Positions 1-64,000 of a stretch of DNA of 64,000 nt are shown here, piece by piece. Both the position numbers and the translations under genes were made by a program. How positions within the stretch are numbered: position 1 is the stretch's first letter; every line of letters begins with the position of its first letter. The stretch comes from Halosimplex litoreum (GTDB lineage Archaea; Halobacteriota; Halobacteria; Halobacteriales; Haloarculaceae): positions 1,611,836 through 1,675,835 of the forward strand of contig NZ_CP065856.1 in assembly GCF_016065055.1 (NCBI RefSeq), given 5' to 3'. Below the pieces are notes generated by a model, which saw nothing but the letters and a program-made list of their open reading frames with translations, was not told the DNA's origin and ran no database searches.

Positions 1-1751
1 GCGACGAGACCGACGGCGAGGAGCGCTACGCCTTCTGGGCCGACGAGGTCGCCGACGCCGTCGAGGCCCGCGACCCCGAGGAGCCGATCGTGGTCAAGGG
101 CGGCATCTCTCCCTCCGGGGTCCCGCATCTGGGCAACGTCAACGAGATCATGCGCGGCTACTTCGTCGCCGAGGTCCTCCGAGAGCGCGGCTGGGAGGTC
201 CGCCAGGTGTTCACCACCGACGACCGCGACCCGCTCCGCAAGCTCCCCCGCAAGCTCGCCGACCTCGACGGGAAGACCGTCGACCTGGGCGACGTGAACG
301 CCGGCGCGCTCGGCAAGAACCTCGGGCACGCGTACACGGAGATCCCCGATCCCTTCGGCTGCTGTGACTCCTACGGCGAACACTTCTCGACGCTGATCGC
401 CGAGTCCGCCGACTTGCTCGACGCCCCCATCGACGTGGTCTCGACCACCGACCTCTACGAGTCCGGCCGCATGGACGACGTGGTCGAACACGTCCTCGCG
501 AATCAGGATCGGGCGCGGGAGGTCCTCGCCGAGTACCAGGACAAGGTCGACGAGGAGTACGTCCCGTTCAACCCCTTCTGTTCGGAGTGCGGAAAGGTGA
601 CCGAAACTGTGACTGCGGTCGACGTGGACGCCCGCGAGGTCGAGTACGTCTGCACCGATATCGAGGCCGGCAACCGCACCATCGAGGGCTGCGGTCACGA
701 GGGGACGGCCACCTTCCGCGAGGGGAAACTCCCCTGGCGCTTCGAGTGGCCCGCCCAGTGGCAGGTCCTCGGGGTCGATTTCGAGCCGTTCGGCAAGGAC
801 CACGCCGAGGGGTCGTGGCCCTCCGGCGTCGACATCGCCGAGAACGTCCTCGACATCGAACCCCCGGAGCCGATGGTCTACGAGTGGTTCACCCTCGACG
901 GCGAGCCCTTTTCCTCCTCGGAGGGCAACATCGTCCTCGTCCACGACGTGCTGGAGACGCTCGAACCCGAAGTTCTCAGGTACTTCTTCACCAAGGACCC
1001 GAACAAGGCCCGCGACTTCAGTATCGAGCGCCTCGACCAGCTCGTCGACGAGTTCGACCGCGTCGAGCGACTCTACTACGGCGAGGAGTCCGGAACCGAG
1101 CGCGAGGAACGGCGCGCCGAACGCGTCTATCCGTTCCTGAGTTCGCTTTCGGACGTGCCGCCCGCGGCGCTGGCCGAGTCCGGAGTGTTCGGTGACGACC
1201 CCCAGACGGTCGCCGCCGACTTCGACCACAACGACCCCGAAAACCGCCGCCGTCGCCGCGAGTTCGTCGACGGCGAGTTCGAGAGTCGGGTGCGTCTCCC
1301 CTACACCTTCGCCGCGGTGCTGGGGATGTTCGACGACGAAGACGCTCGCGAGCAGACCGCGCTGAAGGAAGGTCACGTCGCCGACGACGACCCCGAGTGG
1401 GCGGTCGAGGACGCCTTCGGCCGCGTCGCGCTCGCCAGCGAATGGGCCGACCGCACCGACAACGAGTACAACTACACAGTCTCGCGGACGGAACTACCCG
1501 AAGTCGAGGTCGACGACGCGACCGCCGCCGCGCTGGACGACCTGGCCGAGTTCGTCGCCGACGGCCGCGACGGCGAGGCCATCCAGGGCGAGATCTACGA
1601 GAGCGCCAAGCGCCACGACGTCGAGATCGGCGACTTCTTCGGCGTCGGCTATCGCCTCTTTTTCGACGAGGAGGAAGGCCCCCAGCTGGGCTACTTCCTC
1701 GGGGATCTGGACCGGGCGTTCGTGGTGGAGCGGTTGCGCCGCGAGCGATAG
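1..1751 (+). CDS. lysS: Lysyl-tRNA synthetase, class I (5' truncated by window edge)
   Basis: This enzyme charges tRNA-Lys with lysine in the cytoplasm. The open frame is already running at base 3, before the first in-frame GTG at 90, so the true start lies upstream of the window and probably only about 15-20 residues are missing. The class I signature PSGVPHLGNVNE follows VVKGGI, and the KMSKS-equivalent loop reads PFSSSEGN. A Cys cluster (CSECGK, then CTD and GCGHEG) looks like the inserted zinc site of archaeal class I LysRS. Class I LysRS is the usual archaeal form, unlike the class II enzyme of most bacteria. The stop at 1749-1751 is followed within 50 bases by a long non-coding repeat element. 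Confidence 0.95.
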   Translation, partial: DETDGEERYAFWADEVADAVEARDPEEPIVVKGGISPSGVPHLGNVNEIMRGYFVAEVLRERGWEVRQVFTTDDRDPLRKLPRKLADLDGKTVDLGDVNAGALGKNLGHAYTEIPDPFGCCDSYGEHFSTLIAESADLLDAPIDVVSTTDLYESGRMDDVVEHVLANQDRAREVLAEYQDKVDEEYVPFNPFCSECGKVTETVTAVDVDAREVEYVCTDIEAGNRTIEGCGHEGTATFREGKLPWRFEWPAQWQVLGVDFEPFGKDHAEGSWPSGVDIAENVLDIEPPEPMVYEWFTLDGEPFSSSEGNIVLVHDVLETLEPEVLRYFFTKDPNKARDFSIERLDQLVDEFDRVERLYYGEESGTEREERRAERVYPFLSSLSDVPPAALAESGVFGDDPQTVAADFDHNDPENRRRRREFVDGEFESRVRLPYTFAAVLGMFDDEDAREQTALKEGHVADDDPEWAVEDAFGRVALASEWADRTDNEYNYTVSRTELPEVEVDDATAAALDDLAEFVADGRDGEAIQGEIYESAKRHDVEIGDFFGVGYRLFFDEEEGPQLGYFLGDLDRAFVVERLRRER

Positions 1752-1845
1752 ATTAGTCGTCAGTTCTTCGAGGCACGGCGGTGTTCAGTGGGCGCGTGAG
1801 TTGAGTAGTTGTTTCTGGTCGACCGATTGTGGAAGAAACAGAGAC

Positions 1846-2010
1846 GACCGCGACCGCACTCGACAGCAAGCGATGAAAGCCCTCGACGCGCTCGCTAGCA
1901 GTGACCGCGACCGCACTCGACAGCAAGCGATGAAAGCCCTCGACGCGCTCGCTAGCAGTGACCGTGGCCGCACTCGACAGCAAGCGATGAAAGCCCTCGA
2001 CGCGCTCGCT
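1846..2010 (+). repeat. 57-bp tandem repeat inside element A (2.9 copies)
   Basis: Units begin at 1846, 1903 and 1960 with an exact 57-base period. They are near identical, the third showing CCGTGG where the others have CCGCGA. Each unit contains the AGCAAGCGATGAAAGCCCTC block that occurs once in element B, so copy A has expanded it. There are no spacers between units, so this is not a CRISPR array. The period is a multiple of three, which keeps a spurious 19-residue peptide repeat open. Confidence 0.9.
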
Positions 2011-2422
2011 CACGGCTCCCTTCGGTCGCCGTTCGCGTGTCGAGGCGCTCCCGGTGGTCGCGCCTCGCCCTCGCGGTCGCTGAGACGGGATATCCGCGCT
2101 CTCGGCACCGCCCGCGCGGATAGTTGCCCGCTCAGGCGACCACGCAAGCGCGAGCGGGCGGTCGGCTCCGCCGACCGCCACAGTCCGTGGCGGCTACGCC
2201 GCCACGCGCGCCTCGCCCTTTCAGTCCGCCAGGACAGCACCGCCCCGCACAGCACCGCAGACGGCCACGAGCCTCCCCAGCCGATTCGCTCGTTCGTTCC
2301 ACTCACTCCCTCATCCCTCGCGCGACTGTTTCGAGCGGCCCGCCAGGAGGCGGGCACGCTCGACAGCGCACGCCGACCGCACCACGACACCCAAATGCAA
2401 CAGCCACCGTCTGTACTGAGCA

Positions 2423-2560
2423 TCCGCGCGAGCGTAGCGAGCGCGGTTCTCCGAACTCGCGCAGAGCGCGAGTTCGGCCTTTTTCACCCATGTTTTTGCG
2501 GACGGGGTTCCCCGCAGCGAGCCGAAGGCTCGCGAGGAAACCCCGTCCGGAAAAAGATGG
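2423..2560 (+). other. Three-hairpin terminal module of element A
   Basis: In order there are hairpin 1 (2423-2445, CCGCGC...GCGCGG), a linker GTTCTC, hairpin 2 (2451-2477, a perfect 12-bp stem with loop AGA), the constant linker CTTTTTCACCCATGTTTTT (2479-2497), and hairpin 3, whose outer stem pairs CCATGTTTTT with AAAAAGATGG (2551-2560) around a variable GC-rich inner stem and a GCGAGCC-GAA-GGCTCGC tip. Hairpin 2 followed by five T resembles an intrinsic terminator. The same architecture with different stem sequences occurs at 13143-13261, 19566-19698 and 19766-19898. Confidence 0.8.
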
Positions 2561-2601
2561 TAACCAAACCCTCTTGACGGGGTGGCCCCTGCAATCGGGT
2601 A

Positions 2602-4380
2602 ATGGTAAGCCCGCTGTACTGGGTGCTCGCCGCGGTCGTCGTCTTCACCGCGGGGACGATGGCGCTGCAGGCGAGGGGTAAGCTCCCCGACTCCGTCAGG
2701 GTCTCCGGGCCGATCCTGACCCTCCACACGCTCCGCGGCCGGCAGTTCCTGACGTGGCTCGCCGGGCCCAAACGGCTCTGGCGCGCCTGGGGCAACTTCG
2801 GCGTCGGGATGGCCTTGGTGACGATGGTCGGCATGTTCGCCGCGGTGTTCAACGCGGGCATCCAGGCCATGCAACAGCCCGAGCGCCAGCCCGTCCAGAA
2901 CCCCCAGAACGTCCTCGTGATTCCGGGCGTCAACGACTTCCTCCCGCTCTCGGCGGCCCCCGAGATCGTCCTCGGCCTCCTGATCGGGCTGGTCGTCCAC
3001 GAGGGCGGCCACGGCCTGCTCTGTCGTGTCGAGGACATCGACATCGACTCGATGGGACTGGCGTTCTTCTCCTTTCTCCCCGTCGGCGCGTTCGTCGAAC
3101 CCGACGAGGAGAGCCGCCTGCGAGCGAATCGCGGAGCCCAGACCAGGATGTTCGCCGCAGGCGTGACCAACAACTTCCTCGTCGCGTTCGTCGGCTTCCT
3201 GCTCCTGTTCGGCCCGATTTCGGGCGCGATAACGGTCGCGGCGGGCGTCCCGGTCGGCAACGCCGCCGCCGGGTCGGCCGCCGACGAGGCCGGCCTGGAG
3301 TACGGTGACCTGGTGACCGAGGTGGCGGACCAGCCTGTCGCGAACGTCTCCGAGTTCGAGGACCGGCTGGCCGCGGTCGACGAGCGGTCGGTCGAGCTCA
3401 CGCTGAAAGGCGGCGAGACGACCACGCTCGACCGGAAGCTCGCCCTGGTTCGGTCGGTCCCGTCGGTGACCGACGGCATCGGACCGAACCAGAGCAGCGC
3501 CACTATCGTCGAGTCGGTCAACGGCACCGCCGTCTACACCGAGCACGGCTTCGCCGAGGCGATGGCCGGCCGCGAGACGGTCACCATCGAGACCAACCGC
3601 GGGACGGCTACCTTCCCCGTCGGCGCCTACGGGCTGGCCGTCGACGGCGGTCCGCTAGCCAACGCCTCGGTCCCGGCCGACGGGACGGACGTGATCGTCC
3701 GCTCGGTCGACGGCGAGCGCACGCCGAACGCCTCCGCGTACGGTGACGTGGTCGGGGGCCTCCAAGCGGGCCAGACCGTCGAGGTGCGGGCGTCGGTCGG
3801 CGGCCAGATCGACACCTACAGCGTCACGGCCGGCTGGGACGGTCCGGGCGACGCGCTCGGCCTGCGCACCCAGCAGGGCTTCAGCGGTATCGCGGTGACC
3901 GACGCCGGCATCGACGTCTACCCCGCGGCGCAGTTCCTCGCCTACCTCGGCGGGTTCAGCGGCGGCTGGGGCGGGCTGTTCTCAGGCCAGTTCCTCCAGC
4001 AGATGTTCGTCGTCCTCCTGTTGCCGTTCCTGAGCACGCTCGGCCTGGGCTTCGGCTACAACTTCGCCGGGTTCGTCCCCGACGTGGCGAACTTCTACAC
4101 GGTGGCCGGCCCGCTCGAACCGCTCGGCGGCGGCGTGTTCATGATCGCGAACATCCTCTTCTGGACGGCGTGGGTGAACCTGAACCTCGGCGTGTTCAAC
4201 TGCGTGCCGACCTTCCCGCTGGACGGTGGGCACATCCTCCGGGCGTCGGCGGAGTCGCTGGTCGCGCGCCTGCCCGTCGAGGACGGCCGCCGCGCGACCA
4301 CCGCGGTCACCGCCTCGATCAGCCTGCTGATGATCGCCGGCCTGTTCCTCATGCTGTTCGGGCCGCAACTGCTGAACTGA
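2602..4380 (+). CDS. Site-2 protease family (M50) membrane metalloprotease
   Basis: The 592-residue polytopic membrane protein has the M50 zinc motif HEGGH at residues 133-137, preceded by a hydrophobic segment, and the second conserved motif DGGH at about 541-544 near the C terminus. Between them lies a PDZ-like region (about 205-275, with SAADEAGLEYGDLV) and a further PDZ-like or beta-rich stretch. The family cleaves transmembrane substrates such as anchored regulators; the substrate here is unknown. The ATG at 2602 is the first plausible start and lies 41 bases after the end of repeat element A, so the element could influence its expression. The next gene is 111 bases downstream with its own promoter-like sequence. 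Confidence 0.93.
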   Translation: MVSPLYWVLAAVVVFTAGTMALQARGKLPDSVRVSGPILTLHTLRGRQFLTWLAGPKRLWRAWGNFGVGMALVTMVGMFAAVFNAGIQAMQQPERQPVQNPQNVLVIPGVNDFLPLSAAPEIVLGLLIGLVVHEGGHGLLCRVEDIDIDSMGLAFFSFLPVGAFVEPDEESRLRANRGAQTRMFAAGVTNNFLVAFVGFLLLFGPISGAITVAAGVPVGNAAAGSAADEAGLEYGDLVTEVADQPVANVSEFEDRLAAVDERSVELTLKGGETTTLDRKLALVRSVPSVTDGIGPNQSSATIVESVNGTAVYTEHGFAEAMAGRETVTIETNRGTATFPVGAYGLAVDGGPLANASVPADGTDVIVRSVDGERTPNASAYGDVVGGLQAGQTVEVRASVGGQIDTYSVTAGWDGPGDALGLRTQQGFSGIAVTDAGIDVYPAAQFLAYLGGFSGGWGGLFSGQFLQQMFVVLLLPFLSTLGLGFGYNFAGFVPDVANFYTVAGPLEPLGGGVFMIANILFWTAWVNLNLGVFNCVPTFPLDGGHILRASAESLVARLPVEDGRRATTAVTASISLLMIAGLFLMLFGPQLLN

Positions 4381-4491
4381 CCGGGTTCGGGCGCTTCGAA
4401 CCCTCGGACGCCGGCGACGACCCGCACCCGCGTTCGCGGCGGCGCGGACGGGAACAACAAGTTTCCTAAACTGCGATCGCCAACTCCCGGT

Positions 4492-6528
4492 ATGGTCAGA
4501 CGCGAGCCGCCGCAGACGGAGGAGGGCTGGTACGCCTTCCACGACCTCAGGACGGTCGACTGGGAGGCCTGGCGCGACGCCCCCGAGCGCGTCCGCGAAC
4601 GGGCGCTGGACGAGGCCGTCGACTTTCTCGGGTCGGCCGAGGCCGTCGCCGACGCCGACGAGGGTGACTCCGCCCTCTACGCGGTCGTCGGGCACAAGGC
4701 CGATCTCATGGTCGTCCACCTCCGACCGACCCTGGCGGACACCGAACGCCTCGAACGGCGGTTCGAGCGCACCGAGTTCGCGCAGTTCACCGAACAGTCC
4801 ACCTCCTACGTCTCGGTCACCGAGGCGTCGGGCTACAGCGAGCGCGCCCGCGAGTACTTCGACGGCGAGGTCGACGACGACTCCGGGCTGGCGCAGTACA
4901 TCCAGTCGCGACTGCACCCGTCGATTCCCGACAGCGACCACGTCTCGTTCTATCCGATGTCGAAACGGCGCCAGCCCGACCAGAACTGGTACGACCTGCC
5001 CTTCGAGGAACGCGCCGAGCACATGGAGAGTCACGGCGACATCGGCCGCGACTACGCCGGCCGGGTCTCCCAGATGATCACCGGGTCGGTCGGCTTCGAC
5101 GACTGGGAGTGGGGCGTGACGCTGTGGGCCGACGACATGACCGACGTGAAGGAGCTGCTCTACGAGATGCGCTTCGATCCGTCCTCGTCGAAGTTCGCCG
5201 AGTTCGGCCCCTTCTACGTCGGGCGGAAGTTCCCGCCGGCGGACCTCGACGCCTACCTCGCCGGTGAGTCCGTGCCGGCCGACGGCGCGAGCGGGACGAG
5301 CGGAGCAGCCGCGGGCGAACGGGCCGCCCACGCGAGCGCCTCGGGAGCCGGTCACGACGGGAACGCGGGCGGCGGTGCTCACGCCAACGGCGACCACGGC
5401 GCTCGCAGCGACGGCGAGTCGGCGGATCCGCCGGCCGAGAGCCACGCCGGCGGCGCCAGCGACGGCGAGCCGGAGGCGGTCAGCGAGTCGAGCGAGAGCG
5501 GCGGGGGCGGTCGGCCCGCGGCGGCAGGGAAGGACGTAGACGCGGCGGAACTCGACGCCGAGGAAGCGGGACAGACGCTCGCGAACTTCGGCGTCTATCC
5601 CGACGACTACGGCGCGGGCGACTACGCGCTGGTCTGTTACGCCGACGCCGACGCCGAGGCCCTCGTCGACGAGGTCGACGGCCTGCGGAGCAACTTCGAC
5701 CACTACGACACCCACGTCCTGACGAGCGTCCGCGCCAATCAGGGACAGACCGCGATCGTCAGCGTCTGGGCGAACGAGCGCGCCGCCGACACCGCCATCG
5801 GCTTCCTCACGGATATCGACGCGGTCACGCACAGCGCCCGCGGCTCGCTCGGCGACGCCGGCGAGGCCGACGACGAGGGCGGGGCGAGCGGCGACGGGAC
5901 TGACGACGCCGAGGCCGAGGAGAGCGAGGACACCACCGCCGCGGACATCCGCGCGGAGCTCGCCGAGGAGGGCGTCTACGCCGGCCAGCCCCACGGCGAG
6001 GACGTGTACGCGCTCGTCCTCTACTCCGAGGCCGACCCCGAGACGCTGGACGAGGAAGTGTCGGACCTGCGCGACGGCTTCGGCCGCTACGACACCCACG
6101 TCAAGACCGCCGTCTACGGCGACGTAGCCGACGATTCTGACACGACGGCGGTTGTGAGCCTCTGGGACACCGAGAGCGCCGCCGACACCGCCGCTGACTT
6201 CCTCACCGATCTGCCGGGGATCGTCGGCCGCCCGCAGGACCGGGAGGGCTTCGGCACGATGGGGATGTTCTACACGGTCAAGCCCGACTACCGCGAGGAG
6301 TTCGTCGACACGTTCGGGACCGTCGGCGGACTGCTCGCCGAGATGGACGGCCACCGCGAGACCGCGTTGCTGGCCAACCGCGAGGACGAGACGGACATGT
6401 TCATCGCCAGCCGCTGGGACGCCAGAGAGGACGCGATGGCCTTCTTCCGCTCGGACGACTTCCGCGAGACCGTCCAGTGGGGTCGCGAAGTGCTCGCCGA
6501 CCGACCGCGTCACGTCTTCCTCGCCTGA
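4492..6528 (+). CDS. pitA: PitA-like chlorite dismutase-family heme protein fused to ABM-type domains
   Basis: The N-terminal ~255 residues are a chlorite dismutase/HemQ-type domain: FYPMSKRR near residue 154, then MESHGDIGRDYAG with His181 as the likely axial heme ligand, then GSVGFDDWEWGVTLW. An Ala/Gly/Asp-rich linker (about 256-360) follows. Two homologous ~95-residue modules (about 365-455 and 480-575; both contain YDTHV and then V-S-W-x3-A-ADTA) and a C-terminal antibiotic-biosynthesis-monooxygenase domain (about 585-675) complete the protein. A Cld-ABM fusion called PitA is known in Haloferax; the extra middle modules make this 678-residue version longer. Whether it degrades chlorite is not shown by sequence. 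A TTTCCTAAA box near 4460 fits a near-leaderless ATG. Confidence 0.85.
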   Translation: MVRREPPQTEEGWYAFHDLRTVDWEAWRDAPERVRERALDEAVDFLGSAEAVADADEGDSALYAVVGHKADLMVVHLRPTLADTERLERRFERTEFAQFTEQSTSYVSVTEASGYSERAREYFDGEVDDDSGLAQYIQSRLHPSIPDSDHVSFYPMSKRRQPDQNWYDLPFEERAEHMESHGDIGRDYAGRVSQMITGSVGFDDWEWGVTLWADDMTDVKELLYEMRFDPSSSKFAEFGPFYVGRKFPPADLDAYLAGESVPADGASGTSGAAAGERAAHASASGAGHDGNAGGGAHANGDHGARSDGESADPPAESHAGGASDGEPEAVSESSESGGGGRPAAAGKDVDAAELDAEEAGQTLANFGVYPDDYGAGDYALVCYADADAEALVDEVDGLRSNFDHYDTHVLTSVRANQGQTAIVSVWANERAADTAIGFLTDIDAVTHSARGSLGDAGEADDEGGASGDGTDDAEAEESEDTTAADIRAELAEEGVYAGQPHGEDVYALVLYSEADPETLDEEVSDLRDGFGRYDTHVKTAVYGDVADDSDTTAVVSLWDTESAADTAADFLTDLPGIVGRPQDREGFGTMGMFYTVKPDYREEFVDTFGTVGGLLAEMDGHRETALLANREDETDMFIASRWDAREDAMAFFRSDDFRETVQWGREVLADRPRHVFLA

Positions 6529-6627
6529 GCGTCGGCCGCGGTTCCCGACCGACTATCTAGTCCACCCTCGTCAACACTTTCCGCCTTCTACGGGGTCTTT
6601 GCCGGCCCCGAATAATGCTCTACGTGC

Positions 6628-6993
6628 ATGTTGGAAGTCGAATCTATTACCTTCGCTTGTACCGAACCGCACGAACTCGCGGCGTTCTGGGAGGCGGCGC
6701 TGGACGGCGAGCGCCGCGACCTCCCCCCGTCGGTCGACGACACGGCGATCGTGGACCCGGCCGGGGACGCTCCGGACCTCCTGTTCAGGGAGGCGCCGAG
6801 AGGGACCGAGCGCGACCTGCCGATCCACCTCGATCTCTCGGCGGACGACCGGGAGGCGGCCGTCGACCGGCTCGTCGACCTCGGGGCGTCCGTCCGCGAG
6901 ACGAAGACGGAGCGCCACGAGACGTTCACCGCGACCTGGACGGTGCTGGAGGACCCCGAGGGGAACGGGTTCTGCGTGAGCGAGTACTCGTAG
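6628..6993 (+). CDS. VOC (glyoxalase/bleomycin-resistance fold) protein
   Basis: This 121-residue protein opens with LEVESITFACTEPHELAAFWEAAL, the beta-alpha pattern typical of vicinal oxygen chelate proteins, and ends with the family pattern LEDPEGNGFCV. One such polypeptide has two betaalphabetabetabeta motifs and usually dimerises around a metal site. The substrate cannot be inferred. It precedes a short-chain dehydrogenase on the same strand by 44 bases, which could be an operon, although the two activities have no obvious link. Confidence 0.85.
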   Translation: MLEVESITFACTEPHELAAFWEAALDGERRDLPPSVDDTAIVDPAGDAPDLLFREAPRGTERDLPIHLDLSADDREAAVDRLVDLGASVRETKTERHETFTATWTVLEDPEGNGFCVSEYS

Positions 6994-7037
6994 CGACCGC
7001 CGACAGCTACAAGCCCGCGATAGCCGAACGCCGAGCC

Positions 7038-7877
7038 ATGACAGGACGCGTGGCCGACAGCGTGGCCGTCGTCACCGGCGGCGCCCGGGGCATCGGCGAG
7101 GCGACCGCCCGGCGGCTGGCCGAGGGAGGCGCAGACGTGGTCGTCGCCGACGTACTGGGTGATCGGATCGAACGTGTCGCCGACGAGATCGCCGCCGACA
7201 CCGGCCGCGAGACGCTGGCCGTCGAGTGCGACGTGGGCGAGGAGCGTGCAGTCGAAGCGATGGCCGACCGGGTCGCCGAGCGATTCGGTAGCGTCGATAT
7301 TCTCGTCAACAACGCGGGGATCCGCGTCGACCCGAAACCGGTCACCGAGGCCGACGAGGACAGCTGGGATCGGATCCTCGCCGTGAATCAGAAGGGCGTG
7401 GCGTTCTGCGCGAAACATCTGATCCCGCTGATGACCGGCGAAGGGGACGGAGCCGAGAGCGGCGCGACCGAAGGGAACGGCTCGGTCGTCAACGTCGCGT
7501 CGATGGGCGCCGAAGTGGGCCGACCGGAGTGGGCCCAGTACGACTCGACGAAGGGCGCCATCGTCGCGATGACGAAGGACATGGCCTGCGACCACGCGCC
7601 CCAGGGAATCAGGATCAACGCGGTCTCGCCGGGCTACGTCGTCACCGAGTACCACCTGCCCGACGACCCCGAGGAAGCCCGCGAGTACCGCGACGAGCAG
7701 ACGACGCCGAGCGCGGACGGACCGGGGATCCTCAAACGGGCGGCCGACCCCGGAGAGATCGCCGACGCCGTCCTCTTCTTGGCCTCCGAAGAAGCGTCGT
7801 TCGTCACCGGAACGAACCTGCGGGTCGACGGTGGGGTGTCGGCGGTCGGGACCGGCTTCGACTGGGACCCCGAGTAG
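7038..7877 (+). CDS. SDR family NAD(P)-dependent oxidoreductase
   Basis: This is a classical short-chain dehydrogenase of 279 residues. It has TGGARGIG (13-20) for the dinucleotide, NNAG (91-94), Ser155 and YxxxK with Tyr168 and Lys172 as catalytic residues, and a C-terminal TGTNLRVDGG motif. Asp at the end of beta-2 (VVVAD) favours NAD over NADP. It is similar in layout to 3-oxoacyl-ACP reductases and glucose dehydrogenase-like SDRs, but the substrate is unknown. The frame is open upstream to 6615, but ATG 7038 is the start that aligns with the family N terminus. It is convergent with the MFS gene (stops 8 bases apart). Confidence 0.9.
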   Translation: MTGRVADSVAVVTGGARGIGEATARRLAEGGADVVVADVLGDRIERVADEIAADTGRETLAVECDVGEERAVEAMADRVAERFGSVDILVNNAGIRVDPKPVTEADEDSWDRILAVNQKGVAFCAKHLIPLMTGEGDGAESGATEGNGSVVNVASMGAEVGRPEWAQYDSTKGAIVAMTKDMACDHAPQGIRINAVSPGYVVTEYHLPDDPEEAREYRDEQTTPSADGPGILKRAADPGEIADAVLFLASEEASFVTGTNLRVDGGVSAVGTGFDWDPE

Positions 7878-7885
7878 GGGAGCGG

Positions 7886-9103
7886 TCACTCCGAGTCGGT
7901 GACCCACAGGACGAGCGTCAGCGCCGTCGCGGCGACGAGCGCAGCCGCGAGCAGCTGGAACGCGACGGTGAAGCCGGCGGTCTCGGAGAAGAATCCCACG
8001 ACGGCGGGGGAGACGGCGCCGGCGACCATCAGCAGCGTCCGAACCACGCCGAGGCTGCCGCCGGCGACCGACTCGGGCGTGACCTCCATCAGGTACGCGC
8101 CCCGGACCGGTCGGTAGCCGTGGGCGCCCAGGCCGAGCAACACGACCGCGCCGCCTAGGACGAGGGCGCCGCCGGTCGCCGAGAACGCGAGCACGGCGAT
8201 CATCCCGACGGTGGCGACCGCGAGCGTCAGGGCGAGGATCGGTTCGACCCCGAACCGGTCGCTGGCCTCGCCGGTGACGAGCTGGACGAGGCTGACCAGA
8301 AACAGGGCGCTAAAGAGGAGGTTCGCCGTCGCGGCGGAGACGGCGGTCTCCTCGGCGAGATACAGCGGGAGGAAAGCCACGGCGCCGTTGTACGTAAAGG
8401 AGAAGCAGATCGTGACGACGACGAACAGGGTGAAGCGGCGCTCGCGAAAGAGGGTGACGTATGCGCTCAGCGGGACGGACTCGTCGTCGCCGTCCTCGGC
8501 AGCCGCGGCGGCCGGTTCGTCGGGCAGCCGTCGCGGGGTGGCCCAGGCGAAGACGGCGGCGAGTCCGGCGCCGACGATTCCGGCGACCAGAAAGAGCGTC
8601 CGCCAGGGTGCGCCGAAGACGCCGGGGACCGCCGACGCGAGGACGACAGCGGCCGGCGCGGCGGCGCCGCCGAAGGTCCCGAACGTGTCGTAGATCCCCA
8701 GCGCGCGGCCGGTCCCGCGGGGGTAGGCGCGCGCGAGCAGGCTGACGCTGACGGTCTTGTAGGTGCCGGTCCCGGCGCCGACCAGCGCCATCGCACCGAC
8801 GAGCGCCCACAGGGGGGTGTCGACCGCCAGCGCGAGCGCTGCGCCGGCGGTGACGAGTGCCCCGGCGGTGATCACCCGGACCGACCCGATCCGGTCGGCG
8901 AGCAGTCCCGACGGGAACTGCATCAGCGCGTAGACGAGCATCAGCGCCGTAAAGGCCGACCCGAGGACGGTCCGGGAGACGCCGTAGGTCGAGCCGATCG
9001 TCCCGAACAGCGGCGGGAAGGCGTAGCGGAGGAACTTCCCGAGAAACCACACCAGCGCGGTCGCGACGAGCGCGTCGAAACGGGCGAACCGGCGAGGGAT
9101 CAC
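7886..9103 (-). CDS. MFS transporter
   Basis: The 405-residue protein has about 12 predicted hydrophobic segments in two halves separated by a charged, Ala/Asp-rich central loop (PAAAAAEDGDDESV). The first cytoplasmic loop carries the family motif GLLADRIGSVRV (GxLaDrxGxrxv pattern). It is probably a proton- or ion-coupled exporter or solute carrier of the plasma membrane; the substrate is not evident and no metabolic gene adjoins it. The start ATG gives an N terminus that runs straight into the first membrane segment. Confidence 0.88.
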   Translation of the reverse strand: MIPRRFARFDALVATALVWFLGKFLRYAFPPLFGTIGSTYGVSRTVLGSAFTALMLVYALMQFPSGLLADRIGSVRVITAGALVTAGAALALAVDTPLWALVGAMALVGAGTGTYKTVSVSLLARAYPRGTGRALGIYDTFGTFGGAAAPAAVVLASAVPGVFGAPWRTLFLVAGIVGAGLAAVFAWATPRRLPDEPAAAAAEDGDDESVPLSAYVTLFRERRFTLFVVVTICFSFTYNGAVAFLPLYLAEETAVSAATANLLFSALFLVSLVQLVTGEASDRFGVEPILALTLAVATVGMIAVLAFSATGGALVLGGAVVLLGLGAHGYRPVRGAYLMEVTPESVAGGSLGVVRTLLMVAGAVSPAVVGFFSETAGFTVAFQLLAAALVAATALTLVLWVTDSE

Positions 9104-9200
9104 CGGGTCGGCCCCCCTGCGGAGCGCGACCGCTGAGCGACGACGCGGTCCGGACGGTGGGTCGAACGCACGATATCGGAGAAGGCGGGCTCACGGGGAA

Positions 9201-9644
9201 ATGCGTCCCGGTTCCGGCGAGCGCGACCCCGTCAGAGCCAAGGTTCTCGCGGCCGAATCCGTTGTCGTGCCAGACGATAGCGACGACGGGACCGACCGAC
9301 CGAACGGCGGGCCGACACCGGAAATCGACGACACACCGACGGTCAGTTGCTCGCGCTGTGACCGCGAGTGGGACCTGGCCTACGAACTGGACGACCTCGG
9401 CGTCGGTAACCAGGCCGTCGAGCAGTTCGCGCTCGACCACAAGCGCCACACCGGCCACTTCCCCGACGACGTGCGTACCTGGCTCGCCTCCTGTCGCCGT
9501 TGTACCGAGCTGTCAGAACACCTCGCGCGCCACGCCGCCGAGCGCTGGGCGCAGACCCACGCCCGCCACACCCGCCACGTCGTCGAGATCCAACACGGAA
9601 CCGGCGACGAGACGACCGTCGTCGAACCCGACGACGTGCAGTAA
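9201..9644 (+). CDS. Small conserved haloarchaeal Cys-motif protein, function unknown
   Basis: This protein has 147 residues from ATG 9201, or 125 from an in-frame GTG at 9267. The ATG is preferred because an ACGATATCGG TATA-like box at about 9168-9178 lies the right distance upstream for a leaderless message; the GTG start would give the more typical acidic N terminus. The core holds CSRC and CRRC pairs about 45 residues apart, consistent with a small zinc site, between which lies a conserved-looking helical stretch (LDDLGVGNQAVEQFALDH). I do not recognise a function. Confidence 0.7.
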   Translation: MRPGSGERDPVRAKVLAAESVVVPDDSDDGTDRPNGGPTPEIDDTPTVSCSRCDREWDLAYELDDLGVGNQAVEQFALDHKRHTGHFPDDVRTWLASCRRCTELSEHLARHAAERWAQTHARHTRHVVEIQHGTGDETTVVEPDDVQ

Positions 9645-9697
9645 GCGAATCGGTGAGAGAACGGCAGTCCGTGGTCCGACCCGACCGGCGCGCGCGG

Positions 9698-10129
9698 TCA
9701 GTCCTCGTCGTCCTCGGTCGTCGTCTTCTCGACGTCCAGTTCGTCGAAGTAGATCTCCGCGCCGTCCTGTGCGACCTTCTCGGCGAGCACGGCGCACTTG
9801 ACGCGCATCGGAGAGATGTCGACGCCGAGCATGTCGATCACGTCGTCCCTGTCCATCTCCTCCAGGTCCTCGACGGCCATCCCCGCCAGTTGCTCCGAGA
9901 GCATCGACGCGGAGGCCTGGGAGATGGCGCAGCCGTCGCCGCGGAACGCGACGGCCTCGATGACCTCCTCGTCGTCGTCGAGCACGACGTCCATCTCGAT
10001 GGTATCGCCGCACATCGGGTTCTCGCCGACGTGGGTGAACGTGGCTTCCTCGATCTCCCCGTAGTTGCGCGGGTTCTTGTAGTGGTCGAGGATCTGCTGT
10101 CGGTACATGTCCGAGCCGCCGATACCCAT
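9698..10129 (-). CDS. sufU: SufU-type iron-sulfur cluster assembly scaffold
   Basis: The 143-residue IscU/SufU-fold protein opens with MYRQQILDHYKNPRNYG and has three conserved cysteines (Cys40 in NPMCGD, Cys67 in GDGCAIS, Cys112 in RVKC), the zinc/sulfur-acceptor set of SufU. It would accept persulfide sulfur from a SufS desulfurase; a sufS lies at 18308 rather than next door. The C terminus is acidic (EKTTTEDDED). ATG 10129 gives MGIGGSD before the core; ATG 10108 is an alternative. It is divergent from the next gene, with a shared 178-base promoter region. Confidence 0.9.
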   Translation of the reverse strand: MGIGGSDMYRQQILDHYKNPRNYGEIEEATFTHVGENPMCGDTIEMDVVLDDDEEVIEAVAFRGDGCAISQASASMLSEQLAGMAVEDLEEMDRDDVIDMLGVDISPMRVKCAVLAEKVAQDGAEIYFDELDVEKTTTEDDED

Positions 10130-10261
10130 TGTCGGCCGAGAGTATGCCCTACCGGCGGAAAAGGATTCCGAGGGAGCGGTTGTCACGCAACCGAACGATT
10201 TCACGGTATACGTTCTATACTGCCCGATCGGCCGGCGGCTTCGTGGCGTGAATCTACACCG

Positions 10262-10274
10262 AAGTTTATTACCT
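10262..10274 (+). promoter_or_regulatory. TATA box of the PH-like protein gene
   Basis: AAGTTTATTACC is an AT-rich TATA-type box 35-45 bases before ATG 10308, suggesting a transcript with a leader of about 10-15 bases. It also shows that the open frame extending upstream to 10107 is not coding, because the promoter lies within it. Confidence 0.6.
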
Positions 10275-10307
10275 ACCGTCCCGGAAATACAGCACAACCA
10301 CAGGGCA

Positions 10308-11555
10308 ATGTTCGACCGAGTAAACGACGCGATATCCGGTGGTGGGTCGGGGGAGGTCGACGCGGAGCACCTCGAAGGGCTGTTGCGCGACGGGGAGGAG
10401 CTGCAGCACGCGCTCGCCAACGACGGCACGATCGAGCACACGGAGGACGGTCGAACGACGACGATCGAATCGGGGGGCGGCCACGGGGCGTACATGCTCG
10501 TGACCGACGAACGGGTGCTGTGGGTGCTTGGCGACCAGCCCGAGGCGGCCGAGATCGTCTTCGAGATGAACCGGCTGCAGACCTGCCACGTCCGCAAGGG
10601 GCTGATCAACAGCAAACTCGAGATCCAGACCTACGACGAGACGGTCGTCTTCGACCCCGACGAGGGCGACGCCGAGGAGACCGAGGACTACATCAGCAAC
10701 GTAGGCTCGTCGTGGGCGGACATGTCGAGCGCGCTCGCGCAGGCTCGTGACGCCATCGCCGCCTACGAGGACGCCTGCGAACGCGGCGACGACCCCAACC
10801 AGCACGCCCTGGCCGCTCGCTCGCAGTTCTCCCAGGCCCGCCGGTGTGCCACCCGCGAGGACCGCGCGCCCGAACAGAAGATCCGCGCGGAGATCCGTGA
10901 GGTGGTCGAGGAGCTGGCCCACACCCGCGTGACCGCCTGGCTCGACCGCGCCGAATCCAGATACGAGACGGTCGAGACGGCGCTCGACGAGGGACGCTAC
11001 GGCGACGCCTGCGAGGCGTACGTCGACGCCGCCGAAGCCGTCGAGGAGAGTCGCGACATCGTCGACGACGTGGACGACGTACCGGAGGGCGCCGAGAGCC
11101 GGCTGGACGCCATCGAAGCCGATCTCAAGGAGGCCGGCGAGCGGTTCCTCGACGACGCCGCCGGCCGTTGCGAGACGGCGCTCGACGCCGAGGAGGCGAC
11201 CGTCGCCGTCGACGCCTGGGAGGAGGCGTTCGACCGCTACCGCGCGGCCACCGACGCGGGCTGGAACGGCCACGCCCCCGTCTCGGGCGACGCGCTGGAG
11301 TACCAGCTCACCTGGGTGACCGCCGGCCTGCTCGAGGCGATGAGCACCCACGCCGCCGCGCTCGAACGCGAGGGCGACGAGGCCGACGACACCGACGAGG
11401 CCGGCGACCGCTACGGGGACGCCGAGGAGTGGTTCGAGCGCGCCCGGGACCTCGCCCGCGAACGCCCCCACCACGACGCCGACGAGTACGAAGCGGGACG
11501 GGACCGCGTCGAGGAGAAGCGCCTGGAGAGCGCCGGCTGGGAGTTCGGCGGCTGA
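10308..11555 (+). CDS. PH-like domain protein with long helical C-terminal region, function unknown
   Basis: The protein has 415 residues. The first ~120 resemble a bacterial/archaeal PH-like (bPH) module: HALANDGTIEHTED, then YMLVTDERVLWVLGDQ, then NRLQTCHVRKG, the usual 'lipid-binding or short beta-barrel' pattern. The remaining ~290 residues are almost entirely charged helix with repeated Asp/Glu-Ala patterns and no transmembrane segment, probably a coiled or TPR-like bundle. Function is unknown. The start at ATG 10308 is supported by the upstream TATA box. Confidence 0.75.
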   Translation: MFDRVNDAISGGGSGEVDAEHLEGLLRDGEELQHALANDGTIEHTEDGRTTTIESGGGHGAYMLVTDERVLWVLGDQPEAAEIVFEMNRLQTCHVRKGLINSKLEIQTYDETVVFDPDEGDAEETEDYISNVGSSWADMSSALAQARDAIAAYEDACERGDDPNQHALAARSQFSQARRCATREDRAPEQKIRAEIREVVEELAHTRVTAWLDRAESRYETVETALDEGRYGDACEAYVDAAEAVEESRDIVDDVDDVPEGAESRLDAIEADLKEAGERFLDDAAGRCETALDAEEATVAVDAWEEAFDRYRAATDAGWNGHAPVSGDALEYQLTWVTAGLLEAMSTHAAALEREGDEADDTDEAGDRYGDAEEWFERARDLARERPHHDADEYEAGRDRVEEKRLESAGWEFGG

Positions 11556-11592
11556 TCGCGGCGTTCGTTCGGTCCCACCGTCCGAGTCGTGC

Positions 11593-12360
11593 CTACCGCG
11601 CCACGACGACCACCCGCATCGACTCCAGCGTCAGATCGTCCCCGTCGAACCCGCCGAACAGCGTCACGTCCCCGAAGCCTGCGCGCTCGCAGAGTTCCCG
11701 GAGCACCGGCGGGGCGTACAGCCGATTCTCCCACTCCATCGTGTCGACGTGTTCGTAGCCGTCGCCGGTCGCGTCGAACACGTCCAGCGTCGTCGCGAAC
11801 CGACTCGTCTCGACGTCGAACGCCTGACGGTAGACGGTCAGACGGTCGTCGTCCTCCGTGACCGTGGCCTCGTCGAACTCGGCGACGAACGCGTCTCGGT
11901 TCGACTGCTCGACAACGAGGACGCCGTCGTCGGCAAGCAGCGCGTGCGCGTCGGTCAGGACCGCCTCGTCGGTCTCGCGGCCGTAGTAACCCAGCGAGTT
12001 CCAGAACACCGTTATCAGGTCGTAACTCTCCGACAGTTCGTCCAGATCGCGCATGTCGCGGTGGCGGAAGGCGGTCCGGTCGGCGAGTCCGCGGTCGCTC
12101 GCCCGCTCGCGCGCCCGGTCGAGAAACGGCTCGGAGAAGTCCAGCCCCTCGGCCTCGACCCCGTGCTCGGCCAGCGCGAGGGCGTGCCGCCCGACCCCGC
12201 AGGCCACGTCGAGCGACCGCTCGGGCTCGCAGTCGTACTCCTCGGCGAGCACGTCGAGCAGGTCCGCGACCTCCGCGTCGGCCGCCGCGAACATGTCTTC
12301 GAACTGTTCCGCGAACAGGTCCGCCTGCTCGCGAAACAGGCGGTCGGCCCAGTGAGTCAC
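11593..12360 (-). CDS. Class I SAM-dependent methyltransferase
   Basis: The Rossmann methyltransferase has motif I LDVACGVGRHALALAEHG, motif II GLDFSEPFL and the post-motif DLITVFWNSLGYY. The C-terminal half is a beta-rich extension (WENRLYAPPVLRELCERAGF), as in many small-molecule methyltransferases; the substrate is unknown. GTG 12360 (VTHWADRLF) is chosen because a GATTTTTGC TATA-like box centred near 12387 is 27 bases upstream, implying a leaderless message; a TTG at 12387 would fall within that box. Length is 255 residues. Confidence 0.85.
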   Translation of the reverse strand: MTHWADRLFREQADLFAEQFEDMFAAADAEVADLLDVLAEEYDCEPERSLDVACGVGRHALALAEHGVEAEGLDFSEPFLDRARERASDRGLADRTAFRHRDMRDLDELSESYDLITVFWNSLGYYGRETDEAVLTDAHALLADDGVLVVEQSNRDAFVAEFDEATVTEDDDRLTVYRQAFDVETSRFATTLDVFDATGDGYEHVDTMEWENRLYAPPVLRELCERAGFGDVTLFGGFDGDDLTLESMRVVVVAR

Positions 12361-12420
12361 GGTCGGCGAGACGGACCACGTCCGCAAAAATCCGGGGGAG
12401 CTGCGGTATCGGTCCCGGCG

Positions 12421-13110
12421 TCAGTCGTCGTGGGCCTGCTCGAACGGGCGCGGCGGGAGCAGCAGATCCTCCAGTTCGGGCATCGACTTGACGTTGTAGA
12501 CGACCTGGAGTTCGTCGGTCACGGGCATCCCGTTGCAGGACAGCTGGAACCCCTCGTCGAGCATCTCTTGTGGGAGGACGTGGTCGACGCGGGTCCGCAT
12601 GTCTCCTTTCAACACGATGATCGCGCAGTTCGCGCAGGCGCCGCCGCGACAGGCGAAGGGCCACGCGAACCCGTGGCGCTCGGCGGCTTCGAGCAGCGAC
12701 TCACGCGGGCGGACCCAGAACTGGCCGTAGTCCTCGCGGTCGAGGCCGCCGTCTGCGGCGGTCTCCATGAGGTCCGCGTCGTCGAGGTCCCAGCCGTGGT
12801 CGTCGAGCACCGCGTAGTTGAGGTACTCGACCCGACAGCGCTGTTCGCGGCGCGGTTCCTCACCGTCTTCACCCGGCGACGCGGCGGCTTCGGCCCGCTC
12901 GGCCGGCGACCGGTCGTCGCCGTCGTCCTCGCCGACCGCCTCGCCGCCCCCGTCTTTGATCTCCTCGTAGGCGGACCTGACGAGCTGGAACTCGCGGGCC
13001 GACCCACCCTGGTCGGGATGGACGTCTTTGATCTTCTCCCGGTAGGCCTCCTTGATCGTCTCCTCGTCTGCGTCCGGCTCGACCGAGAGAACGTCGAACG
13101 GCGACTCCAC
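12421..13110 (-). CDS. DnaJ domain-2Fe-2S ferredoxin fusion
   Basis: The N-terminal ~55 residues form a J domain with its HPD motif (DVHPDQGG). An acidic linker (about 60-105) leads to a plant-type [2Fe-2S] ferredoxin with ACRGGACANC and a later LSCNGMPV supplying the fourth cysteine. It resembles the major haloarchaeal ferredoxin architecture in which an acidic N-terminal region precedes the cluster domain, but with a recognisable J domain in front. GTG 13110 is preferred over ATG 13137 or 13146, because GTTTATGCGCC near 13136-13141 sits ~27 bases upstream as a TATA box. The promoter directly abuts the end of repeat element B. Length is 229 residues. Confidence 0.87.
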   Translation of the reverse strand: MESPFDVLSVEPDADEETIKEAYREKIKDVHPDQGGSAREFQLVRSAYEEIKDGGGEAVGEDDGDDRSPAERAEAAASPGEDGEEPRREQRCRVEYLNYAVLDDHGWDLDDADLMETAADGGLDREDYGQFWVRPRESLLEAAERHGFAWPFACRGGACANCAIIVLKGDMRTRVDHVLPQEMLDEGFQLSCNGMPVTDELQVVYNVKSMPELEDLLLPPRPFEQAHDD

Positions 13111-13142
13111 GCGCGTCCCTAGCGGCAAGAGGCGCATAAACC

Positions 13143-13261
13143 CCATCTTTTTCGCGGAGGGGTGGGCAAACCGCGCCCACCCCTCCGCCAAAAACATGGG
13201 TGAAAAAGGCCGCATCTCGGCCTTCGGCCTCGATGCGGTGAACCGGCGCCTCCGGCGCCGG
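13143..13261 (-). other. Three-hairpin terminal module of element B
   Basis: On the minus strand the order is hairpin 1 (13261-13243, a perfect 8-bp CCGGCGCC stem), a linker, hairpin 2 (13238-13210, CCGCATC...GATGCGG with an inner GGCC-GAA-GGCC and facing GA/GA bases), then CTTTTTCACCCATGTTTTT, then hairpin 3 (inner arms GGCGGAGGGGTGGGC and GCCCACCCCTCCGC) closed by AAAAAGATGG. Stem sequences differ from copy A while pairing is kept. Confidence 0.8.
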
Positions 13262-13704
13262 ATGCTAACTACAGGCGATAGATTGAGCGATTGCGGTGGC
13301 GCGCGCTGGCGAGCGTGCCCGAGCACTGCGAGGGCCGCGAGTCCAAGCCGTGCGAGGGACGAACGAGCGAGCGGAGCGACCGAGTGAGTCGGCTGGGGAG
13401 GTGTGTGGCGCTGTGCGGTGCTGTGCGGTTCCTTGGAGGACTGAACGGGCGAGGCGCGCGTTGCGCGACCGAAGGGAGCGCAACGATCGGCCGAACGGGG
13501 AGCGAAGCGACCCGTGAGGCGCGCTCGCGCTTGCGTGGTCGCCTGAGCGGGCACTATTCGAGGGAGCGAAGCGACGGAGAATATCCCGTTCAGCGACCGC
13601 GAGCGCGGCGAGGGCTTTCATCGCTTGCTGTCCCTGATGAATGTGGTCGCTATCGGCTAACTTCCTTTCACACCACATCGACCAAAAACCACCGCTCAAC
13701 TCGC
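13143..13704 (-). repeat. Long non-coding repeat element, copy B (inverted relative to A)
   Basis: Read on the minus strand this is colinear with 1797-2560. It has GAGTTGAG at the left end (13702-13695), the AGCAAGCGATGAAAGCCCTC block near 13603-13625, the 31-base exact match at 13522-13552, the TTCAGTCC block near 13440-13460, the CCCCAGCCGA block near 13390-13400, and the three-hairpin module at 13261-13143. It is shorter than A mainly because it lacks the 57-bp expansion and some internal segments. Its right end abuts the promoter of the DnaJ-ferredoxin gene. No gene is supported inside it. Confidence 0.8.
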
Positions 13705-13785
13705 ATCACGCATTGATCCCTAGCCGGGAGGCAGTCGGTCGACTGGTCCGGATCGATTTCGCCCACCAACACTCACGCCGCGGAC

Positions 13786-14454
13786 TCACAGGTCGAAGCG
13801 CAACACGTCGCCGACCTCGACGCCGCGGTCGGCCGTCCACCCGCGGTTGACCTCGAACACGTACTGGCCGCGGCCGGGATACGTCTGGTCCCCACCGTCC
13901 TCGTCCGGGCCGGGCGCGGGCGCGTGGTGTATCTCCGTGATAGCGCCCTCGTCGTCGGCGTAGACGATGTCGAGGCCGAAGTCCATCTCGCGCATCACGT
14001 AAGTGTGACTCCCCACCTCGTCGTAGACGAACAGCATCCCCATGTCTTCGGGCAGCGACTCCGTGTCGCTCAACCCGGTGTAGCGCAACTGGCCGGTGTC
14101 GGCGATCGCCGCCGTCACAGCCCCGAGTCGTTCCCCATCGGGCGTCGTCGCTCGAACAGTGGTCGTCTCGTAGCCGGGGAAGATCCCGCTGCCCGTTCCG
14201 GTATCGGTCACCGTCCCGGCCGCGCTCGGGGAGGCCGTCGCCGTGGGTGTCCCCGTCGGGGTCGACCCCTCCGTCTCGGTGGCCGTCGCGGTCGGGGTGG
14301 ACGTCCCCGTCGACGTCGCCTCATCTCTCCCGTCGGTCGTCGTGTCGAGTCCCGCCCCGCCGTCGTCGGTTCCGCCGTCGGTCGACGCGCCGTCACCTCG
14401 ACAGCCGGCCACCCCGGCGGCGACACACGCGGCGAGGAACGCTCGGCGTCGCAT
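13786..14454 (-). CDS. DUF192 family lipoprotein
   Basis: The 222-residue secreted protein begins MRRRAFLAACVAAGVAGC, with an RR pair and a lipobox cysteine at residue 18, so it is probably a (Tat-type) lipoprotein. A Thr/Asp/Ser/Gly-rich linker (about 20-90) precedes a DUF192 domain (about 95-222): TGQLRYTGLSDTESLPEDMGMLFVY, then YVMREMDFGLDIVYAD, ending VNRGWTADRGVEVGDVL. DUF192 domains are small beta-rich folds of unknown function found outside the membrane. The ~80 bases downstream, before element B, hold nothing recognisable. Confidence 0.88.
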   Translation of the reverse strand: MRRRAFLAACVAAGVAGCRGDGASTDGGTDDGGAGLDTTTDGRDEATSTGTSTPTATATETEGSTPTGTPTATASPSAAGTVTDTGTGSGIFPGYETTTVRATTPDGERLGAVTAAIADTGQLRYTGLSDTESLPEDMGMLFVYDEVGSHTYVMREMDFGLDIVYADDEGAITEIHHAPAPGPDEDGGDQTYPGRGQYVFEVNRGWTADRGVEVGDVLRFDL

Positions 14455-14490
14455 ACTCGCCGTTAGAGCTGTCGGCTGATAAGCACGAGG

Positions 14491-15666
14491 TTAGCCGCTC
14501 CAGGACTCGGCGACCCCGCGGTAGATCCGGTAACAGCGGTCGAGGACGGGCAGTGAGACGCTCTCGGTCGCGGTGTGGGCTTCGCCGGGCTCGGAGGGGC
14601 CACAGACCACGCAGGTCGTCCCGGCGTCGGCGAGCCACCCGGCGTCGGTCGCGTGGGGTTTGACCACCTGCTCCGGCGCGCCGTCGCCGGGCGCATCTTC
14701 GTCCTCCCGTTCGTGTGCGTCGCGGGCCGCGGCCAGCACCGCGTCGGCGAAAGCGGCGTCGTCGCAAGCCATAGGCGGGAGGTCCTGGTCGACGGTCCAG
14801 GTGACGCCGTCGACCGTCTCCGTCCGCTCCAGCGGCGCGCGCTCGCCGGGTACGGTCCGCTCGTCGACGGTCACCTCGCAGCGCTCCGGGATCACGTTCC
14901 AGGCCGACCCGCCCTCGATCCCCGTGACCGCGACGCTCCCCGAGAGCTCGTGGCCCAGGACCTCTGTGGTGGGGAACGAGAGCTGGCGGACCGCGTCGAC
15001 GGCGTCGGTCGCGCGGTAGACGGCGTTGACGCCCGAGTCGACCTCGCTGGCGTGGGCGGCCGTGCCCTCGGCGACGAGTGTCGACCCGCGCCGGCCCTTG
15101 TGGGCGACGGCGACGTCGGTGACGCCCGGCGCGGAGTAGCCGGTCGAGCCCTCGCCGACGACGGCGTAGTCGGGCGCGAACCCGTCGTCGATGGCCGCCC
15201 GCGCGCCGACGCCGCCGACCTCCTCGCCGACGAACGAGGCGAAGACGAGTTCGACCCCGTCCGGCACCTCGCTGTCCCGGAACGCGCACATCGCCGCGGC
15301 GACGGCGCCTTTCATGTCCGCGCTGCCGCGCCCGTGGAGCCGTCGGTCGGTGTCCCCGCCATCACCGTCGCTCTCCTCGCCCGCCGACTCCTCCCGAACG
15401 ACGTACTCGCCGTCGTCGACCTGCGACTCGTCCGGCGGGACCACGTCGTGGTGGCCGACCAGCGCCAGCGAGGTCTCGCCCGAGCCCGTCCGGGCGATCA
15501 CGTTGCCGCCGCGCTCGGTCTCGCCGGCGTCGTCGCGGGCCACCGCGGCGTCGGTGTGCTCGCGCAGCCAGCACTCGATGCGGTCGCCCGCCGCGACCTC
15601 CGACTCGTGACTGGGGATCGAGACGAGTTCGCGGGCGAGGTCCCGAACGTCCGCCTGCCGTTCCAT
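14491..15666 (-). CDS. M20 family metallopeptidase (ArgE/DapE type)
   Basis: The 391-residue dinuclear zinc hydrolase has the metal-ligand motif LVGHHDVVP, the following GRGSADMKGA, the catalytic glutamates in SFVGEEVGGVGA, a dimerisation/lid domain in the middle (HKGRRGSTLVAEGTAAHAS), and the C-terminal EAHTATESV ligand region. It belongs with acetylornithine deacetylases and succinyl-diaminopimelate desuccinylases; since these subfamilies are hard to separate by eye and no arginine or lysine gene adjoins it, no gene symbol is given. An acidic Asp/Gly-rich insertion follows the first metal motif. The start ATG 15666 matches the family N terminus. Confidence 0.88.
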   Translation of the reverse strand: MERQADVRDLARELVSIPSHESEVAAGDRIECWLREHTDAAVARDDAGETERGGNVIARTGSGETSLALVGHHDVVPPDESQVDDGEYVVREESAGEESDGDGGDTDRRLHGRGSADMKGAVAAAMCAFRDSEVPDGVELVFASFVGEEVGGVGARAAIDDGFAPDYAVVGEGSTGYSAPGVTDVAVAHKGRRGSTLVAEGTAAHASEVDSGVNAVYRATDAVDAVRQLSFPTTEVLGHELSGSVAVTGIEGGSAWNVIPERCEVTVDERTVPGERAPLERTETVDGVTWTVDQDLPPMACDDAAFADAVLAAARDAHEREDEDAPGDGAPEQVVKPHATDAGWLADAGTTCVVCGPSEPGEAHTATESVSLPVLDRCYRIYRGVAESWSG

Positions 15667-15809
15667 GGCCGTCCCGTCGGGTCCCGTCGGCTTCAAGCCC
15701 CGCCTCCGGTGTCCGGAGCGCGTTCGGAACCCGAGCGGTGTCGCGCTGGGGGCGCGGTGCGTCGGAGCGGTCGCCACACTTAGGCGCCGGGGCGCAGTCA
15801 CGGCCACGC

Positions 15810-16163
15810 ATGGACGACTCCGCCGCCCTGCGCCTGACCCTCCGCCGCTGCACCGCGGTCGTCGTCGTCGGTCTCGGGTTGATCGCCGCGAACACGCACC
15901 CGTACGGCCCGAGCAACGGCTTCGGCTACCCCCTCGCCTACCTCGCCGTCGGCTACCTCGCACTGAGCTTCCTCGTCGGCTTCTTCGGGCGGGGCGCCGA
16001 GTCGGCCGACTCGGCTCGCGGGCCGCCGTCGGGTGGCGACGGCGGCGGGAACGGCGGAGACGACGCCGATTCCGACGACGGAACGGACGCCGACGGGGGC
16101 GACAGCGACGGCGACGGCTCGGAGCGCCCGCCGACCGCGACTGTCGGTGGCGGACGCTGGTAA
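15810..16163 (+). CDS. Small membrane protein, tandem paralogue 1
   Basis: The protein has 117 residues: a short N-terminal MDDSAALRLTLRRCTAVVVV motif, two hydrophobic segments (about 17-32 and 43-62), and a long Gly/Asp tail. It shares the MD-x-x-x-ALR-x-TIRRCTA pattern with the next two genes. Unknown function; the conserved Arg-Arg-Cys before the first membrane segment is the most distinctive feature. ATG 15810 is chosen because the paralogues start at the same point. Confidence 0.75.
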   Translation: MDDSAALRLTLRRCTAVVVVGLGLIAANTHPYGPSNGFGYPLAYLAVGYLALSFLVGFFGRGAESADSARGPPSGGDGGGNGGDDADSDDGTDADGGDSDGDGSERPPTATVGGGRW

Positions 16164-16230
16164 CCGAGCGAACGCCGGCGGTGTTCGGTTGACCGACAGA
16201 TTTAGTCGTCTTCCGGTCGCGTCGGCGTGC

Positions 16231-16500
16231 ATGGACGACGCGGCAAGTGCGGCCGATATCGCTGCCCTCGGCCGCACGATCCGGCGGTGTACGGCCGTGC
16301 TCGTGCTCACGATCGGTATCCATCTGCTGGCCATCACACCCGGTGAGAGCGACTGGGGCCTCGCGTTGGTGACCCTGGCCGGGTTCTACCTCTTCGCGAG
16401 CCTCACCTCCGTGGACGGAGAGGGCGCAGAGACCGACGGCGAGGAAACCGACGACGAGCCCGGAGAGGCGTCGCGGGTTCGGTCGGACCCGGGCGGCTGA
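16231..16500 (+). CDS. Small membrane protein, tandem paralogue 2
   Basis: The protein has 89 residues with IAALGRTIRRCTAVLVL at the N terminus, two hydrophobic segments, and an acidic tail (GEETDDEPGE). It is paralogous to the genes on either side. An ATTTAG box about 30 bases upstream of the ATG suggests its own promoter. Function unknown. Confidence 0.72.
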   Translation: MDDAASAADIAALGRTIRRCTAVLVLTIGIHLLAITPGESDWGLALVTLAGFYLFASLTSVDGEGAETDGEETDDEPGEASRVRSDPGG

Positions 16501-16552
16501 CGGCGAGCGAACGGACCGCCAGTTTTTCTCGGTGACCGACGCAGGGGCCTCT

Positions 16553-16864
16553 ATGGACGAGACGGCCGCCCTCCGCACCACGATCCGCCGCTGTACGGCG
16601 CTGCTCATCCTCTTGCTCGCCTCGGCGTTCGGCCCGCTGAGCAACTACCAGTACGACGGGACGCCGTTCCTCGCGGGAGCGGTGATCTACCTCGTCGTGA
16701 GCGCGCTCGGTCGGTTCCCGGGGGAGGACCCGATCGTGGAGATCACCCCCGACGCGGGGACGGAGGCGGATCCGACCCCGAACTCGCCGACCGACTCGGA
16801 ACCGGGGAGCGGGGCGGATCCGCCGACCGACTCGGACGGGACCGACCGCGAGCCCGGGACGTAG
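16553..16864 (+). CDS. Small membrane protein, tandem paralogue 3
   Basis: The 103-residue third member of the array has MDETAALRTTIRRCTALLIL, two hydrophobic segments and a Pro/Ser/Asp-rich tail. An AGTTTTTCTC box lies about 30 bases upstream of the ATG. The N-terminal RRCTA motif is nearly identical in all three copies while the tails differ, implying constraint on the membrane-proximal part. Function unknown. Confidence 0.72.
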   Translation: MDETAALRTTIRRCTALLILLLASAFGPLSNYQYDGTPFLAGAVIYLVVSALGRFPGEDPIVEITPDAGTEADPTPNSPTDSEPGSGADPPTDSDGTDREPGT

Positions 16865-16896
16865 CCCTTAACCGGTCGGCTCGCGTACCCCGGGGT

Positions 16897-17625
16897 ATGA
16901 CCGACGACCGGGACGACCACGAGTTCTCTTCGGGGCAGGGCTTCGGCGACCCCTACGAGGGGTTCGACATCGACCCGCCGGAGTTCCACGTCGACACGAA
17001 CAGAGTCGACCCCGTCGACTCGCGGGCCGTCACCGACCTCCTCGACGAGCGTAACCTCGCCGCCGACGAGGTCGACGCCGAACAGCTGCTCGACGTGGGG
17101 CTGAGCTACATCGGCATCAACCGCTACGAGCAAGCCACCGAGGCGCTCGAACGGGCCGCCCAGTTCGCCGACGACGAGAAGATCGAACAGGAGGCCCGGA
17201 CGAACAAGGGCGCCGCCCACGCCGAGCTGGAGGAGTTCGACGCCGCCATCGGCGCCTACCGCGAGGCCCTCAACATCGACGACGACTCCGAACACGCCGC
17301 CACCGCCGAGACCAACCTCGCCTTCGCCCTCTGGGAGTCCGGTCGCACCGAACAGGCGCTCGAACACGCCGAGCGCGCCGTCGAGGTCGACCCCCGCTTC
17401 GCCCAGGGCTGGTACAACCGCGGCTTCTTCCTGCTGGAACGCGGCCTCGCCGAGGACGCCCGCAACGCCTTCGACAACGCGATCCGACTCGGCTTCCGCA
17501 ACGCCGAGATCCTCGAAGAGAAGGCCCGCGCGCTGGAGGAACTCGGCGAGGACGACCGCGCCGAGGAACTGGCCGAGGAGGCCGACGAACTCCGCCAGGA
17601 GGCTGAGGCGGAGATGCTGGAGTAG
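16897..17625 (+). CDS. TPR repeat protein
   Basis: The acidic 242-residue soluble protein has about four tetratricopeptide repeats (roughly 65-225), recognisable by patterns such as LLDVGLSYIGINRYEQATEA, AHAELEEFDAAIGAYREALN and AQGWYNRGFFLLERGLAEDA. It ends in a charged helix. It probably acts as a protein-interaction scaffold. The DUF424 gene starts 3 bases after its stop, so the two are almost certainly co-transcribed. Confidence 0.88.
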   Translation: MTDDRDDHEFSSGQGFGDPYEGFDIDPPEFHVDTNRVDPVDSRAVTDLLDERNLAADEVDAEQLLDVGLSYIGINRYEQATEALERAAQFADDEKIEQEARTNKGAAHAELEEFDAAIGAYREALNIDDDSEHAATAETNLAFALWESGRTEQALEHAERAVEVDPRFAQGWYNRGFFLLERGLAEDARNAFDNAIRLGFRNAEILEEKARALEELGEDDRAEELAEEADELRQEAEAEMLE

Positions 17626-17628
17626 GCG

Positions 17629-17919
17629 ATGTTGCTCAACGAACGCGACACCGACGAGGGACTGCTCGTCTCCGTCTGCGACCCCGAGGACCTGGGCGAG
17701 ACCTACGAGAACGGCAGTATCTCCCTGACCGTCGAACCGGACTTCTACGACGGCGAGGAGGCCAGCGAGGACGAGGTCGTCGACAGCCTCAAGCGCTGTA
17801 CGACGGCCAACCTCGTCGGTGAGGAGACCGTCGACCTGGCCGTCGAACACGGCTTCGTCGACGAGGAGAACGTCCTCGACCTCGACGGGACGCGCCACGC
17901 GCAGTTGCTCTGGATGTGA
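17629..17919 (+). CDS. DUF424 family protein
   Basis: This 96-residue protein begins MLLNERDTDEGLLVSVCDPE and continues GETYENGSISLTVEPDFYDG, the pattern of the archaeal DUF424 family. It is conserved across archaea; the biochemical role is not established to my knowledge. It follows the TPR gene by 3 bases. Confidence 0.85.
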   Translation: MLLNERDTDEGLLVSVCDPEDLGETYENGSISLTVEPDFYDGEEASEDEVVDSLKRCTTANLVGEETVDLAVEHGFVDEENVLDLDGTRHAQLLWM

Positions 17920-17966
17920 GCGCGGCCACCGGAACGTTTCTGCCCTCCCCGTTGATACACAGACCT

Positions 17967-18134
17967 ATGCCCGATCGCGGAAACTCCGGACGAGATCCCG
18001 ACGGCGACGGCGAGCCGGACTCGAGTTTCCCGCTCCGGACTGCGAGCGCCGGTCGAAACGAGTGGTCGAACACGACACCGACGGACGCCGGCGAAGCGCT
18101 GTTGGGTTCTCTCGACTCGGACGAGGAGGCTTGA
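17967..18134 (+). CDS. Short hypothetical protein
   Basis: This is a 55-residue hydrophilic ORF (MPDRGNSGRDPDGDGE...) with haloarchaea-like acidic composition and no recognised motif. A GTTGATACAC box lies about 15-20 bases upstream. Its stop lies in the first unit of a 28-bp tandem duplication (18120-18175). It could be a real small protein or chance; confidence is modest. Confidence 0.45.
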   Translation: MPDRGNSGRDPDGDGEPDSSFPLRTASAGRNEWSNTTPTDAGEALLGSLDSDEEA

Positions 18135-18175
18135 TCGACCGCATCGGGACGAGGAGGCTCGATCGACCGCATCGA
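18120..18175. repeat. 28-bp tandem duplication
   Basis: Two units with a 28-base period (18120-18147 and 18148-18175) share GACGAGGAGGC, then TTGATCGACCGCATCG in the first and TCGATCGACCGCATCG in the second. The single T/C difference creates the TGA that ends the preceding short ORF. Confidence 0.85.
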
Positions 18176-18307
18176 CCCCGGGTTCGGCTGTTCATCTCGG
18201 TATCGTTGCGACCGCCTCTCGCTCGTCGACGGGTAGCTTTTCGAACCGCAAACGCGAGTTCGCGCGAACCGAAGGAATGTTGCCCGTCGAGCGCCTACTG
18301 TCGAGTA

Positions 18308-19549
18308 ATGGGAGTGTCAGAATCGGAGTCGCTCGACGTCGAGCGCATCCGCGGGGACTTTCCGATCCTCGAACGGAAGTTCGCGGGGGAGCAACTCGCT
18401 TACCTCGACAACGCGGCGACCAGCCAGACGCCCGACCAGGTCGTCGACACCATCGCCGACTACTACCGCCACACGAACGCCAACGTCCACCGCGGGCTCC
18501 ACCAGCTGAGCCAGGAGGCCTCGATCGCCTACGAGGACGCCCACGACCGCGTCGCCGACTTCATCGGTGCCGACGGCCGCGAGGAGGTCGTCTTCACCAA
18601 GAACACCACGGAGTCGATGAACACCGTCGCCTACGCGTGGGGGCTCGCGGAACTCGGCCCCGGCGACGAGGTCGTGATGACCGAGATGGAACACCACGCC
18701 GCGCTGGTCACCTGGCAGCAGATCGCCAAGAAGACCGGCGCCGAGGTCAAATACGCCCGCGTCGACGAGGAGGGGTATCTCGACATGGACCACCTCCGCG
18801 AGCTCGTCACCGACGACACCGAGATGGTCAGCGTCGTCCACGTTTCGAACACGCTGGGCACCGTCAATCCCGTCTCGGAGATCGCCGACGTCGCTCACGA
18901 CCACGACGCGCTGTGTTTCGTCGACGGCGCCCAGTCGGTCCCGCACATGCCCGTCGACGTGAAGGACATCGACGCCGACTTCTTCGCCTTCTCGGGCCAC
19001 AAGATGTGCGGCCCGACGGGCATCGGCGTCCTCTACGGCAAGGAGGAGCTGCTGGAGGAGATGCAGCCGTATCTCTACGGCGGCATGATGATCGAGAAGG
19101 TCACCTTCGAGGACTCGACGTGGCACGAACTGCCCTGGAAGTTCGAGGCCGGGACGCCGGTCATCGCCCAGGGCATCGCGCTCGCCGAGGCCTGCGACTA
19201 CCTCGACGACATCGGCATGGAGAACGTGCAACGCCACGGCGAGCGGTTGGCCGAGTACGCCCACGACCGGCTCTCGGAGTTCGACGATATCGACATTCTG
19301 GGTCCGCCCGGCGACGACCGGGCGGCGCTGGTGTCGTTCAACCTCGGGAGCGTCCACGCCCACGACGCCTCGGAGATCCTCAACGACTTCGCCGTCGCGG
19401 TGCGAGCCGGCGACCACTGCACCCAGCCGCTGCACGACAAGCTCGGGGTCCCCGCCTCGACGCGCGCGAGCTTCTACATCTACAATACGGAGGAAGAGGT
19501 CGACAAACTGGTCGAGGCGCTCGACACCGCGCGGGAACTGTTCGCCTAA
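18308..19549 (+). CDS. sufS: SufS-type cysteine desulfurase
   Basis: The 413-residue PLP enzyme removes sulfur from cysteine for Fe-S cluster assembly. The PLP lysine is Lys232 in SGHKMCGPTG, the HH pair of the cofactor pocket is in EMEHHAALVTWQQ, and the persulfide-forming Cys371 sits in AGDHCTQPLH. Group II (SufS) spacing and the VHRGLHQLSQEA segment fit the family. It likely partners with the SufU scaffold at 9698-10129. The last 42 coding bases are duplicated twice downstream as part of a 200-bp tandem repeat, but the first stop (TAA, 19547-19549) keeps the protein intact. Confidence 0.95.
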   Translation: MGVSESESLDVERIRGDFPILERKFAGEQLAYLDNAATSQTPDQVVDTIADYYRHTNANVHRGLHQLSQEASIAYEDAHDRVADFIGADGREEVVFTKNTTESMNTVAYAWGLAELGPGDEVVMTEMEHHAALVTWQQIAKKTGAEVKYARVDEEGYLDMDHLRELVTDDTEMVSVVHVSNTLGTVNPVSEIADVAHDHDALCFVDGAQSVPHMPVDVKDIDADFFAFSGHKMCGPTGIGVLYGKEELLEEMQPYLYGGMMIEKVTFEDSTWHELPWKFEAGTPVIAQGIALAEACDYLDDIGMENVQRHGERLAEYAHDRLSEFDDIDILGPPGDDRAALVSFNLGSVHAHDASEILNDFAVAVRAGDHCTQPLHDKLGVPASTRASFYIYNTEEEVDKLVEALDTARELFA

Positions 19550-19565
19550 CGGTCGGCGGCAGCGT

Positions 19566-19698
19566 TCGGCGCCGTAGGCGCCGATTCCTCGCGGTGAGCG
19601 AACGCAGTGAGCGAGCCGCGCTTTTTCACCCACGTTTTTCGAGGAGAGGTATCCGCAGCGAGCGAAGCGAGCGAGGATACCCGACGAGAAAAAGGTGG
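19566..19698 (+). other. Three-hairpin module, copy C1
   Basis: Hairpin 1 is TCGGCGCC-GTA-GGCGCCGA (19566-19584). A linker ATTCCTCG and hairpin 2 (CGCGG...CCGCG) follow, then CTTTTTCACCCACGTTTTT, then hairpin 3 with GGTATCC/GGATACC arms and the constant closing AAAAAGGTGG (19689-19698). The architecture matches the ends of elements A and B without the 450-600 bases that precede it there. An identical copy lies at 19766-19898. Confidence 0.8.
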
Positions 19699-19765
19699 TC
19701 GCACGAACTGGTCGAGGCGCTCGACACCGCGCGGGAACTGTTCGCCTAGCGGTCGGCGGCAGCGT

Positions 19766-19898
19766 TCGGCGCCGTAGGCGCCGATTCCTCGCGGTGAGCG
19801 AACGCAGTGAGCGAGCCGCGCTTTTTCACCCACGTTTTTCGAGGAGAGGTATCCGCAGCGAGCGAAGCGAGCGAGGATACCCGACGAGAAAAAGGTGG
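19766..19898 (+). other. Three-hairpin module, copy C2 (tandem duplicate)
   Basis: This is the exact 200-base-shifted duplicate of the module at 19566-19698, carried inside the second unit of the tandem repeat. Confidence 0.8.
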
Positions 19899-20052
19899 TC
19901 GCACGAACTGGTCGAGGCGCTCGACACCGCGCGGGAACTGTTCGCCTAGCGGTCGACGGCAGCGTTCGGCGCCGATTCACCGCTCGACCGGGCGTTTCGC
20001 GCCTCGCGAACTGCGACGGGGGCTTATCTACGCGGGCGGGAAACGGGTGGAT

Positions 20053-20403
20053 GTGAGCGATGCGCCGCCGCCGGACGAGACGCTCGCGCTGCTGGGCGAC
20101 GAGTACGCCCGCGCGATCCTCATCGCCACACGGAGCGAACCCATGACAGCCGACGCGCTCGCGGAGGCGCTCGACGCCGCGCCCTCCACCGTCTACGACC
20201 GCATCGACGACCTGACCGGCGCCGGGTTCCTCTCCGAGGCGACCCGCACCGACGACAGGGGCAACCACTACGCGGAGTATCGCGCCCGCCTCGACCGGCT
20301 GGGCGTCGAACTCACCGACGAGGGGTTCGAGCTCGCGGTGAGCCACCGCGACCGCGACGAGACCGCCGCGCGACTGCACGCCCTCTGGGGTGATCTGCGG
20401 TGA
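20053..20403 (+). CDS. Winged helix-turn-helix regulator
   Basis: This is a 116-residue DNA-binding protein. DETLALLGDEYARAILIAT leads into the wHTH core MTADALAEALDAAPSTVYDRIDDLTGAGFL and a wing (DDRGNHYAEYRARLDRL), typical of ArsR/GntR-like haloarchaeal regulators. GTG 20053 is chosen: GGCTTATCTACG near 20025 sits ~27 bases upstream as a TATA box, giving a leaderless message. The open frame extending upstream into the tandem repeat is not coding. It overlaps the next gene by 4 bases (GTGA), so the pair is translationally coupled. Confidence 0.82.
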   Translation: MSDAPPPDETLALLGDEYARAILIATRSEPMTADALAEALDAAPSTVYDRIDDLTGAGFLSEATRTDDRGNHYAEYRARLDRLGVELTDEGFELAVSHRDRDETAARLHALWGDLR

Positions 20404-20735
20404 CTTCGGCCGGGACGCTGGCGATGCTCATGTCGCTGGTTCAGGGCCTGATCGTCGTCGGGACGCTCGTCGTCGTCGGCAAGGCCGCGGTCGCCTACCG
20501 CCAGCACGACAGTCGTCCCATGTTGCTGCTGGCGGCCGGCCTCTTCCTGGTGCTGATCGCGCCGCCGGCGTTCGAGACGCTGGCCGGCGCGCTGTTCGAC
20601 GGGACGCTCCCGACGAGACGGGTCGGTGGCAGTCCCCCGACGGCGGCGACGGTGTTCGCGTTCGTCCTCGTCGAGGAACTCCTTCGTCTGGCCGGCGTCG
20701 CCGCGCTGCTGGGGTCGCTGTACGTCCGGGAGTGA
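20400..20735 (+). CDS. Small membrane protein paired with wHTH regulator
   Basis: The 111-residue protein starts at GTG 20400, overlapping the regulator's stop. It has three hydrophobic segments (about 5-27, 39-62 and 83-107) with a conserved-looking AYRQHDSRPMLLLAAG after the first. Such wHTH plus three-helix membrane protein pairs recur in haloarchaea (the membrane partner resembles the DUF7521 type). The pair could be a membrane-linked sensory switch, but this is inference. A CCCCGATCGGGG palindrome with a following TTTTGATA (20743-20777) could end the transcript. Confidence 0.75.
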   Translation: MTSAGTLAMLMSLVQGLIVVGTLVVVGKAAVAYRQHDSRPMLLLAAGLFLVLIAPPAFETLAGALFDGTLPTRRVGGSPPTAATVFAFVLVEELLRLAGVAALLGSLYVRE

Positions 20736-20803
20736 GCGACTCCCCGATCGGGGGCGGTCGTTGACCCGTGTTTTGATACGGACAGGACCGCTATCGGACG
20801 GTG

Positions 20804-22330
20804 ATGGCAACGGAATCCCCCGAATCGGAGTCCGACGGCGAGTCCGCACCGGAGCCCTACCCCGCCTTCGAGGCGCACGTGAAACAGCTCACCTACCTCA
20901 ACGACGCCGGCGGAGTGTTAGGGTGGGACCAGCAGGTGACGATGCCCGAGGGCGGGACGCCCGCCCGGTCGAAGCAGTCGTCGGCGCTGTCGGCGGTCAC
21001 CCACGAACGACTGACCGACGACCGGGTCGGCGAGTGGCTGGACGCCCTCGACGACACCGACCTGTCGGGCGGCCAGCGGGCCGTCGTCCGCGAGATCCGC
21101 CGCGAGCACGAGCGGGCCGTCGAAGTGCCCGAGGACCTCGTCACGGAGATCTCCGAGACGGCGTCGAACGCCCTGCCGGTCTGGGAGGAGGCCAAAGCCG
21201 AGGACGACTTCGACGCGTTCGCGCCGACGCTGGAGAAGATGATCGAGCTCAAGCGCGAGTACGCCGCGGCGATCGACCCCGACCGCGACCCCTACGAGGT
21301 GCTGTTCGAAGAGTACGAGCCGTATCTGGGTCTCGACACCGCCGAGCGAGTGCTCGAACGGTTGCGCGACGAACTCGTCCCGCTGATCGACGAGATCGAG
21401 GATAGCGACGCGACACTGGCGGACCCGTTCGCCGACGGCGAGTACGGCGAGGCCGCCCAGGAGGAGACCGTGCGTGCGGCGCTGGACGAGCTCGGGTACG
21501 ACTGGGAGCGCGGCCGGCTCGACACCGCCCCGCACCCGTTCTCGACGGGGACGCAGTTCGACGCCCGCGTGACGACCCGGTTCGACCCGCAGGACCCGAT
21601 GGGCGCCATCGGCTCGACGATCCACGAGTTCGGGCACGCCACGTACACGCAGGGCCTCCCCCGGGAACAGTACGGGACGCCGCTGGGCCAGTCCCGCGAT
21701 CTCACCGTCCACGAGTCCCAGTCTCGGCTCTGGGAGAACCACGTCGGTCGCTCGCGCCCCTTCTGGGACCGCTTCGCCGACACCGTCGACGAACACCTGG
21801 GGACCGACGCGTCGGCCCGCGAGTTCTACGAGGCCGCCAACCAGATCTACCCCGACAACCTGATCCGCGTCGAAGCCGACGAACTCACCTACCACATGCA
21901 CATCATCCTCCGGTTCGAGATCGAGCGCGACCTGATCGCCGGGGATCTCGACGTCGAGGAAGTCCCGGGCGTGTGGAACGACAAGATGGAGGAGTACCTC
22001 GGCGTGCGCCCCGAGACCGACAGCGAGGGCTGTCTCCAGGACATCCACTGGACCCACGGCTCGCTGGGCTACTTCCCGACCTATTCGCTGGGCAGCGTCC
22101 TCGCCGCGCAGCTGTACGCCAGCGCCGAGGAGGCCATCGACGACCTCGACGGAAAGATCCGGAGCGGCGAGTTCGACCCGCTGCACGAGTGGCTCACCGA
22201 GAACGTCCACCGCCACGGCTGTCGCTACGAGACCGACGATCTGGTCGCCGAGGCGACCGGCGAGAGCTTCACCGCCGACTACTTCCTCGACTACGCACAC
22301 GGGAAGTTCGGCGACCTGTACGACCTCTGA
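20804..22330 (+). CDS. Carboxypeptidase Taq (M32) family metallocarboxypeptidase
   Basis: The 508-residue cytosolic zinc carboxypeptidase removes C-terminal residues from peptides. The zinc motif HEFGH is at 274-278 with the third ligand Glu304 in TVHESQSRLWENHVGRS, and the M32 signature HTxH-like DIHWTHGSLGYFPTY lies in the C-terminal third, as does the DxxxNLIRVEADELTYHMHI motif. Length is that of the family. It is probably used in peptide turnover. ATG 20804 is preferred over the adjoining GTG 20801. Confidence 0.93.
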   Translation: MATESPESESDGESAPEPYPAFEAHVKQLTYLNDAGGVLGWDQQVTMPEGGTPARSKQSSALSAVTHERLTDDRVGEWLDALDDTDLSGGQRAVVREIRREHERAVEVPEDLVTEISETASNALPVWEEAKAEDDFDAFAPTLEKMIELKREYAAAIDPDRDPYEVLFEEYEPYLGLDTAERVLERLRDELVPLIDEIEDSDATLADPFADGEYGEAAQEETVRAALDELGYDWERGRLDTAPHPFSTGTQFDARVTTRFDPQDPMGAIGSTIHEFGHATYTQGLPREQYGTPLGQSRDLTVHESQSRLWENHVGRSRPFWDRFADTVDEHLGTDASAREFYEAANQIYPDNLIRVEADELTYHMHIILRFEIERDLIAGDLDVEEVPGVWNDKMEEYLGVRPETDSEGCLQDIHWTHGSLGYFPTYSLGSVLAAQLYASAEEAIDDLDGKIRSGEFDPLHEWLTENVHRHGCRYETDDLVAEATGESFTADYFLDYAHGKFGDLYDL

Positions 22331-22407
22331 GCGCGGGTTCCGACGGGTCACCCGCGCCGCCGTGTGGGAGCGCGTCGCTTAACCCGATCGACCGGGTACT
22401 CGCCGGT

Positions 22408-23223
22408 ATGGCAGGGCCGGATCTCGACCCCGAGCAACTCGACCGGTACTCCCGGCACATCATCATGGACGAGGTGGGACCGGACGGCCAGGCGAACCTG
22501 CTCGACGCCGCCGTCCTCGTGGTCGGCGCCGGCGGCCTGGGCTCGCCCGTCCTCCAGTACCTCGCCGCCGCAGGCGTCGGGACCATCGGAATCGCCGACC
22601 ACGACACCGTCGAGCGCTCCAATCTCCAGCGACAGGTCGTCCACGGCGATTCGGACGTGGGCCGTCCCAAAGTCGACAGCGCCGCCGAATTCGTCGCCGA
22701 GTTGAACCCCGACGTGACCGTCGACGCCCACCAGGTCGCCGTCTCGCCCGACACCGTCGCCGACCTCGTCGAGGGGTACGACTTCGTCGTCGACGCCTCG
22801 GACAACTTTCCCACGCGGTTCCTGATCAACGACTACTGCACGCTCGAAGGGGTCCCCTTCTCCCACGGCGCAATCTATCGCTTCGAGGGCCAGGTGACGA
22901 CGTTCACCGGCGAGGGGCCGTGTTACCGGTGTCTGTTCCCCGAAGCGCCGCCGGAGGGCGCCGTCCCCGACTGCGCGACGACGGGCGTGCTCGGCGTCCT
23001 TCCGGGCACCGTCGGCGCCATCCAGGCCACCGAGACGGTCAAACAGTTCGTCGGCGTCGGCGAGTCGCTGGACGGCCGGATGGTCGTCTACGACGCCGCC
23101 GATATGTCCTTCGACGAGGTGACGCTGCGTCCGAACCCCGCCTGTCCGGTCTGCGGCGACGACCCCATCGACTCCGTCGACGACGTGGAGTACTCCGAGA
23201 GCTGCGCCGTCCCGGCCGACTGA
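22408..23223 (+). CDS. ubaA: E1-like SAMP-activating enzyme / HesA-MoeB-ThiF family
   Basis: This 271-residue protein adenylates the C terminus of ubiquitin-like SAMP proteins, used in haloarchaea for protein sampylation and for thiolation of tRNA and molybdopterin. It has the nucleotide motif VVGAGGLGSP (38-47), the conserved RQVVHGDSDVGRPK, zinc-type CxxC pairs (Cys172/Cys175 and CPVCG near the C terminus), and the expected catalytic Cys189 in PDCATTGVLGVLPG. It lacks a rhodanese domain. Haloferax UbaA serves both roles; the same is inferred here. Confidence 0.9.
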   Translation: MAGPDLDPEQLDRYSRHIIMDEVGPDGQANLLDAAVLVVGAGGLGSPVLQYLAAAGVGTIGIADHDTVERSNLQRQVVHGDSDVGRPKVDSAAEFVAELNPDVTVDAHQVAVSPDTVADLVEGYDFVVDASDNFPTRFLINDYCTLEGVPFSHGAIYRFEGQVTTFTGEGPCYRCLFPEAPPEGAVPDCATTGVLGVLPGTVGAIQATETVKQFVGVGESLDGRMVVYDAADMSFDEVTLRPNPACPVCGDDPIDSVDDVEYSESCAVPAD

Positions 23224-23350
23224 CCGCGAGTCGTCGCCGACGCTCGGTGTTCTCGTCACCGATACGGAGTATCAGCCGTGAGATTCGGTCCTGAGGATTT
23301 ATCTGGAGGTACTCGAGAGATGGAGTCGAGCGAGAGACGCTCCTGATTGG

Positions 23351-23734
23351 ATGTCAGAGACAGAGACGATCGGCGAGGCGCTCGATCTGTCCGAGATACG
23401 CCTGGAGATGCCCGGCTACGTCGAGCTGGTGCTGTCGCTGGTGATAATCTGGGGGTTCGGCGACGCCGTCTCGACGCTGGTGGCGGCCACCTTCGCCGGC
23501 CCCTCGCTGGAGGCCAACCCGTGGATCCGACTGTTGCTGGTGCACCACCCGCTGTTGATGGTCGCGCTGAAGGGCGCCGTCGTGCTCTACGCCGGCGTCG
23601 TCCTACTCGAATGTCGGTCGGTCGTCGAGCGGGTGCCCGGGTGGCGTGCCTGGTTCCTCGGCGTCATCGCCCTCGGCGCGGTCGTCGTCCTGACGAACGT
23701 CTACGTCGGGCTGGCCGCCGTGGCGGCGGTCTAG
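23351..23734 (+). CDS. Membrane protein of unknown function (four hydrophobic segments)
   Basis: The 127-residue protein has a short polar N terminus, then about three to four hydrophobic segments including VELVLSLVIIWGFGDAVSTLVAA and the C-terminal WRAWFLGVIALGAVVVLTNVYVGLAAVAAV. I recognise no motif. It is convergent with the following minus-strand gene. Confidence 0.75.
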   Translation: MSETETIGEALDLSEIRLEMPGYVELVLSLVIIWGFGDAVSTLVAATFAGPSLEANPWIRLLLVHHPLLMVALKGAVVLYAGVVLLECRSVVERVPGWRAWFLGVIALGAVVVLTNVYVGLAAVAAV

Positions 23735-23773
23735 CTGGTTGATCTCGACCGTAGATCGGTCGGTCCGGTCCGT

Positions 23774-24094
23774 TCACGGCGCGTCCGCGCCCGATAGCTG
23801 TCTCCCGCGAGCGACGGCGTAGACGAGGACGACCGCGGCGCCGACCGCGAGGACGAACTGCCCGATCGCGGCCAGTACCACTCCGAGAAGCGAGTTGCCG
23901 AGCGCCAGGAACGTGAGGCCGAACGGGACGAGACTGAGCCCGACGAACAGTCCGACGAGCTTGCCGATCGGGACCGCTTCCGAGACGACCTGCGTCGTGT
24001 CCAGTTCGCCGGTTGTCGAGTCGATGAACGGTTTCGCGGAGGGCATGCAGTCCCAGGTCTCCGGGCTGCAATACGTAGGTTGTGGTCGCGGCAT
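23774..24094 (-). CDS. Small two-helix membrane protein, coupled to btuF-like gene
   Basis: The 106-residue protein has two cysteines in an N-terminal polar region (YCSPETWDCMP) and two long hydrophobic segments (about 44-68 and 70-94). Its ATG is separated from the upstream gene's TGA by one base (TGAGATG), so it is read from the same message by coupled translation. Function unknown; a role with the corrinoid-binding-type neighbour is possible but unproven. Confidence 0.72.
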   Translation of the reverse strand: MPRPQPTYCSPETWDCMPSAKPFIDSTTGELDTTQVVSEAVPIGKLVGLFVGLSLVPFGLTFLALGNSLLGVVLAAIGQFVLAVGAAVVLVYAVARGRQLSGADAP

Positions 24095-24095
24095 C

Positions 24096-25037
24096 TCAGG
24101 GCCTGGGACCCGTTCGCGCGGATTCGCCGGCAGACAGCTCGCGGGCGACCGAGTCGGACGGCGCCTCGAAGCGGTCGGGATGCAGGAGGCCGGCCAGGTG
24201 TTCCAGCGTATCGACGAGTCTGGGACCCGGTCGGTTGACGAAGTAGTGGCCGTCCATGGCGTAGACGCGGCCGGATTCGACGGCCGTCAGGTCAGCGAAC
24301 CCCGGTCGACCCGTGAGGTCGTCGGCGGTGTCGAGCGTCTGGTCGAGCCCGAAGCCACAGGGCGCGGCGACGATAGCGTCGGGGTCGGCGTCGCGGACGC
24401 TGGCCCACTCCCGGGGCGTCGAGCGGTCGCCGGCGTCGGCCATCGGATAGGTCCCGCCCGCCGCCTCGACCAGTTCTGGCATCCAGTGGCCGGCGACCAT
24501 CACGGGGTCGAGCCAGTCGAAGACGGCGACGCCAGGCCGCTCGTCGGCGGGGATCCCCTCTGTGCGCTCGCGGACGGCCGCCACGCGCTCGCGCAGGTCC
24601 GCGAGGAGGTCGGCGGCCCGGTCCTCGCGGTCGAACACCTCACCGAACCGTTCGATATCACCATAGAGGTCGTCGAGGCTGTGTACGTCGGTCGTGAGCA
24701 CCTCGGCGTCGACGCCGGCCTCGGCGATGGCCTCCTCGACGAGCAGCGTGTCGACGGCGCAGACGTCACAGACGCCCTGGGTGACGACGGCGTCCGGGTC
24801 GACCGCGGCGAGGGCGTCGAGGTCGATCTCGTAGACGCCGCCGTGTTCCTGTTCGGCCTGGGCGACCTGTTCGTTGATGTCCGCGCTGGACTGATCGGGA
24901 TCGACCCGCGAGCGGTCGAGCGTCGGCAGTTCGGCGGCCTCGGGCGGCCAGTCGCACTCGTGGGAGACGCCGACGGGTTCGACCCCGAGTGCGTAACAGA
25001 TCTCGGTGGCCGACGGCAAGAGAGAGGCGACGCGCAT
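24096..25037 (-). CDS. BtuF-like periplasmic-binding-fold protein (cobalamin/Fe-siderophore type)
   Basis: The 313-residue type III substrate-binding fold opens directly with MRVASLLPSATEICYALG and RPGVAVFDWLDPVMVAGHWMPEL follows mid-protein, the pattern of proteins annotated as cobalamin-binding. There is no signal peptide or lipobox at the N terminus, so it is probably cytosolic, unlike transporter-linked BtuF. CDVCAVD adds a Cys pair. It lacks neighbouring BtuC/BtuD genes. The true ligand is unknown. Confidence 0.82.
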   Translation of the reverse strand: MRVASLLPSATEICYALGVEPVGVSHECDWPPEAAELPTLDRSRVDPDQSSADINEQVAQAEQEHGGVYEIDLDALAAVDPDAVVTQGVCDVCAVDTLLVEEAIAEAGVDAEVLTTDVHSLDDLYGDIERFGEVFDREDRAADLLADLRERVAAVRERTEGIPADERPGVAVFDWLDPVMVAGHWMPELVEAAGGTYPMADAGDRSTPREWASVRDADPDAIVAAPCGFGLDQTLDTADDLTGRPGFADLTAVESGRVYAMDGHYFVNRPGPRLVDTLEHLAGLLHPDRFEAPSDSVARELSAGESARTGPRP

Positions 25038-25180
25038 ACCGGAGGCTGGGGACGGGCGGACGTAAAACCACGGTGGCGGGTCGAAGCGAGGGGACACGGA
25101 GACGGTCCCGCCCGCTCGACCGTGTGTCCCGCTCCCAGCGAAGGGAAAGGTATAGCAACGTCGCTGTCCGACGTACGCGC

Positions 25181-27931
25181 ATGACCGCCGGGACAGGAGA
25201 GCAACGCGAGCGAGAGCGAGGGTTCGATCACGCGGAGATCGAACCGCGGTGGCAGCGCACGTGGGACGAGGAGGGCGTGTTCCGCATCCCCGACGACGCC
25301 GAGGACCCCGAGTACGTCCTCGCGATGTTCCCCTACACGTCGGGCGAACTCCACATGGGCCACGTCCGCAACTACACCATCACCGACGCCTACGCCCGCT
25401 TTGAGCGCATGCGCGGCGAAGAGGTCCTCCACCCGATGGGGTGGGACTCCTTTGGCCTCCCCGCCGAGAACGCCGCCAACGAACGGGACACCAACCCTCG
25501 CGACTGGACGATGGACTGCATCGACTCGATGACCGAGCAGTTCGAGTCGATGGGCTTCGGCTACGACTGGGAGCGTGAGATCACCACCTGCGAACCGGAG
25601 TACTACCGGTGGAACCAGTGGCTGTTCAAGCGGTTCCGCGAGGAAGGGCTAGTCGAGCGCCAGGCCGCCGAACTGAACTGGTGTCCCTCCTGCGAAACGG
25701 TGCTGGCGGACGAACAGGTCGAAGAGGGCCCCGGCGGCGCCGAGATCTGCTGGCGCTGTGACACCCCCATCGACCACCGCGAGATGGACCAGTGGTTCCT
25801 GACGATCACCGACTACGCCGAGGAGCTGCTGGAGGCGCTGGACGGTCTCGAGGGATGGCCCAACAACGTCCGCGAGATGCAGCGCAACTGGATCGGCCGC
25901 CAGGAGGGCGCGAGCGTCGCCTTCGAGATCCCCGGTTACGGCGACGTGGACATCTTCACGACGCGACTCGACACCATCTACGGGGCGACGTTCTTCTCGC
26001 TGGCCCCGGGTCACCCGGTCGCACAGGAGATCGCCGAGGACAACGACGCGGTCGCCGAGTACATCCGCGAGGCCGAGGGCGCCGACGAGGACGAACTCGA
26101 CGTGACCTCCGGCGTGTTCACCGGGGAGTACGCCGTCAACCCCGCCACCGGCGAGGAGATCCCGGTGTACGTCGCCGATTACGTGCTGACCGACGTGGGG
26201 ACCGGAGCGCTGTACGCCGTCCCGGCTCACGACGAGCGCGACCACGAGTTCGCCGAGGCCCACGACATCGACATCGTGCAGGTCGTGGAGCCGACCGAAG
26301 ACACCGTCGAGCACAGCTCGACGAGCCACGCAGACGCTGACGCGTCTGCGGACGCCGACGCCGACCCCGAGGACGTCGACGTGCAGGAGGTCGCCTACCC
26401 CGAGGATGGCCGCTTGGTCGACAGCGGCGAGTTCGACGGGCTGACTAGCGAGGAGGCGAGGGAGCAGTTCGTCGAGGAGTTCGACGGCGAACACCGCACC
26501 GAGTACAACCTCCGGGACTGGGGGATCTCCCGCCAGCGCTACTGGGGCACGCCGATCCCGATGATCCACTGCGAGGAGTGCGGACACGTCGAGGTTCCCG
26601 ACGAGGACCTGCCCGTCGAGCTGCCGGAGTTCGTCCAGACGACGGGCAATCCCCTCGACGCCGCCGAGGAGTGGAAGTCCGTCGAGTGTCCCTCCTGCGG
26701 CGGGCCCGCCGAGCGAGAGACGGACACGATGGACACCTTCGTCGACTCGTCGTGGTACTTCCTGCGCTTTTGCTCGCCCGACCTCGATTCGGCGCCGTTC
26801 GACGCCGGGCGCGCCAGCGACTGGATGCCCGTCGACCGCTACGTCGGCGGCATCGAACACGCCGTGATGCACCTGCTGTACGCGCGCTTCTTCACCAAGG
26901 TGCTCGACGATATCGACCTCGTGGAGGGCGTTCGCGAGCCCTTCGCGAACCTCACCAACCAGGGCATGGTACTGGGCGAGGACGGCAACAAGATGTCCAA
27001 GTCCGGCGACAACGGCGTCTCGCCGACGGAGATCGTCGACGAGTACGGCGCCGACACCGCCCGCCTGTTCATCATGGAGGCGGCCCAGCCCGAGAAGGAC
27101 TTCGCCTGGAGTCCCGAGGGCGTCCAGTCGGCCCACCAGTTCCTCCAGAACCTCTACGGGCTCGCGGCCGATCTCGCCGAGTCCGACCGCGACGCCGACG
27201 CCGACGTGGACGACTCGATCGCCGCCTACGTGGACCGCGAGACCGACGCCGCGGCCGCACGAGCCACCGAAGAGTTCGAGGACTTCCGGTTCAACCACGC
27301 GCTGCAGGCGGTGCGGGACCTCGTCTCGCTGCTCCGGCGCTACCACGAGCGACCGGACGCCGACCCCGCCGTCGTCGAGCGCGGCGTGCGCACGGTCGTC
27401 AAACTGCTCGGTCCGGTCGCGCCCCACGTCGGCGAGGAGGTCTGGAGCCTGCTCGACGGCGAGGGGCTGCTCGCAGAGGCCGAGTGGCCCGACGCGACTC
27501 TCCCGGAGGACTACGACGTGGCCAGCCGCCTGGTCGAGGACACCCGCGAGGACGTGCGCGACATCGTCGAGACCGTCGGTATCGAGGACCCCGAGCGGAT
27601 CACGCTCGCGGTCGCCCCCGAGTGGAAGACCCGTGCCCACGAACTCGCCCGCGAGTCCGACGCCGACAACCTCATCGGCGACCTGATGGGCCACGACGAG
27701 ATCCGGAGCCACGGCGACGCCGCCGCCGACTTCGCTCAGGATCTGCAGGCCGAGCGCGAGGCCCTTGCCGACGTGCTCGCCCCCGAGGCGGAGGTCGCGG
27801 CACTGGAACGTGCCGCGTGGCTCATCGAGGAGGAGTTCGACGCCGAGGTGGTCGTCCGGTCGGCCGAGGCGGCCGGCGACGACCTGGCCGGCAAAGCCGC
27901 GCCCGGCCGACCCGCGATCGACATCGAGTGA
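25181..27931 (+). CDS. leuS: Leucyl-tRNA synthetase (bacterial-type)
   Basis: The 916-residue class I synthetase has HMGH at 58-61 and KMSKS at 604-608. The N-terminal block YTSGELHMGHVRNYTI and HPMGWDSFGLPAENAA match the bacterial LeuRS lineage closely rather than the archaeal/eukaryotic type. Zinc-type cysteines appear in WCPSCE/CWRCD and in HCEECG/CPSCGG. An acidic insertion rich in Ala-Asp (about residues 370-400) lies inside the editing domain region. ATG 25181 is in the right place for the family; the open frame upstream is not coding. It is divergent from the btuF-like gene. Confidence 0.96.
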   Translation: MTAGTGEQRERERGFDHAEIEPRWQRTWDEEGVFRIPDDAEDPEYVLAMFPYTSGELHMGHVRNYTITDAYARFERMRGEEVLHPMGWDSFGLPAENAANERDTNPRDWTMDCIDSMTEQFESMGFGYDWEREITTCEPEYYRWNQWLFKRFREEGLVERQAAELNWCPSCETVLADEQVEEGPGGAEICWRCDTPIDHREMDQWFLTITDYAEELLEALDGLEGWPNNVREMQRNWIGRQEGASVAFEIPGYGDVDIFTTRLDTIYGATFFSLAPGHPVAQEIAEDNDAVAEYIREAEGADEDELDVTSGVFTGEYAVNPATGEEIPVYVADYVLTDVGTGALYAVPAHDERDHEFAEAHDIDIVQVVEPTEDTVEHSSTSHADADASADADADPEDVDVQEVAYPEDGRLVDSGEFDGLTSEEAREQFVEEFDGEHRTEYNLRDWGISRQRYWGTPIPMIHCEECGHVEVPDEDLPVELPEFVQTTGNPLDAAEEWKSVECPSCGGPAERETDTMDTFVDSSWYFLRFCSPDLDSAPFDAGRASDWMPVDRYVGGIEHAVMHLLYARFFTKVLDDIDLVEGVREPFANLTNQGMVLGEDGNKMSKSGDNGVSPTEIVDEYGADTARLFIMEAAQPEKDFAWSPEGVQSAHQFLQNLYGLAADLAESDRDADADVDDSIAAYVDRETDAAAARATEEFEDFRFNHALQAVRDLVSLLRRYHERPDADPAVVERGVRTVVKLLGPVAPHVGEEVWSLLDGEGLLAEAEWPDATLPEDYDVASRLVEDTREDVRDIVETVGIEDPERITLAVAPEWKTRAHELARESDADNLIGDLMGHDEIRSHGDAAADFAQDLQAEREALADVLAPEAEVAALERAAWLIEEEFDAEVVVRSAEAAGDDLAGKAAPGRPAIDIE

Positions 27932-28027
27932 AGCGACAGTAGCGGTCCAGCAATTTCTGTGGCCGTCGATCCGTCCCGTCCCGTTCCCCGCGGAATCGCG
28001 AAAACGGCGTCCTCCGGCGGCCGCGGT

Positions 28028-28354
28028 TCAGAACTCTTCGACCAAGTCCAGCGAGTCGGCGTCGCCGTCGGTCAGTCGCACCGTTTCGCCGTACTCGACG
28101 AGTCCCGCATCTTCGAGCTTGGGCAGGTGAACGTGATGGAGCGCGATGCGGGCGTCTTCGTGGGAGAGGTCGTCGCTCCACTCGGCCAGGGCACCGGCGA
28201 GCGGGTCGAGCGCGGGCGGCGTCGCCCGCTGGGAGAGGTGCGCGAGGACGAACCGCCGGTTCGCACTCGATAGCACGGCGAACAGTTCGTCGGTCTCGGC
28301 GGTCGCGTTCGCGTCCGTCGCCGGTTCGAGGGCCTCGTGGTGGTGTCGTCCCAT
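28028..28354 (-). CDS. DUF7344-type winged-helix protein
   Basis: The 108-residue regulator-like protein has LFAVLSSANRRFVLAHLSQR, then HEDARIALHHVHLPKLEDAGLVEY, the pattern of the haloarchaeal DUF7344 wHTH family. It has no ligand domain. A TATA-like box (GTATAAATC, about 28362-28372) lies only ~12 bases before the ATG, closer than usual, so either the start is a little downstream or initiation is atypical. It is upstream of, and on the same strand as, no other gene; target unknown. Confidence 0.8.
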   Translation of the reverse strand: MGRHHHEALEPATDANATAETDELFAVLSSANRRFVLAHLSQRATPPALDPLAGALAEWSDDLSHEDARIALHHVHLPKLEDAGLVEYGETVRLTDGDADSLDLVEEF

Positions 28355-28403
28355 CTGTACCGATTTATACTCCCCTGCGGTATTCAGTGACGTGGCTAAA
28401 CGG

Positions 28404-30479
28404 TTAGTGTCGCTGGGTCGTCGAGTCGTCGTCGAACCGGGCGGCGAGCAGCTTGCGCTCGGCGACTCTGAGGTGCTTGTGGAACGTCGGCGCCGAGACG
28501 CCGAGCGACTCGGCGACCTCCTCGCCGGTGGACTCGCGGGGCCACTCGAAGAAACCGGCGTAGTAGGCGGTCTCGACGGCCGTCCGCTGGCGGTCGGTCA
28601 GGTCTGCGTCGAACGACGGCGGCGAGGCGACCGAGTCGGTCTCGGAGCGCGGGCGGTCGCGCTGGGCCCGGACCTCGATGTCCGCGAAGGCATCGTCGAG
28701 CGCGTCGACGACGGCACGGACGTCCGCCGAGACCGGAAGTTCGGCCACCACTTCGCACTCGCCCTCCGCGGCCGAGGCCGAGCGGACGGCCCCGCCGTGG
28801 TCGGCGATCACGCCGAACGCGCTCCCGGCGTCGAGCGTCGCTTCGAGCAGCGACTCGCCCTCCGGACCGACGCTGACGATGCGAGCGGACTCGACGCCCG
28901 CGAACTCGTCGGCGAACGCGAGCACGTCGTCCGGGTTGGCTCCGGCGACCCGCAGGTAGTAGCGGAACGTCTCGTCGGCCTGGACGGTCGCCCCCTCGAA
29001 GGCCACCTCGCAGTCCAGAGCGGCCGATAGCGCCGCGAAAAAGTGGTCGTCGTCGTCGACCGCGAGCCGGAGTTCCGTCACGTGCTCGGCGACCAGCGCC
29101 TGTCGGGTCGTCACCGCGTTGATGGCGTGACCGATCGTCGCGCCGAGCTCGGCGAGTACGTCCTGCTCGGTGCCGTCGAAGGCGCCCGGCTCGTCCGCGT
29201 AGACGGTCACCACGCCGTATATCGTCCCGTCGTACACCAGCGGGACGCTGGCCGCCGAGCGGATGTCGTGGGCGGCCGCGGCCGCCCGTACCCCTTCGAA
29301 CGCCGGATCCGTGTCCACGTCGTGGGTGACCTGCACCGACCGCGAGCGGATCGCCCGGCCGGCGGGGCCGGTGCCGTTGGGCTCGGCCGACCGCGTGACC
29401 GTGATCTCCTCGAGGTAGTCGGCCACGTCGCCGCCGTGGGCCCGCGGGGTCACCTCGTCGCTGCTGGCGTTGACGTCGCCGATCCAGGCCGAGTGGTACG
29501 GGTCCGCGGCCGCCAGCGCCTCGCAGACCGCCTCGTCGATCTCTCGGCGCGTGGTCGCCCGCACCAGCGCCTGGTCGATCCCGCGGATGACCGCGTTGAT
29601 CCGGTCGAGGCGTTCGAGCTGCTCGTTCTGCTCGCGCAGCCGACGCTCCCGGGCCTTCTGATTGGAGATGTCCTCGACGACCACCACCACTCGACCGCTA
29701 TCGTCGCCGTCCGACAGCGGTGCCGCGCTGACCCGCACCCAGACGCGCTCGCCGTCCGTCCGTTCGACCCGCTGTTCGACCTCTGTCACCGGTCGCCCCG
29801 AGTCGCGAGCCATCTGGAACACTCGCTCGTCGGGCGGAACCGGCTCGCCGTCGGCGTCGAGCAGCCGCCAGGCGTCCGTCTCCCGCGAGTCGCCGATCAC
29901 GTCGGCGGGATCTGCGCCCAGGATCTCGCCCGCGCGGTCGTTCATCCGCTCGATGACGCCCTCGTCGGAGAGGACGACCAGCCCCGTCGGGACCGTCCGC
30001 AGGAGCTGCTCGGTCAGATCCCGCTCGCGGTGGCGTTCGACGCGCTCGGCGTGGCGGTCGGAGACGTCGCGGACCATAGCGGTCAACAACCACGCTCCGT
30101 CGTGGCGATGGGCGCCCAGGGAGAGCTCGATCGGGACGAGCCGACCGTCGCGGTGACGGCCGACCGTCTCGACGCCCTCCCAGTCCGACGGCGGCGCCGC
30201 GGTCGACTGTAGGGCGTCGAACGCCGCCCGGATACGTGGACGCTGGTCCTCGGGCACGAGCGCCGTCACCGACCGCCCGATCAGCGTCTCGGGATCGTAT
30301 CCGAACGTCTCCTCGATGGCCGGGTTGGCGAAGACGATCCCACCGGTCTCGTCGACGGTCACGATCGCGTCCGACGCGCTCTCGACCAGCGTCCGGAAGA
30401 ACGACTCGTCGCCCGTAACCGACGGATCGTACGCACACTCGCCCCCCGACCGCGCGTCTCCCCCCTCTGTCCGTGTCAT
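28404..30479 (-). CDS. PAS-PAS-GAF-HTH_10 regulator (bacterio-opsin activator type)
   Basis: The 691-residue cytosolic sensor-regulator has a first PAS (about 25-150, ASDAIVTVDETGGIVFANPA), a second PAS (about 155-280, GLVVLSDEGVIERMNDRAG), a coiled linker, a GAF-type domain (about 300-460), a Bat-specific beta domain (about 470-610), and the C-terminal HTH_10 (about 628-685, LTDRQRTAVETAYYAGFFEWPR). Such proteins combine signal sensing with direct transcription control in haloarchaea; ligand and targets are unknown. A CATATTTACG box near 30507-30516 would give a leaderless message. Confidence 0.92.
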   Translation of the reverse strand: MTRTEGGDARSGGECAYDPSVTGDESFFRTLVESASDAIVTVDETGGIVFANPAIEETFGYDPETLIGRSVTALVPEDQRPRIRAAFDALQSTAAPPSDWEGVETVGRHRDGRLVPIELSLGAHRHDGAWLLTAMVRDVSDRHAERVERHRERDLTEQLLRTVPTGLVVLSDEGVIERMNDRAGEILGADPADVIGDSRETDAWRLLDADGEPVPPDERVFQMARDSGRPVTEVEQRVERTDGERVWVRVSAAPLSDGDDSGRVVVVVEDISNQKARERRLREQNEQLERLDRINAVIRGIDQALVRATTRREIDEAVCEALAAADPYHSAWIGDVNASSDEVTPRAHGGDVADYLEEITVTRSAEPNGTGPAGRAIRSRSVQVTHDVDTDPAFEGVRAAAAAHDIRSAASVPLVYDGTIYGVVTVYADEPGAFDGTEQDVLAELGATIGHAINAVTTRQALVAEHVTELRLAVDDDDHFFAALSAALDCEVAFEGATVQADETFRYYLRVAGANPDDVLAFADEFAGVESARIVSVGPEGESLLEATLDAGSAFGVIADHGGAVRSASAAEGECEVVAELPVSADVRAVVDALDDAFADIEVRAQRDRPRSETDSVASPPSFDADLTDRQRTAVETAYYAGFFEWPRESTGEEVAESLGVSAPTFHKHLRVAERKLLAARFDDDSTTQRH

Positions 30480-30629
30480 TCCTCGGCCGCTACTGGTCGC
30501 TCCGCGCGTAAATATGTCGGGTTAGTAACTAGTATAGAACCGTACAACGACCGTACGTACCGGGGGTGTAGATCGAACGAGTCGCCGGGCGAACCGGCAC
30601 GAACGGGGACCGGACACGCCGTCGCAGCG

Positions 30630-31304
30630 TCAGGCCGACGAAGTGGTGGCGTCGGGAGCCGGTTCGTCGGCGTCGGCGGTCTCGCTCACGGTTCCGACGT
30701 CGTCGCTCACCTGCGAGCGCTGGGGGGCGACGACGGTTTCGCCGCCGTAGAGGCGGTGGCCCACGTCGACGGTGAGATCGTCGGGACCGTACTCGGGCGG
30801 GAACACCATGTCGAAGCGGCTCCCGAAGGAGATGTGGCCGATGCGCTGACCGCGAGCGACCTCCTGGCCGGGGTCGACGTAGGAGTAGGTCCGGCGGGCG
30901 AACGTGCCGGCGATCTGTTCGAGGGTGTAGTCCTCGAACTCGAAGCGCAATCGCTCGTTCTCCTCGGCGTCTTTCGTGAACGCGAGCTTGTTCGCGCCCG
31001 GGATGTGTTCGACGTTCTCGACGGTTCCGTCCATCGCCGCGCGGTTGATATGCACGTCCCAGCCGCTCATGTAGATCCCCAGCCGGAGCCCGTCTTCCTC
31101 CTCCCGGACGACGGTGACCTTGCCGTCCGCGGGAGCGACGACGCCTTTCGGCGGGACGACTCGCGCGGGATCGCGGTGGAAGTAGACGACGCCCACGGCG
31201 GCGACGACGCACGCACCGCTGGCGAGCCGGGAGAAGGGGAACAGGACCGCCCCGGCGACCACCGCGAGCAGCGCGTATCTGAGACTACCGTTCGCGACGC
31301 TCAT
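30630..31304 (-). CDS. asd: Archaetidylserine decarboxylase (phosphatidylserine decarboxylase family)
   Basis: This 224-residue proenzyme makes archaetidylethanolamine by decarboxylating archaetidylserine. Two N-terminal hydrophobic segments anchor it. Conserved features are VVAPADGKVTVV, GIYMSGWDVHINR, the cleavage/pyruvoyl motif region HISFGSRFDMVFP (Ser as the self-processing residue) and a polar tail. Length is that of the short archaeal PSD class. A polar acidic tail ends the protein. No partner synthase adjoins it. Confidence 0.9.
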   Translation of the reverse strand: MSVANGSLRYALLAVVAGAVLFPFSRLASGACVVAAVGVVYFHRDPARVVPPKGVVAPADGKVTVVREEEDGLRLGIYMSGWDVHINRAAMDGTVENVEHIPGANKLAFTKDAEENERLRFEFEDYTLEQIAGTFARRTYSYVDPGQEVARGQRIGHISFGSRFDMVFPPEYGPDDLTVDVGHRLYGGETVVAPQRSQVSDDVGTVSETADADEPAPDATTSSA

Positions 31305-31400
31305 TGGCGATACTCCGGCCGCTTCCGATGATAAACCTTCTGAACGGACCGGTCGATCGGCCGACGATCCGACCCCGGTCGGTCGACGGCTCGGGTCCGG

Positions 31401-31856
31401 TCAGTCGTCGAGCGAGACGACGCCCGTCTCGACCAGGTCGGCGAGCACGTTCCGGGCGTGACCGTCGGCGTCGACGCCGGTGTAGGTCGCCTGGACGGAC
31501 CCGTCGACGACGACGAACGTCGTTCGACTCGCGACGCCCCGGGTTCGCTCCACGTCGAAGGCGTCGACGACCTCGCCGTCGGGGTCGGCCAGCAGGTCGA
31601 ACTCGATCCCGTACTCCTCGGCGAACTCGGCGTGGGAGGCGACGCCGTCGACGGAGACGCCGTAGACGGTCACGCCCGCGTCGCGATACGTCTCCAGTTC
31701 CGTCTGGAACTGCTCGGCCTCGGTCGTACAGCCGGGCGTGTCGTCTTTCGGGTAGAAGTAGACGACCGAGACGCCCGCCCAGTCGGGCTCGACCGTCTCG
31801 CCGTCCTGGTTCGGGGCCGCCACCTCGGGCGCCGGGTCGCCGGGTTCGAGTGCCAT
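31401..31856 (-). CDS. Peroxiredoxin, Bcp/PrxQ type
   Basis: This 151-residue thiol peroxidase has the active site YPKDDTPGCTTEA with peroxidatic Cys43. No other cysteine is present, so it must work as a 1-Cys enzyme with an external reductant, unlike PrxQ members with a resolving Cys five residues later (here Ala/Glu). The gene is separated from asd by 96 bases. Confidence 0.92.
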   Translation of the reverse strand: MALEPGDPAPEVAAPNQDGETVEPDWAGVSVVYFYPKDDTPGCTTEAEQFQTELETYRDAGVTVYGVSVDGVASHAEFAEEYGIEFDLLADPDGEVVDAFDVERTRGVASRTTFVVVDGSVQATYTGVDADGHARNVLADLVETGVVSLDD

Positions 31857-31968
31857 ACCGACGGCTCGGACCGACGGCGAAAGCCGGTTTCGGTTCCGGC
31901 GACCGAGCGGTCGGGACCGCCGTCACCACGGGCGCGCTCCGTCGATCCCGGGCAGTCGGCGAGCGGCG

Positions 31969-32373
31969 TCAGTTGACCGGAATGTCGGTCCCGCCGTCGT
32001 CGCCCGTCGTCTGCTTCGGCAACGCGACGGTCAACACCCCCTGCTCGTAGGACGCACTCGCTTCGGACTCGACGACGGGTTCGGGGAGTCCGACCCGACG
32101 AGTGGTCGACTGACCGTGCCGTTCGCGCGTGACGTAGCGGTCGGCCTCCGCGACGGCCTCGGTCTCGCGGCTGGCCGACAGGGCGAGCGTCGTCGAGTCG
32201 GTCAGTTGCACGTCGATGTCCTCGCGTTCGTAGCCGGGGAGGTCGGCGACGACGACGAACGCCTCGCCGGTGTCGGCCACGTCGACCGCCAGATCGCCCG
32301 ATTGCTCCATCCCGCCGGTCATCACGTCGATCAGCTCCTCGATGTCGCCGAACGGATCGGTAGATCCTGTCAT
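31969..32373 (-). CDS. Hsp20/alpha-crystallin family small heat-shock protein
   Basis: This 134-residue chaperone has a short N terminus rather than a long oligomerisation arm, then the alpha-crystallin core: DLAVDVADTGEAFVVVADLPGY, then VQLTDSTTLALSASRE and ASASYEQGVLTVALPK. It would bind unfolding proteins without ATP. A CTTAAGG box near 32398-32406 lies ~27 bases from the ATG, suggesting a leaderless message. Confidence 0.9.
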   Translation of the reverse strand: MTGSTDPFGDIEELIDVMTGGMEQSGDLAVDVADTGEAFVVVADLPGYEREDIDVQLTDSTTLALSASRETEAVAEADRYVTRERHGQSTTRRVGLPEPVVESEASASYEQGVLTVALPKQTTGDDGGTDIPVN

Positions 32374-32537
32374 TACCCGAGGATACAGGCCCGACGCCCT
32401 TAAGCCGCGCGCCGAGTGGGGCCGGGCCGAACGGCTTCGACGCAGCGCGAACGGTCGCCGTGCCGTGAGGTCCCGGTCGGAGACCCGACGTGCGGGCACC
32501 GAATACCATTTCCGTCTCAACGGCCGAGGACAGAGCG

Positions 32538-34454
32538 ATGACCTCTCGCGAGCGGCGTGAGAACGAGCGGGACGACGACCCGCCGGCAGCCTCCGCCGAC
32601 GCTCCCGCCGAATCACCGCCCGGCCACTCCGACGAGTACGAGACCATCTTCCGGACCGTCGACGACGCGGTCTTCCTCGTCGAGCTCGACGGCGCGGACT
32701 CGAGCGACACGTTCCGATATCGCCGCGTCAACCCTGCCTACGAGTCGCTCACCGAACTGGAGCCCTCGGAGATACTGCACATGACGCCCCGGGAGGTGTT
32801 CGGCGACTCCCTCGGGGACGCTATCGCCGCGGAGTACCGTCGCTGCGTCGAGGCGGACGAAACCGTCGAGTACGAGGAGACGCTCTCGCTGCCCGCCGGG
32901 CGCCGGAGGCTCGAGACGAAGCTGACGCCGGTCCACACCGACGGCGAGGTGACGCGGATCGTCGGAATCTCCCGGGACATCACCGAGCGGCGCGAGCGGG
33001 CGCGCGAGTTCGAGCGGAACCGCGACCTCCTCTCGAAGACCGAGCGGCTGGCGCACGTCGGCGGCTGGGAGCTCGACTGCCGCACCGACGACCTCCGCTG
33101 GACGGACGGGACGCGGTCGATCTTCGACACCGAAGACGGGTACGAACCGACGCTCGACGACGCGGTCGAGTTCTATCACCCCGAGGACCGCCCACGGATC
33201 CGACGGCTCGTCCGCCGGTGTCGGGAGGCCGGGACGCCGTACGACGTGGTGCTCCGGGCGCGCACCGACGCGGGCGACGAGCGATGGGTTCGCTCGTTCG
33301 GCGAGGCGGTTCCCGCGGACGGCGAAGCCGACGCCGGCGACGCGGCCGAGGCCCCGGGAAGCAGCGACGTGGTCGCAGTGCGCGGCGCCGTAATGGACGT
33401 GACCGAGCAGCGGTCGCGCGAGCGCGACCGTCGGGTGTTCGAGAAAGCCGTCGAACAGGCCGGTCACGGCATCGTGATCACCGATCCAGAGGGGACGATC
33501 GAATACGTGAATCCGGCCTACGCGGCCGATACCGGCTACGACCGCCAGGAGGCCATCGGGCTGAACCCGCGGATCGTCAAGTCCGGGAAACACGACCGCG
33601 AGTTCTACGAGGAGCTCTGGGAGACGGTCCTCGCGGGCGAGACCTGGGAGGCCGAGATCGTCAACCGCCGCAAGTCCGGCGAGCTGTATCACGTCGACCA
33701 GACGATCGCCCCGATCGCCGACGACGACGGGATAACCCACTTCGTCGGCATCGAGTCTGAGACCACCGACCGGCAGTTACGCGAACAGCGGCTGAGCGTC
33801 CTCAATCGCGTGTTGCGACACAACCTCCGCAACGCGATGACGGTCGTCCGCGGACACGCCTCGGTGCTCCGGCGCGAACTCGACGACGAAGAGTTGCGAT
33901 CGCACGCGGGCACCATCGAGGCGTGGGCCGACGACCTGACCGCGCTCGGCGAGAAGGCCGCGACGGCCCGGTCGCTGTTCGAGCGCGAAGGCGACCCCGA
34001 CACCGTCTGCGACGCGCGCGAGACGCTCTCGACCGTCGCCAGCGAGTTCGCGGAGTGTTACCCCGACGCCGAGATCACGCTCGAAGCCCCCGATTCCGTC
34101 CCCGCGAAGGCCGACGACCGACTCGCCGTCGCGGTTCGCGAACTCGTCGACAACGCGCTGGCTCACCACGATCGCACCCCGCCTGCGGTGACGCTCGGGG
34201 CCGCATCTGTCGGTGGCGGAGCGACGAACTGGGCCGAGATCACCGTCGCCGACACGGGCCCGGGGATCCCCGAGTCCGAGCGTGCGGCGATCGAGGCCGG
34301 TGAGGAGACCCAGGTCACACACGGGAGCGGGATCGGCCTGTGGCTCGCTCGCTGGGTGGTCGCGGGGTTCGGCGGGGAGCTCTCTATCGAGGACAACGAC
34401 CCTCGCGGGACGGTCGTGCGACTCCGGCTCCCGGCACCGGTCGACGCGACCTAA
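32538..34454 (+). CDS. PAS-domain sensor histidine kinase
   Basis: The 638-residue kinase lacks membrane segments. Three PAS domains (about 33-155, 170-300, 315-420) precede a haloarchaeal HisKA-like box with LNRVLRHNLRNAMTVVRGHA, where the His before NLRN is the likely phospho-acceptor, and an HATPase with N box RELVDNALAHH, G1 DTGPGIP, and G2 THGSGIGLWL. It is a soluble energy or ligand sensor; no response regulator adjoins it. Its TAA stop lies in the left arm of an 86-base inverted repeat. Confidence 0.93.
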   Translation: MTSRERRENERDDDPPAASADAPAESPPGHSDEYETIFRTVDDAVFLVELDGADSSDTFRYRRVNPAYESLTELEPSEILHMTPREVFGDSLGDAIAAEYRRCVEADETVEYEETLSLPAGRRRLETKLTPVHTDGEVTRIVGISRDITERRERAREFERNRDLLSKTERLAHVGGWELDCRTDDLRWTDGTRSIFDTEDGYEPTLDDAVEFYHPEDRPRIRRLVRRCREAGTPYDVVLRARTDAGDERWVRSFGEAVPADGEADAGDAAEAPGSSDVVAVRGAVMDVTEQRSRERDRRVFEKAVEQAGHGIVITDPEGTIEYVNPAYAADTGYDRQEAIGLNPRIVKSGKHDREFYEELWETVLAGETWEAEIVNRRKSGELYHVDQTIAPIADDDGITHFVGIESETTDRQLREQRLSVLNRVLRHNLRNAMTVVRGHASVLRRELDDEELRSHAGTIEAWADDLTALGEKAATARSLFEREGDPDTVCDARETLSTVASEFAECYPDAEITLEAPDSVPAKADDRLAVAVRELVDNALAHHDRTPPAVTLGAASVGGGATNWAEITVADTGPGIPESERAAIEAGEETQVTHGSGIGLWLARWVVAGFGGELSIEDNDPRGTVVRLRLPAPVDAT

Positions 34455-34536
34455 AGTAGACTTTGAAAGCGTTTGCACGGTCGATCGCACGATGGCGTGC
34501 GATCGTCCGAGCGATGTCTTTCAAGTTCTACTATAG
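34451..34536. repeat. 86-base full-length inverted repeat between convergent genes
   Basis: The left arm CTAAAGTAGACTTTGAAAG (34451-34469) pairs with the right arm at 34518-34536 with three mismatches, and an inner 12-base stem (around CGATCGCAC...GTGCGATCG) closes on the loop GATGGC. Only an 8-base internal loop interrupts the whole hairpin. It occupies the entire space between the kinase stop (34452-34454) and the prephenate dehydratase stop (34539-34541). It may be a bidirectional terminator or a MITE-like element. Confidence 0.8.
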
Positions 34537-34538
34537 AG

Positions 34539-35393
34539 TTAGTCCAGCACGGTCTCGCTGTCGTAGGACCCGAGCCGGCGGACCCATCCCTCCTCGGCGA
34601 TGGCTTCGATCTCCGCCAGCGCCGCCTGAGTGCGCTCCTCGTAGAGGCCCGCCTCGACGTCGATGTGGAAGACGTAGTCGCCCAGTCGCTCGCCGCTGGG
34701 CCGGGACTCGACGCGCGTGAGGTTGACGTCGCGGTCGGCGAACGGTTCGAGCAGTTCGAGCAACAGTCCCGGGTAGTCGACGTTCGGGTAGACGATGAAC
34801 GACGTCTTGCCCCCGGCCTCGCTGCGCTCGCTCGCCGGCGCGACGACGAGGAAGCGGGTGGCGTTCGACGACTGGTCCTGAATATCCTCGGCGACTACCC
34901 GGAGGTCACTGTCGGTCGCGTCGCCAGACTCCGTCTGGCTGCTCGCGGAACTCGGTTCCGCGGCGTTCTGCGGGTGGCCGATAGCGGCGACGCTCGGGTC
35001 TTCGCTGGCGCGCTCGACGCCGGCGGCGGTCGAAGTCATCGACTCCAGCGTCGCGCTCGGGTAGTTCTCGTCGAGGTACTCGCGACACTGCGCGAGCGCC
35101 TGCGGGTGGCTCGCCACCACGTCGAACTCCGGCCCCTGCGCGATGAGCGCGTGACGGATCGGCGTGATGAGTTCGCGGACCGCGGCCACGTCGAACTCGG
35201 CGAACGCGTCGAGCGACTCGGTGACCGGCCCCTCGGTGCTGTTCTCGACGGGGACGACCCCGCGCTCGTACTCGCCGCTCGCGACCGCCTCGACGATAGC
35301 CGTCTTCGAGTCCGTGAAGACCACCTCGTCGGCCACCGCCTTCGCCGCCCGGTGGGAGTACGTGCCCGCCGGACCGAGCGTGAGTGCTTCCAT
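34539..35393 (-). CDS. pheA: Prephenate dehydratase
   Basis: This 284-residue monofunctional enzyme converts prephenate to phenylpyruvate in phenylalanine synthesis. The catalytic domain (1-190) has LGPAGTYSHRAA, GVVPVENSTEGPV and a SNATRFLVV motif that carries the conserved Thr-Arg-Phe. The C-terminal ACT domain has ESRPSGERLGDYVFHID, the phenylalanine-binding ESRP signature, so feedback inhibition is expected. An Asp/Ser/Glu-rich insertion sits before TRF. ATG 35393 matches the family start. Confidence 0.94.
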   Translation of the reverse strand: MEALTLGPAGTYSHRAAKAVADEVVFTDSKTAIVEAVASGEYERGVVPVENSTEGPVTESLDAFAEFDVAAVRELITPIRHALIAQGPEFDVVASHPQALAQCREYLDENYPSATLESMTSTAAGVERASEDPSVAAIGHPQNAAEPSSASSQTESGDATDSDLRVVAEDIQDQSSNATRFLVVAPASERSEAGGKTSFIVYPNVDYPGLLLELLEPFADRDVNLTRVESRPSGERLGDYVFHIDVEAGLYEERTQAALAEIEAIAEEGWVRRLGSYDSETVLD

Positions 35394-35608
35394 TACCCCT
35401 CGATTCGCCGGTCGCCCTGAAAAGCCTCGTGGTCGCTCGCAGGGATTCTGGACGATAGATCGGGGCCGAAAGGCCGGAAGAACGGTTCGGCCGCTTCGAG
35501 AGAGCGTACCGCGAACAGCCCGAAGCCCCGACGCGTTCGGCCCGTTCACGCCGTTTTGCGGCCCGGTTCGAGCGGCGGCCCGGCACGATCGCTCTCTCCG
35601 AAAGCGAC

Positions 35609-35896
35609 TCAGTCTTCGTCCGCGGCTTCGACCCGACCCGCGTACGTCTCCAGCTCCGCGGCGAGTTCCCGGGCCTGAGCCGCCGACAGCTCCACGTGGT
35701 CGGCGTGGGCCGTCACCTCCTCCAGGTCGGTGTTGTCCATCTCGACCTGGAGTTCGACGTGGTCCGGGTCGTCGCGGGTGTCCGTTGTGACGTTCAACAC
35801 CGACAGCGCCTCGGTCTCGAAGCCGTGCCCCTCGACGCGGCCGTCGAGCAGATCGAAGGTCGTGTAGGCGTTGACCTTGAGGATGCGGTCGACCAT
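35609..35896 (-). CDS. DUF6360-like small haloarchaeal protein
   Basis: This protein has 95 residues from the ATG at 35896, chosen since MVDRILKVNAYTTFDLLDGRVEG is the characteristic start. A further ATG upstream would add 8 residues. It is acidic with a central LNVTTD...VELQVEMDNTDLEEV beta pattern and a helical C terminus. The resemblance is to the haloarchaeal DUF6360 family; function unknown. The 215 bases between it and pheA hold only promoter-like sequence. Confidence 0.75.
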   Translation of the reverse strand: MVDRILKVNAYTTFDLLDGRVEGHGFETEALSVLNVTTDTRDDPDHVELQVEMDNTDLEEVTAHADHVELSAAQARELAAELETYAGRVEAADED

Positions 35897-35952
35897 ACCG
35901 TCGGTCGGCGGCGCAGGCACTTAAGCGGCGGCGGGTCCCGGAGGCGCCGCGC

Positions 35953-36156
35953 TCAGCCGCTCCACTCGCCGCCCACGTCGCCGGCGATGTTCTCGCGCCA
36001 GTCGTCGAAACGCTCGCGGCAGGTGTCGGCCTCGTCGACGTGGTCTATGAAGCCCGCACCCCCGTCGGTGAGGCGCGCGCCGCAGAACGGGCAGAAGTCG
36101 GGGTCGTCCCAGTTGGGCGAGTCGGACGCTGGATGGGAGTGGTCGTCTTCGGACAT
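35953..36156 (-). CDS. Small zinc-finger-like protein (DUF7501-like)
   Basis: The 67-residue acidic protein has FCPFCGARLTDGGAGFIDHVDEADTCRERFD: a CxxC pair followed at a distance by His and Cys, a probable CCHC zinc finger. Small haloarchaeal zinc-finger proteins of this size are common and some are regulators in Haloferax, but the role of this one is not known. Confidence 0.78.
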   Translation of the reverse strand: MSEDDHSHPASDSPNWDDPDFCPFCGARLTDGGAGFIDHVDEADTCRERFDDWRENIAGDVGGEWSG

Positions 36157-36241
36157 ACTCGTGACTACACGTCCGGGCCTGATAACGGTACAGTAAATAC
36201 AGCGATCCGTCGACTGGACGAACGGCGGGGTAAACGACGGG

Positions 36242-38017
36242 TCAGTCGTCGGCGGGTGCGAGCGGTTCGCCGTCGCCGTCGGTCGGCGCGGGCGAGTCGC
36301 CCATGTCGTCTTCCTCGGCGTAGGGATACCACGTCATCTTCGTGTTGTGCATGTACGGGTCCTCGTAGGACGTCTCCTCGGCTTCGGCCAGGTCCTGCAG
36401 CGTCTCTTCGTCGCGCTCGGCGACGAAGTCGCGGAAGGTCTGCCCGTCGGCACGCTCGTCCTCGAAGCTGGCGAGCAGGTTCTCGATGTAACCTGGCACC
36501 TCGTCAGCGGGGACGCGCATCTCGACCCAGTCGGCGAACTGCGGCTCCTCACCCAGCCCGCCACCGAGGCCGATGTCGAGCGCCTCGACCGGCTCGCCGT
36601 CCTTGCGCGTCTTCATGCCGCGCAGGGAGATGTCGGCGATCTGCGGCTGAGCGCAGGACGCGGTACAGCCCGACAGGTGGATGTGGAAGTCCTCGACGCC
36701 GTCGGGCAACTCGACGTTGTCCTTGAGCCAGCGGGCGTAGCGGACCTGCCGGTTCTTCGTCTCGACGATCGACAGCGAGCAAAACTCCGTGCCCGTGCAG
36801 GCGATCGAGCCGCGCATGAACGGATGGGGGTCCGGCGAGTACGTCTCCAGCAGCGGCTCGTCGAGGAACTCGTCGAGTCGGTCGCTGTCGACGTCCGTGA
36901 CGATGATGTTCTGTCGCTGAGTGAGTCGCACCTCGCCCGAACCGTACTCGTCGGCCAGTTCGGCGAGCTCGGACACGTCGTCGACGCCCATGCGGCCGAC
37001 GAGGACGTCGAGACCGACGTAGTAGTTGCCGTCGGGCTGTTCGTGGACGCCCACGTGGTCGCCGTGCTCCTCCCCGCCGGCGTTGTACGTGTACGATTCG
37101 CGCATGTTCTCGCCCGCGGCCTCCAACTCGAAGTCGACGAACTCCTCCTGGAGCACGTCGCGCATCTTCTCGGGCCCCCACTCGTCGACGAGGAACTTGA
37201 TGCGAGCGTTGAAGCGGTCCTCGCGGTCGCCGTACTCGCGGAACAGGGCGGACATCCCGGCACCGATGTCGGCGGCCTGCTCCGGCGGCACCCACACGTC
37301 GAGCGAGCGGGAGAAACGGGGTTCCTTGCGGGAGAGCCCGCCGCCGACGCGAATGTTGAAGCCCAGTTGCTCCTCGCCGTCGATCTCCTTCGTCGCGGGC
37401 TCGTAGGCCAGGTCGTTGATGTCGCCCTGACCGCAGCCCTGGTCGCAGCCGGTGACGGCGACCTTCCACTTGCGCGGGAGGTTCGAGAAGTCGTCGTTGC
37501 CCTTGAACGTCTCGTGGAGCTCCTCGGCGACCGGCCAGGCGTCGATGTGCTCGTGTTTGTCCTTGCCGGCCACGGGACAGCCGACGATGTTTCGCCACGA
37601 GTCACCGCAGGCCTGCTGAGTCCCCAGCCCGTTGGCTTCGAGCTTCTCGAAGATCTCCGGGACGTCCTCGAGTTTGATCCAGTGCAGCTGGATCGACTGG
37701 CGAGTCGTCCAGTCGCAGTAGGCGCCGCCGAACTCCGGGTTGTCGACCGGGCCGCGGGCGTACTCGTCGGCGATCTCGGCGACGACCTCCAGCTGGCCGG
37801 GCTTCAGGACGCCGTTGGGCGTCCCGATGCGCATCATGAAATAGGACTCCTGGCCCTTCCGCTGGTGGTACAGCCCCCACCACTTGAACCGCTCGAACCA
37901 GGCGTCGTGTTCGTCCTCCGGGATGGCGTCCCACCCCTCCTCGGCGAACTCCATCAGGTGTTCGCGGATCTCCGAGCCGTAAACCTCGCTCTTCCAGTTC
38001 TCTACTTTCGTCGGCAT
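36242..38017 (-). CDS. nirA: Ferredoxin-dependent nitrite/sulfite reductase (NirA/Sir family)
   Basis: The 591-residue siroheme-[4Fe-4S] enzyme catalyses six-electron reduction. The cluster ligands are CTGTEFC (C-x5-C) and GCTASC (C-x3-C) in the C-terminal half, and the doubled ferrodoxin-like repeat ends in GLGGGLG. The N terminus resembles assimilatory haloarchaeal nitrite reductases; a sulfite reductase role cannot be excluded by sequence alone. A TCTTTAACAC box (about 38043-38051) lies near -30. A Cys-pair protein gene follows upstream in the same direction, 88 bases away. Confidence 0.88.
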   Translation of the reverse strand: MPTKVENWKSEVYGSEIREHLMEFAEEGWDAIPEDEHDAWFERFKWWGLYHQRKGQESYFMMRIGTPNGVLKPGQLEVVAEIADEYARGPVDNPEFGGAYCDWTTRQSIQLHWIKLEDVPEIFEKLEANGLGTQQACGDSWRNIVGCPVAGKDKHEHIDAWPVAEELHETFKGNDDFSNLPRKWKVAVTGCDQGCGQGDINDLAYEPATKEIDGEEQLGFNIRVGGGLSRKEPRFSRSLDVWVPPEQAADIGAGMSALFREYGDREDRFNARIKFLVDEWGPEKMRDVLQEEFVDFELEAAGENMRESYTYNAGGEEHGDHVGVHEQPDGNYYVGLDVLVGRMGVDDVSELAELADEYGSGEVRLTQRQNIIVTDVDSDRLDEFLDEPLLETYSPDPHPFMRGSIACTGTEFCSLSIVETKNRQVRYARWLKDNVELPDGVEDFHIHLSGCTASCAQPQIADISLRGMKTRKDGEPVEALDIGLGGGLGEEPQFADWVEMRVPADEVPGYIENLLASFEDERADGQTFRDFVAERDEETLQDLAEAEETSYEDPYMHNTKMTWYPYAEEDDMGDSPAPTDGDGEPLAPADD

Positions 38018-38104
38018 TCTTGTACAGGCCCACGACTCCCGGTGTTAAAGACGCGCGTATCTCGACAAGTGCCCCCACCTCTCCCGAGAAGAAGATAATA
38101 TTGC

Positions 38105-38446
38105 CTACTTCTTCGGTCGGGCGAGCCGGGAGCGTTGTTCCGGTATCAGGACGCTGGCGGTATCGACGGGCGAAAAGTCGCCGTCCTCGGGGTCGATGAC
38201 GCGACCGACGGTGAGCCAGCCGGTAACGCCCTCGCGGCCGCAGGTGATACAGCGACCGGAGACCTTCGCCTGGACGTCCGGGTGGTCGACACCCACTTCG
38301 GCGAACCCCTCGACGAGGAAGTCGGCAGTCTCGCAGTCACAGACCTCCTGGCGGGCGAGCAGCCACAGGTCGCTGACGTTGATGCGGCGCTCGTCGTTGA
38401 CGCTGATCCAGGCACCGTCGTCGAGCTGGTGAACGTCGGTCGTCAC
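38105..38446 (-). CDS. Conserved Cys-pair protein upstream of nirA, function unknown
   Basis: The 113-residue protein has CDC (Cys36/38) and CITC (Cys66/69) pairs, a possible zinc or Fe-S site. The body contains WISVNDERRINVSDLWLLARQE and VTGWLTVGRVID. I do not recognise the family. It is on the same strand as nirA and could precede it in an operon, which suggests a link to nitrogen assimilation, but this is weak inference. An AATATTAT box near 38094-38101 lies in the gap. Confidence 0.72.
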   Translation of the reverse strand: MTTDVHQLDDGAWISVNDERRINVSDLWLLARQEVCDCETADFLVEGFAEVGVDHPDVQAKVSGRCITCGREGVTGWLTVGRVIDPEDGDFSPVDTASVLIPEQRSRLARPKK

Positions 38447-38703
38447 TGCCGGTGGCTACGCCCCGGGTGACCCAGAGGCTGTCGGCCCGTACAACACTCG
38501 CCGCCTGCTGCGACGCTCGAGTACGACGCCCGCACACACCGTTCGATCACACCGGCTCCGGTCCGGCCCGTCGACGCGATCGGCCCGAACACGTGCGTCC
38601 GAGATAGGTGAAGCGATTGCCGGTAGGTCGAAGCCCGGGTAGCACTTACGGGAGCGCGACTGATTAAGAGGGTCGGGGGGATAGGTGGGTGTACGACGAA
38701 CCG

Positions 38704-38841
38704 ATGACCCAGGCAACCGACACTCACGACGACGACGCGCCCGAGCCGGACACCAGCCACCTCGACGACGTGGAGGACGGCTGTGGCTGTGCCGAAGTCT
38801 GGGAGCACCTCTCCGAGGAGCGCGCCGAGGTCTCGGACTGA
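38704..38841 (+). CDS. Micro-protein with a CGC motif
   Basis: This 45-residue acidic ORF (MTQATDTHDDDAPEP ... DDVEDGCGCAEVWEHLSEERAE) is shorter than usual gene callers accept. The DGCGCAEVWEHLSEER segment recurs in haloarchaeal micro-proteins as I recall them. A GATTAAGAGG box lies ~35 bases upstream of the ATG, supporting transcription. Two cysteines could bind a metal, perhaps as a dimer. Function unknown. Confidence 0.65.
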   Translation: MTQATDTHDDDAPEPDTSHLDDVEDGCGCAEVWEHLSEERAEVSD

Positions 38842-38941
38842 CGCGCCGGGAGAGTCGACGGTCGCCGCTCGGCACCGACGCACCCGCCGCCGGTCCGAAC
38901 AGACGAGAGCCTTTTGACAAACCGTTCCAAAGAGAGAACTG

Positions 38942-39613
38942 ATGAGCCACGAGGGGCCAGGCGAGCCGCCGACCGACCGCGAGTCACCGGTCGGTGCACC
39001 GGTCATCCGCGGCGATCCGAGCGTCACCGGACAGCGACCGGAGGAGGCAGTCGAGTTCGACCCCGACGACCCCGAGAGCCTCGAAACCGCCGCACAGACC
39101 GTCCGACAGTTCGCCAGCGACGCGGCCGGCGAGGCCGACACCGTCTTCATGCTCCGGGGAGCTGCCGCCTGTGCCGCCCTCGTCCGCGGCGAAGGATCGT
39201 ACAAGGCCGCCGCCGAGCGCGCCGGCGGCGAGGCCACCGTCGCGTTCATCCGCAAGTGGTCCCGCGTCCACGACCTGCCCCGCTCGATCCGCAAACACGT
39301 CGCGATGGGCGAGATCGCCCCGACCGCCGCGAAACACATCGCCCGCGTCGCCGGCCCCGCTCGCCTCCAGCTCGCGTGGGCCGTCCTCGACCACGACATG
39401 ACCGTCCGTCAGGTCCGCTCGGTCGCCAGCGACATCAACGACGGCACCGCCGTCGAGGATGCCCTCGTCACCGAGGGGATCACTCTCGGCGAGCTCACGA
39501 TGGAACTCCCACCGGGGATCTACCGGGAACTCCGCAGACGCGCCGCGCTGGAGGACGTCGAGCCCGACGAGATCGTCGCAACCGCGCTCGAAGGGCGCTT
39601 CGAGCAAGGCTGA
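38942..39613 (+). CDS. DUF7119-like protein with ParB-type HTH
   Basis: The 223-residue protein has an acidic N terminus, a helical region, and a core (about 95-175) reading AAERAGGEATVAFIRKWSRV, then HDLPRSIRKHVAMGEIAPTA and LAWAVLDHDMTVRQVRSVAS, strongly like the DNA-binding HTH of ParB/KorB proteins without their N-terminal CTPase domain. A C-terminal PPGIYRELRRRAALEDVEPDEIV segment resembles a ribbon-helix-helix. It lies just before the tRNA-Lys gene. It is probably DNA-binding; role unknown. Confidence 0.75.
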   Translation: MSHEGPGEPPTDRESPVGAPVIRGDPSVTGQRPEEAVEFDPDDPESLETAAQTVRQFASDAAGEADTVFMLRGAAACAALVRGEGSYKAAAERAGGEATVAFIRKWSRVHDLPRSIRKHVAMGEIAPTAAKHIARVAGPARLQLAWAVLDHDMTVRQVRSVASDINDGTAVEDALVTEGITLGELTMELPPGIYRELRRRAALEDVEPDEIVATALEGRFEQG

Positions 39614-39618
39614 TCGTA

Positions 39619-39630
39619 AGTACTTAATCG
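39619..39630 (+). promoter_or_regulatory. TATA box of tRNA-Lys
   Basis: AGTACTTAATCG lies 25-36 bases before the tRNA 5' end. A 7-bp hairpin (CGTCTCC...GGAGACG, 39632-39652) lies between it and the tRNA and could end the preceding gene's message. Confidence 0.55.
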
Positions 39631-39654
39631 CCGTCTCCCTCATTCGGAGACGAA

Positions 39655-39766
39655 GGGCCGGTAGCTCAGTCAGGCAGAGCGTCTGGCTTTTATCGTGACT
39701 ACGCGTTCGATCCGCGTGGTCGCGGGAGAGACCAGATGGTCGGGGGTTCAACTCCCTCCCGGCCCG
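39655..39766 (+). tRNA. tRNA-Lys (TTT) with 38-nt intron
   Basis: The acceptor stem GGGCCGG (39655-39661) pairs with CCGGCCC (39759-39765), with discriminator G39766 and no encoded CCA. The D stem is GCTC/GAGC and the T stem GGGGG/CCCTC with TTCAACT. The anticodon stem is TCTGG/CCAGA (39682-39686/39732-39736) and the anticodon TTT is at 39689-39691. An intron (39693-39730) sits at the canonical 37/38 position, as cut by the archaeal splicing endonuclease. Introns in archaeal tRNA-Lys are unusual enough to note. Confidence 0.92.
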
Positions 39767-39865
39767 CTTTTGCGACGAACGGACGTGAAGAGCAACGCGG
39801 CCAGTGGGAGTCGAACCCTGGAAGGCACGCGCAGCGAACGGACGTGAGCGAGCATGTCTTCCTCC

Positions 39866-39886
39866 GGTTCGACTCCCCCCGGCCCG
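39866..39886 (+). repeat. att-like duplicate of the tRNA-Lys 3' end
   Basis: GGTTCGACTCCCCCCGGCCCG repeats the last ~22 bases of the tRNA (39745-39766) with one substitution and one deletion, 120 bases downstream. Between them an inverted T-arm-like fragment (GGGAGTCGAACC, 39805-39816) and two copies of CGAACGGACGTGA also occur. Such 3'-end duplications mark integrase-mediated insertion at tRNA genes. A low-GC gene starts 46 bases later. Confidence 0.65.
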
Positions 39887-39931
39887 TTTCCTTCCCGTAT
39901 TATTTAATTTACACTATGTTAATACACCGGT

Positions 39932-40360
39932 ATGGGAGAGAGTCATCCGAAGGCGCAGGGGCAAAAGAGTGAGGCAGCAGTGCTGCATGAATTAGTTCAG
40001 CGGAATCTCACAGTTCTGGAGCCCTTTGGAGACAACGAGCGGTATGACTTCGTGGTGGAAATCGACGACTCGTTCCAGCGTTTCCAGGTGAATACAGGAC
40101 GGTTGGAGAACGGACGAGTTCAGTTCGAGACTCGGAGTTCCGGTACTCTCACACGAAAGGTCAAAAAGGAGGGATACGAAGGAGATGCGGACTATTTCGC
40201 AGTCTATTCTCCGGATCTAGAGGAGACGTATGTTGTCTCGGTCGCCGAGGCACCTGAAACGACAATGGGGCTTCGCGTAGAGGAGACAGAAAAGTCTTCA
40301 CCGAACATCAACTGGGCAGAAGACTATCACATAGATACCTGGCGTGAGGAAGTTGCTTGA
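39932..40360 (+). CDS. PD-(D/E)XK nuclease-fold protein (group I intron-associated type), probably horizontally acquired
   Basis: The 142-residue protein begins with GQKSEAAVLHELVQRNLTVL, then PFGDNERYDFVVEI and FQVNTGR, the pattern of PDDEXK proteins found with group I introns or integrated elements. Asp39 and Glu43 fit the acidic active-site positions, but Asn54 replaces the lysine of the expected QxK. The gene has about half GC, far below its neighbours, and an AT-rich promoter (TATTTAATTTACAC). It follows a duplicated tRNA-Lys 3' end, consistent with a remnant of an integrated element. Confidence 0.72.
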   Translation: MGESHPKAQGQKSEAAVLHELVQRNLTVLEPFGDNERYDFVVEIDDSFQRFQVNTGRLENGRVQFETRSSGTLTRKVKKEGYEGDADYFAVYSPDLEETYVVSVAEAPETTMGLRVEETEKSSPNINWAEDYHIDTWREEVA

Positions 40361-40481
40361 GGAGATTGGGAAATCAGTAGCGGACCGCAGATAGACCCAC
40401 TAAACCGACTTAAATCACGGAAATTCTCCCTCACGGACGACCCGTTATAATCGGTCACGACTCCTGGAGTTGCGTGCAACC

Positions 40482-41066
40482 ATGAACTTCGACATCCATA
40501 GACTCCGCAGCGCCGTCGGGACCGACACGGTCGAATCGGCGAGCAGGATCGTCTTCGGGATGGCGGCGCTCGCGGTCGTCCTCGCGCTGGCGTCGCTGCT
40601 GCCCGGACTCGACCTGCTGATACCGCGGACGTCCGTGACACTGGCCGCAGTCGTCGGCGCACTGGCGACACTGGCCGCCGTCGCGCTGTTGCTGTATCTC
40701 GCCCGCGCGCTGGCAGCGCTGACTCGACTGGCACTCGACGGGCCCGCCGAACTCGTCGAACACCTCGCGTCGGTCGCCCACTGGACGGTCGTCCTCGTCG
40801 CCGTGCTGGTCGCCCACGCCGGGCTCGCACCGGCCGTAGCGCCGTTGATCGAAGGCGCCCGCTGGGCCTACGACTCGGCGTTCCTCCTCGCGGCACTGGG
40901 ACCGCTCGCGGCCGTCGCCGCTCGCCTCGCCGTCGCCGTCGACCCCCTGGCCGAGTTGGTCGCCGACGGCGTCGCCGGGACCGCGAACGACTCCGAAGCG
41001 GAGCCCCGAGGAGCGGACGAGGACACCGCTGGACCGAACCCCGACGGTGACCGGTCGGCGAACTGA
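40482..41066 (+). CDS. Membrane protein with four to five hydrophobic segments
   Basis: The 194-residue Ala/Leu-rich membrane protein ends in an acidic polar tail. ATG 40482 follows a CGTTATAATCGG TATA box (40442-40453), which gives a leader of about 10 bases. I recognise no motif. It precedes a second small membrane protein on the same strand. Confidence 0.75.
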   Translation: MNFDIHRLRSAVGTDTVESASRIVFGMAALAVVLALASLLPGLDLLIPRTSVTLAAVVGALATLAAVALLLYLARALAALTRLALDGPAELVEHLASVAHWTVVLVAVLVAHAGLAPAVAPLIEGARWAYDSAFLLAALGPLAAVAARLAVAVDPLAELVADGVAGTANDSEAEPRGADEDTAGPNPDGDRSAN

Positions 41067-41117
41067 CGAGCGTCGCGAACCAAGGGACTTACCACGGTGA
41101 GCCGCGAGGGACCGTGT

Positions 41118-41324
41118 ATGAACGAAACGAACCGATTCTCGGACCGGCTGGAGCCGGTCGGCATCGCCGTCGGCGTCCTGCTCGTGCTGGTCGCGGCCGC
41201 GACGCTCGCCGGCACGCCCTGGACGACGAAAGGCGACGTGCTCGCCTCGGCCCTGCAAGTCGTCGGCGCCGTCGGCACCGCCGCCATCGGCGCCCTTCTC
41301 GTCTGGCTCAGCCGCGCCGACTGA
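41118..41324 (+). CDS. Small two-helix membrane protein
   Basis: The 68-residue protein has a polar N terminus (MNETNRFSDRLEPVG) and two hydrophobic segments. ATG 41118 is chosen over the upstream GTG at 41097. Function unknown. Confidence 0.68.
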   Translation: MNETNRFSDRLEPVGIAVGVLLVLVAAATLAGTPWTTKGDVLASALQVVGAVGTAAIGALLVWLSRAD

Positions 41325-41354
41325 CTCCGACTCGTTCTCCGATCCGGTCGACGA

Positions 41355-41446
41355 CACCGTACAGCACCACCGTTCTCCGATATCCCACAGTGCCACCGTT
41401 TTTCGACACCGCACAGCGCCGCTGCTCGCCGGTCGAAGCGGTCGAA
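41355..41446. repeat. Degenerate ~29-base tandem repeats
   Basis: Three imperfect units share a CACCG-ACAGC-CC-CCGTT core: one near 41355 (ACCGTACAGCACCACCGTT), one near 41387 (CCACAGTGCCACCGTTTTT) and one near 41409 (ACCGCACAGCGCCGCTGCT). They lie between two convergent genes and contain no gene. A similar motif appears inside element B. Confidence 0.45.
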
Positions 41447-41473
41447 AATCGAACGGAGAGCGACTGTCGACGC

Positions 41474-42535
41474 TCAGCCCCGAACGGGCAGGTACGCGAT
41501 AGCGACCAGGAGGATCGCCGCGAGGAGACAGAGCTGTGCGATGCCCCACAGGCCCGTCACCCGGTCGTTGTAGGAGGCGATCTCGTTTTCCTGTGCCTGG
41601 TAGTCACCGTATCGCTCGCTCGTCTGCATGAAGTACACCGACGAGTTGTCGGGGAAGTGCGCGAAGTACTGCGTGTCCGCGACCGTGAAGTTCGCACCCT
41701 CGGAGAAGCCGACGGTGACGGTGTTCTGACCTGGTCGCGTGAGCTCGACGCTCGTGTTGGTCACGGCGTCGACGGTCGTCTCGTTGCCCTGATACTCGAG
41801 CGTCTCGCCCTCGGCGATGGTGTGGCGCTCGACCGGCGGGAAGTACTCGTCGACGGCGACGTTGGTGTCGTTGGCGCGGTAGGTGACCTTCTCGACACCG
41901 TCCTGCGTGATCGTCTCGTTGTACAGCGCCGGGTCCGCGTCGACCATCGCAGCGATGTCGCGCTGCTCGACGAACGTCGCGTCCGTCGGGTCCGTCACGT
42001 TCTCCGCCTCGATGTCGAGCACGTACGGGCCGCCCCAGACGATGGTCGCCGCCTCGCCCGTGACGCTCGTCACCGTAGCCTCGTTGCCCTCGTAGGTCAC
42101 CGTGTCGCCGACTGCGTAGCTCTCGTTGACCGACGCGTCACTCGCCAGCGCGAGCGTGAACGACCCCGCGCTCTCGTTGACGCTCACTTCGTAGTCGCTG
42201 CCGTTGTACTCGGTCGTCGACCCGGCCTCGAAGACCTGCTCCATCCGAGCCGACTGGTCCGACCAGCGCACGTCGGTCACCGGAACCTCGGTGCCGTTGT
42301 CGATGGTCGTCGAGACGACCGCCGACTCGTTGACCCACGCCAGCTCGCCGCTGTCGGTGTCTGCCTCGGCGACCTCCCAGGTCCGGTCGCCGAACTCCAC
42401 CGTGTCACCCGCGGAGTACGCGGTGTCGCCTTCCAGTGAGATCGTCGGCTCCTCCACCGTCTGGATGAGGCCGTACGCCCCAGCCCCGATGACGAGGAAG
42501 AACACGAAATAAATCGCCGCGGCTCGTCGTTGCAT
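41474..42535 (-). CDS. Membrane-anchored protein with four extracellular beta repeats
   Basis: The 353-residue protein has an N-terminal membrane segment (7-24), a long extracellular part, and a C-terminal membrane segment (about 328-348). Four internal repeats share the pattern GDTVEFGDRTWEV, GSTTEYNGSDYEV, GDTVTYEGNEATV and GETLEYQGNETTV, each followed by a polar strand and a hydrophobic strand. It is rich in N-x-S/T glycosylation sequons. Function is unknown; a surface or secretion role is likely from topology. Confidence 0.78.
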   Translation of the reverse strand: MQRRAAAIYFVFFLVIGAGAYGLIQTVEEPTISLEGDTAYSAGDTVEFGDRTWEVAEADTDSGELAWVNESAVVSTTIDNGTEVPVTDVRWSDQSARMEQVFEAGSTTEYNGSDYEVSVNESAGSFTLALASDASVNESYAVGDTVTYEGNEATVTSVTGEAATIVWGGPYVLDIEAENVTDPTDATFVEQRDIAAMVDADPALYNETITQDGVEKVTYRANDTNVAVDEYFPPVERHTIAEGETLEYQGNETTVDAVTNTSVELTRPGQNTVTVGFSEGANFTVADTQYFAHFPDNSSVYFMQTSERYGDYQAQENEIASYNDRVTGLWGIAQLCLLAAILLVAIAYLPVRG

Positions 42536-42699
42536 ACCCGGGTGGTCGGGCGGCCCCGCGTATAATGATTACCAATTCCGCCGCTACGCCGGCGTCTGTC
42601 CGCCCCTCGAACCGACCGACCCCGCCGCTCCTCGGGGCCGCTCAAGCCGCCGACCGACCAAAACCCCCTTTTCGATCCACACGATACCGATCCACACAG

Positions 42700-43998
42700 A
42701 TGGTCCCCGATCCCGACCTCTCTCGCCGACAGTTCCTCCGGGCCGCCGTCGCCGTCGGCGGTGCCAGCGCCCTCGCGGCCTGCCGAGAGCGGACTGACGG
42801 CAGCGCCGTCCCCGCGGGCGACCCAGAGGCCAAGCCCGCGCGCCAGCACGCCTGGCGCGACCACGTTCCCCACGACGACAGCGGCAACTCCCTGCTTCCG
42901 GCGCATCAGGTTCTCCTGTACGTCGAGTTCGGCGGTGACGGCCCCCCGAGCGCGGACGCTCGCGAGACCCTGGAGGCCGCCCTCTCGACGATCGATCGAG
43001 CCTACGAGTGGAGCGCCGACGGCCTCCTCCACACCGTCGCCTACTCCCCCGCTTACTTCGACCGCTTCGACACCGCCCTTCCCCCCTCGTCGGTCGACCT
43101 CCCCGAACCGCGCGCGCTGTCGGATTTCGAAGACCCCACGTTCGACACCCAAGACGCCGTCGTCCACCTCGCGAGTAACCGCGCGGACGTGATCCTCGAA
43201 GCCGACGAGGCACTGACCGGCGACCGAGAGTCGGCAAACGGCGAACCCGTCGACGCGCGCCTGACCGACGTCGCGACCGTCGACTCGCGCCGCACCGGGT
43301 TCGTCGGCGCCGGTCTCCCCGCCGAACACCAGGACGCCGCGGGGATCCCCGACTCGAACCCCGTCCCCGAGGAGTCACCGCTGTTCATGGGTTTCAAAGC
43401 GGGCTTCGTCGGCAACCAGGCCACCGAAGACTACGTCACCGTCGACGAGGGACCGTTCGCCGGCGGAACCACGAAAGTGATCGCGAACCTCCGCCAACGA
43501 CTCGACGACTGGTACGGCGAGCAGGATTACCCCCAGCGAGTCGCCGAGCTGTTCAGCCCCGGCCACGCCGAGAACGACCTCGTCGACGGCGTCGGTTCGA
43601 ACCTCGGCGACGACAGCGGGATCGACCAGTTCCTCGACGACATCGAAGCGCAAGCGCGCGCCACCGGCCGCGTGGGCCACGCCCAGAAGGCCGCCCGCGC
43701 CAACCGCGACGACGAGGGCGACGTTCGCCTCCTGCGCCGCCACTTCGAGTCGACCGACGACATCGGCTCCGACCAGTCCGTCGCCAGCCTCCACTTCCCG
43801 TCGCTCCAGCGCCACATCTCCGAGTTCGAAGCCGTGCGAGAAGCGATGAACGGCACCGATATCACGGCTGCCACGCCGGCTGTCCGCCAACGCGTCAACA
43901 ACGGCATCCTCGAGTACATCTTCGTTCGACGCCGCGGGAACTTCCTCGTCCCCCCGCGACGCCACCGGGCGCTCCCGACACCCCAGCCCGGAGAGTAG
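42700..43998 (+). CDS. Tat-exported DyP-type-peroxidase-like lipoprotein (DUF7405-like)
   Basis: The 432-residue protein starts with a Tat signal (SRRQFLRAAVAVGG) and a lipobox Cys28. The C-terminal half follows the DyP peroxidase plan: VGHAQKAARANRDDEGDVRLLRR with candidate proximal heme His327, then HFPSLQRHISEFEAVREAM and a LVPPR end. The distal GxxDG motif appears as GFKAG (231-235), so the catalytic Asp is replaced by Ala. Heme binding is therefore plausible and peroxidase activity doubtful. ATG 42700 gives the correct Tat start. Confidence 0.75.
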   Translation: MVPDPDLSRRQFLRAAVAVGGASALAACRERTDGSAVPAGDPEAKPARQHAWRDHVPHDDSGNSLLPAHQVLLYVEFGGDGPPSADARETLEAALSTIDRAYEWSADGLLHTVAYSPAYFDRFDTALPPSSVDLPEPRALSDFEDPTFDTQDAVVHLASNRADVILEADEALTGDRESANGEPVDARLTDVATVDSRRTGFVGAGLPAEHQDAAGIPDSNPVPEESPLFMGFKAGFVGNQATEDYVTVDEGPFAGGTTKVIANLRQRLDDWYGEQDYPQRVAELFSPGHAENDLVDGVGSNLGDDSGIDQFLDDIEAQARATGRVGHAQKAARANRDDEGDVRLLRRHFESTDDIGSDQSVASLHFPSLQRHISEFEAVREAMNGTDITAATPAVRQRVNNGILEYIFVRRRGNFLVPPRRHRALPTPQPGE

Positions 43999-44025
43999 AA
44001 CGGAGACATCCCCGCACGCGACGAA

Positions 44026-44622
44026 TCACGACCGCTCGGCGAAGACGAACTCGCTCGAACTCCCCAGCGGATCGTCCACCGTCTCCATCTGGAGCCCGGT
44101 GAATCCCGCGTCTCGTAGCTGTTCGAGCGTCCGTTCGCGTCCGGGCGCCGAGAAGAACATCGACCCACCCATCCAGCCGCGTCGGACCGTCTCGAATCGC
44201 CCGCCTGGCAACGTCTGCAGGAGGAGCCCACCTGGCTTCAGGACTCGCGCGAGCTCGCGATACACCTCCGGATGCCGGTCCCGTGGGACGTGAAACACCG
44301 CGTGGTACGCCGTGACCGCGTCGACCGACCCGTCCGCCAGTGGGACCGCCGTCATATCCCCCTGCACCAACTGCGCGTCCGACAGTCGCTCGGCCGCAAG
44401 TTCCAACCCGCGTCGCGAGAAATCCAGCCCGAGACTGCCCGCGGGGAGGTTCGCGAGCGTCCGAGCACCGTCACCACAGCCGATATCCAGCACCAACGGG
44501 TCGGGCGGGCACCGCTCGAGCAGGTCCTCGATTAGCGCCGCATCCGACCCGTCCGGGTCGCGCCGCGTCGCGTACGTCTCCGCGATCTCGTCCCACGCCC
44601 GGCGCCGCTCGTTGCTGTCCAT
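44026..44622 (-). CDS. Class I SAM-dependent methyltransferase
   Basis: This 198-residue enzyme has the SAM motif VLDIGCGDGARTLANL, LGLDFSRRGLELA, and LVQGDMTAVPLADGSVDAV. YELARVLKPGGLLLQT is the typical strand after the SAM core. It resembles UbiE-type small-molecule methyltransferases; the substrate is not evident. ATG 44622 matches the family start. Confidence 0.85.
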   Translation of the reverse strand: MDSNERRRAWDEIAETYATRRDPDGSDAALIEDLLERCPPDPLVLDIGCGDGARTLANLPAGSLGLDFSRRGLELAAERLSDAQLVQGDMTAVPLADGSVDAVTAYHAVFHVPRDRHPEVYRELARVLKPGGLLLQTLPGGRFETVRRGWMGGSMFFSAPGRERTLEQLRDAGFTGLQMETVDDPLGSSSEFVFAERS

Positions 44623-44699
44623 GCAATGGGTTACGCCGCCACACGCATCAACCCACGTCCGGACCGGTGTTACCACTCGGGAACAGACTCACGGCAAAA

Positions 44700-44775
44700 A
44701 GCCAAGGGCCGGATTTGAACCGGCGATGGGCGGCTCTGCAGGCCGCTGCGTTCGGCCGGACTCTGCCACCTTGGC
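44700..44775 (-). tRNA. tRNA-Cys (GCA)
   Basis: Read on the minus strand, GCCAAGG/CCTTGGC form the acceptor stem and the anticodon loop CTGCAGA between GCGGC and GCCGC gives GCA. The discriminator is U (complement of A44700), as is characteristic for Cys. The T arm reads CCGGTTCAAATCCGG. It is the last member of the rrn operon; a GGCTTAAGCGAC box (about 44798-44810) could also give it its own promoter. Confidence 0.95.
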
Positions 44776-44887
44776 GCGTCAACTAGTATCCGCCTGTGTC
44801 GCTTAAGCCCATCGGATTCGCCCACTGTTCGCGAGCGAGAGACGGAGATCCGCCGTCGGCACTGGGGAATTAAATACGGAGACCCCC

Positions 44888-44938
44888 GACCAGCGGTTGC
44901 TGGTCGAGGGTAGTGAATCCGGCCGAATGTGGCCGGGA
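44888..44938 (-). other. Hairpins between 5S rRNA and tRNA-Cys
   Basis: GACCAGC-GGTT-GCTGGTC (44888-44905, extended by flanking C and G runs) and CCGGCC-GAATGT-GGCCGG (about 44921-44938) form two stable stems just after the 5S gene on the minus strand. They may be processing or termination structures. Confidence 0.6.
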
Positions 44939-44945
44939 GATGAGT

Positions 44946-45067
44946 GGAGGCGGCGAACCAGGTTTCCCAGAGACTCTCGTACTCCAGTACTCGCCGGAAC
45001 GCAGGCGGGCTTAACGTCCGTGTTCGGGATGGGTACGGGTGTCGCCCCGCCGCTATGGCCGCCCTAA
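44946..45067 (-). rRNA. rrf: 5S ribosomal RNA
   Basis: The minus-strand sequence begins TTAGGGCGGCCATAGCGG, contains CCCGTACCCATCCCGAACAC, and ends GGTTCGCCGCCTC, matching haloarchaeal 5S rRNA over the expected 122 bases. Terminal positions are judged from the pairing of GGCGGCC with the GCCGCC at the 3' end. Confidence 0.93.
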
Positions 45068-45142
45068 CGCCGATCCGCGGAATCGAACCGCGTCCGAACG
45101 CTTCGTTCGGATACCAGTATCGGTGGTCGATAGGAACCGTAT

Positions 45143-45184
45143 GTACGTGCGATCCAGATTGCGCCTGGACTCGTTCAACGAGTC
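45143..45184 (-). other. 23S processing stem, 3' arm
   Basis: This segment is the inverted complement of 48209-48250. Two paired blocks, GTACGTGCGATCCAG (15 bp) and the 20-base CTGGACTCGTTCAACGAGTC (one mismatch), are separated by seven unpaired bases on each side, as expected for the bulge-helix-bulge that the archaeal splicing endonuclease cuts to release pre-23S rRNA. Confidence 0.85.
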
Positions 45185-45198
45185 GCAGTGCGTATGAT

Positions 45199-48110
<2,912 letters not shown>

Positions 48111-48119
48111 GTTAGTGGA

Positions 48120-48198
48120 GAAGGTCCGGTGAGGGACCTTCGATGTGGAGGTCCGGTGAGGGACCTCCGAGTGTGTGGAGATCCAGTGATGGATCTCC
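48120..48198 (-). repeat. Three tandem 22-base hairpins in the 16S-23S spacer
   Basis: Perfect 8-bp stems with six-base loops occur at 48120-48141 (GAAGGTCC/GGACCTTC), 48147-48168 (GGAGGTCC/GGACCTCC) and 48177-48198 (GGAGATCC/GGATCTCC). Loops are GGTGAG, GGTGAG and AGTGAT. The third stem differs by compensated change (GTCC/GGAC to ATCC/GGAT). They lie between the 23S processing stem and the 23S 5' end. Confidence 0.88.
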
Positions 48199-48208
48199 TA
48201 CGTCGTTG

Positions 48209-48250
48209 GACTCGATGAACGAGTCCAGTGGACGCCTGGATCGCACGTAC
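48209..48250 (-). other. 23S processing stem, 5' arm
   Basis: This is the partner of 45143-45184, carrying the 20-base and 15-base blocks of the bulge-helix-bulge. It lies upstream of the tandem hairpins on the rrn transcript. Confidence 0.85.
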
Positions 48251-48363
48251 ACACAGTCTCATTTGCACACCCACGGGTGAGGTGGCGCGTGCATCGACCC
48301 TTCCCATCCGCGTTCGCACGGGATGGTGCACCGGTCTTCCGTACTACGATTCGAGTGGAGTAT

Positions 48364-48388
48364 CCCACTTAAGGGACACGGTTCGAAT
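48364..48388 (-). promoter_or_regulatory. Spacer promoter upstream of 23S rRNA
   Basis: On the minus strand ATTCGAACC, then CTTAAGTGGG match the pattern of the rrn promoters (TTCGA-x-CTTAAGT). It lies just downstream of tRNA-Ala and would transcribe 23S-5S-tRNA-Cys separately. Internal spacer promoters are known in haloarchaeal rrn operons. Confidence 0.75.
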
Positions 48389-48402
48389 CGCCGTACGTGA
48401 CA

Positions 48403-48474
48403 TGGACCCACTGGGATTTGAACCCAGGGCCTCCGCCTTGCAAAGGCGGCGCTCTGCCGCTGAGCTATGGGCCC
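48403..48474 (-). tRNA. tRNA-Ala (TGC)
   Basis: This is the spacer tRNA between 16S and 23S. Minus strand: GGGCCCA acceptor, D stem GCTC/GAGC, anticodon stem CCGCC/GGCGG with loop TTTGCAA giving TGC, T arm CTGGGTTCAAATCCCAG, discriminator A. No CCA is encoded. Confidence 0.96.
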
Positions 48475-48477
48475 GTC

Positions 48478-48512
48478 GTTAGCCCTGGCAGTTCATAGGT
48501 GCCCGGTCTGTG
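48478..48512 (-). other. 16S processing stem, 3' arm
   Basis: GTTAGCCCTGGCAGTTC, then GGTCTGTG pair with 50134-50168. The two helical blocks flank short unpaired segments, the usual haloarchaeal pre-16S processing stem with a bulge-helix-bulge. Confidence 0.85.
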
Positions 48513-48567
48513 GGCGGTCGCGGGACGCTAGAAGGTGGGCTGGGGCGTCGCCCCAGTCCCGGTCAGT

Positions 48568-50040
<1,473 letters not shown>

Positions 50041-50133
50041 GTCCCCTGCGAAGCAGGGGGGTTAGGCGGGAACACACTCGATGTGAGTGTGATCTCGATC
50101 GCTATCGTTGTCTAGCATCCGGCGACACGCAGT

Positions 50134-50168
50134 CACAGACCGAGTGTCACCGAACTACCAGGGCTAAC
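50134..50168 (-). other. 16S processing stem, 5' arm
   Basis: This is the partner of 48478-48512 (CACAGACC and GAACTACCAGGGCTAAC). Between it and the 16S 5' end are two leader hairpins, CACACTC/GAGTGTG near 50075-50094 and CCCCTGC-GAA-GCAGGGG at 50043-50059. Confidence 0.83.
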
Positions 50169-50242
50169 ATCAGATCCCATCTGTACGGCGGACCGCAGGG
50201 GTGGAATCCTCATCTCCTTCGGACCTAGGTGTAGGCCGAGGA

Positions 50243-50263
50243 GGGTACATAACCCCTTCGACA
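50243..50263 (-). promoter_or_regulatory. rrn promoter, proximal
   Basis: On the minus strand GTCGAAGGGGTTATGTACCC fits the haloarchaeal rRNA promoter pattern (TCGA followed by a TTATGT/TTAAGT box), about 200 bases upstream of the 16S 5' end. Confidence 0.75.
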
Positions 50264-50334
50264 TCACCGTGGTCCGGACGGCCGGGTTTCGTCGGCCCCG
50301 ACCGGGCCGCGCTTGCAATCCATCCGAGTGCCCT

Positions 50335-50354
50335 GTTACACTTAAGGGCGTCGG
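50335..50354 (-). promoter_or_regulatory. rrn promoter, middle
   Basis: On the minus strand TCCGACGCCCTTAAGTGTAA repeats the same bipartite pattern, about 300 bases upstream of 16S. Confidence 0.78.
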
Positions 50355-50496
50355 ATCGAATCCCGTCGAAACCGCACGACGGGACCGGGATGGACGTCCG
50401 ACGATCGACCGGACGACCCAGTCGACCGACGAGCGCATCCCGCGGCCCGGCGGGGGCGTGTGCCCCGCGCCGCTTCGTATCTATTCCGATGGGGGT

Positions 50497-50520
50497 GATT
50501 CACTTAAGGCCGTCGAATCG
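50497..50520 (-). promoter_or_regulatory. rrn promoter, distal
   Basis: On the minus strand GATTCGACGGCCTTAAGTGA is the best match of the three to the shared motif, about 460 bases upstream of 16S. Together the three give a tandem promoter array for the rrn operon. Confidence 0.78.
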
Positions 50521-50521
50521 G

Positions 50522-50831
50522 TCCCCGCCACGTCATGCGATTTCATGGGAAGTGACCACACGAGCGGACGGGGAGAAACGACCGGCTCGTGTCGGCTGGC
50601 GGTAGCGGGACGCCCGGCTGGTCGGTTCGGATGTCGCGTGGCAGGAGGGCGGCCAGTCATCCCGCGCGTCGCGCGCTCGGTGTGGCCGAGTGGGAGCCAC
50701 GCGTCTGTGAGACGGAGTGGCTCCCCTATGTAGTTCACGAACACCGGGCGCCGACGCGAGGGTGGCGGTCCCGCAGCTTGGACGGGATCGGGCGCCGGGA
50801 GGCTAGTCGGCGAAAACTGTTCGCGACCGGT
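50522..50831. other. Gene-free spacer between MC1 and the rrn promoters
   Basis: These 310 bases hold no supported gene. The only clear structure is a hairpin at 50692-50725: outer stem GGGAGCCAC/GTGGCTCCC and inner stem CGTCT/AGACG with loop GTG. It lacks a T run and may mark the end of the MC1 message or an unrecognised RNA. Confidence 0.6.
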
Positions 50832-51179
50832 TCAAATATCGTCGAGGTGTTCGACGCCCTGTTTGGACACGTTGGCCTTCGTGATCTCCTCGACCTGGTT
50901 CATCCACACGTCCGAGGGGTCTTCGGCGTCCCACTCGTTCATGTCGACGTCCGGTGGCGACTCCTTCCAGGACCACCCTTCGTAGATGTGGACCTTGTGC
51001 GTGCCTTTCTCCCGCAGCCGGATCGACTCCCGCTCGGCCGCGTCCTCGCTGCTCGCGGGTTCGAGCCGCCGCGCCGCTTTCAGTGCCGCCTGCCGAGGAG
51101 TGCTCCCCGAGAAGACGCTGTCTTCCTCGCCGTTCTCCGTCCTGAGCGCGAAGTTGCGCTTGTCGCTGTCGGGTGCCAT
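50832..51179 (-). CDS. Archaeal chromosomal protein MC1
   Basis: The 115-residue DNA-bending chromatin protein has the MC1 signature: RNFALRTENGEEDSVFSG, then TPRQAALKAARRLE, then IRLREKGTHKVHIYEGW and a C-terminal Lys-containing EITKANVSKQGVEHLDDI. It is more acidic than methanogen MC1, as in other halophiles. ATG 51179 is preferred over an upstream ATG at 51218, since a TATATTTATAATG box (about 51217-51229) overlaps that one and leaves a ~15-base leader for the chosen start. The gene lies on the same strand as, and upstream of, the rrn operon. Confidence 0.9.
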   Translation of the reverse strand: MAPDSDKRNFALRTENGEEDSVFSGSTPRQAALKAARRLEPASSEDAAERESIRLREKGTHKVHIYEGWSWKESPPDVDMNEWDAEDPSDVWMNQVEEITKANVSKQGVEHLDDI

Positions 51180-51216
51180 GGATTCGACCGCTCCATGCCA
51201 ACCCAGCACATGATTC

Positions 51217-51229
51217 ATTATAAATATAC
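51217..51229 (-). promoter_or_regulatory. TATA box of MC1
   Basis: On the minus strand TATATTTATAATG is the most AT-rich box in the area and is correctly placed for the MC1 ATG at 51179. Confidence 0.7.
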
Positions 51230-51446
51230 CCCCCGATCGGGGCGCGTGCTGGCGATTCGTTTATAAAACCGACCGCTTGGTCGTCCGACGACGGGCGATT
51301 TCCGCCAGATTTCCGTCGGTGAGAGGGGGAATAAAACTCACGCGCACGGTCGGGGACGGCTTCGGGGAGCGATCACGGCCGACCACGCGGGCGCGCACGG
51401 TAGACTTAAGTGTATCCTGCGGCGAAGGGCCGAATAGGATAGCGCG

Positions 51447-51644
51447 ATGGTGCGAAAGAAGAAGCTCAGCCCGAGTGGCGCCAAAGACGAGGACGGCGAG
51501 TACCACAACGTCCACATCAACATCCACGAGGACGAGCTGGCCGTCGCCGGCATGGAGATCGGCGACGAGGTGTTCGTCCGGGTCCGCGACAACAAGATCA
51601 TCATTCAGAAGGCCGACCCGGACGACGTGGAACACGAGTTCTAG
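51447..51644 (+). CDS. AbrB/SpoVT-like small protein
   Basis: The 65-residue protein has a basic start (MVRKKKLSPSGAKDEDGEYH) followed by ELAVAGMEIGDEVFVRVRDNKIIIQKA, a swapped-hairpin AbrB-type strand pattern with its IGDEVFVR signature. It is probably a DNA-binding transition-state-type regulator or an antitoxin-like protein, though no toxin gene adjoins it. A GACTTAAGTGTATCC box (about 51402-51416) sits at the right distance upstream. pyrD begins 42 bases downstream. Confidence 0.78.
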   Translation: MVRKKKLSPSGAKDEDGEYHNVHINIHEDELAVAGMEIGDEVFVRVRDNKIIIQKADPDDVEHEF

Positions 51645-51686
51645 CGCCCGGGCCGGCCCCGCCCCGACAGGGGGCGAACTCACCCT

Positions 51687-52742
51687 ATGAACGCGTACGA
51701 TATCGCCAAACCACTGTTGTTCTCACTGCCCGCAGAGACCGCACACGGCCTCGGCCACGGCGTCGTCGGCCTCGCTGGCCACGCGCCAGTCGACCGTGCG
51801 CTCGCCCGGCACTACGCCGTCGACGACCCGCGCCTGCGCGTCGACGCGCTCGAGACGTCGTTCCCCAATCCCGTCGGGGTGGCTGCGGGCTTCGACAAGA
51901 ACGCCGAAGCCGTCCGCGGGCTGGCCGCGCTGGGCTTCGGCTTCGTCGAGGTCGGCGGCGTCACCGCCGTCCCCCAGTCGGGCAACCAGCGCCCCCGGAT
52001 GTTTCGCCTCCGGGCCGACGACGCCGTCATCAACCGGATGGGGCTCAACAACGACGGCGCCGACGCCGTCGGCGAGCGCCTCGCTGCCCTCGAGGCACCG
52101 GTCCCCGTGGGCGTCAACATCGCCAAGTCCGAACACGTCGACACCGCGGGCGCGCCCGCGGACTACCTCGCCACCTACGAGGAGGTGGCGGCCGGGGGCG
52201 ACTTCTTCGTCGTCAACGTCTCCTGCCCGAACTCCCAGGGCTTCGAGGAGCTGCAGAACCGCGAGGCGATGGAAGCCATCCTCACAGAGCTGCAGGACGC
52301 CGGCGCCGCGCCGCTGCTCATCAAGCTCTCGCCGGACCTGCCCGAACCCGCCGTCGCGGACACGCTCGACCTCGTGACTGAGCTCGGGCTCGACGGTGTC
52401 GTCGCGACCAACACCTCGACGGACCGCCCGGACTCCCTGGAGAGTCCCAACCGCGTCGAGACCGGGGGTCTCTCGGGCGCGCCCATCGAGGCGCGCGCGA
52501 CGGAGATGACCCGCTTCGTCGCCGAGCGCGTGGACGTACCGGTCGTCGGCGTCGGCGGCGTCGCCACCGCCGAGGACGCCTACCGGAAGATCCGCGCGGG
52601 CGCCTCGCTCGTCCAGCTGTACACCGCGTTCCTCTACCGCGGGCCGGCCATCGCTCGCGAGATCAACCTCGGCTTGCTCGAGTTGCTGGAGCGAGACGGG
52701 TTCGACTCCGTCGAGGCGGCCGTCGGCGCCGACCTGGACTGA
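51687..52742 (+). CDS. pyrD: Dihydroorotate dehydrogenase (quinone), class 2
   Basis: This 351-residue FMN enzyme oxidises dihydroorotate to orotate in pyrimidine synthesis and passes electrons to quinone at the membrane. It has the N-terminal helical extension of class 2 enzymes (AYDIAKPLLFSLPAETAHG), VGVAAGFDKNAEAV, the serine active site NVSCPNSQG, the conserved IKLSPDL, VATNTSTDRP and a GVGGVATAEDAYRKIRAGASLVQLYTA FMN-phosphate end. The ATG is 42 bases from the AbrB-like gene, so they may share a transcript. Confidence 0.95.
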   Translation: MNAYDIAKPLLFSLPAETAHGLGHGVVGLAGHAPVDRALARHYAVDDPRLRVDALETSFPNPVGVAAGFDKNAEAVRGLAALGFGFVEVGGVTAVPQSGNQRPRMFRLRADDAVINRMGLNNDGADAVGERLAALEAPVPVGVNIAKSEHVDTAGAPADYLATYEEVAAGGDFFVVNVSCPNSQGFEELQNREAMEAILTELQDAGAAPLLIKLSPDLPEPAVADTLDLVTELGLDGVVATNTSTDRPDSLESPNRVETGGLSGAPIEARATEMTRFVAERVDVPVVGVGGVATAEDAYRKIRAGASLVQLYTAFLYRGPAIAREINLGLLELLERDGFDSVEAAVGADLD

Positions 52743-52802
52743 CGGCTCGGCGCACGCGCGGGTGGCCGACCGCTTCCGGACGCGGGCCTCGACCCGCCCC
52801 GC

Positions 52803-53597
52803 TCACTGGATGTCTTTCCGCCGAAATATCACGACCGCCAGCGCGACGAGCGACAGCGTCGCGACGGCGAGGACGGCAGCGTCGCCGAGGGCGTACTCGC
52901 TCTCCCGGAGGACGGCGTTGGGGTCGACGTACCGCGTGGGAGAGACGACGCCCACCGCTTCGAAGTCGGTCTCGGTGACGAGCGACTCGGCGAAAAAGAG
53001 GCCGACCAGCGCGCCGGCGGCGACGCGCTGTGCGATCCCTGCGCGGTCGAAGACGACCGAGGCCACGAGGCCGATCCCCGCGCAGGCCGTGAGATACGGG
53101 ACCGAGAGGAGGTGGACGGCGGCCACGTCGACGGTAGAGACGGGATAGCCGACGAGCTCGGTGGCGACGACCACGACGACGGGGACGACCGTCGAGAGCG
53201 CGACCAGCGGGACGGCCAGCGAGGCGAACGCTTCGAGAACGACGCGCGCGCGCGAGACCGGCAGCGAGAGGAGCATGTCCATGCGCTCGCGTTCCACGTC
53301 GGCGGCGATCAGCGACGCGCCGGCGTAGGCGAAGTAGATGCCGACGACCAGGAGCCAACCGAACGTGTACAGCTCCGAGGCGAGATACCCCTCCATGGTC
53401 GCCAGCGACTGGACGCCGAAGGCCTTCGAGAGCGCCTCGGGGTAGGCTTCGAGCAGCTGGTCGATGTCGGCGCCGAGACTCTCGGCGAACGTGGGGTAGA
53501 TGAAGATATACAGGAGGGCGAAGCCACCGAGCGCGGCGGTCGCGGCGGCGGCCCCACGCACCCGGTGGCGCCCCTCGTATCGGGCGAGCTCAAGCAT
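52803..53597 (-). CDS. ABC transporter permease (ABC-2 type)
   Basis: This 264-residue protein has about six hydrophobic segments after MLELARYEGRHRVRG, with ERERMDMLLSLPVSRARVVL, the cytoplasmic loop typical of ABC-2 permeases. It likely pairs with the ATPase gene, whose stop overlaps its start by 8 bases. A longer reading frame to 53675 lies inside the ATPase and is rejected. Cargo unknown; gas, drug or lipid export types are all possible. Confidence 0.88.
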   Translation of the reverse strand: MLELARYEGRHRVRGAAAATAALGGFALLYIFIYPTFAESLGADIDQLLEAYPEALSKAFGVQSLATMEGYLASELYTFGWLLVVGIYFAYAGASLIAADVERERMDMLLSLPVSRARVVLEAFASLAVPLVALSTVVPVVVVVATELVGYPVSTVDVAAVHLLSVPYLTACAGIGLVASVVFDRAGIAQRVAAGALVGLFFAESLVTETDFEAVGVVSPTRYVDPNAVLRESEYALGDAAVLAVATLSLVALAVVIFRRKDIQ

Positions 53598-54615
53598 CGT
53601 TACCTCCGTAGAACCGCATGAACACCTCTTCGAGCGGCGCCTCTTCGACGTCGAGGTCGAGGACTCGCCGTCCACCCAGCACTGCGATCAACTCGTTGAC
53701 GTCGCCGGTGAAGGTGAACGTACACTCGGTGACCGGGCCTGCGACCCGGGGCGGGTCGGTGTCGGCGGTGTCGGAGGGAGCGGCCGCTGACGGGCCAGCG
53801 GTGCTGTCGTCGGGGTTGCCGTCGTCGGGGTCGTCGGCCTCGGTGCGGTCGTCGGCTCGCCCGCCGTCGGTCGTGCTACAGGACACGTCGTGGACGCCGT
53901 CGATGTCGAACGCGCTCGCGCTCACATCGCCCGCGACGCGCACGCGCACGAACTTCCCCGTGCGCTGGAGCAGGTCCTCGATCCGCTCGGTCGTGACGAG
54001 TCGGCCCTGGCGGATGATGCCCACGCGGTCGCAGACCCGGCGGACCTCGCTGAGGACGTGCGAGGAGAGGAAGACGGTCAGCCCTCGTTCCTTCTCGGCC
54101 TCGACGAAGTCGTTGAACGCCCGCTGCATGAGCGGGTCGAGCCCGGCGGTGGGCTCGTCCATCACCACCAAGTCGGGGTCGTGCATGAACGCCTGGACGA
54201 GGCCGAGCTTCTGGACGTTGCCCGTGGAGTAGTCCCGTACCTTGCGGTCGATCGGCGGGTCGAACGTCTCCAGCAGATCCGCGCGGCGCTCGTCGCCCTT
54301 GATCGACGCGTGCAGGTCGAGGACCTCCCGGCCGGTCACGCCCTCGTCGAACGCGGGGTTGGCGGGGAGGTAGCCGATCCGCCGCTTGGCGGCGATCAGG
54401 TCGGTCTCGTCGGTCACGTCGTGGCCGAGAACCGTCCCGCCGCCGCTGGTCGGCGACTGAAAGCCCATCAGGGTCCGGATGGTCGTCGTCTTCCCCGCGC
54501 CGTTGGGCCCGAGGTAGCCGAACACCTCGCCTTCCTCGACGGCGAACGTCACGTCGTCGTTGGCGAGGACCTCGCCGTAGTCCTTGGTAAGTCTCTCGAC
54601 TTCGAGCGCGGCCAT
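53590..54615 (-). CDS. ABC transporter ATP-binding protein
   Basis: The 341-residue NBD has Walker A GPNGAGKTTT, signature YSTGNVQKLGLVQAF (a variant of LSGGQ), Walker B LVVMDEPTAGLD and the switch His in LSSHVLSE. After about residue 225, a ~65-residue acidic, Asp/Ala/Pro-rich linker precedes a C-terminal domain (FTFTGDVNELIAVLGGRRVLDLDVEEAPLEEVFMRFY) typical of Bcr/Nod-type exporters. It forms an operon with the overlapping permease. ATG 54615 is the start matching the family. Confidence 0.93.
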   Translation of the reverse strand: MAALEVERLTKDYGEVLANDDVTFAVEEGEVFGYLGPNGAGKTTTIRTLMGFQSPTSGGGTVLGHDVTDETDLIAAKRRIGYLPANPAFDEGVTGREVLDLHASIKGDERRADLLETFDPPIDRKVRDYSTGNVQKLGLVQAFMHDPDLVVMDEPTAGLDPLMQRAFNDFVEAEKERGLTVFLSSHVLSEVRRVCDRVGIIRQGRLVTTERIEDLLQRTGKFVRVRVAGDVSASAFDIDGVHDVSCSTTDGGRADDRTEADDPDDGNPDDSTAGPSAAAPSDTADTDPPRVAGPVTECTFTFTGDVNELIAVLGGRRVLDLDVEEAPLEEVFMRFYGGNDA

Positions 54616-54701
54616 AGCCCGAACTGCGACGGGAGCGCACAAATAATCTCGCTGGACCGTTCCGGCCGCGGGTTTATCTTTTCGCGAGACCTACAGGAAC
54701 T

Positions 54702-54923
54702 ATGAGCGAGCCCGCAGAGCTAGAGGAGCCGAGCGCTCCGCGGAAAGTGCTCCGGACGGTCACCCCCGGGTCGAAGCCACGACCCGACGTGGAGATGGAC
54801 TCGATCGGCTGGGCTATCTTCCTCGGACTGGTGGTCCTGCTGGTCCCGTTGTTTCCGTTTATCGCGATCGTCTGGGGACTCTCGAAGGCGCTGGACTTTC
54901 TCGCGCGCCAGCGCGGGGAGTGA
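54702..54923 (+). CDS. Small single-span membrane protein (DUF7535-like)
   Basis: The 73-residue protein has a polar N terminus (VLRTVTPGSKPRPDVEMDSIGW) followed by one long hydrophobic helix (about 37-60) and a short charged tail. A GGTTTATCTTTTCG box is 25-40 bases upstream of the ATG. The pattern recurs in haloarchaea; function unknown. Confidence 0.78.
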   Translation: MSEPAELEEPSAPRKVLRTVTPGSKPRPDVEMDSIGWAIFLGLVVLLVPLFPFIAIVWGLSKALDFLARQRGE

Positions 54924-54947
54924 CCGTCGGGCGCGTCCGAGAGCGAG

Positions 54948-57287
54948 CTACTCCCCGGCGTCGCGAACCGCCGACCGGACGGAGTCCCCGGTGAGCGGCA
55001 TGTCGACGTGGTCGATCCCGAGGGGAGCGAGCGCGTCACAGACGGCGTTGACGACGGCTGGTGGCGCCGCGATGGTGCCGGCCTCGCCGATGCCCTTGAC
55101 CCCGAGGTCGTTGGTGGGGCTGGGCGTGACGGTCGCCTCGGTCTCGATGTCGGGGACGTGGAAGGATCGGGGAACGGCGTAGTCGAGCATCGAATCCGTT
55201 TCGAGGGTGCCGTCGTCGGCGTACACGGCTTGCTCGTAGCGGGCCTGGCCGATGCCCTGGGCGACGCCGCCGCGGACCTGTCCCTCGACGATGGTGGGGT
55301 TGATCCGCTCGCCGCAGTCGTCGAGCGCGACGTAGCGCTCGATGTCGACGGCGCCGGTCTCGGGGTCGACGGCGACGGCGACGACGTGCGTGCCGAAGGT
55401 GTAGGCGGTCTCGTCCTGCTCGAAGAACGTCGTCGCTTCCAGACCTGGGTCCATCCCGTCGGGGACGCCCCAGCCGTAGGCCGCCTCGGCCACGTCGGCG
55501 AACGTGCGAGTCTCGTCGGTGTGGGCGGGCGCCGAGAAGACGCCGTCGCGGTACGCCAGGTCGTCGACGGGCGCGTCGAGCAGGTTCGCGGCCAGCGCAC
55601 GCGCTTTCTCGCGGACGGCGCGTGCGCTCTCGGCGACGGCGTTACCCCCGGTGATGGTCGAGCGGCTGCCGAAGGTGCCCGTGCCCTGTGGGATGGCGTC
55701 TGAATCGCCCTCCCGCACGCCGATTGCGTCGGCGTCGACACCCAGTTCGTCGGCGACGATCTGGGCGTAAGTGGTGGCGTGGCCCTGGCCGTGGGAGTGA
55801 GTCCCCGCCGAGACCGTGACGGTCCCGTCCGAGTGTGCGCGCACGACGCCGCTCTCCATGCCTCCACCGGTGGACTCGACGTAGCACGCGAGGCCGACCC
55901 CGAGGTAGCGGCCCTCGTCGTCGCGGTCCGGCCGACTCCGGAGGTCGTCCCAGCCGGCAGCGTCGAGCGCCTCGTCGAGCCCGAGCTCGTAGTCGCCGCT
56001 GTCGTAGGTCGCGCCGACGGCCGTCTCCGTCGGGAACTCGGTGATCTGGTTCCCCCGTCGGAGTTCGGCTGGGTCGAGGTCCAGTTCCCGGGCGGCGGCG
56101 CCGACGAGGCGCTCGGCGACGTAGTTCGCCTCCGGTCGGCCCGCGCCGCGGTAGGAGTGGATCGGCGCCGTGTTCGTGAAGACGGCGCGGGTCTCGCAGT
56201 GGATGGCTGGGATGTCGTACTGGCCGGACAGCAGCGAGCCGTACCAGCCGGGCATGCCGAGGCTGCTGCCGAGGCCGTAAGCGCCGACGTTGGCGTCGGT
56301 TTCGACGCGAAGCGCTCGGAGGGTCCCGTCGTCGTCGACTCCCAGTTCGGCGGCCGTGCGGTGGTCGCGGCCGTGGGCGCCTGCGAGGTAGTTTCCGCTC
56401 CGCGTCGCGGTCCACTTGACGGGGACACCGAGATCCATCGCGGCGAACGCCGCGGCGGCCTCACCGGGGTGGTGGTGGCCTTTGTGGCCGAAGCCGCCGC
56501 CGACCGAGGGCGCGACGACGCGGATGTCGCTCTCGGGCAGGTCGAGGGTGGTCGAGAGCTTCCCGCGGTGGCCGTGGGGCGACTGGCTCGTCAGATCGAC
56601 GGTCAACCGCTCGTCACCGGCGTCCCAGCGGGCGACCGCGGCCCGTGGTTCGAGCGCGGTCGGGATCAGGCGGTTGTTCGTCAGGTCGAGTTCGACGACG
56701 TGGTCTGCGTCGGCGATGGCGTCGTCGGTCGTCTCTCGGTCACCGAGTTCGGAGGTGGCCGCGACGTTGTCCGGGGCGTCCTCGTACAGCGTCGGTGCGT
56801 CGGGCCGCTGGGCCTCGCGCTGGTCGACGACCGCGGGGCACGAATCGGCGGTGACGTCGACGGCGTCGGCGGCGTCGCTGGCGCGATAGCGGTCCTCGGC
56901 GACGACCGCGGCGACGGGCTGGCCCTGATACCGGACCCGGTCGCGGGCGAGCACCGGGTGGCCCGGCGGGTCGCAGTCCAGTCCGTGCGTCGAGATGGGG
57001 AGCACGCCCGGGACCTCGGAGTCCGCGACGTCGTCCCAGGTGTAGACGGCCAGCACGCCCGCCATCGACTCGGCCGCGGTGGTGTCGATGGACTCGATGT
57101 CGGCGTGAGCCACTTCGCTCCGGACGAACGTGAGAGAGGCGAGATCCGGACGGGCGATGTCGTCGGTGTAGGTGGCGTCGCCGGTCAGCAGGGCGGCGTC
57201 CTCCCGGCGGTCGACCCCCTGGCCGACCAATCGTTCGGCGTCCCCCGGTCCGTCTCTGGCCCGGTCCGCCCGCGCGTCGTCGGTCAT
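54948..57287 (-). CDS. Xanthine dehydrogenase/aldehyde oxidase family molybdopterin-binding subunit (CoxL-like, orphan)
   Basis: The 779-residue large subunit of a molybdenum hydroxylase. Motifs: GQGVDRREDAALLTGDATYTDD at the N terminus, GGGFGHKGHHHPGEA, SYRGAGRPEANYVAERL, and the catalytic glutamate region GVKGIGEAGTIAAP. SYRGAGR resembles form II CoxL, not the AYRCSFR of true CO dehydrogenase, so the substrate is probably an aldehyde or heterocycle. No FAD (CoxM) or 2Fe-2S (CoxS) subunit gene adjoins it in this window. Confidence 0.88.
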   Translation of the reverse strand: MTDDARADRARDGPGDAERLVGQGVDRREDAALLTGDATYTDDIARPDLASLTFVRSEVAHADIESIDTTAAESMAGVLAVYTWDDVADSEVPGVLPISTHGLDCDPPGHPVLARDRVRYQGQPVAAVVAEDRYRASDAADAVDVTADSCPAVVDQREAQRPDAPTLYEDAPDNVAATSELGDRETTDDAIADADHVVELDLTNNRLIPTALEPRAAVARWDAGDERLTVDLTSQSPHGHRGKLSTTLDLPESDIRVVAPSVGGGFGHKGHHHPGEAAAAFAAMDLGVPVKWTATRSGNYLAGAHGRDHRTAAELGVDDDGTLRALRVETDANVGAYGLGSSLGMPGWYGSLLSGQYDIPAIHCETRAVFTNTAPIHSYRGAGRPEANYVAERLVGAAARELDLDPAELRRGNQITEFPTETAVGATYDSGDYELGLDEALDAAGWDDLRSRPDRDDEGRYLGVGLACYVESTGGGMESGVVRAHSDGTVTVSAGTHSHGQGHATTYAQIVADELGVDADAIGVREGDSDAIPQGTGTFGSRSTITGGNAVAESARAVREKARALAANLLDAPVDDLAYRDGVFSAPAHTDETRTFADVAEAAYGWGVPDGMDPGLEATTFFEQDETAYTFGTHVVAVAVDPETGAVDIERYVALDDCGERINPTIVEGQVRGGVAQGIGQARYEQAVYADDGTLETDSMLDYAVPRSFHVPDIETEATVTPSPTNDLGVKGIGEAGTIAAPPAVVNAVCDALAPLGIDHVDMPLTGDSVRSAVRDAGE

Positions 57288-57338
57288 GAACAGTACGTGC
57301 GGCGACAGCGGCTAAACTGTTGTCCCGGTGGTGGAGGC

Positions 57339-57845
57339 CTATCCCAGCGACACGGCGCTGACCGACTGGGAGTGCTCGGCGTCCCAGAACTGCAGCCGTT
57401 CGACGGTCCAGTCGATCGGTTCGATCGGGGTCTCACGGAGGTCGGCGGCCCGCTGAACCGAGCCGCCGCGGGCGACGGTGACGTGCGGGACGTAGTCGTC
57501 GCCTTCCACGTCGTCCACGGGGTCGAAGCGATCGCACAGGCGGTCGTGGAGCGATTCGAGGCCCGGGCTCTCGACGGCGAGGTAGACGACGGGACCCTCC
57601 CCGCGGGGCACGTCGGTGAAGGCGTCGACGCCGGCGACGCGGACCTCGAAGGGGGCTTCGCCCCGGAGGGCCTCGCGGGCACGGGCTTCGAGTTCGTGGT
57701 AGGCGGCGGCGTCGCCGCGGCCGAGGCGCTTGGCGACGAGCGTGTGCTCACCGCGAACGCGTACGTCGGCGGTGCCGAGGCGGGTGCCCAGGTCGCGGGC
57801 GAGCGCGGCGACCGTCCCGGGGACGGGAACGTTCAGGCTGTACAC
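57339..57845 (-). CDS. 2'-5' RNA ligase / cyclic phosphodiesterase family (2H) protein
   Basis: The 168-residue protein opens MYSLNVPVPGTVAALARDL and has the two catalytic motifs HTLV (about 34-37) and HVTV (about 121-124) of the LigT/2H fold. Members cut 2',3'-cyclic phosphates or join RNA ends with 2'-5' bonds in vitro; the physiological substrate is not clear. A CYT1-like start at ATG 57845 fits. It lies 51 bases upstream of the molybdenum subunit's ATG. Confidence 0.88.
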   Translation of the reverse strand: MYSLNVPVPGTVAALARDLGTRLGTADVRVRGEHTLVAKRLGRGDAAAYHELEARAREALRGEAPFEVRVAGVDAFTDVPRGEGPVVYLAVESPGLESLHDRLCDRFDPVDDVEGDDYVPHVTVARGGSVQRAADLRETPIEPIDWTVERLQFWDAEHSQSVSAVSLG

Positions 57846-57919
57846 GCTCCTCGGGAGGGACCAACGGGCAAAAAGACCGTCGTTCGCAGCGTTCGAAGCG
57901 CGAGTCGCGGGCCCGACGG

Positions 57920-58102
57920 TCAGATCCGGTCGAGCAGCCAGAGGACGATGAGGACGACGATCACCAGGCCGAACAGCGACTGGAAGGGCCCGAGGACGAT
58001 GTCGATGAGGAGGTCGAGCACCTCCAGCCCGAGCCAGACGACGACCAGCCCGAGCACGATCTTCAGCAGGGTCTCGACTTCGATATCAGCCCGTGTGTCC
58101 AT
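57920..58102 (-). CDS. Small membrane protein (DUF7554-like)
   Basis: The 60-residue protein has MDTRADIEVETLLKIVLGLV then two hydrophobic segments (about 12-28 and 40-57) separated by a short amphipathic stretch, ending LLDRI. ATG 58102 is chosen; the frame upstream is not coding. Function unknown. Confidence 0.72.
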   Translation of the reverse strand: MDTRADIEVETLLKIVLGLVVVWLGLEVLDLLIDIVLGPFQSLFGLVIVVLIVLWLLDRI

Positions 58103-58212
58103 GCCCGCCCGGTCGAAAGCGTCAGGCAAGTACCTTGGGGCACGTGTCACTCGAACTCGACTCGCGCGCAACCACGAAAGACTTTCCGCCGTTCGCGCCG
58201 ACGCGACTGACG

Positions 58213-59325
58213 ATGCAAGACGCGTCGCGGGGGGTCGCCGTGTCGGTCGTCGTCGTACTGTGCTGTCTGTCGGTGGTCGGACCCGCGGTCGGAGCCGCCG
58301 GCGGGTCGCCGGCACCGGCGGCGACCGGGCAGGGAGTCGTCGGAGCGGTCCAACCGGGGGGAGTCCAGCCGTTCCAGTCGGCAGTCGACCCCGACGTAGT
58401 CGTCCTCCGCGCGGCGGTCGACGGAAACGGGACGGCGGCCTGGACCGTCGAGTTCCGCGTGCGACTGGACGACGAGAACGCGACCGACGCCTTCGAATCG
58501 GTCCAGGACGACGTCCGGGCGAACGCCTCGGCGTTCACGAGCCAGTTCGCGACCGGCATGGCCCGGACGGTCGCCAGCGCCGAGAACACCACCGGTCGCG
58601 AGATGACGCTATCGACCGTCACCGTCACCGCGACCCGGGAACAACTGCCCCAGGAGTACGGGGTGCTCACCTACCGGTTCGCGTGGACGAACTTCGCGGC
58701 GACCGAGGGCGACCGGCTGCGGATCGGCGACTCGCTGTCGGGCTTTTTCCTCGACCGCGAGTCCTCGCTCGTGGTGTCGTGGCCCGCGGGCTACGAACCC
58801 GAGTCGGTGGCGCCCGACCCCGACGGGACCGGCAACGGGTCGGTCACCTGGCGCGGGCCCGCCGACTTCGGGCCGAACGAGCCACGCGTGGTCGTCGCGC
58901 CCGCGAGCGGCGGCCTCCCGGCGACCGCACTCGCCGGTCTGGTCGTCGTGCTCGTCGCCGCGGCCGCCACCGGCGGGTGGCTCTACCGCTCGCGGGCGGG
59001 TGACAGCGGGACGGACGCCGACACGGAAGCGCCGGAGGGGCCGACCGCCGCCACGAGCGGGGCCGGTGACGGCGACGCAGCCGGGGGTGACGACGGCGGT
59101 CGCGACGAGCCGCCGGCGGAGCTGCTCAGCAACGAGGAGCGGGTGGTCCGTCTGCTGGAGGACAACGGCGGGCGGATCAAACAACAACAGATCGCCGGGG
59201 AGTTCGACTGGACCGACGCCAAGACCAGTCAGGTCGTCGGGAACCTCCGCGACGAGGACGCCGTCGAGACGTTCCGCATCGGTCGCGAGAACGTCGTCGC
59301 GCTGCCCGAAGAGAGCGACTTGTAG
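58213..59325 (+). CDS. Membrane-anchored winged-helix regulator
   Basis: The 370-residue protein has a signal/anchor (about 8-27), an extracellular beta-rich domain (about 50-225; WTVEFRVRLDDENATDAF, YGVLTYRFAWTNFAATEGDRL), one membrane segment (about 236-256), an acidic linker, and a cytoplasmic C-terminal wHTH (about 300-368; LSNEERVVRLLEDNGGRIKQQQIAG, then WTDAKTSQVVGNLRDEDAVE). The topology suggests a one-component membrane sensor that controls transcription. The target and signal are unknown. ATG 58213 gives a typical signal peptide. Confidence 0.85.
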   Translation: MQDASRGVAVSVVVVLCCLSVVGPAVGAAGGSPAPAATGQGVVGAVQPGGVQPFQSAVDPDVVVLRAAVDGNGTAAWTVEFRVRLDDENATDAFESVQDDVRANASAFTSQFATGMARTVASAENTTGREMTLSTVTVTATREQLPQEYGVLTYRFAWTNFAATEGDRLRIGDSLSGFFLDRESSLVVSWPAGYEPESVAPDPDGTGNGSVTWRGPADFGPNEPRVVVAPASGGLPATALAGLVVVLVAAAATGGWLYRSRAGDSGTDADTEAPEGPTAATSGAGDGDAAGGDDGGRDEPPAELLSNEERVVRLLEDNGGRIKQQQIAGEFDWTDAKTSQVVGNLRDEDAVETFRIGRENVVALPEESDL

Positions 59326-59443
59326 CTTTCGACGCTTCAGCGGCCCGTCGCCAGGCGTAGGCGTGGAAACCGGACGATAGCAGCGGCGCACGCTCCGGAC
59401 GAAAACCGGCTTGATCGGGATTGATCCGGTTTCGGGATTGTGG

Positions 59444-59453
59444 ATTTATATGG
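59444..59453 (+). promoter_or_regulatory. TATA box of the DUF7096-like gene
   Basis: ATTTATATGG lies ~27-35 bases before ATG 59480 and excludes the in-frame ATGs at 59411 and 59450 as starts. Confidence 0.65.
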
Positions 59454-59479
59454 TGAACGGGGAACAACGTGGGAGCGAG

Positions 59480-60655
59480 ATGGCCGAAACGTCACCCGTC
59501 GTCGCGGTGGTGCTCGTGGCGGTAGCGGCGGTCGGCGCGGTGCCGGTCGCCGCGCTGGCCGGTGCCGGCGCCCCGGCACAGGGGACCGCGACGGACGGTG
59601 TCGCAGCGAACGAGAACGCGAACGGATCGCTGGCGCCCGGCGAACGCTTCGCCGGTGTGGTCGGCGTGCAACAGGCCGACGTGCAGGGCGAGATCGAGGC
59701 GCGGACGTTCGGTCAGCGCGTGGCCGCCGCGGCGTCGAACGGTTCGGTCGCCGGCGTCGTCGCCACCGAGGTCACGGACCTGGAGGGGCGCCTCGGCGAA
59801 CTCGACGGCGAGATCGACGAGCTGGAGCGGGCCCGCGAGAACGGCACCGTGAGCGAGGGCGCGTACCGCGCTCGCCTCGCGCAGTTACACGCGAGACAGC
59901 GCGCAGTCGAGCGGCGCCTCGACCAGACGGCCGCCGTGGCTCGGGGTCTCCCCGCCGACGATCTCGAAGCCAGGGGCGTCAACGTGACCGCGATCCGGAC
60001 GCTCAGGTCGCAGGCCAGCGAGCTCACCGGGCCAGAGGTCGCCGAGATCGCGCGGGGCATCGCCGGCGAGGGCGCCGGCAGGGGTGTGGGCGGCCCGCCC
60101 GCGTTCGTCGCGAACCGAACCGGTCCGCCTGAAGACCGGGGGAACGGCAACGGCCCGCCCGCTGACGCCGGGCCCGGCAACGACACCGGCCCACCGGCGG
60201 ATAGAGGTCCCGACGACGACACCGGACCGCCCGAGGACGCCGGATCGAACGACGAGGCAGGTTCGCCCGAGGATGCTGGGTCGAACGACGACACCGGACC
60301 GCCCGAGGACGCCGGGTCGAACGACGACACCGACTCACCGGGAGCTACCGGGTCAGACGACGGAACCGGCCCACCGGAGGGAGACAGGTCCGGTAACGCA
60401 ACGAACGGCAACGCCTCCGAGGGTCGCGGGAACGGAGCGAATCCCGAGGACGACGCCGGTGACGATGCGGGCGACGGCGGGAACGGCGACGATGCGAGCG
60501 AGCGCGGCGAGAGCGAAGGGAACGAGGCGGACGAGAGCGACGACGATGCGGACAGCGGTGGCGATACGGGCGATGACGACGGCGGTGATGGGGCCGGCGC
60601 CGGCGGAGCAGCCAGTCCGAACGGTGAGAGCGACGATGCGAGCGAGCGTGGGTGA
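59480..60655 (+). CDS. Secreted DUF7096-like protein with low-complexity tail
   Basis: The 391-residue protein has a hydrophobic N-terminal signal (VVAVVLVAVAAVGAVPVAALAG), a mature region with ERFAGVVGVQQADVQGEIEARTFG, a coiled coil (about 95-150; LEGRLGELDGEIDELERARENG), and a long acidic Gly/Asp/Pro tail with four ~12-residue repeats of the GPPEDAGSND type (about 215-285). It matches the haloarchaeal DUF7096 plan. It is presumed to be at the cell surface; function unknown. Confidence 0.8.
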   Translation: MAETSPVVAVVLVAVAAVGAVPVAALAGAGAPAQGTATDGVAANENANGSLAPGERFAGVVGVQQADVQGEIEARTFGQRVAAAASNGSVAGVVATEVTDLEGRLGELDGEIDELERARENGTVSEGAYRARLAQLHARQRAVERRLDQTAAVARGLPADDLEARGVNVTAIRTLRSQASELTGPEVAEIARGIAGEGAGRGVGGPPAFVANRTGPPEDRGNGNGPPADAGPGNDTGPPADRGPDDDTGPPEDAGSNDEAGSPEDAGSNDDTGPPEDAGSNDDTDSPGATGSDDGTGPPEGDRSGNATNGNASEGRGNGANPEDDAGDDAGDGGNGDDASERGESEGNEADESDDDADSGGDTGDDDGGDGAGAGGAASPNGESDDASERG

Positions 60656-61057
60656 GAGACGGGTCACACGGACCTGCCGTCGGACGAGCGAGTGGCCGGT
60701 CCCCGTTCGGTGCGGTCCGGGTCCGTTTCCGTGTCGTCGTGTGACACGCTAACAGAGCGTAGCGGGCCGCTCGGCGCCGGTTCGGAAGCTTTTAGTAGCG
60801 AGTTGTCGGTAGTAGCAGGTACATGGCTCCGACCCGCGCTCACGGCACGCAGGCCGCGACGAGTCGCGGGTCCGCCGACCGACTTTTCGCGCGTCGGACG
60901 GCGGCGCCGGCAGGCGTCGACGCCCGACGACCGCGGCGACGACGACCGGGCCGTTAGGCCCGAAACTACCTCTCCCATCGTCGCCACGTCTCGTTTCCGA
61001 CTCCCGCCACCGTCGGGTTCCGGGCGGACATCTCACCCGACAGTCACCACACGACAC
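60656..61057 (+). promoter_or_regulatory. Long argG leader with Arg-rich mini-ORF
   Basis: A TATA-like CTTTTAGTAG box (about 60788-60798) would start a message about 240 bases upstream of argG; no comparable box lies closer to the argG ATG. A mini-ORF (60823-60957, ATG to TAG, 44 residues) begins just after the predicted start site and ends RRPRRRRPGR, with 12 arginines in all, many encoded CGA. Overlapping its end is CGGGCC-GTTA-GGCCCG (60947-60962), competing with GGCGACGA/TCGTCGCC (60935-60942/60978-60985). This resembles an attenuator, but there is no proof. Confidence 0.5.
60823..60957 (+). CDS. Candidate arginine-rich leader peptide
   Basis: The 44-residue ORF has an unusually basic composition for a halophile (12 Arg, mostly in the last third) and a near-leaderless ATG about 33 bases after the centre of the TATA box. 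Codons at the end run CGA CGA CCG CGG CGA CGA CGA. It may sense arginyl-tRNA for the argGH operon. GC-rich non-coding sequence also yields Arg-rich frames, so chance is not excluded. Confidence 0.4.
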   Translation: MAPTRAHGTQAATSRGSADRLFARRTAAPAGVDARRPRRRRPGR

Positions 61058-62317
61058 ATGACATCCGACCCATCCGGCACCGTCGCGCTCGCCTTCTCCG
61101 GCGGGCTCGACACGACAGTCTGCGTCCCGCTCATCAAGGAAGAGTACGGCTACGACGACGTCATCGGCGTCACCGTCGACGTCGGCCAGCCCGCCAAAGA
61201 GTTCGACGAGGCCGAGGAGACGGCCGAGGAGCTCGGGCTCGACCACTACGTCGTCGACGCCAAAGAGGAGTTCGCCGATCTCTGTCTCCAGTCGGTCAAA
61301 GCCAACGGCACCTACCAGGGCTACCCGCTGGGCACCGCGCTCGCGCGCCCGGTCATCGCAAACGCCATCCTCGAAGTCGCCGAGGAACAGGGCTGTAGCG
61401 CTCTCGCCCACGGCTGCACGGGGAAAGGCAACGACCAGCTCCGCTTCGAGGCGGTCTGGCGCGCCTCGGACCTGGACGTGCTCGCGCCCGTGCGCGAACT
61501 CGGCCTGACTCGCGAGTGGGAGAACGAGTACGCCGCCGAAAAGGGCCTGCCTGTCGAGGGCGGCGACGGCGGCCGCTGGAGCATCGACACCAACCTCTGG
61601 AGCCGCTCGGTCGAGGGCTCCGAACTCGAAGACCCCGCACACGTTCCGGGCGAGGAGATCTACGACTGGACCCAGGCACCGGGGTCGGCGGAACCGGAGA
61701 CGGTCGAGATCGAGTTCGAGCAGGGCGAGGTCGTCGCCGTCGACGGCCAGTCCCAGGACGCGGTCTCGCTCGTCGAGGACCTCAACGAGCGCGCTGGCAA
61801 GCACGGCGTCGGTCGCACGGACACGATGGAGGACCGTATGCTCGGGCTCAAAGTCAGGGAGAACTACGAGCACCCCGCGGCGACGGTGCTGCTGACGGCC
61901 CACGAGGCGCTCGAATCGCTCGTGCTGACCCAGGAGGAGCGCTCGTTCAAGACGGGGATCGACCAGCGCTGGGCCGAGAAGGGCTACGAGGGCCTGGTCG
62001 ACGCGCCGCTGACGAAGGCGCTGGAAGGGTTCATCGAGCAGACCCAGACCAAAGTCACCGGGACCGTCACGGTCAAGCTCGACGGCGGGCAGGCCCGCGC
62101 GGTCGGTCGCGAGAGCGAGTACGCAGTCTACAGCGAGTCGGCGGCCTCGTTCAACGAGGAGGCCGTCACCGACGACATCGAACAGGACGACGCGACGGGC
62201 GTCGCGAAGTACCACGGCTTCCAGTCCCGGTTGGCCAACCGCGTCGCCGAGAACGTCGCGGCCAAGCAGGCCGAGGCCGCCACCGACGGCGGCGAAGAGA
62301 CAGACACGGACGAGTAA
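61058..62317 (+). CDS. argG: Argininosuccinate synthase
   Basis: The 419-residue enzyme joins citrulline and aspartate using ATP in arginine synthesis. It has the P-loop-like AFSGGLDTTVC at about 11-21, YQGYPLGTALARPVIA, the HGCTGKGNDQLRFE motif and a SIDTNLWSRSVEGSELED region. The acidic C-terminal tail is short. ATG 61058 matches the family; the frame upstream crosses the leader and is not coding. argH begins 2 bases after the stop. Confidence 0.96.
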   Translation: MTSDPSGTVALAFSGGLDTTVCVPLIKEEYGYDDVIGVTVDVGQPAKEFDEAEETAEELGLDHYVVDAKEEFADLCLQSVKANGTYQGYPLGTALARPVIANAILEVAEEQGCSALAHGCTGKGNDQLRFEAVWRASDLDVLAPVRELGLTREWENEYAAEKGLPVEGGDGGRWSIDTNLWSRSVEGSELEDPAHVPGEEIYDWTQAPGSAEPETVEIEFEQGEVVAVDGQSQDAVSLVEDLNERAGKHGVGRTDTMEDRMLGLKVRENYEHPAATVLLTAHEALESLVLTQEERSFKTGIDQRWAEKGYEGLVDAPLTKALEGFIEQTQTKVTGTVTVKLDGGQARAVGRESEYAVYSESAASFNEEAVTDDIEQDDATGVAKYHGFQSRLANRVAENVAAKQAEAATDGGEETDTDE

Positions 62318-62318
62318 G

Positions 62319-63854
62319 ATGACCGACGGCGAGGACACCCCCGACGCGGGCGAGGCGGCCGAAGCGAGCGGCGCGGACGGCACCGTCGACACCGCCACCG
62401 GCGGGACCGCGATCCGCCGGGATCGGTTCTCGGGTGGCCCCGCACGCGGGTTCATGTCCTCGCTGGCCGCCGACGAGCGCATCTTCGGGGCGGACCTGCA
62501 GGTCGACCGCGCCCACACGGTGATGCTGGCAGAACAGGACATCGTCGGTGACGACGATGCGGCCGCGATCCTATCGGCGCTCGACGACGTGGAAGCGGCG
62601 GGCCACGGCGAGTTGCCCGACGCCGAGGACGTACACGAGGCCATCGAGACCGCGGTCATCGGACGTGTCGGCCTCGAGGGTGGGCGCATGCACACTGCGC
62701 GCTCGCGCAACGACGAGGTGGCGACCTGTATCCGGTATCGTCTGCGTTCGGACCTCTTCGAGGCGCTGGAGACCGTGGTCGGGGCACGCGAGCAGTTGCT
62801 CGACGCCGCGGCCGAGCACACCGAGACGCTGCTGCCAGGGTTCACGCACCTGCAGTACGCCCAGCCAGTGACGGTGGCTCACTGGGTCCTCTCCTACGAG
62901 GGACCACTCGCGCGTGACACGGAACGGCTGCTCGCGGCGTTCGATACGACGAACCGGTCGCCGCTGGGCGCGGCGGCGTTCGCGGGCACGCCCTTCGACG
63001 TGGATCGGGCGCGCACGGCCGAACTGCTGGGCTTCGACGGCACCGTCGCGAACTCGATGGACGCCACGTCTTCGCGGGATTTCCTCGTCGAAACGACGAG
63101 CGCCCTGACGACGCTGGCGACGACGCTCTCGGGGCTCGCGGAGGATCTGGTGGTGTACAGCGGTCGCGACTACCTGGAGATCAGCGACGACTACGCCTCC
63201 ACGTCGTCGATCATGCCCCAGAAGAAGAATCCGGACACGCTGGAGATCGTCCGCGCGACCGCCGGGGAAGCGCAGGGCGCGCTCCAGCGGTTGCTGACGA
63301 CGCTGAAGGGGCTGCCCCGCTCGTACAACATCGACCTTCAGGAGGCGACGCCGCCGGCGTGGACCGCCGTCGACTCGGTGCCGCCCGCGCTGGAGGTCGC
63401 CACGGGCGCGCTGACGACCGCCGAGTGGCACGAGGACGTGCTGGCGGGGGAAGCCGCCGCCGGGTTCTCGACGGCGACCGGCGTGGCGGACCGGCTGGCG
63501 ATGGCGGGCGTCCCCTTCCGGACGGCCCACGAAGTCGTGGCGTCGGTGGCCGAGGACCTCGATCCCGGGCAGAACGCGCCGGCGATCGACGAGCTGGAGG
63601 CCGCCGCCGAGGAAGTCCTGGGCGAGCCGCTGACGGCGTACGTCGACCGAGAGACGCTGGAATCGACGCTCGACCCGGTCGAGAGCGTGGCGATGCGCGA
63701 CTCGCCGGGTGGACCGGCGCCCGAGGCGGTCGCCGCGCAGATCGACGCGGCCCGCGAACGCCTCGCGACCGACGAGGGCGCGATCGCCGAGCGCAGCGAC
63801 GTGGTCGCGACGGGGCTCGACGAGCTCGAATCGGAGGTGGCCGACCGTGTCTGA
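62319..63854 (+). CDS. argH: Argininosuccinate lyase
   Basis: The 511-residue fumarase/aspartase-fold enzyme splits argininosuccinate to arginine and fumarate. It has the HTARSRNDEVAT motif, THLQYAQPVTVAHW, and the family signature SSIMPQKKNP. A ~30-residue acidic, Ala/Gly-rich extension precedes the core. The start overlaps closely with argG (one intervening base, TAAGATG), giving translational coupling. An AACATAAAACTG box at about 63935-63946 suggests a further promoter at the window edge, probably for the next arginine/lysine gene, which is not visible. Confidence 0.95.
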   Translation: MTDGEDTPDAGEAAEASGADGTVDTATGGTAIRRDRFSGGPARGFMSSLAADERIFGADLQVDRAHTVMLAEQDIVGDDDAAAILSALDDVEAAGHGELPDAEDVHEAIETAVIGRVGLEGGRMHTARSRNDEVATCIRYRLRSDLFEALETVVGAREQLLDAAAEHTETLLPGFTHLQYAQPVTVAHWVLSYEGPLARDTERLLAAFDTTNRSPLGAAAFAGTPFDVDRARTAELLGFDGTVANSMDATSSRDFLVETTSALTTLATTLSGLAEDLVVYSGRDYLEISDDYASTSSIMPQKKNPDTLEIVRATAGEAQGALQRLLTTLKGLPRSYNIDLQEATPPAWTAVDSVPPALEVATGALTTAEWHEDVLAGEAAAGFSTATGVADRLAMAGVPFRTAHEVVASVAEDLDPGQNAPAIDELEAAAEEVLGEPLTAYVDRETLESTLDPVESVAMRDSPGGPAPEAVAAQIDAARERLATDEGAIAERSDVVATGLDELESEVADRV

Positions 63855-64000
63855 GCGCCGAGACGCCCGCGACCGGTCGCACACCGACCGATACCACCGA
63901 CCGCGACCGCTCCCACGACCCCGCGAGGGGAACTAACATAAAACTGATACAGTGAACGGACTGTCCACGAAATCGGGCTCGCGACGCGCTTAGCGTAGAG

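Follow-up and report, generated by a model that had tools for sequence, protein, structure and literature searches.

A PDDEXK_5 homing-endonuclease homologue beside an intron-bearing tRNA-Lys gene of Halosimplex litoreum, and the linkage of its family to haloarchaeal tRNA genes

The gene for the homing endonuclease I-Ssp6803I lies in a group I intron that interrupts the tRNA-fMet gene of a cyanobacterium (PMC1995217). In collaborative homing, a free-standing endonuclease and an ORF-less group I intron converge on one site (PMC3984707). Linkage to a tRNA gene is known for the phage homing endonuclease SegB (PMC13096335), and in archaea endonuclease genes occur inside BHB introns (PMC6125680). 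With respect to archaeal tRNA introns, a review reports the proposal made by Randau and Soll in 2008 that these introns protect tRNA genes from viral integration, and it calls the mechanism of tRNA intron transposition in Thermoproteales still unknown (PMC4090602).

The window, i.e. the whole analysed stretch of 64,000 nucleotides from the genome of H. litoreum (G000, a single contig of 4.16 Mb with 45 tRNAs), harbors a tRNA-Lys(UUU) gene with a small intron and, downstream on the same strand, a gene of the PDDEXK_5 nuclease family. The corresponding features are:

39655-39766, plus strand: tRNA-Lys(UUU) gene including its intron (Rfam RF00005, 57.6 bits; ARAGORN with introns)
39689-39691, plus strand: anticodon TTT (sequence; ARAGORN)
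39693-39730, plus strand: 38-nt tRNA intron at the canonical place directly after base 37 (ARAGORN with introns; position read on the sequence)
39887-39931, plus strand: AT-rich leader of the nuclease gene, likely its promoter (sequence)
39932-40360, plus strand: PDDEXK_5 (I-Ssp6803I-like) homing-endonuclease homologue of 142 amino acids, catalytic Lys54 replaced by Asn (profile, structure and residue comparison)
40361-40376, plus strand: right edge of the insert, placed approximately where sequence similarity to genome G002 returns, near 40376 (from the right part of the alignment only)

When the window is aligned with G002, the result is unreliable to the left of about 40376, and the right edge alone was used. 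The tRNA gene is missing from the default ARAGORN output and was called with its 38-nt intron, at the canonical position 37/38, in the intron-aware run. The predicted fold of 39658-39770 shows a hairpin prolonging the anticodon stem. Most relatives lack this intron.

The protein encoded downstream matches the PDDEXK_5 profile (PF11645) with an E-value of 6.6e-32 and 110.8 bits, against a curated cut-off of 26.1. Its best solved relative by sequence is I-Ssp6803I (PDB code 2OST, E 1.7e-5), and the four best Foldseek hits for its predicted model (mean pLDDT 84.8) are all chains of the same entry (best E 7.5e-10, TM 0.77). PADLOC yielded a single hit, named homing endonuclease (E 7.2e-7), and the NCBIfam profiles gave no hit for this protein. 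The active site was scored against the catalytic set of I-Ssp6803I, which we take to be E, D, Q and K. At these positions the window protein displays Glu14, Asp39, Gln52 and Asn54; the set is thus incomplete (K54N), the lysine being retained in 142 of 146 homologues. Because the catalytic lysine is replaced by asparagine, the window nuclease is probably inactive. It is a family member by descent and probably no active enzyme, and the locus as a whole probably represents a late-stage remnant in which the intron has been kept and the nuclease is dead.

The gene was described in the initial annotation as a low-GC gene behind an AT-rich stretch, and this description is borne out by the AT-rich composition of 39887-39931 and by a GC content of 52% in the gene, compared to 69% in the flanks more than 500 nt away. 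A similar difference is found for the 146 homologues, with a mean GC content of 56% in the gene and 65% around it. Elsewhere in the window, the GC content drops from about 0.68 to about 0.58 between approximately 45250 and 50000. Open reading frames with two tandem PDDEXK_5 matches are seen at L067, L075, L077 and L064 (genomes G099, G114, G153 and G178); tRNA-Pro is the neighbour of three of them, and at L064 no tRNA was found.

Relatives of the nuclease were found in at least 129 of 293 genomes of the order. Four listed second-domain rows (G114, G099, G153 and G178) were left out of this count, their first domains having been counted already. Throughout, genomes are scored as being without the gene if they have no match among those listed (E up to 1e-8); G127 is scored in this way although it holds a degraded Asp-type copy. 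Among the 146 haloarchaeal loci examined from the matches listed, 134 possess a tRNA gene on the same strand upstream within 1.5 kb, and in 128 of them this gene lies within 500 nt (median 204). As estimated from 45 tRNAs in 4.16 Mb, the chance of encountering one upstream tRNA within 500 nt is about 0.3%. The tRNA is found on the downstream side instead at seven loci, in some cases overlapping the open frame. An antisense tRNA neighbour occurs at none of the 146 loci, and at five, one of which is near a contig end, no tRNA was found.

The partner is tRNA-Asp(GTC) at 80 loci, tRNA-Pro(TGG) at 22, tRNA-Asn(GTT) at 21 (one relabelled by eye) and tRNA-Lys(TTT) at 11, the minor partners being Arg-TCT, Leu-TAA and Ser-TGA (two each) and Gly-TCC (one). 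The protein tree was calculated from 145 rows, with one short row left out, the five tRNA-free loci unlabelled and the partner labels of L065 (Arg) and L101 (Asn) corrected by eye beforehand. On this tree the partner label changes seven times, the minimum for eight groups, compared to a mean of 57 for shuffled labels, and the Lys clade has an SH-aLRT support of 99. Two loci deviate in their surroundings: L061, one of the five tRNA-free loci, encodes a protein sharing 57% identity with that of the window, and no tRNA was found within a 5.4-kb stretch there, and L062 carries a truncated Lys-type gene on the opposite side of the tRNA. An intron-bearing tRNA-Arg(TCT) begins where the nuclease frame stops at L065 and L066; ARAGORN had called the one at L065 Gly(ccc), and it was relabelled by eye.

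Relatives are also present in viruses, where 12 loci were opened from 27 records with a match. A same-strand tRNA is close by in 11 of these 12; no adjacent tRNA was found at the locus of HATV-2. In HSTV-4 (L298, 2390-2926) and HRTV-15 (L304, 890-1426) the PD-(D/E)XK nuclease gene is located 2 nt behind tRNA-Asn(GTT), and in phage My1 a tRNA-Ile overlaps at the nuclease gene. Several of these phages carry tRNA clusters, and in their case the adjacency is weaker evidence. The haloviruses HSTV-4 and HRTV-15 are possible vehicles for transfer; the search for plasmids as carriers of the nuclease gave no match.

The presence of the tRNA-Lys intron was compared with that of the Lys-type gene over the 293 genomes, of which 19 fit the intron pattern, 209 the intronless pattern and 65 neither. 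Three of the latter (loci L055, L056 and L058), where a Lys-type gene and a slightly longer intron are seen, were scored as intron-bearing from their loci, and the remaining 62, which have no Lys-type gene, were set aside. The intron is present in all 11 genomes with a Lys-type gene and in 11 of 220 scorable others, 209 being intronless (Fisher 3.6e-13, ignoring kinship). Five genera hold the Lys-type gene, and each of them also includes an intronless genome without it. Within the genus of the window, G000 displays the intron with a decayed gene, G002 and G007 the intron without the gene, and G006 neither; the nuclease gene is absent from the same locus in the latter three genomes. These states are the stages expected of a homing cycle. 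The 11 genomes with the Lys intron and no Lys-type gene are read here as cases of gene loss, a pattern that is equally open to other causes.

A second co-occurrence is observed for tRNA-Asn. Its intron is present in 13 of 21 Asn-type genomes (12 by pattern, G009 by eye). With 15 genomes out of 50, which had no match, and three carriers with other stems set aside, and with G009 kept outside the Fisher table, it is found in 12 of 17 scorable gene carriers versus none of 14 genomes without the gene. These 14 non-carriers are devoid of an Asn-type gene, and some hold other types (an orphan in G064, Asp-type genes in several). A match of G128 to the Asn intron pattern was judged to be due to chance, because an intronless match lies elsewhere in this genome. 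Five Asn carriers have an intronless tRNA with the standard stem: in three of them the nuclease is damaged, by a stop, a K to E and a Q to E change, and two keep all four catalytic residues. The corresponding damage among Asn intron carriers is 0 of 13. By eye, L086 and L092, both of the Asn type, display an intronless tRNA-Asn with an unusual anticodon stem, followed as the next tRNA downstream by one with a CAT anticodon and an intron.

Syntenic loci lacking both elements are available for direct comparison. The left flank of L063 is 93% identical over 997 nt to that of L358, which does not have the 36-nt intron; behind an identical 36-nt 3' exon, L063 contains 580 nt with the gene and L358 67 nt. 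The same difference in intron (34 nt) and gene is seen between L054 and the syntenic L340 (92%; genus g64, which is Haloferax by a full protein match of L280 to L052). The empty loci were chosen as intronless, and the absence of the gene, not that of the intron, is the test in these comparisons.

The commonest partners, tRNA-Asp (80 of 146 loci) and tRNA-Pro (22 of 146), contain no intron. In 32 of the 80 Asp-type loci (e.g. L098, L111, L137 and L165) the nuclease is located between two complete, mostly identical tRNA-Asp genes, and such paired genes are also present in genomes scored as being without the nuclease gene. One of these genomes, G127, retains a degraded Asp-type nuclease gene with a tRNA-Asp gene on either side (L356, 1480-1737). 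Altered anticodon arms of tRNA-Asp as a means of protection were not found, the same two arms dominating with and without the gene. In the case of tRNA-Pro, 15 distinct anticodon stems occur in 22 carriers versus five in 30 non-carriers (30 loci compared, of 40 matching genomes), a difference reached in 5 of 20000 permutations, ignoring kinship; among 50 within-genus pairs of carrier and non-carrier, 8 have the same stem. From these sequences, a protective role of changed tRNA-Pro stems is suggestive only.

Our best reading of the family is that its members are free-standing homing endonucleases that have each specialised in a particular tRNA gene. Their distribution is patchy: the gene is present at a given site in some genomes and missing from it in close relatives, as is characteristic of such enzymes. 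For the Lys and Asn branches, where an intron-bearing target is linked to a free-standing nuclease, the best reading is a collaborative-homing arrangement in which the nuclease has spread together with a small, protecting tRNA intron; the Asp and Pro types do not display this trait. We consider it likely that the window gene derives from a free-standing PDDEXK_5 homing endonuclease specialised on tRNA-Lys(UUU), with the intron transferred along with it and protecting its carrier. Cleavage and its precise position are inferred here, as are protection and the direction in which transfer took place, and a target spanning the intron insertion site would follow from the example of I-Ssp6803I only. 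According to this proposal, the nuclease would find its target in an intronless tRNA-Lys gene, recognising the palindromic anticodon arm and cutting it. Repair would copy the chromosome carrying the interrupted tRNA gene and the linked nuclease gene, and intron and nearby gene would thereby move together. The carrier would be protected because the intron splits the recognition site, and the intron would be harmless because the host tRNA-splicing endonuclease takes it out of the RNA. After fixation the nuclease would decay first and the intron would persist. Against this reading it has to be considered that vertical descent at fixed loci would also match nuclease clade to tRNA.

An unlikely but not negligible alternative is that the nuclease homes to, or persists at, the tRNA locus by virtue of co-transcription or a downstream target, and that the intron is an independent passenger whose coincidence with the gene stems from shared ancestry. 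The intron-free Asp and Pro partners agree with this, the same-strand bias would suit co-transcription, and the intron and gene counts ignore kinship. However, the association is found in two different tRNAs, Lys and Asn, and for Lys within five genera; the syntenic loci lack intron and gene together; and the nuclease is damaged in three of five intronless standard-stem Asn carriers but in none of 13 intron carriers.

The sequence between the tRNA-Lys gene and the nuclease gene contains a set of repeats, which had been the starting point of the initial annotation:

39745-39766, plus strand: tRNA 3' end, T-loop through acceptor end, repeat copy 1 (sequence)
39776-39788, plus strand: CGAACGGACGTGA, copy 1
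39799-39817, plus strand: inverted T-arm-like piece, left arm of the trailer hairpin (repeat comparison; fold)
39835-39847, plus strand: CGAACGGACGTGA, copy 2
39866-39886, plus strand: tRNA-Lys 3' end, repeat copy 2, right arm of the trailer hairpin (sequence; fold)

The repeats are real. The copy at 39866-39886 is identical to the tRNA-Lys 3' end (39745-39766) in 20 of 21 bases, with one single-base gap, the inverted piece at 39799-39817 and the stretch 39866-39884 show 89% complementarity, and two exact copies of CGAACGGACGTGA start at 39776 and 39835. The trailer is predicted to form a strong hairpin, beyond chance (fold z -4.8). What the initial annotation did not contain, apart from the intron and the identity of the gene, is the genome-wide nature of these trailers. 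When 30 of the 45 tRNA genes of G000 were tested, including the Lys gene of the window, a copy of the gene's own 3' end (at least 18 of 22) was found downstream of 14 and upstream of none. The 14 copies match their own tRNA with a mean of 20.9 of 22, against 14.7 for the ends of other tRNAs on the same stretch, and across different tRNAs they cover the region from T-loop to acceptor end. The arrangement is the same at these 14 genes, namely an inverted T-arm piece, a spacer with words such as GCGAACGGAGTGAGCGAGC and the copy of the own 3' end. Owing to the one-base gap, the Lys copy of the window reaches only 16 of 22 in an ungapped comparison and is not counted among the 14. Examples of G000 loci with 3'-end copies are L310, L321, L322, L326, L328, L331 and L336, as well as 39767-39886 of the window.

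By eye, the tRNA-Lys 3'-end copy is also present in G002, G006, G007, G009, G010 and G020, and it was not seen at G023 (L008); the nuclease gene is absent at the tRNA-Lys loci of all seven genomes. Repeats and nuclease gene are separate features, because the copies follow other tRNAs as well as the tRNA-Lys of gene-free relatives. They may represent a structured or conserved RNA trailer, or tiny non-autonomous insertions duplicating a target of about 22 bp. A known RNA family for the trailer hairpin was not found, the tRNA being the only listed Rfam match in 39500-40500, and the literature matches listed contained nothing on point regarding tRNA-trailer repeats. Passages of one source (PMC3119063) deal with PATE palindromes and with partial copies of tRNAs found at prophages, and not with these trailer repeats.

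These observations bear on the interpretation given in the initial annotation, a past integrase-mediated insertion at the tRNA 3' end that has since decayed, in which the 3'-end copy would be an att repeat and the nuclease a passenger. Two observations speak for it, namely that the tRNA 3' end is directly repeated and that a low-GC gene neighbours the tRNA, and its more general part stands: the gene is a member of a mobile DNA family, is absent from three relatives of the same genus and has an active site that looks decayed (K54N). The integrase mechanism itself is very improbable. Inspection of the ORF list revealed no integrase-like or integrase-sized gene beside the nuclease, which is itself a homologue of homing endonucleases and whose clade matches the tRNA partner; the repeats do not bracket the gene, because both copies are situated on the same side, to its left; and copies of the own 3' end follow 14 of 30 tRNA genes. 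In the comparison with relatives, G002, G006 and G007 by eye carry the repeat without the gene. Repeats found in all relatives without any element history had been named as a refutation in favour of a local duplication; the outcome comes close to this, with G023 (L008) showing no such copy by eye.

Little probability is likewise left for a nuclease kept by the host or for defence, acting for example on tRNA or on viral tRNA genes and retained beside its cognate tRNA, since its wide distribution (at least 129 of 293 genomes), its isoacceptor-specific clades and the viruses that carry tRNA genes with nuclease relatives are set against its patchy presence with empty syntenic loci, the relatives in the viruses themselves, a closest fold that is that of a homing endonuclease, a PADLOC hit that is itself named after such an enzyme, and an intron that, once spliced out, would leave the mature tRNA unprotected.

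Returning to collaborative homing as the preferred reading for the Lys and Asn branches, the linkage of these nucleases to tRNA genes, seen in many haloarchaeal genomes and in some viruses and partly accompanied by a tRNA intron, may reflect one way in which archaeal tRNA introns spread. If the nucleases cut intronless and spare intron-bearing tRNA genes, the small introns would be both cargo and shield of a selfish element, and annotation as PDDEXK_5 would predict which tRNA is targeted in haloarchaea and haloviruses as well as in some bacteriophages. Only tentatively do we extend this to haloarchaeal tRNA introns at the canonical position in general, which might be footprints of attack by tRNA-specific PDDEXK_5 nucleases: a spliceable insertion in the anticodon loop that blocks cutting would be selected and would travel with the linked nuclease gene from species to species, partly on viruses with the same pairs of tRNA and nuclease. 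A mechanism by which archaeal tRNA introns are gained and transferred would thereby be provided. A connection between tRNA introns and PDDEXK nucleases is absent from the titles and abstract beginnings of the open-licence literature matches listed.

The window gene resembles I-Ssp6803I in family, in fold and in its association with a tRNA gene and the intron of that gene. I-Ssp6803I, however, resides inside a bacterial group I intron, whereas the window nuclease is located outside the tRNA, beside a 38-nt archaeal intron, and cannot be intron-encoded because this intron is too short. The endonucleases of BHB introns are likewise associated with archaeal introns, but they are carried by the intron, while the window nuclease lies outside its tiny tRNA intron. 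Phage SegB shares with the present family the association of a homing endonuclease with tRNA genes; it reportedly belongs to a different nuclease family and involves no tRNA intron. The proposal of Randau and Soll, as reported in the review, has an intron shield a tRNA gene from a mobile element, as is suggested here; there the threat is viral integration, whereas here it would be a tRNA-specific nuclease linked to the intron. In collaborative homing, finally, a separate nuclease gene and an ORF-less intron go together, as they appear to do here; the cases described for it concern phage genes and group I introns converging on one site, whereas the present ones concern archaeal tRNA genes with a putative shared target site and with small, presumably protein-spliced introns.

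Follow-up and report, generated by a model that had tools for sequence, protein, structure and literature searches.

The window, the whole stretch of 64,000 nucleotides of the Halosimplex genome that was analyzed, carries argG and, directly downstream, argH. An argX-like gene (TIGR02144) follows argGH on the same strand beyond the window. argG is preceded by a leader with a TATA box, a short upstream open reading frame (uORF) ending in a run of arginine codons, two hairpins, and a C-rich stretch (Table 1). A preliminary description of this DNA had proposed an arginine attenuator here, and its coordinates for the TATA box, the 44-codon ORF, and both pairings were all found to be correct. Upstream of the leader, positions 59411-60655 hold a 414-codon ORF, the C-terminal half of which is a low-complexity repeat region rich in Gly, Asp, Pro, and Asn.

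Table 1 Features of the argG leader and related loci. Positions are those of the window unless given for contig C1.
Feature	Position	Strand	Basis
Window, Halosimplex genome	C1 1611836-1675835		
Leader promoter: BRE-like CGGAAG and TATA box TTTTAGTA (60790-60797)	60781-60798	+	Sequence; box survey of 67 leaders
Predicted transcription start; uORF message leaderless or nearly so	60815-60823	+	Inferred from TATA spacing
uORF, 44 codons, ATG start, MAPTRAHGTQAATSRGSADRLFARRTAAPAGVDARRPRRRRPGR then stop	60823-60957	+	Hairpin-stop frame; conservation
Hairpin 1 inside uORF, GACCCGCG (60831-60838) / CGCGGGTC (60865-60872)	60831-60872	+	Fold of window leader
Terminal arginine run CGA CGA CCG CGG CGA CGA CGA	60925-60945	+	Residues R35-R41
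Outer stem around hairpin 2, GGCGACGA (60935-60942) / TCGTCGCC (60978-60985)	60935-60985	+	Minimum-energy fold with hairpin 2
Hairpin 2, CGGGCC-GTTA-GGCCCG, enclosing stop TAG (60955-60957)	60947-60962	+	Covariation
Unstructured sequence beyond the stop, rich in C and poor in G; premature termination proposed here	60963-61022	+	Inference
Possible H-type pseudoknot, S1 61003-61008/61022-61027, S2 61012-61017/61036-61041	61003-61041	+	
argG, argininosuccinate synthase, presumed regulated gene	61058-62317	+	
argH, argininosuccinate lyase	62319-63854	+	
ilvB leader, own locus (L195/L230)	C1:33728-35600	-	Relatives L191-L209
valS leader (L231), MTGPFDGIDARVANEPRLSVAVAVRVGAP then stop, with GTA codons and stop hairpin	C1:115186-115201	+	Hairpin pattern
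trpS leaders: own locus L264; L257-L269; L287, L288, and L290 on Haloferax and Natronorubrum plasmids			

The uORF starts 33 nt after its TATA box. Of the 67 leaders surveyed, nearly all have a TATA-like box whose distance to the uORF start is 29-34 nt. The mean score of these boxes was 6.8 compared with a window mean of 3.6, and the same score was reached at 3% of random positions. No TATA-like box was found 18-36 nt before argG in Halosimplex. This agrees with the earlier claim that argG has no close promoter, the uORF start having one, and argG is thus most simply read from the upstream promoter. The resulting argG leader is about 235 nt long in Halosimplex, with about 100 nt between the uORF stop and the argG start. 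Natrialbaceae and Haloferacaceae have kept the upstream leader and have an additional TATA box immediately ahead of argG (loci L012-L017 without L013, L021, L024, L026, L030-L036, and L043); the distance between the hairpin and argG is longer there. The leader in these two families therefore cannot control all argG transcripts. Decayed leaders occur among the second-TATA families: three Natronorubrum species have lost the common frame of Arg run and stop, and Halolamina has no in-frame ATG. Decay beside a second promoter is consistent with a leader that controls the transcripts of the upstream promoter.

The leader can be aligned along its length among Halosimplex species. The shared plan consists of a TATA box, about 30 nt, a short ORF with an internal hairpin, an Arg run, a stop hairpin, a C-rich stretch, and argG. 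The survey covered 68 non-redundant argG upstream regions and 20 further order-level genomes, most of the 20 being positive, and the plan was found in about 80 haloarchaeal argG upstream regions. An Arg-rich ORF before argG in relatives, to which the preliminary description had pointed, was found without exception among close relatives whose flanks are conserved, and in nearly every haloarchaeal family of the sample. The leader is missing from the three most divergent order-level families examined (f2, f9, and f11; loci L108, L110, L112, L117, and L121).

A covariance model of the Arg run and the hairpin was searched against genomes. In the 4.16-Mb genome of the organism itself it gave a single significant match at 78 bits, the next scoring 23.5, and no second leader copy rose above background in this search. 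Within the class, 148 of 194 genomes were matched at E<=0.01, with one match per genome and one exception. Wherever a match was compared with a known argG position, it was located immediately ahead of the gene and on its strand, and several genomes missed by the model still show the leader by eye. The genomes outside the class within a 120-genome sample of the phylum gave no match to the model. Rfam returned only a chance match (E 0.93) on the other strand inside argG, and a plasmid search with argG returned bacterial or distant matches only.

Within the window, an Arg-rich end with a stop hairpin was found in 1 of 81 plus-strand and 1 of 100 minus-strand ATG-initiated ORFs of 20-60 codons. 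In a single genome the arrangement is thus only mildly unusual, and it is the conservation that carries the case. The minus-strand ORF (43570-43689 on the reverse complement of the window) is probably a chance occurrence. The leader arrangement before argG is confirmed as real and far beyond chance.

Translation of the uORF was examined by a frame test, in which only the TATA box determined the choice of start and the hairpin loop that of the stop, with the frame ignored. In 56 of 65 leaders, a single open frame led from the ATG to the hairpin stop, against an expectation of about one third, although the species are related and the nominal probability of this count should not be taken literally. 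These leaders have 17 distinct lengths of 20-50 codons. Judged by the conserved frame and the TATA-positioned start, translation of the uORF is shown indirectly. A conserved, translatable uORF with its own promoter could also encode a functional small basic protein. Both the length (20-50 codons) and the sequence are widely variable, however, the constrained parts are hairpin 1 and the Arg run, and the uORF always adjoins argG. A protein function is therefore regarded as extremely unlikely.

The uORF ends with RRPRRRRPGR, where the run is followed by CCG GGC CGT and the stop TAG. The run R35-R41 is as described earlier; the statement that the last third of the ORF is nearly all arginine was exaggerated, since Arg accounts for about 7 of the final 12 residues. 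Among the leaders, Arg occupies codon -1 in 76 of 81 (94%) and codon -2 in 68 of 81 (84%). Arg makes up nearly half of the residues in the ten codons before the hairpin, and 220 of these 313 Arg codons (70%) are CGA. The share of CGA among Arg codons is 1.1% (8/731) in argG coding sequences and 21% in the N-terminal part of the same uORFs. CGA and CGG together account for 91% of the Arg codons in the terminal run vs 11% in argG. This indicates that the terminal run is read by minor isoacceptors, and not by the tRNA for the common CGC and CGT codons.

The C-terminal residues are less uniform. Many families end with RRPG(R/L) directly before the stop, and RRPGSS, RRAL, RRPAP, RRADF, or RPRPR is found elsewhere. 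The fungal arginine attenuator peptide (the arg-2/CPA1 uORF) is a conserved peptide that causes arrest at high arginine, and it likewise lies in a uORF ahead of an arginine gene. By analogy, RRPGR in the ribosome tunnel could sense free arginine and stall the ribosome when arginine is high, and the widespread RRPG(R/L) ending agrees with this. In contrast to the fungal peptide, the haloarchaeal leaders conserve codons and not one peptide: the C-terminus varies between families while the rare codon is kept, and the sister leaders described below keep GTA, Trp, or Phe codons. Membership in the fungal class was rejected on these grounds, and arrest by the nascent peptide is considered very improbable.

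Hairpin 1 lies within the uORF, and the uORF bodies are more stably folded than their dinucleotide shuffles (mean z -1.2, 67 species). Hairpin 2 overlaps the stop codon, as first described, and encloses it. The stop is located within 5 codons of the start of the hairpin 2 stem in 62 of 68 leaders. Covariation in hairpin 2 was found at pair 3 (GC/CG), pair 4 (CG/GC), and pair 5 (CG/TA), with a full arm swap in one locus (L115). For this count the MAFFT alignment was re-anchored on the stems; the alignment as produced underestimates stem covariation because the stems of different lineages are mutually shifted, and RNAalifold predicted nothing from it. The outer stem had been taken as mutually exclusive with hairpin 2. 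The outer pairing encloses hairpin 2 and both are present in the minimum-energy fold, so the stems are nested, and a terminator/antiterminator pair of exclusive stems was rejected for this leader. The 3' partner of the outer stem, TCGTCGCC, is not a general feature of leaders beyond Halosimplex.

The sequences of hairpin 2 and of the flanking CGACGACC are strongly conserved, and some lineages have both although the frame is lost. This would agree with a conserved RNA or DNA signal, such as a protein-binding hairpin, a transcript end, or a small RNA, in which the Arg codons are a by-product of the CGACGACC motif. However, the Arg codons alternate A and G at the third position without loss of Arg (CGGCGGCGACGGCGACGG in Natronorubrum), and the uORF lengths differ by multiples of three. 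The leaders for other amino acids have other codons with the same hairpin design, and the absence of an Rfam match also argues against such a signal. We consider this explanation very unlikely.

The sequence after hairpin 2 is biased toward C over G. The skew is 0.42 in the leader described here, a value reached by 0.4% of 60-nt windows, and it is positive in all 68 species (range 0.11-0.54). No U-tract terminator was found; an ACTAC/C-rich sequence without a T-run follows hairpin 2. No conserved competing terminator/antiterminator structure was found in the argG leaders. Across species, the segment from hairpin 2 to argG is not more stably folded than its shuffles (mean z -0.2), and its length varies from about 80 to 170 nt. 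The possible pseudoknot before argG was seen in 22 sequences from part of the Haloarculaceae only, with few compensatory changes in S2 (L005 and L081), and is a weak candidate for a lineage-limited element.

These features bear on the output of the leader. The main rival to termination is that the same sensor acts on argG translation or mRNA stability, either by changing re-initiation or by exposing the leader to cleavage. The long argG leader without a TATA box of its own, a start codon about 100 nt past the uORF stop in Halosimplex, the lack of a U-tract, and the pseudoknot-like element just before argG in part of the family are in line with such an output. The Arg codons of the Salmonella speF leader ORF, furthermore, act on RNA decay and on access to the ribosome site (PMC6386406). 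The lack of excess folding and the variable distance between the hairpin and argG, on the other side, do not favor tight coupling or a fixed switch structure. An output through translation or stability is held to be a serious possibility that falls short of an even chance.

Leaders of similar design were found before other genes. Upstream scans of carA, trpC, hisG, and ilvB were begun as controls. No conserved leaderless uORF was found upstream of carA, trpC, or hisG. Conserved leaderless uORFs were found before ilvB in 16 of 18 genomes, unfiltered for residues, and most of them end with IVGA, IIVG, or similar. The ilvB uORF ends as ATY GTA GGG GCN NNN TAG CCCC, which forms a hairpin GGGGC-N-TAGCCCC with the stop at the 3' arm. 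The Val codon beside the hairpin is GTA in 15 of 15, and GTA makes up 0.7% of ilvB Val codons. The ilvB-type hairpin pattern alone occurs at three places in the organism's own genome, namely the ilvB leader, a further leader with the product MTGPFDGIDARVANEPRLSVAVAVRVGAP, and one seemingly unrelated place. The gene after the MTGPFDGIDARVANEPRLSVAVAVRVGAP leader reads as a valyl-tRNA synthetase (valS) by its sequence motifs. The valS leader, seen in one genome only, has a TATA box and lies 170 nt before the gene.

The pheS and trpS upstream regions were examined because mapped transcripts of Haloferax volcanii are reported to carry a 23-aa uORF ahead of trpS and a 26-aa uORF ahead of pheS (PMC4983044). 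One of two trpS types is preceded by leaderless uORFs of 20-27 codons with WRW or WPW, in 13 of 13 of a residue-filtered list; WRW was present in 5 of 5 trpS uORFs found without the residue filter. The trpS uORF of Haloferax mediterranei and H. larsenii has 23 aa with CWRW, and a strong hairpin (GTCCACTTCC...GGAAGTGGAC) in the Haloferax plasmid leaders has the Trp codons in its loop. The trpS stop hairpin CGGGCCTAACCCG is found in most of Halosimplex. uORFs ending with a GFGFFF-type sequence precede pheS in most haloarchaea (own locus L242; others L233-L256), with 25-29 aa in most families outside Halosimplex, and several pheS genes have a moderate TATA box of their own.

The stop hairpin is clear for argG, ilvB, and valS and less clear for pheS. 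argG in Halosimplex, ilvB, and trpS share an ORF of 19-50 codons with a TATA box some 30 nt ahead of it and a box-less gene behind it, and the valS leader also has its box. The table of residues against genes is diagonal, with R for argG, V/I for ilvB, W for trpS, and F for pheS; only uORFs with 2 or more cognate residues entered the pheS and trpS lists, and the table is partly shaped by this choice. On sequence grounds, sister leaders for other amino acids appear to precede at least four other genes. Such cognate specificity at several independent genes is the mark expected of leader peptides that sense tRNA charging.

The preliminary idea of leader-peptide regulation of argGH is supported by the sequence comparisons. 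The conserved frame, the preference for CGA, the one match per genome at argG, and the ilvB, valS, trpS, and pheS leaders all fit this control. The classical terminator/antiterminator form of an attenuator was not borne out, given the nested stems, the lack of excess downstream folding, and the lack of a U-tract. Control of argGH by a leader-peptide arginine sensor that reads codons is accordingly a reading that we hold with high, though not full, confidence. For transcription termination as the output of this sensor, the chances appear about even.

In the proposed mechanism, RNA polymerase would start past the TATA box at about 60790 and produce a message with its 5' end at or near the uORF start. 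A ribosome would read the uORF while the leader RNA is still being made. When charged Arg-tRNA is available, especially the CGA/CGG isoacceptors, the ribosome would pass the Arg run, stop within hairpin 2, and leave. Hairpin 2 could then re-form, the C-rich RNA would be bare, and transcription would end before argG. Termination would probably be helped by archaeal FttA/aCPSF1, which is the least certain step; a competition between this factor and ribosomes is on record as a proposal (PMC11616081). A shortage of charged Arg-tRNA would stall the ribosome on the last CGA codons, where by its position it should mask the 5' arm of hairpin 2. This would block the off-state and allow argGH to be expressed. 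Because stalling of the ribosome uncouples RNA polymerase as well, it is not obvious in which direction termination would be affected.

The same logic may extend to a general haloarchaeal system. Cognate leaderless uORFs, at least for Arg, Ile-Val, Val, Trp, and Phe, would read tRNA charging and switch genes via translation-coupled, factor-dependent termination. The tRNAs read would be those for rare codons in the case of Arg and Val, and the targets would be biosynthetic and tRNA-synthetase genes. We judge this joint proposal slightly more probable than its opposite.

Leader-peptide attenuation is a textbook bacterial mechanism. Like the bacterial attenuators of trp, his, thr, ilv, and pheST, the haloarchaeal leaders have a short ORF with cognate codons before biosynthetic or tRNA-synthetase genes, a stop codon overlapping RNA structure, a hairpin inside the leader ORF, and a single cis-acting copy. 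The argG leader shares with them a translatable ORF with a run of codons for the amino acid of the pathway. Unlike them, the haloarchaeal leaders are archaeal and leaderless with no Shine-Dalgarno, their terminal hairpin has no U-tract and no conserved terminator/antiterminator alternative, and the cognate codons of argG, ilvB, and valS stand directly against the stop hairpin. Because competing stems and a U-tract terminator are absent, the argG leader is not filed as a classical bacterial attenuator. In E. coli, free Trp bound in the ribosome causes TnaC to stall. The tna leader resembles the proposed argG mechanism in that a ribosome stalled at the end of the leader ORF stands beside an unstructured region for a termination factor, and it differs in that the argG signal appears to be codon-based. 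To our knowledge, Archaea have no Rho.

By analogy, the argG leader would most resemble the Salmonella speF leader, the orf34 of which has two consecutive Arg codons and is Rho-dependent (PMC6386406). In both, with the argG side being proposed, Arg codons of a leader ORF sense arginine, termination depends on a factor, and a hairpin lies near the ORF stop. The speF leader controls ornithine decarboxylase through two tandem Arg codons in the middle of the ORF (PMC6386406), whereas the ORF of the argG leader closes with a long run of CGR codons and belongs to arginine biosynthesis. The leaders are also comparable to the Haloferax volcanii uORFs listed for long 5'-UTRs (Babski et al. 2016, PMC4983044), where the pheS and trpS leader lengths match. 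argG is not listed in that table of 16 such uORFs, and the section on them describes no cognate codons or regulatory role. The literature searched contained no description of a cognate amino-acid leader peptide in Archaea; subscription papers lay mostly outside this coverage, so priority is not certain.

If true, the proposal would mean that ribosome-mediated attenuation exists in Archaea and is built without U-tract terminators or competing stems. A working system of this kind would imply a coupling between archaeal ribosomes and RNA polymerase that is tight enough for the position of the ribosome to decide gene output. Genetically tractable haloarchaea would then allow direct tests of functional coupling between transcription and translation and of FttA-type quality control in Archaea. 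Such a system would further provide a regulatory explanation for some long 5'-UTRs in organisms that have numerous leaderless messages, and a use for rare codons such as CGA and GTA in haloarchaeal genomes.
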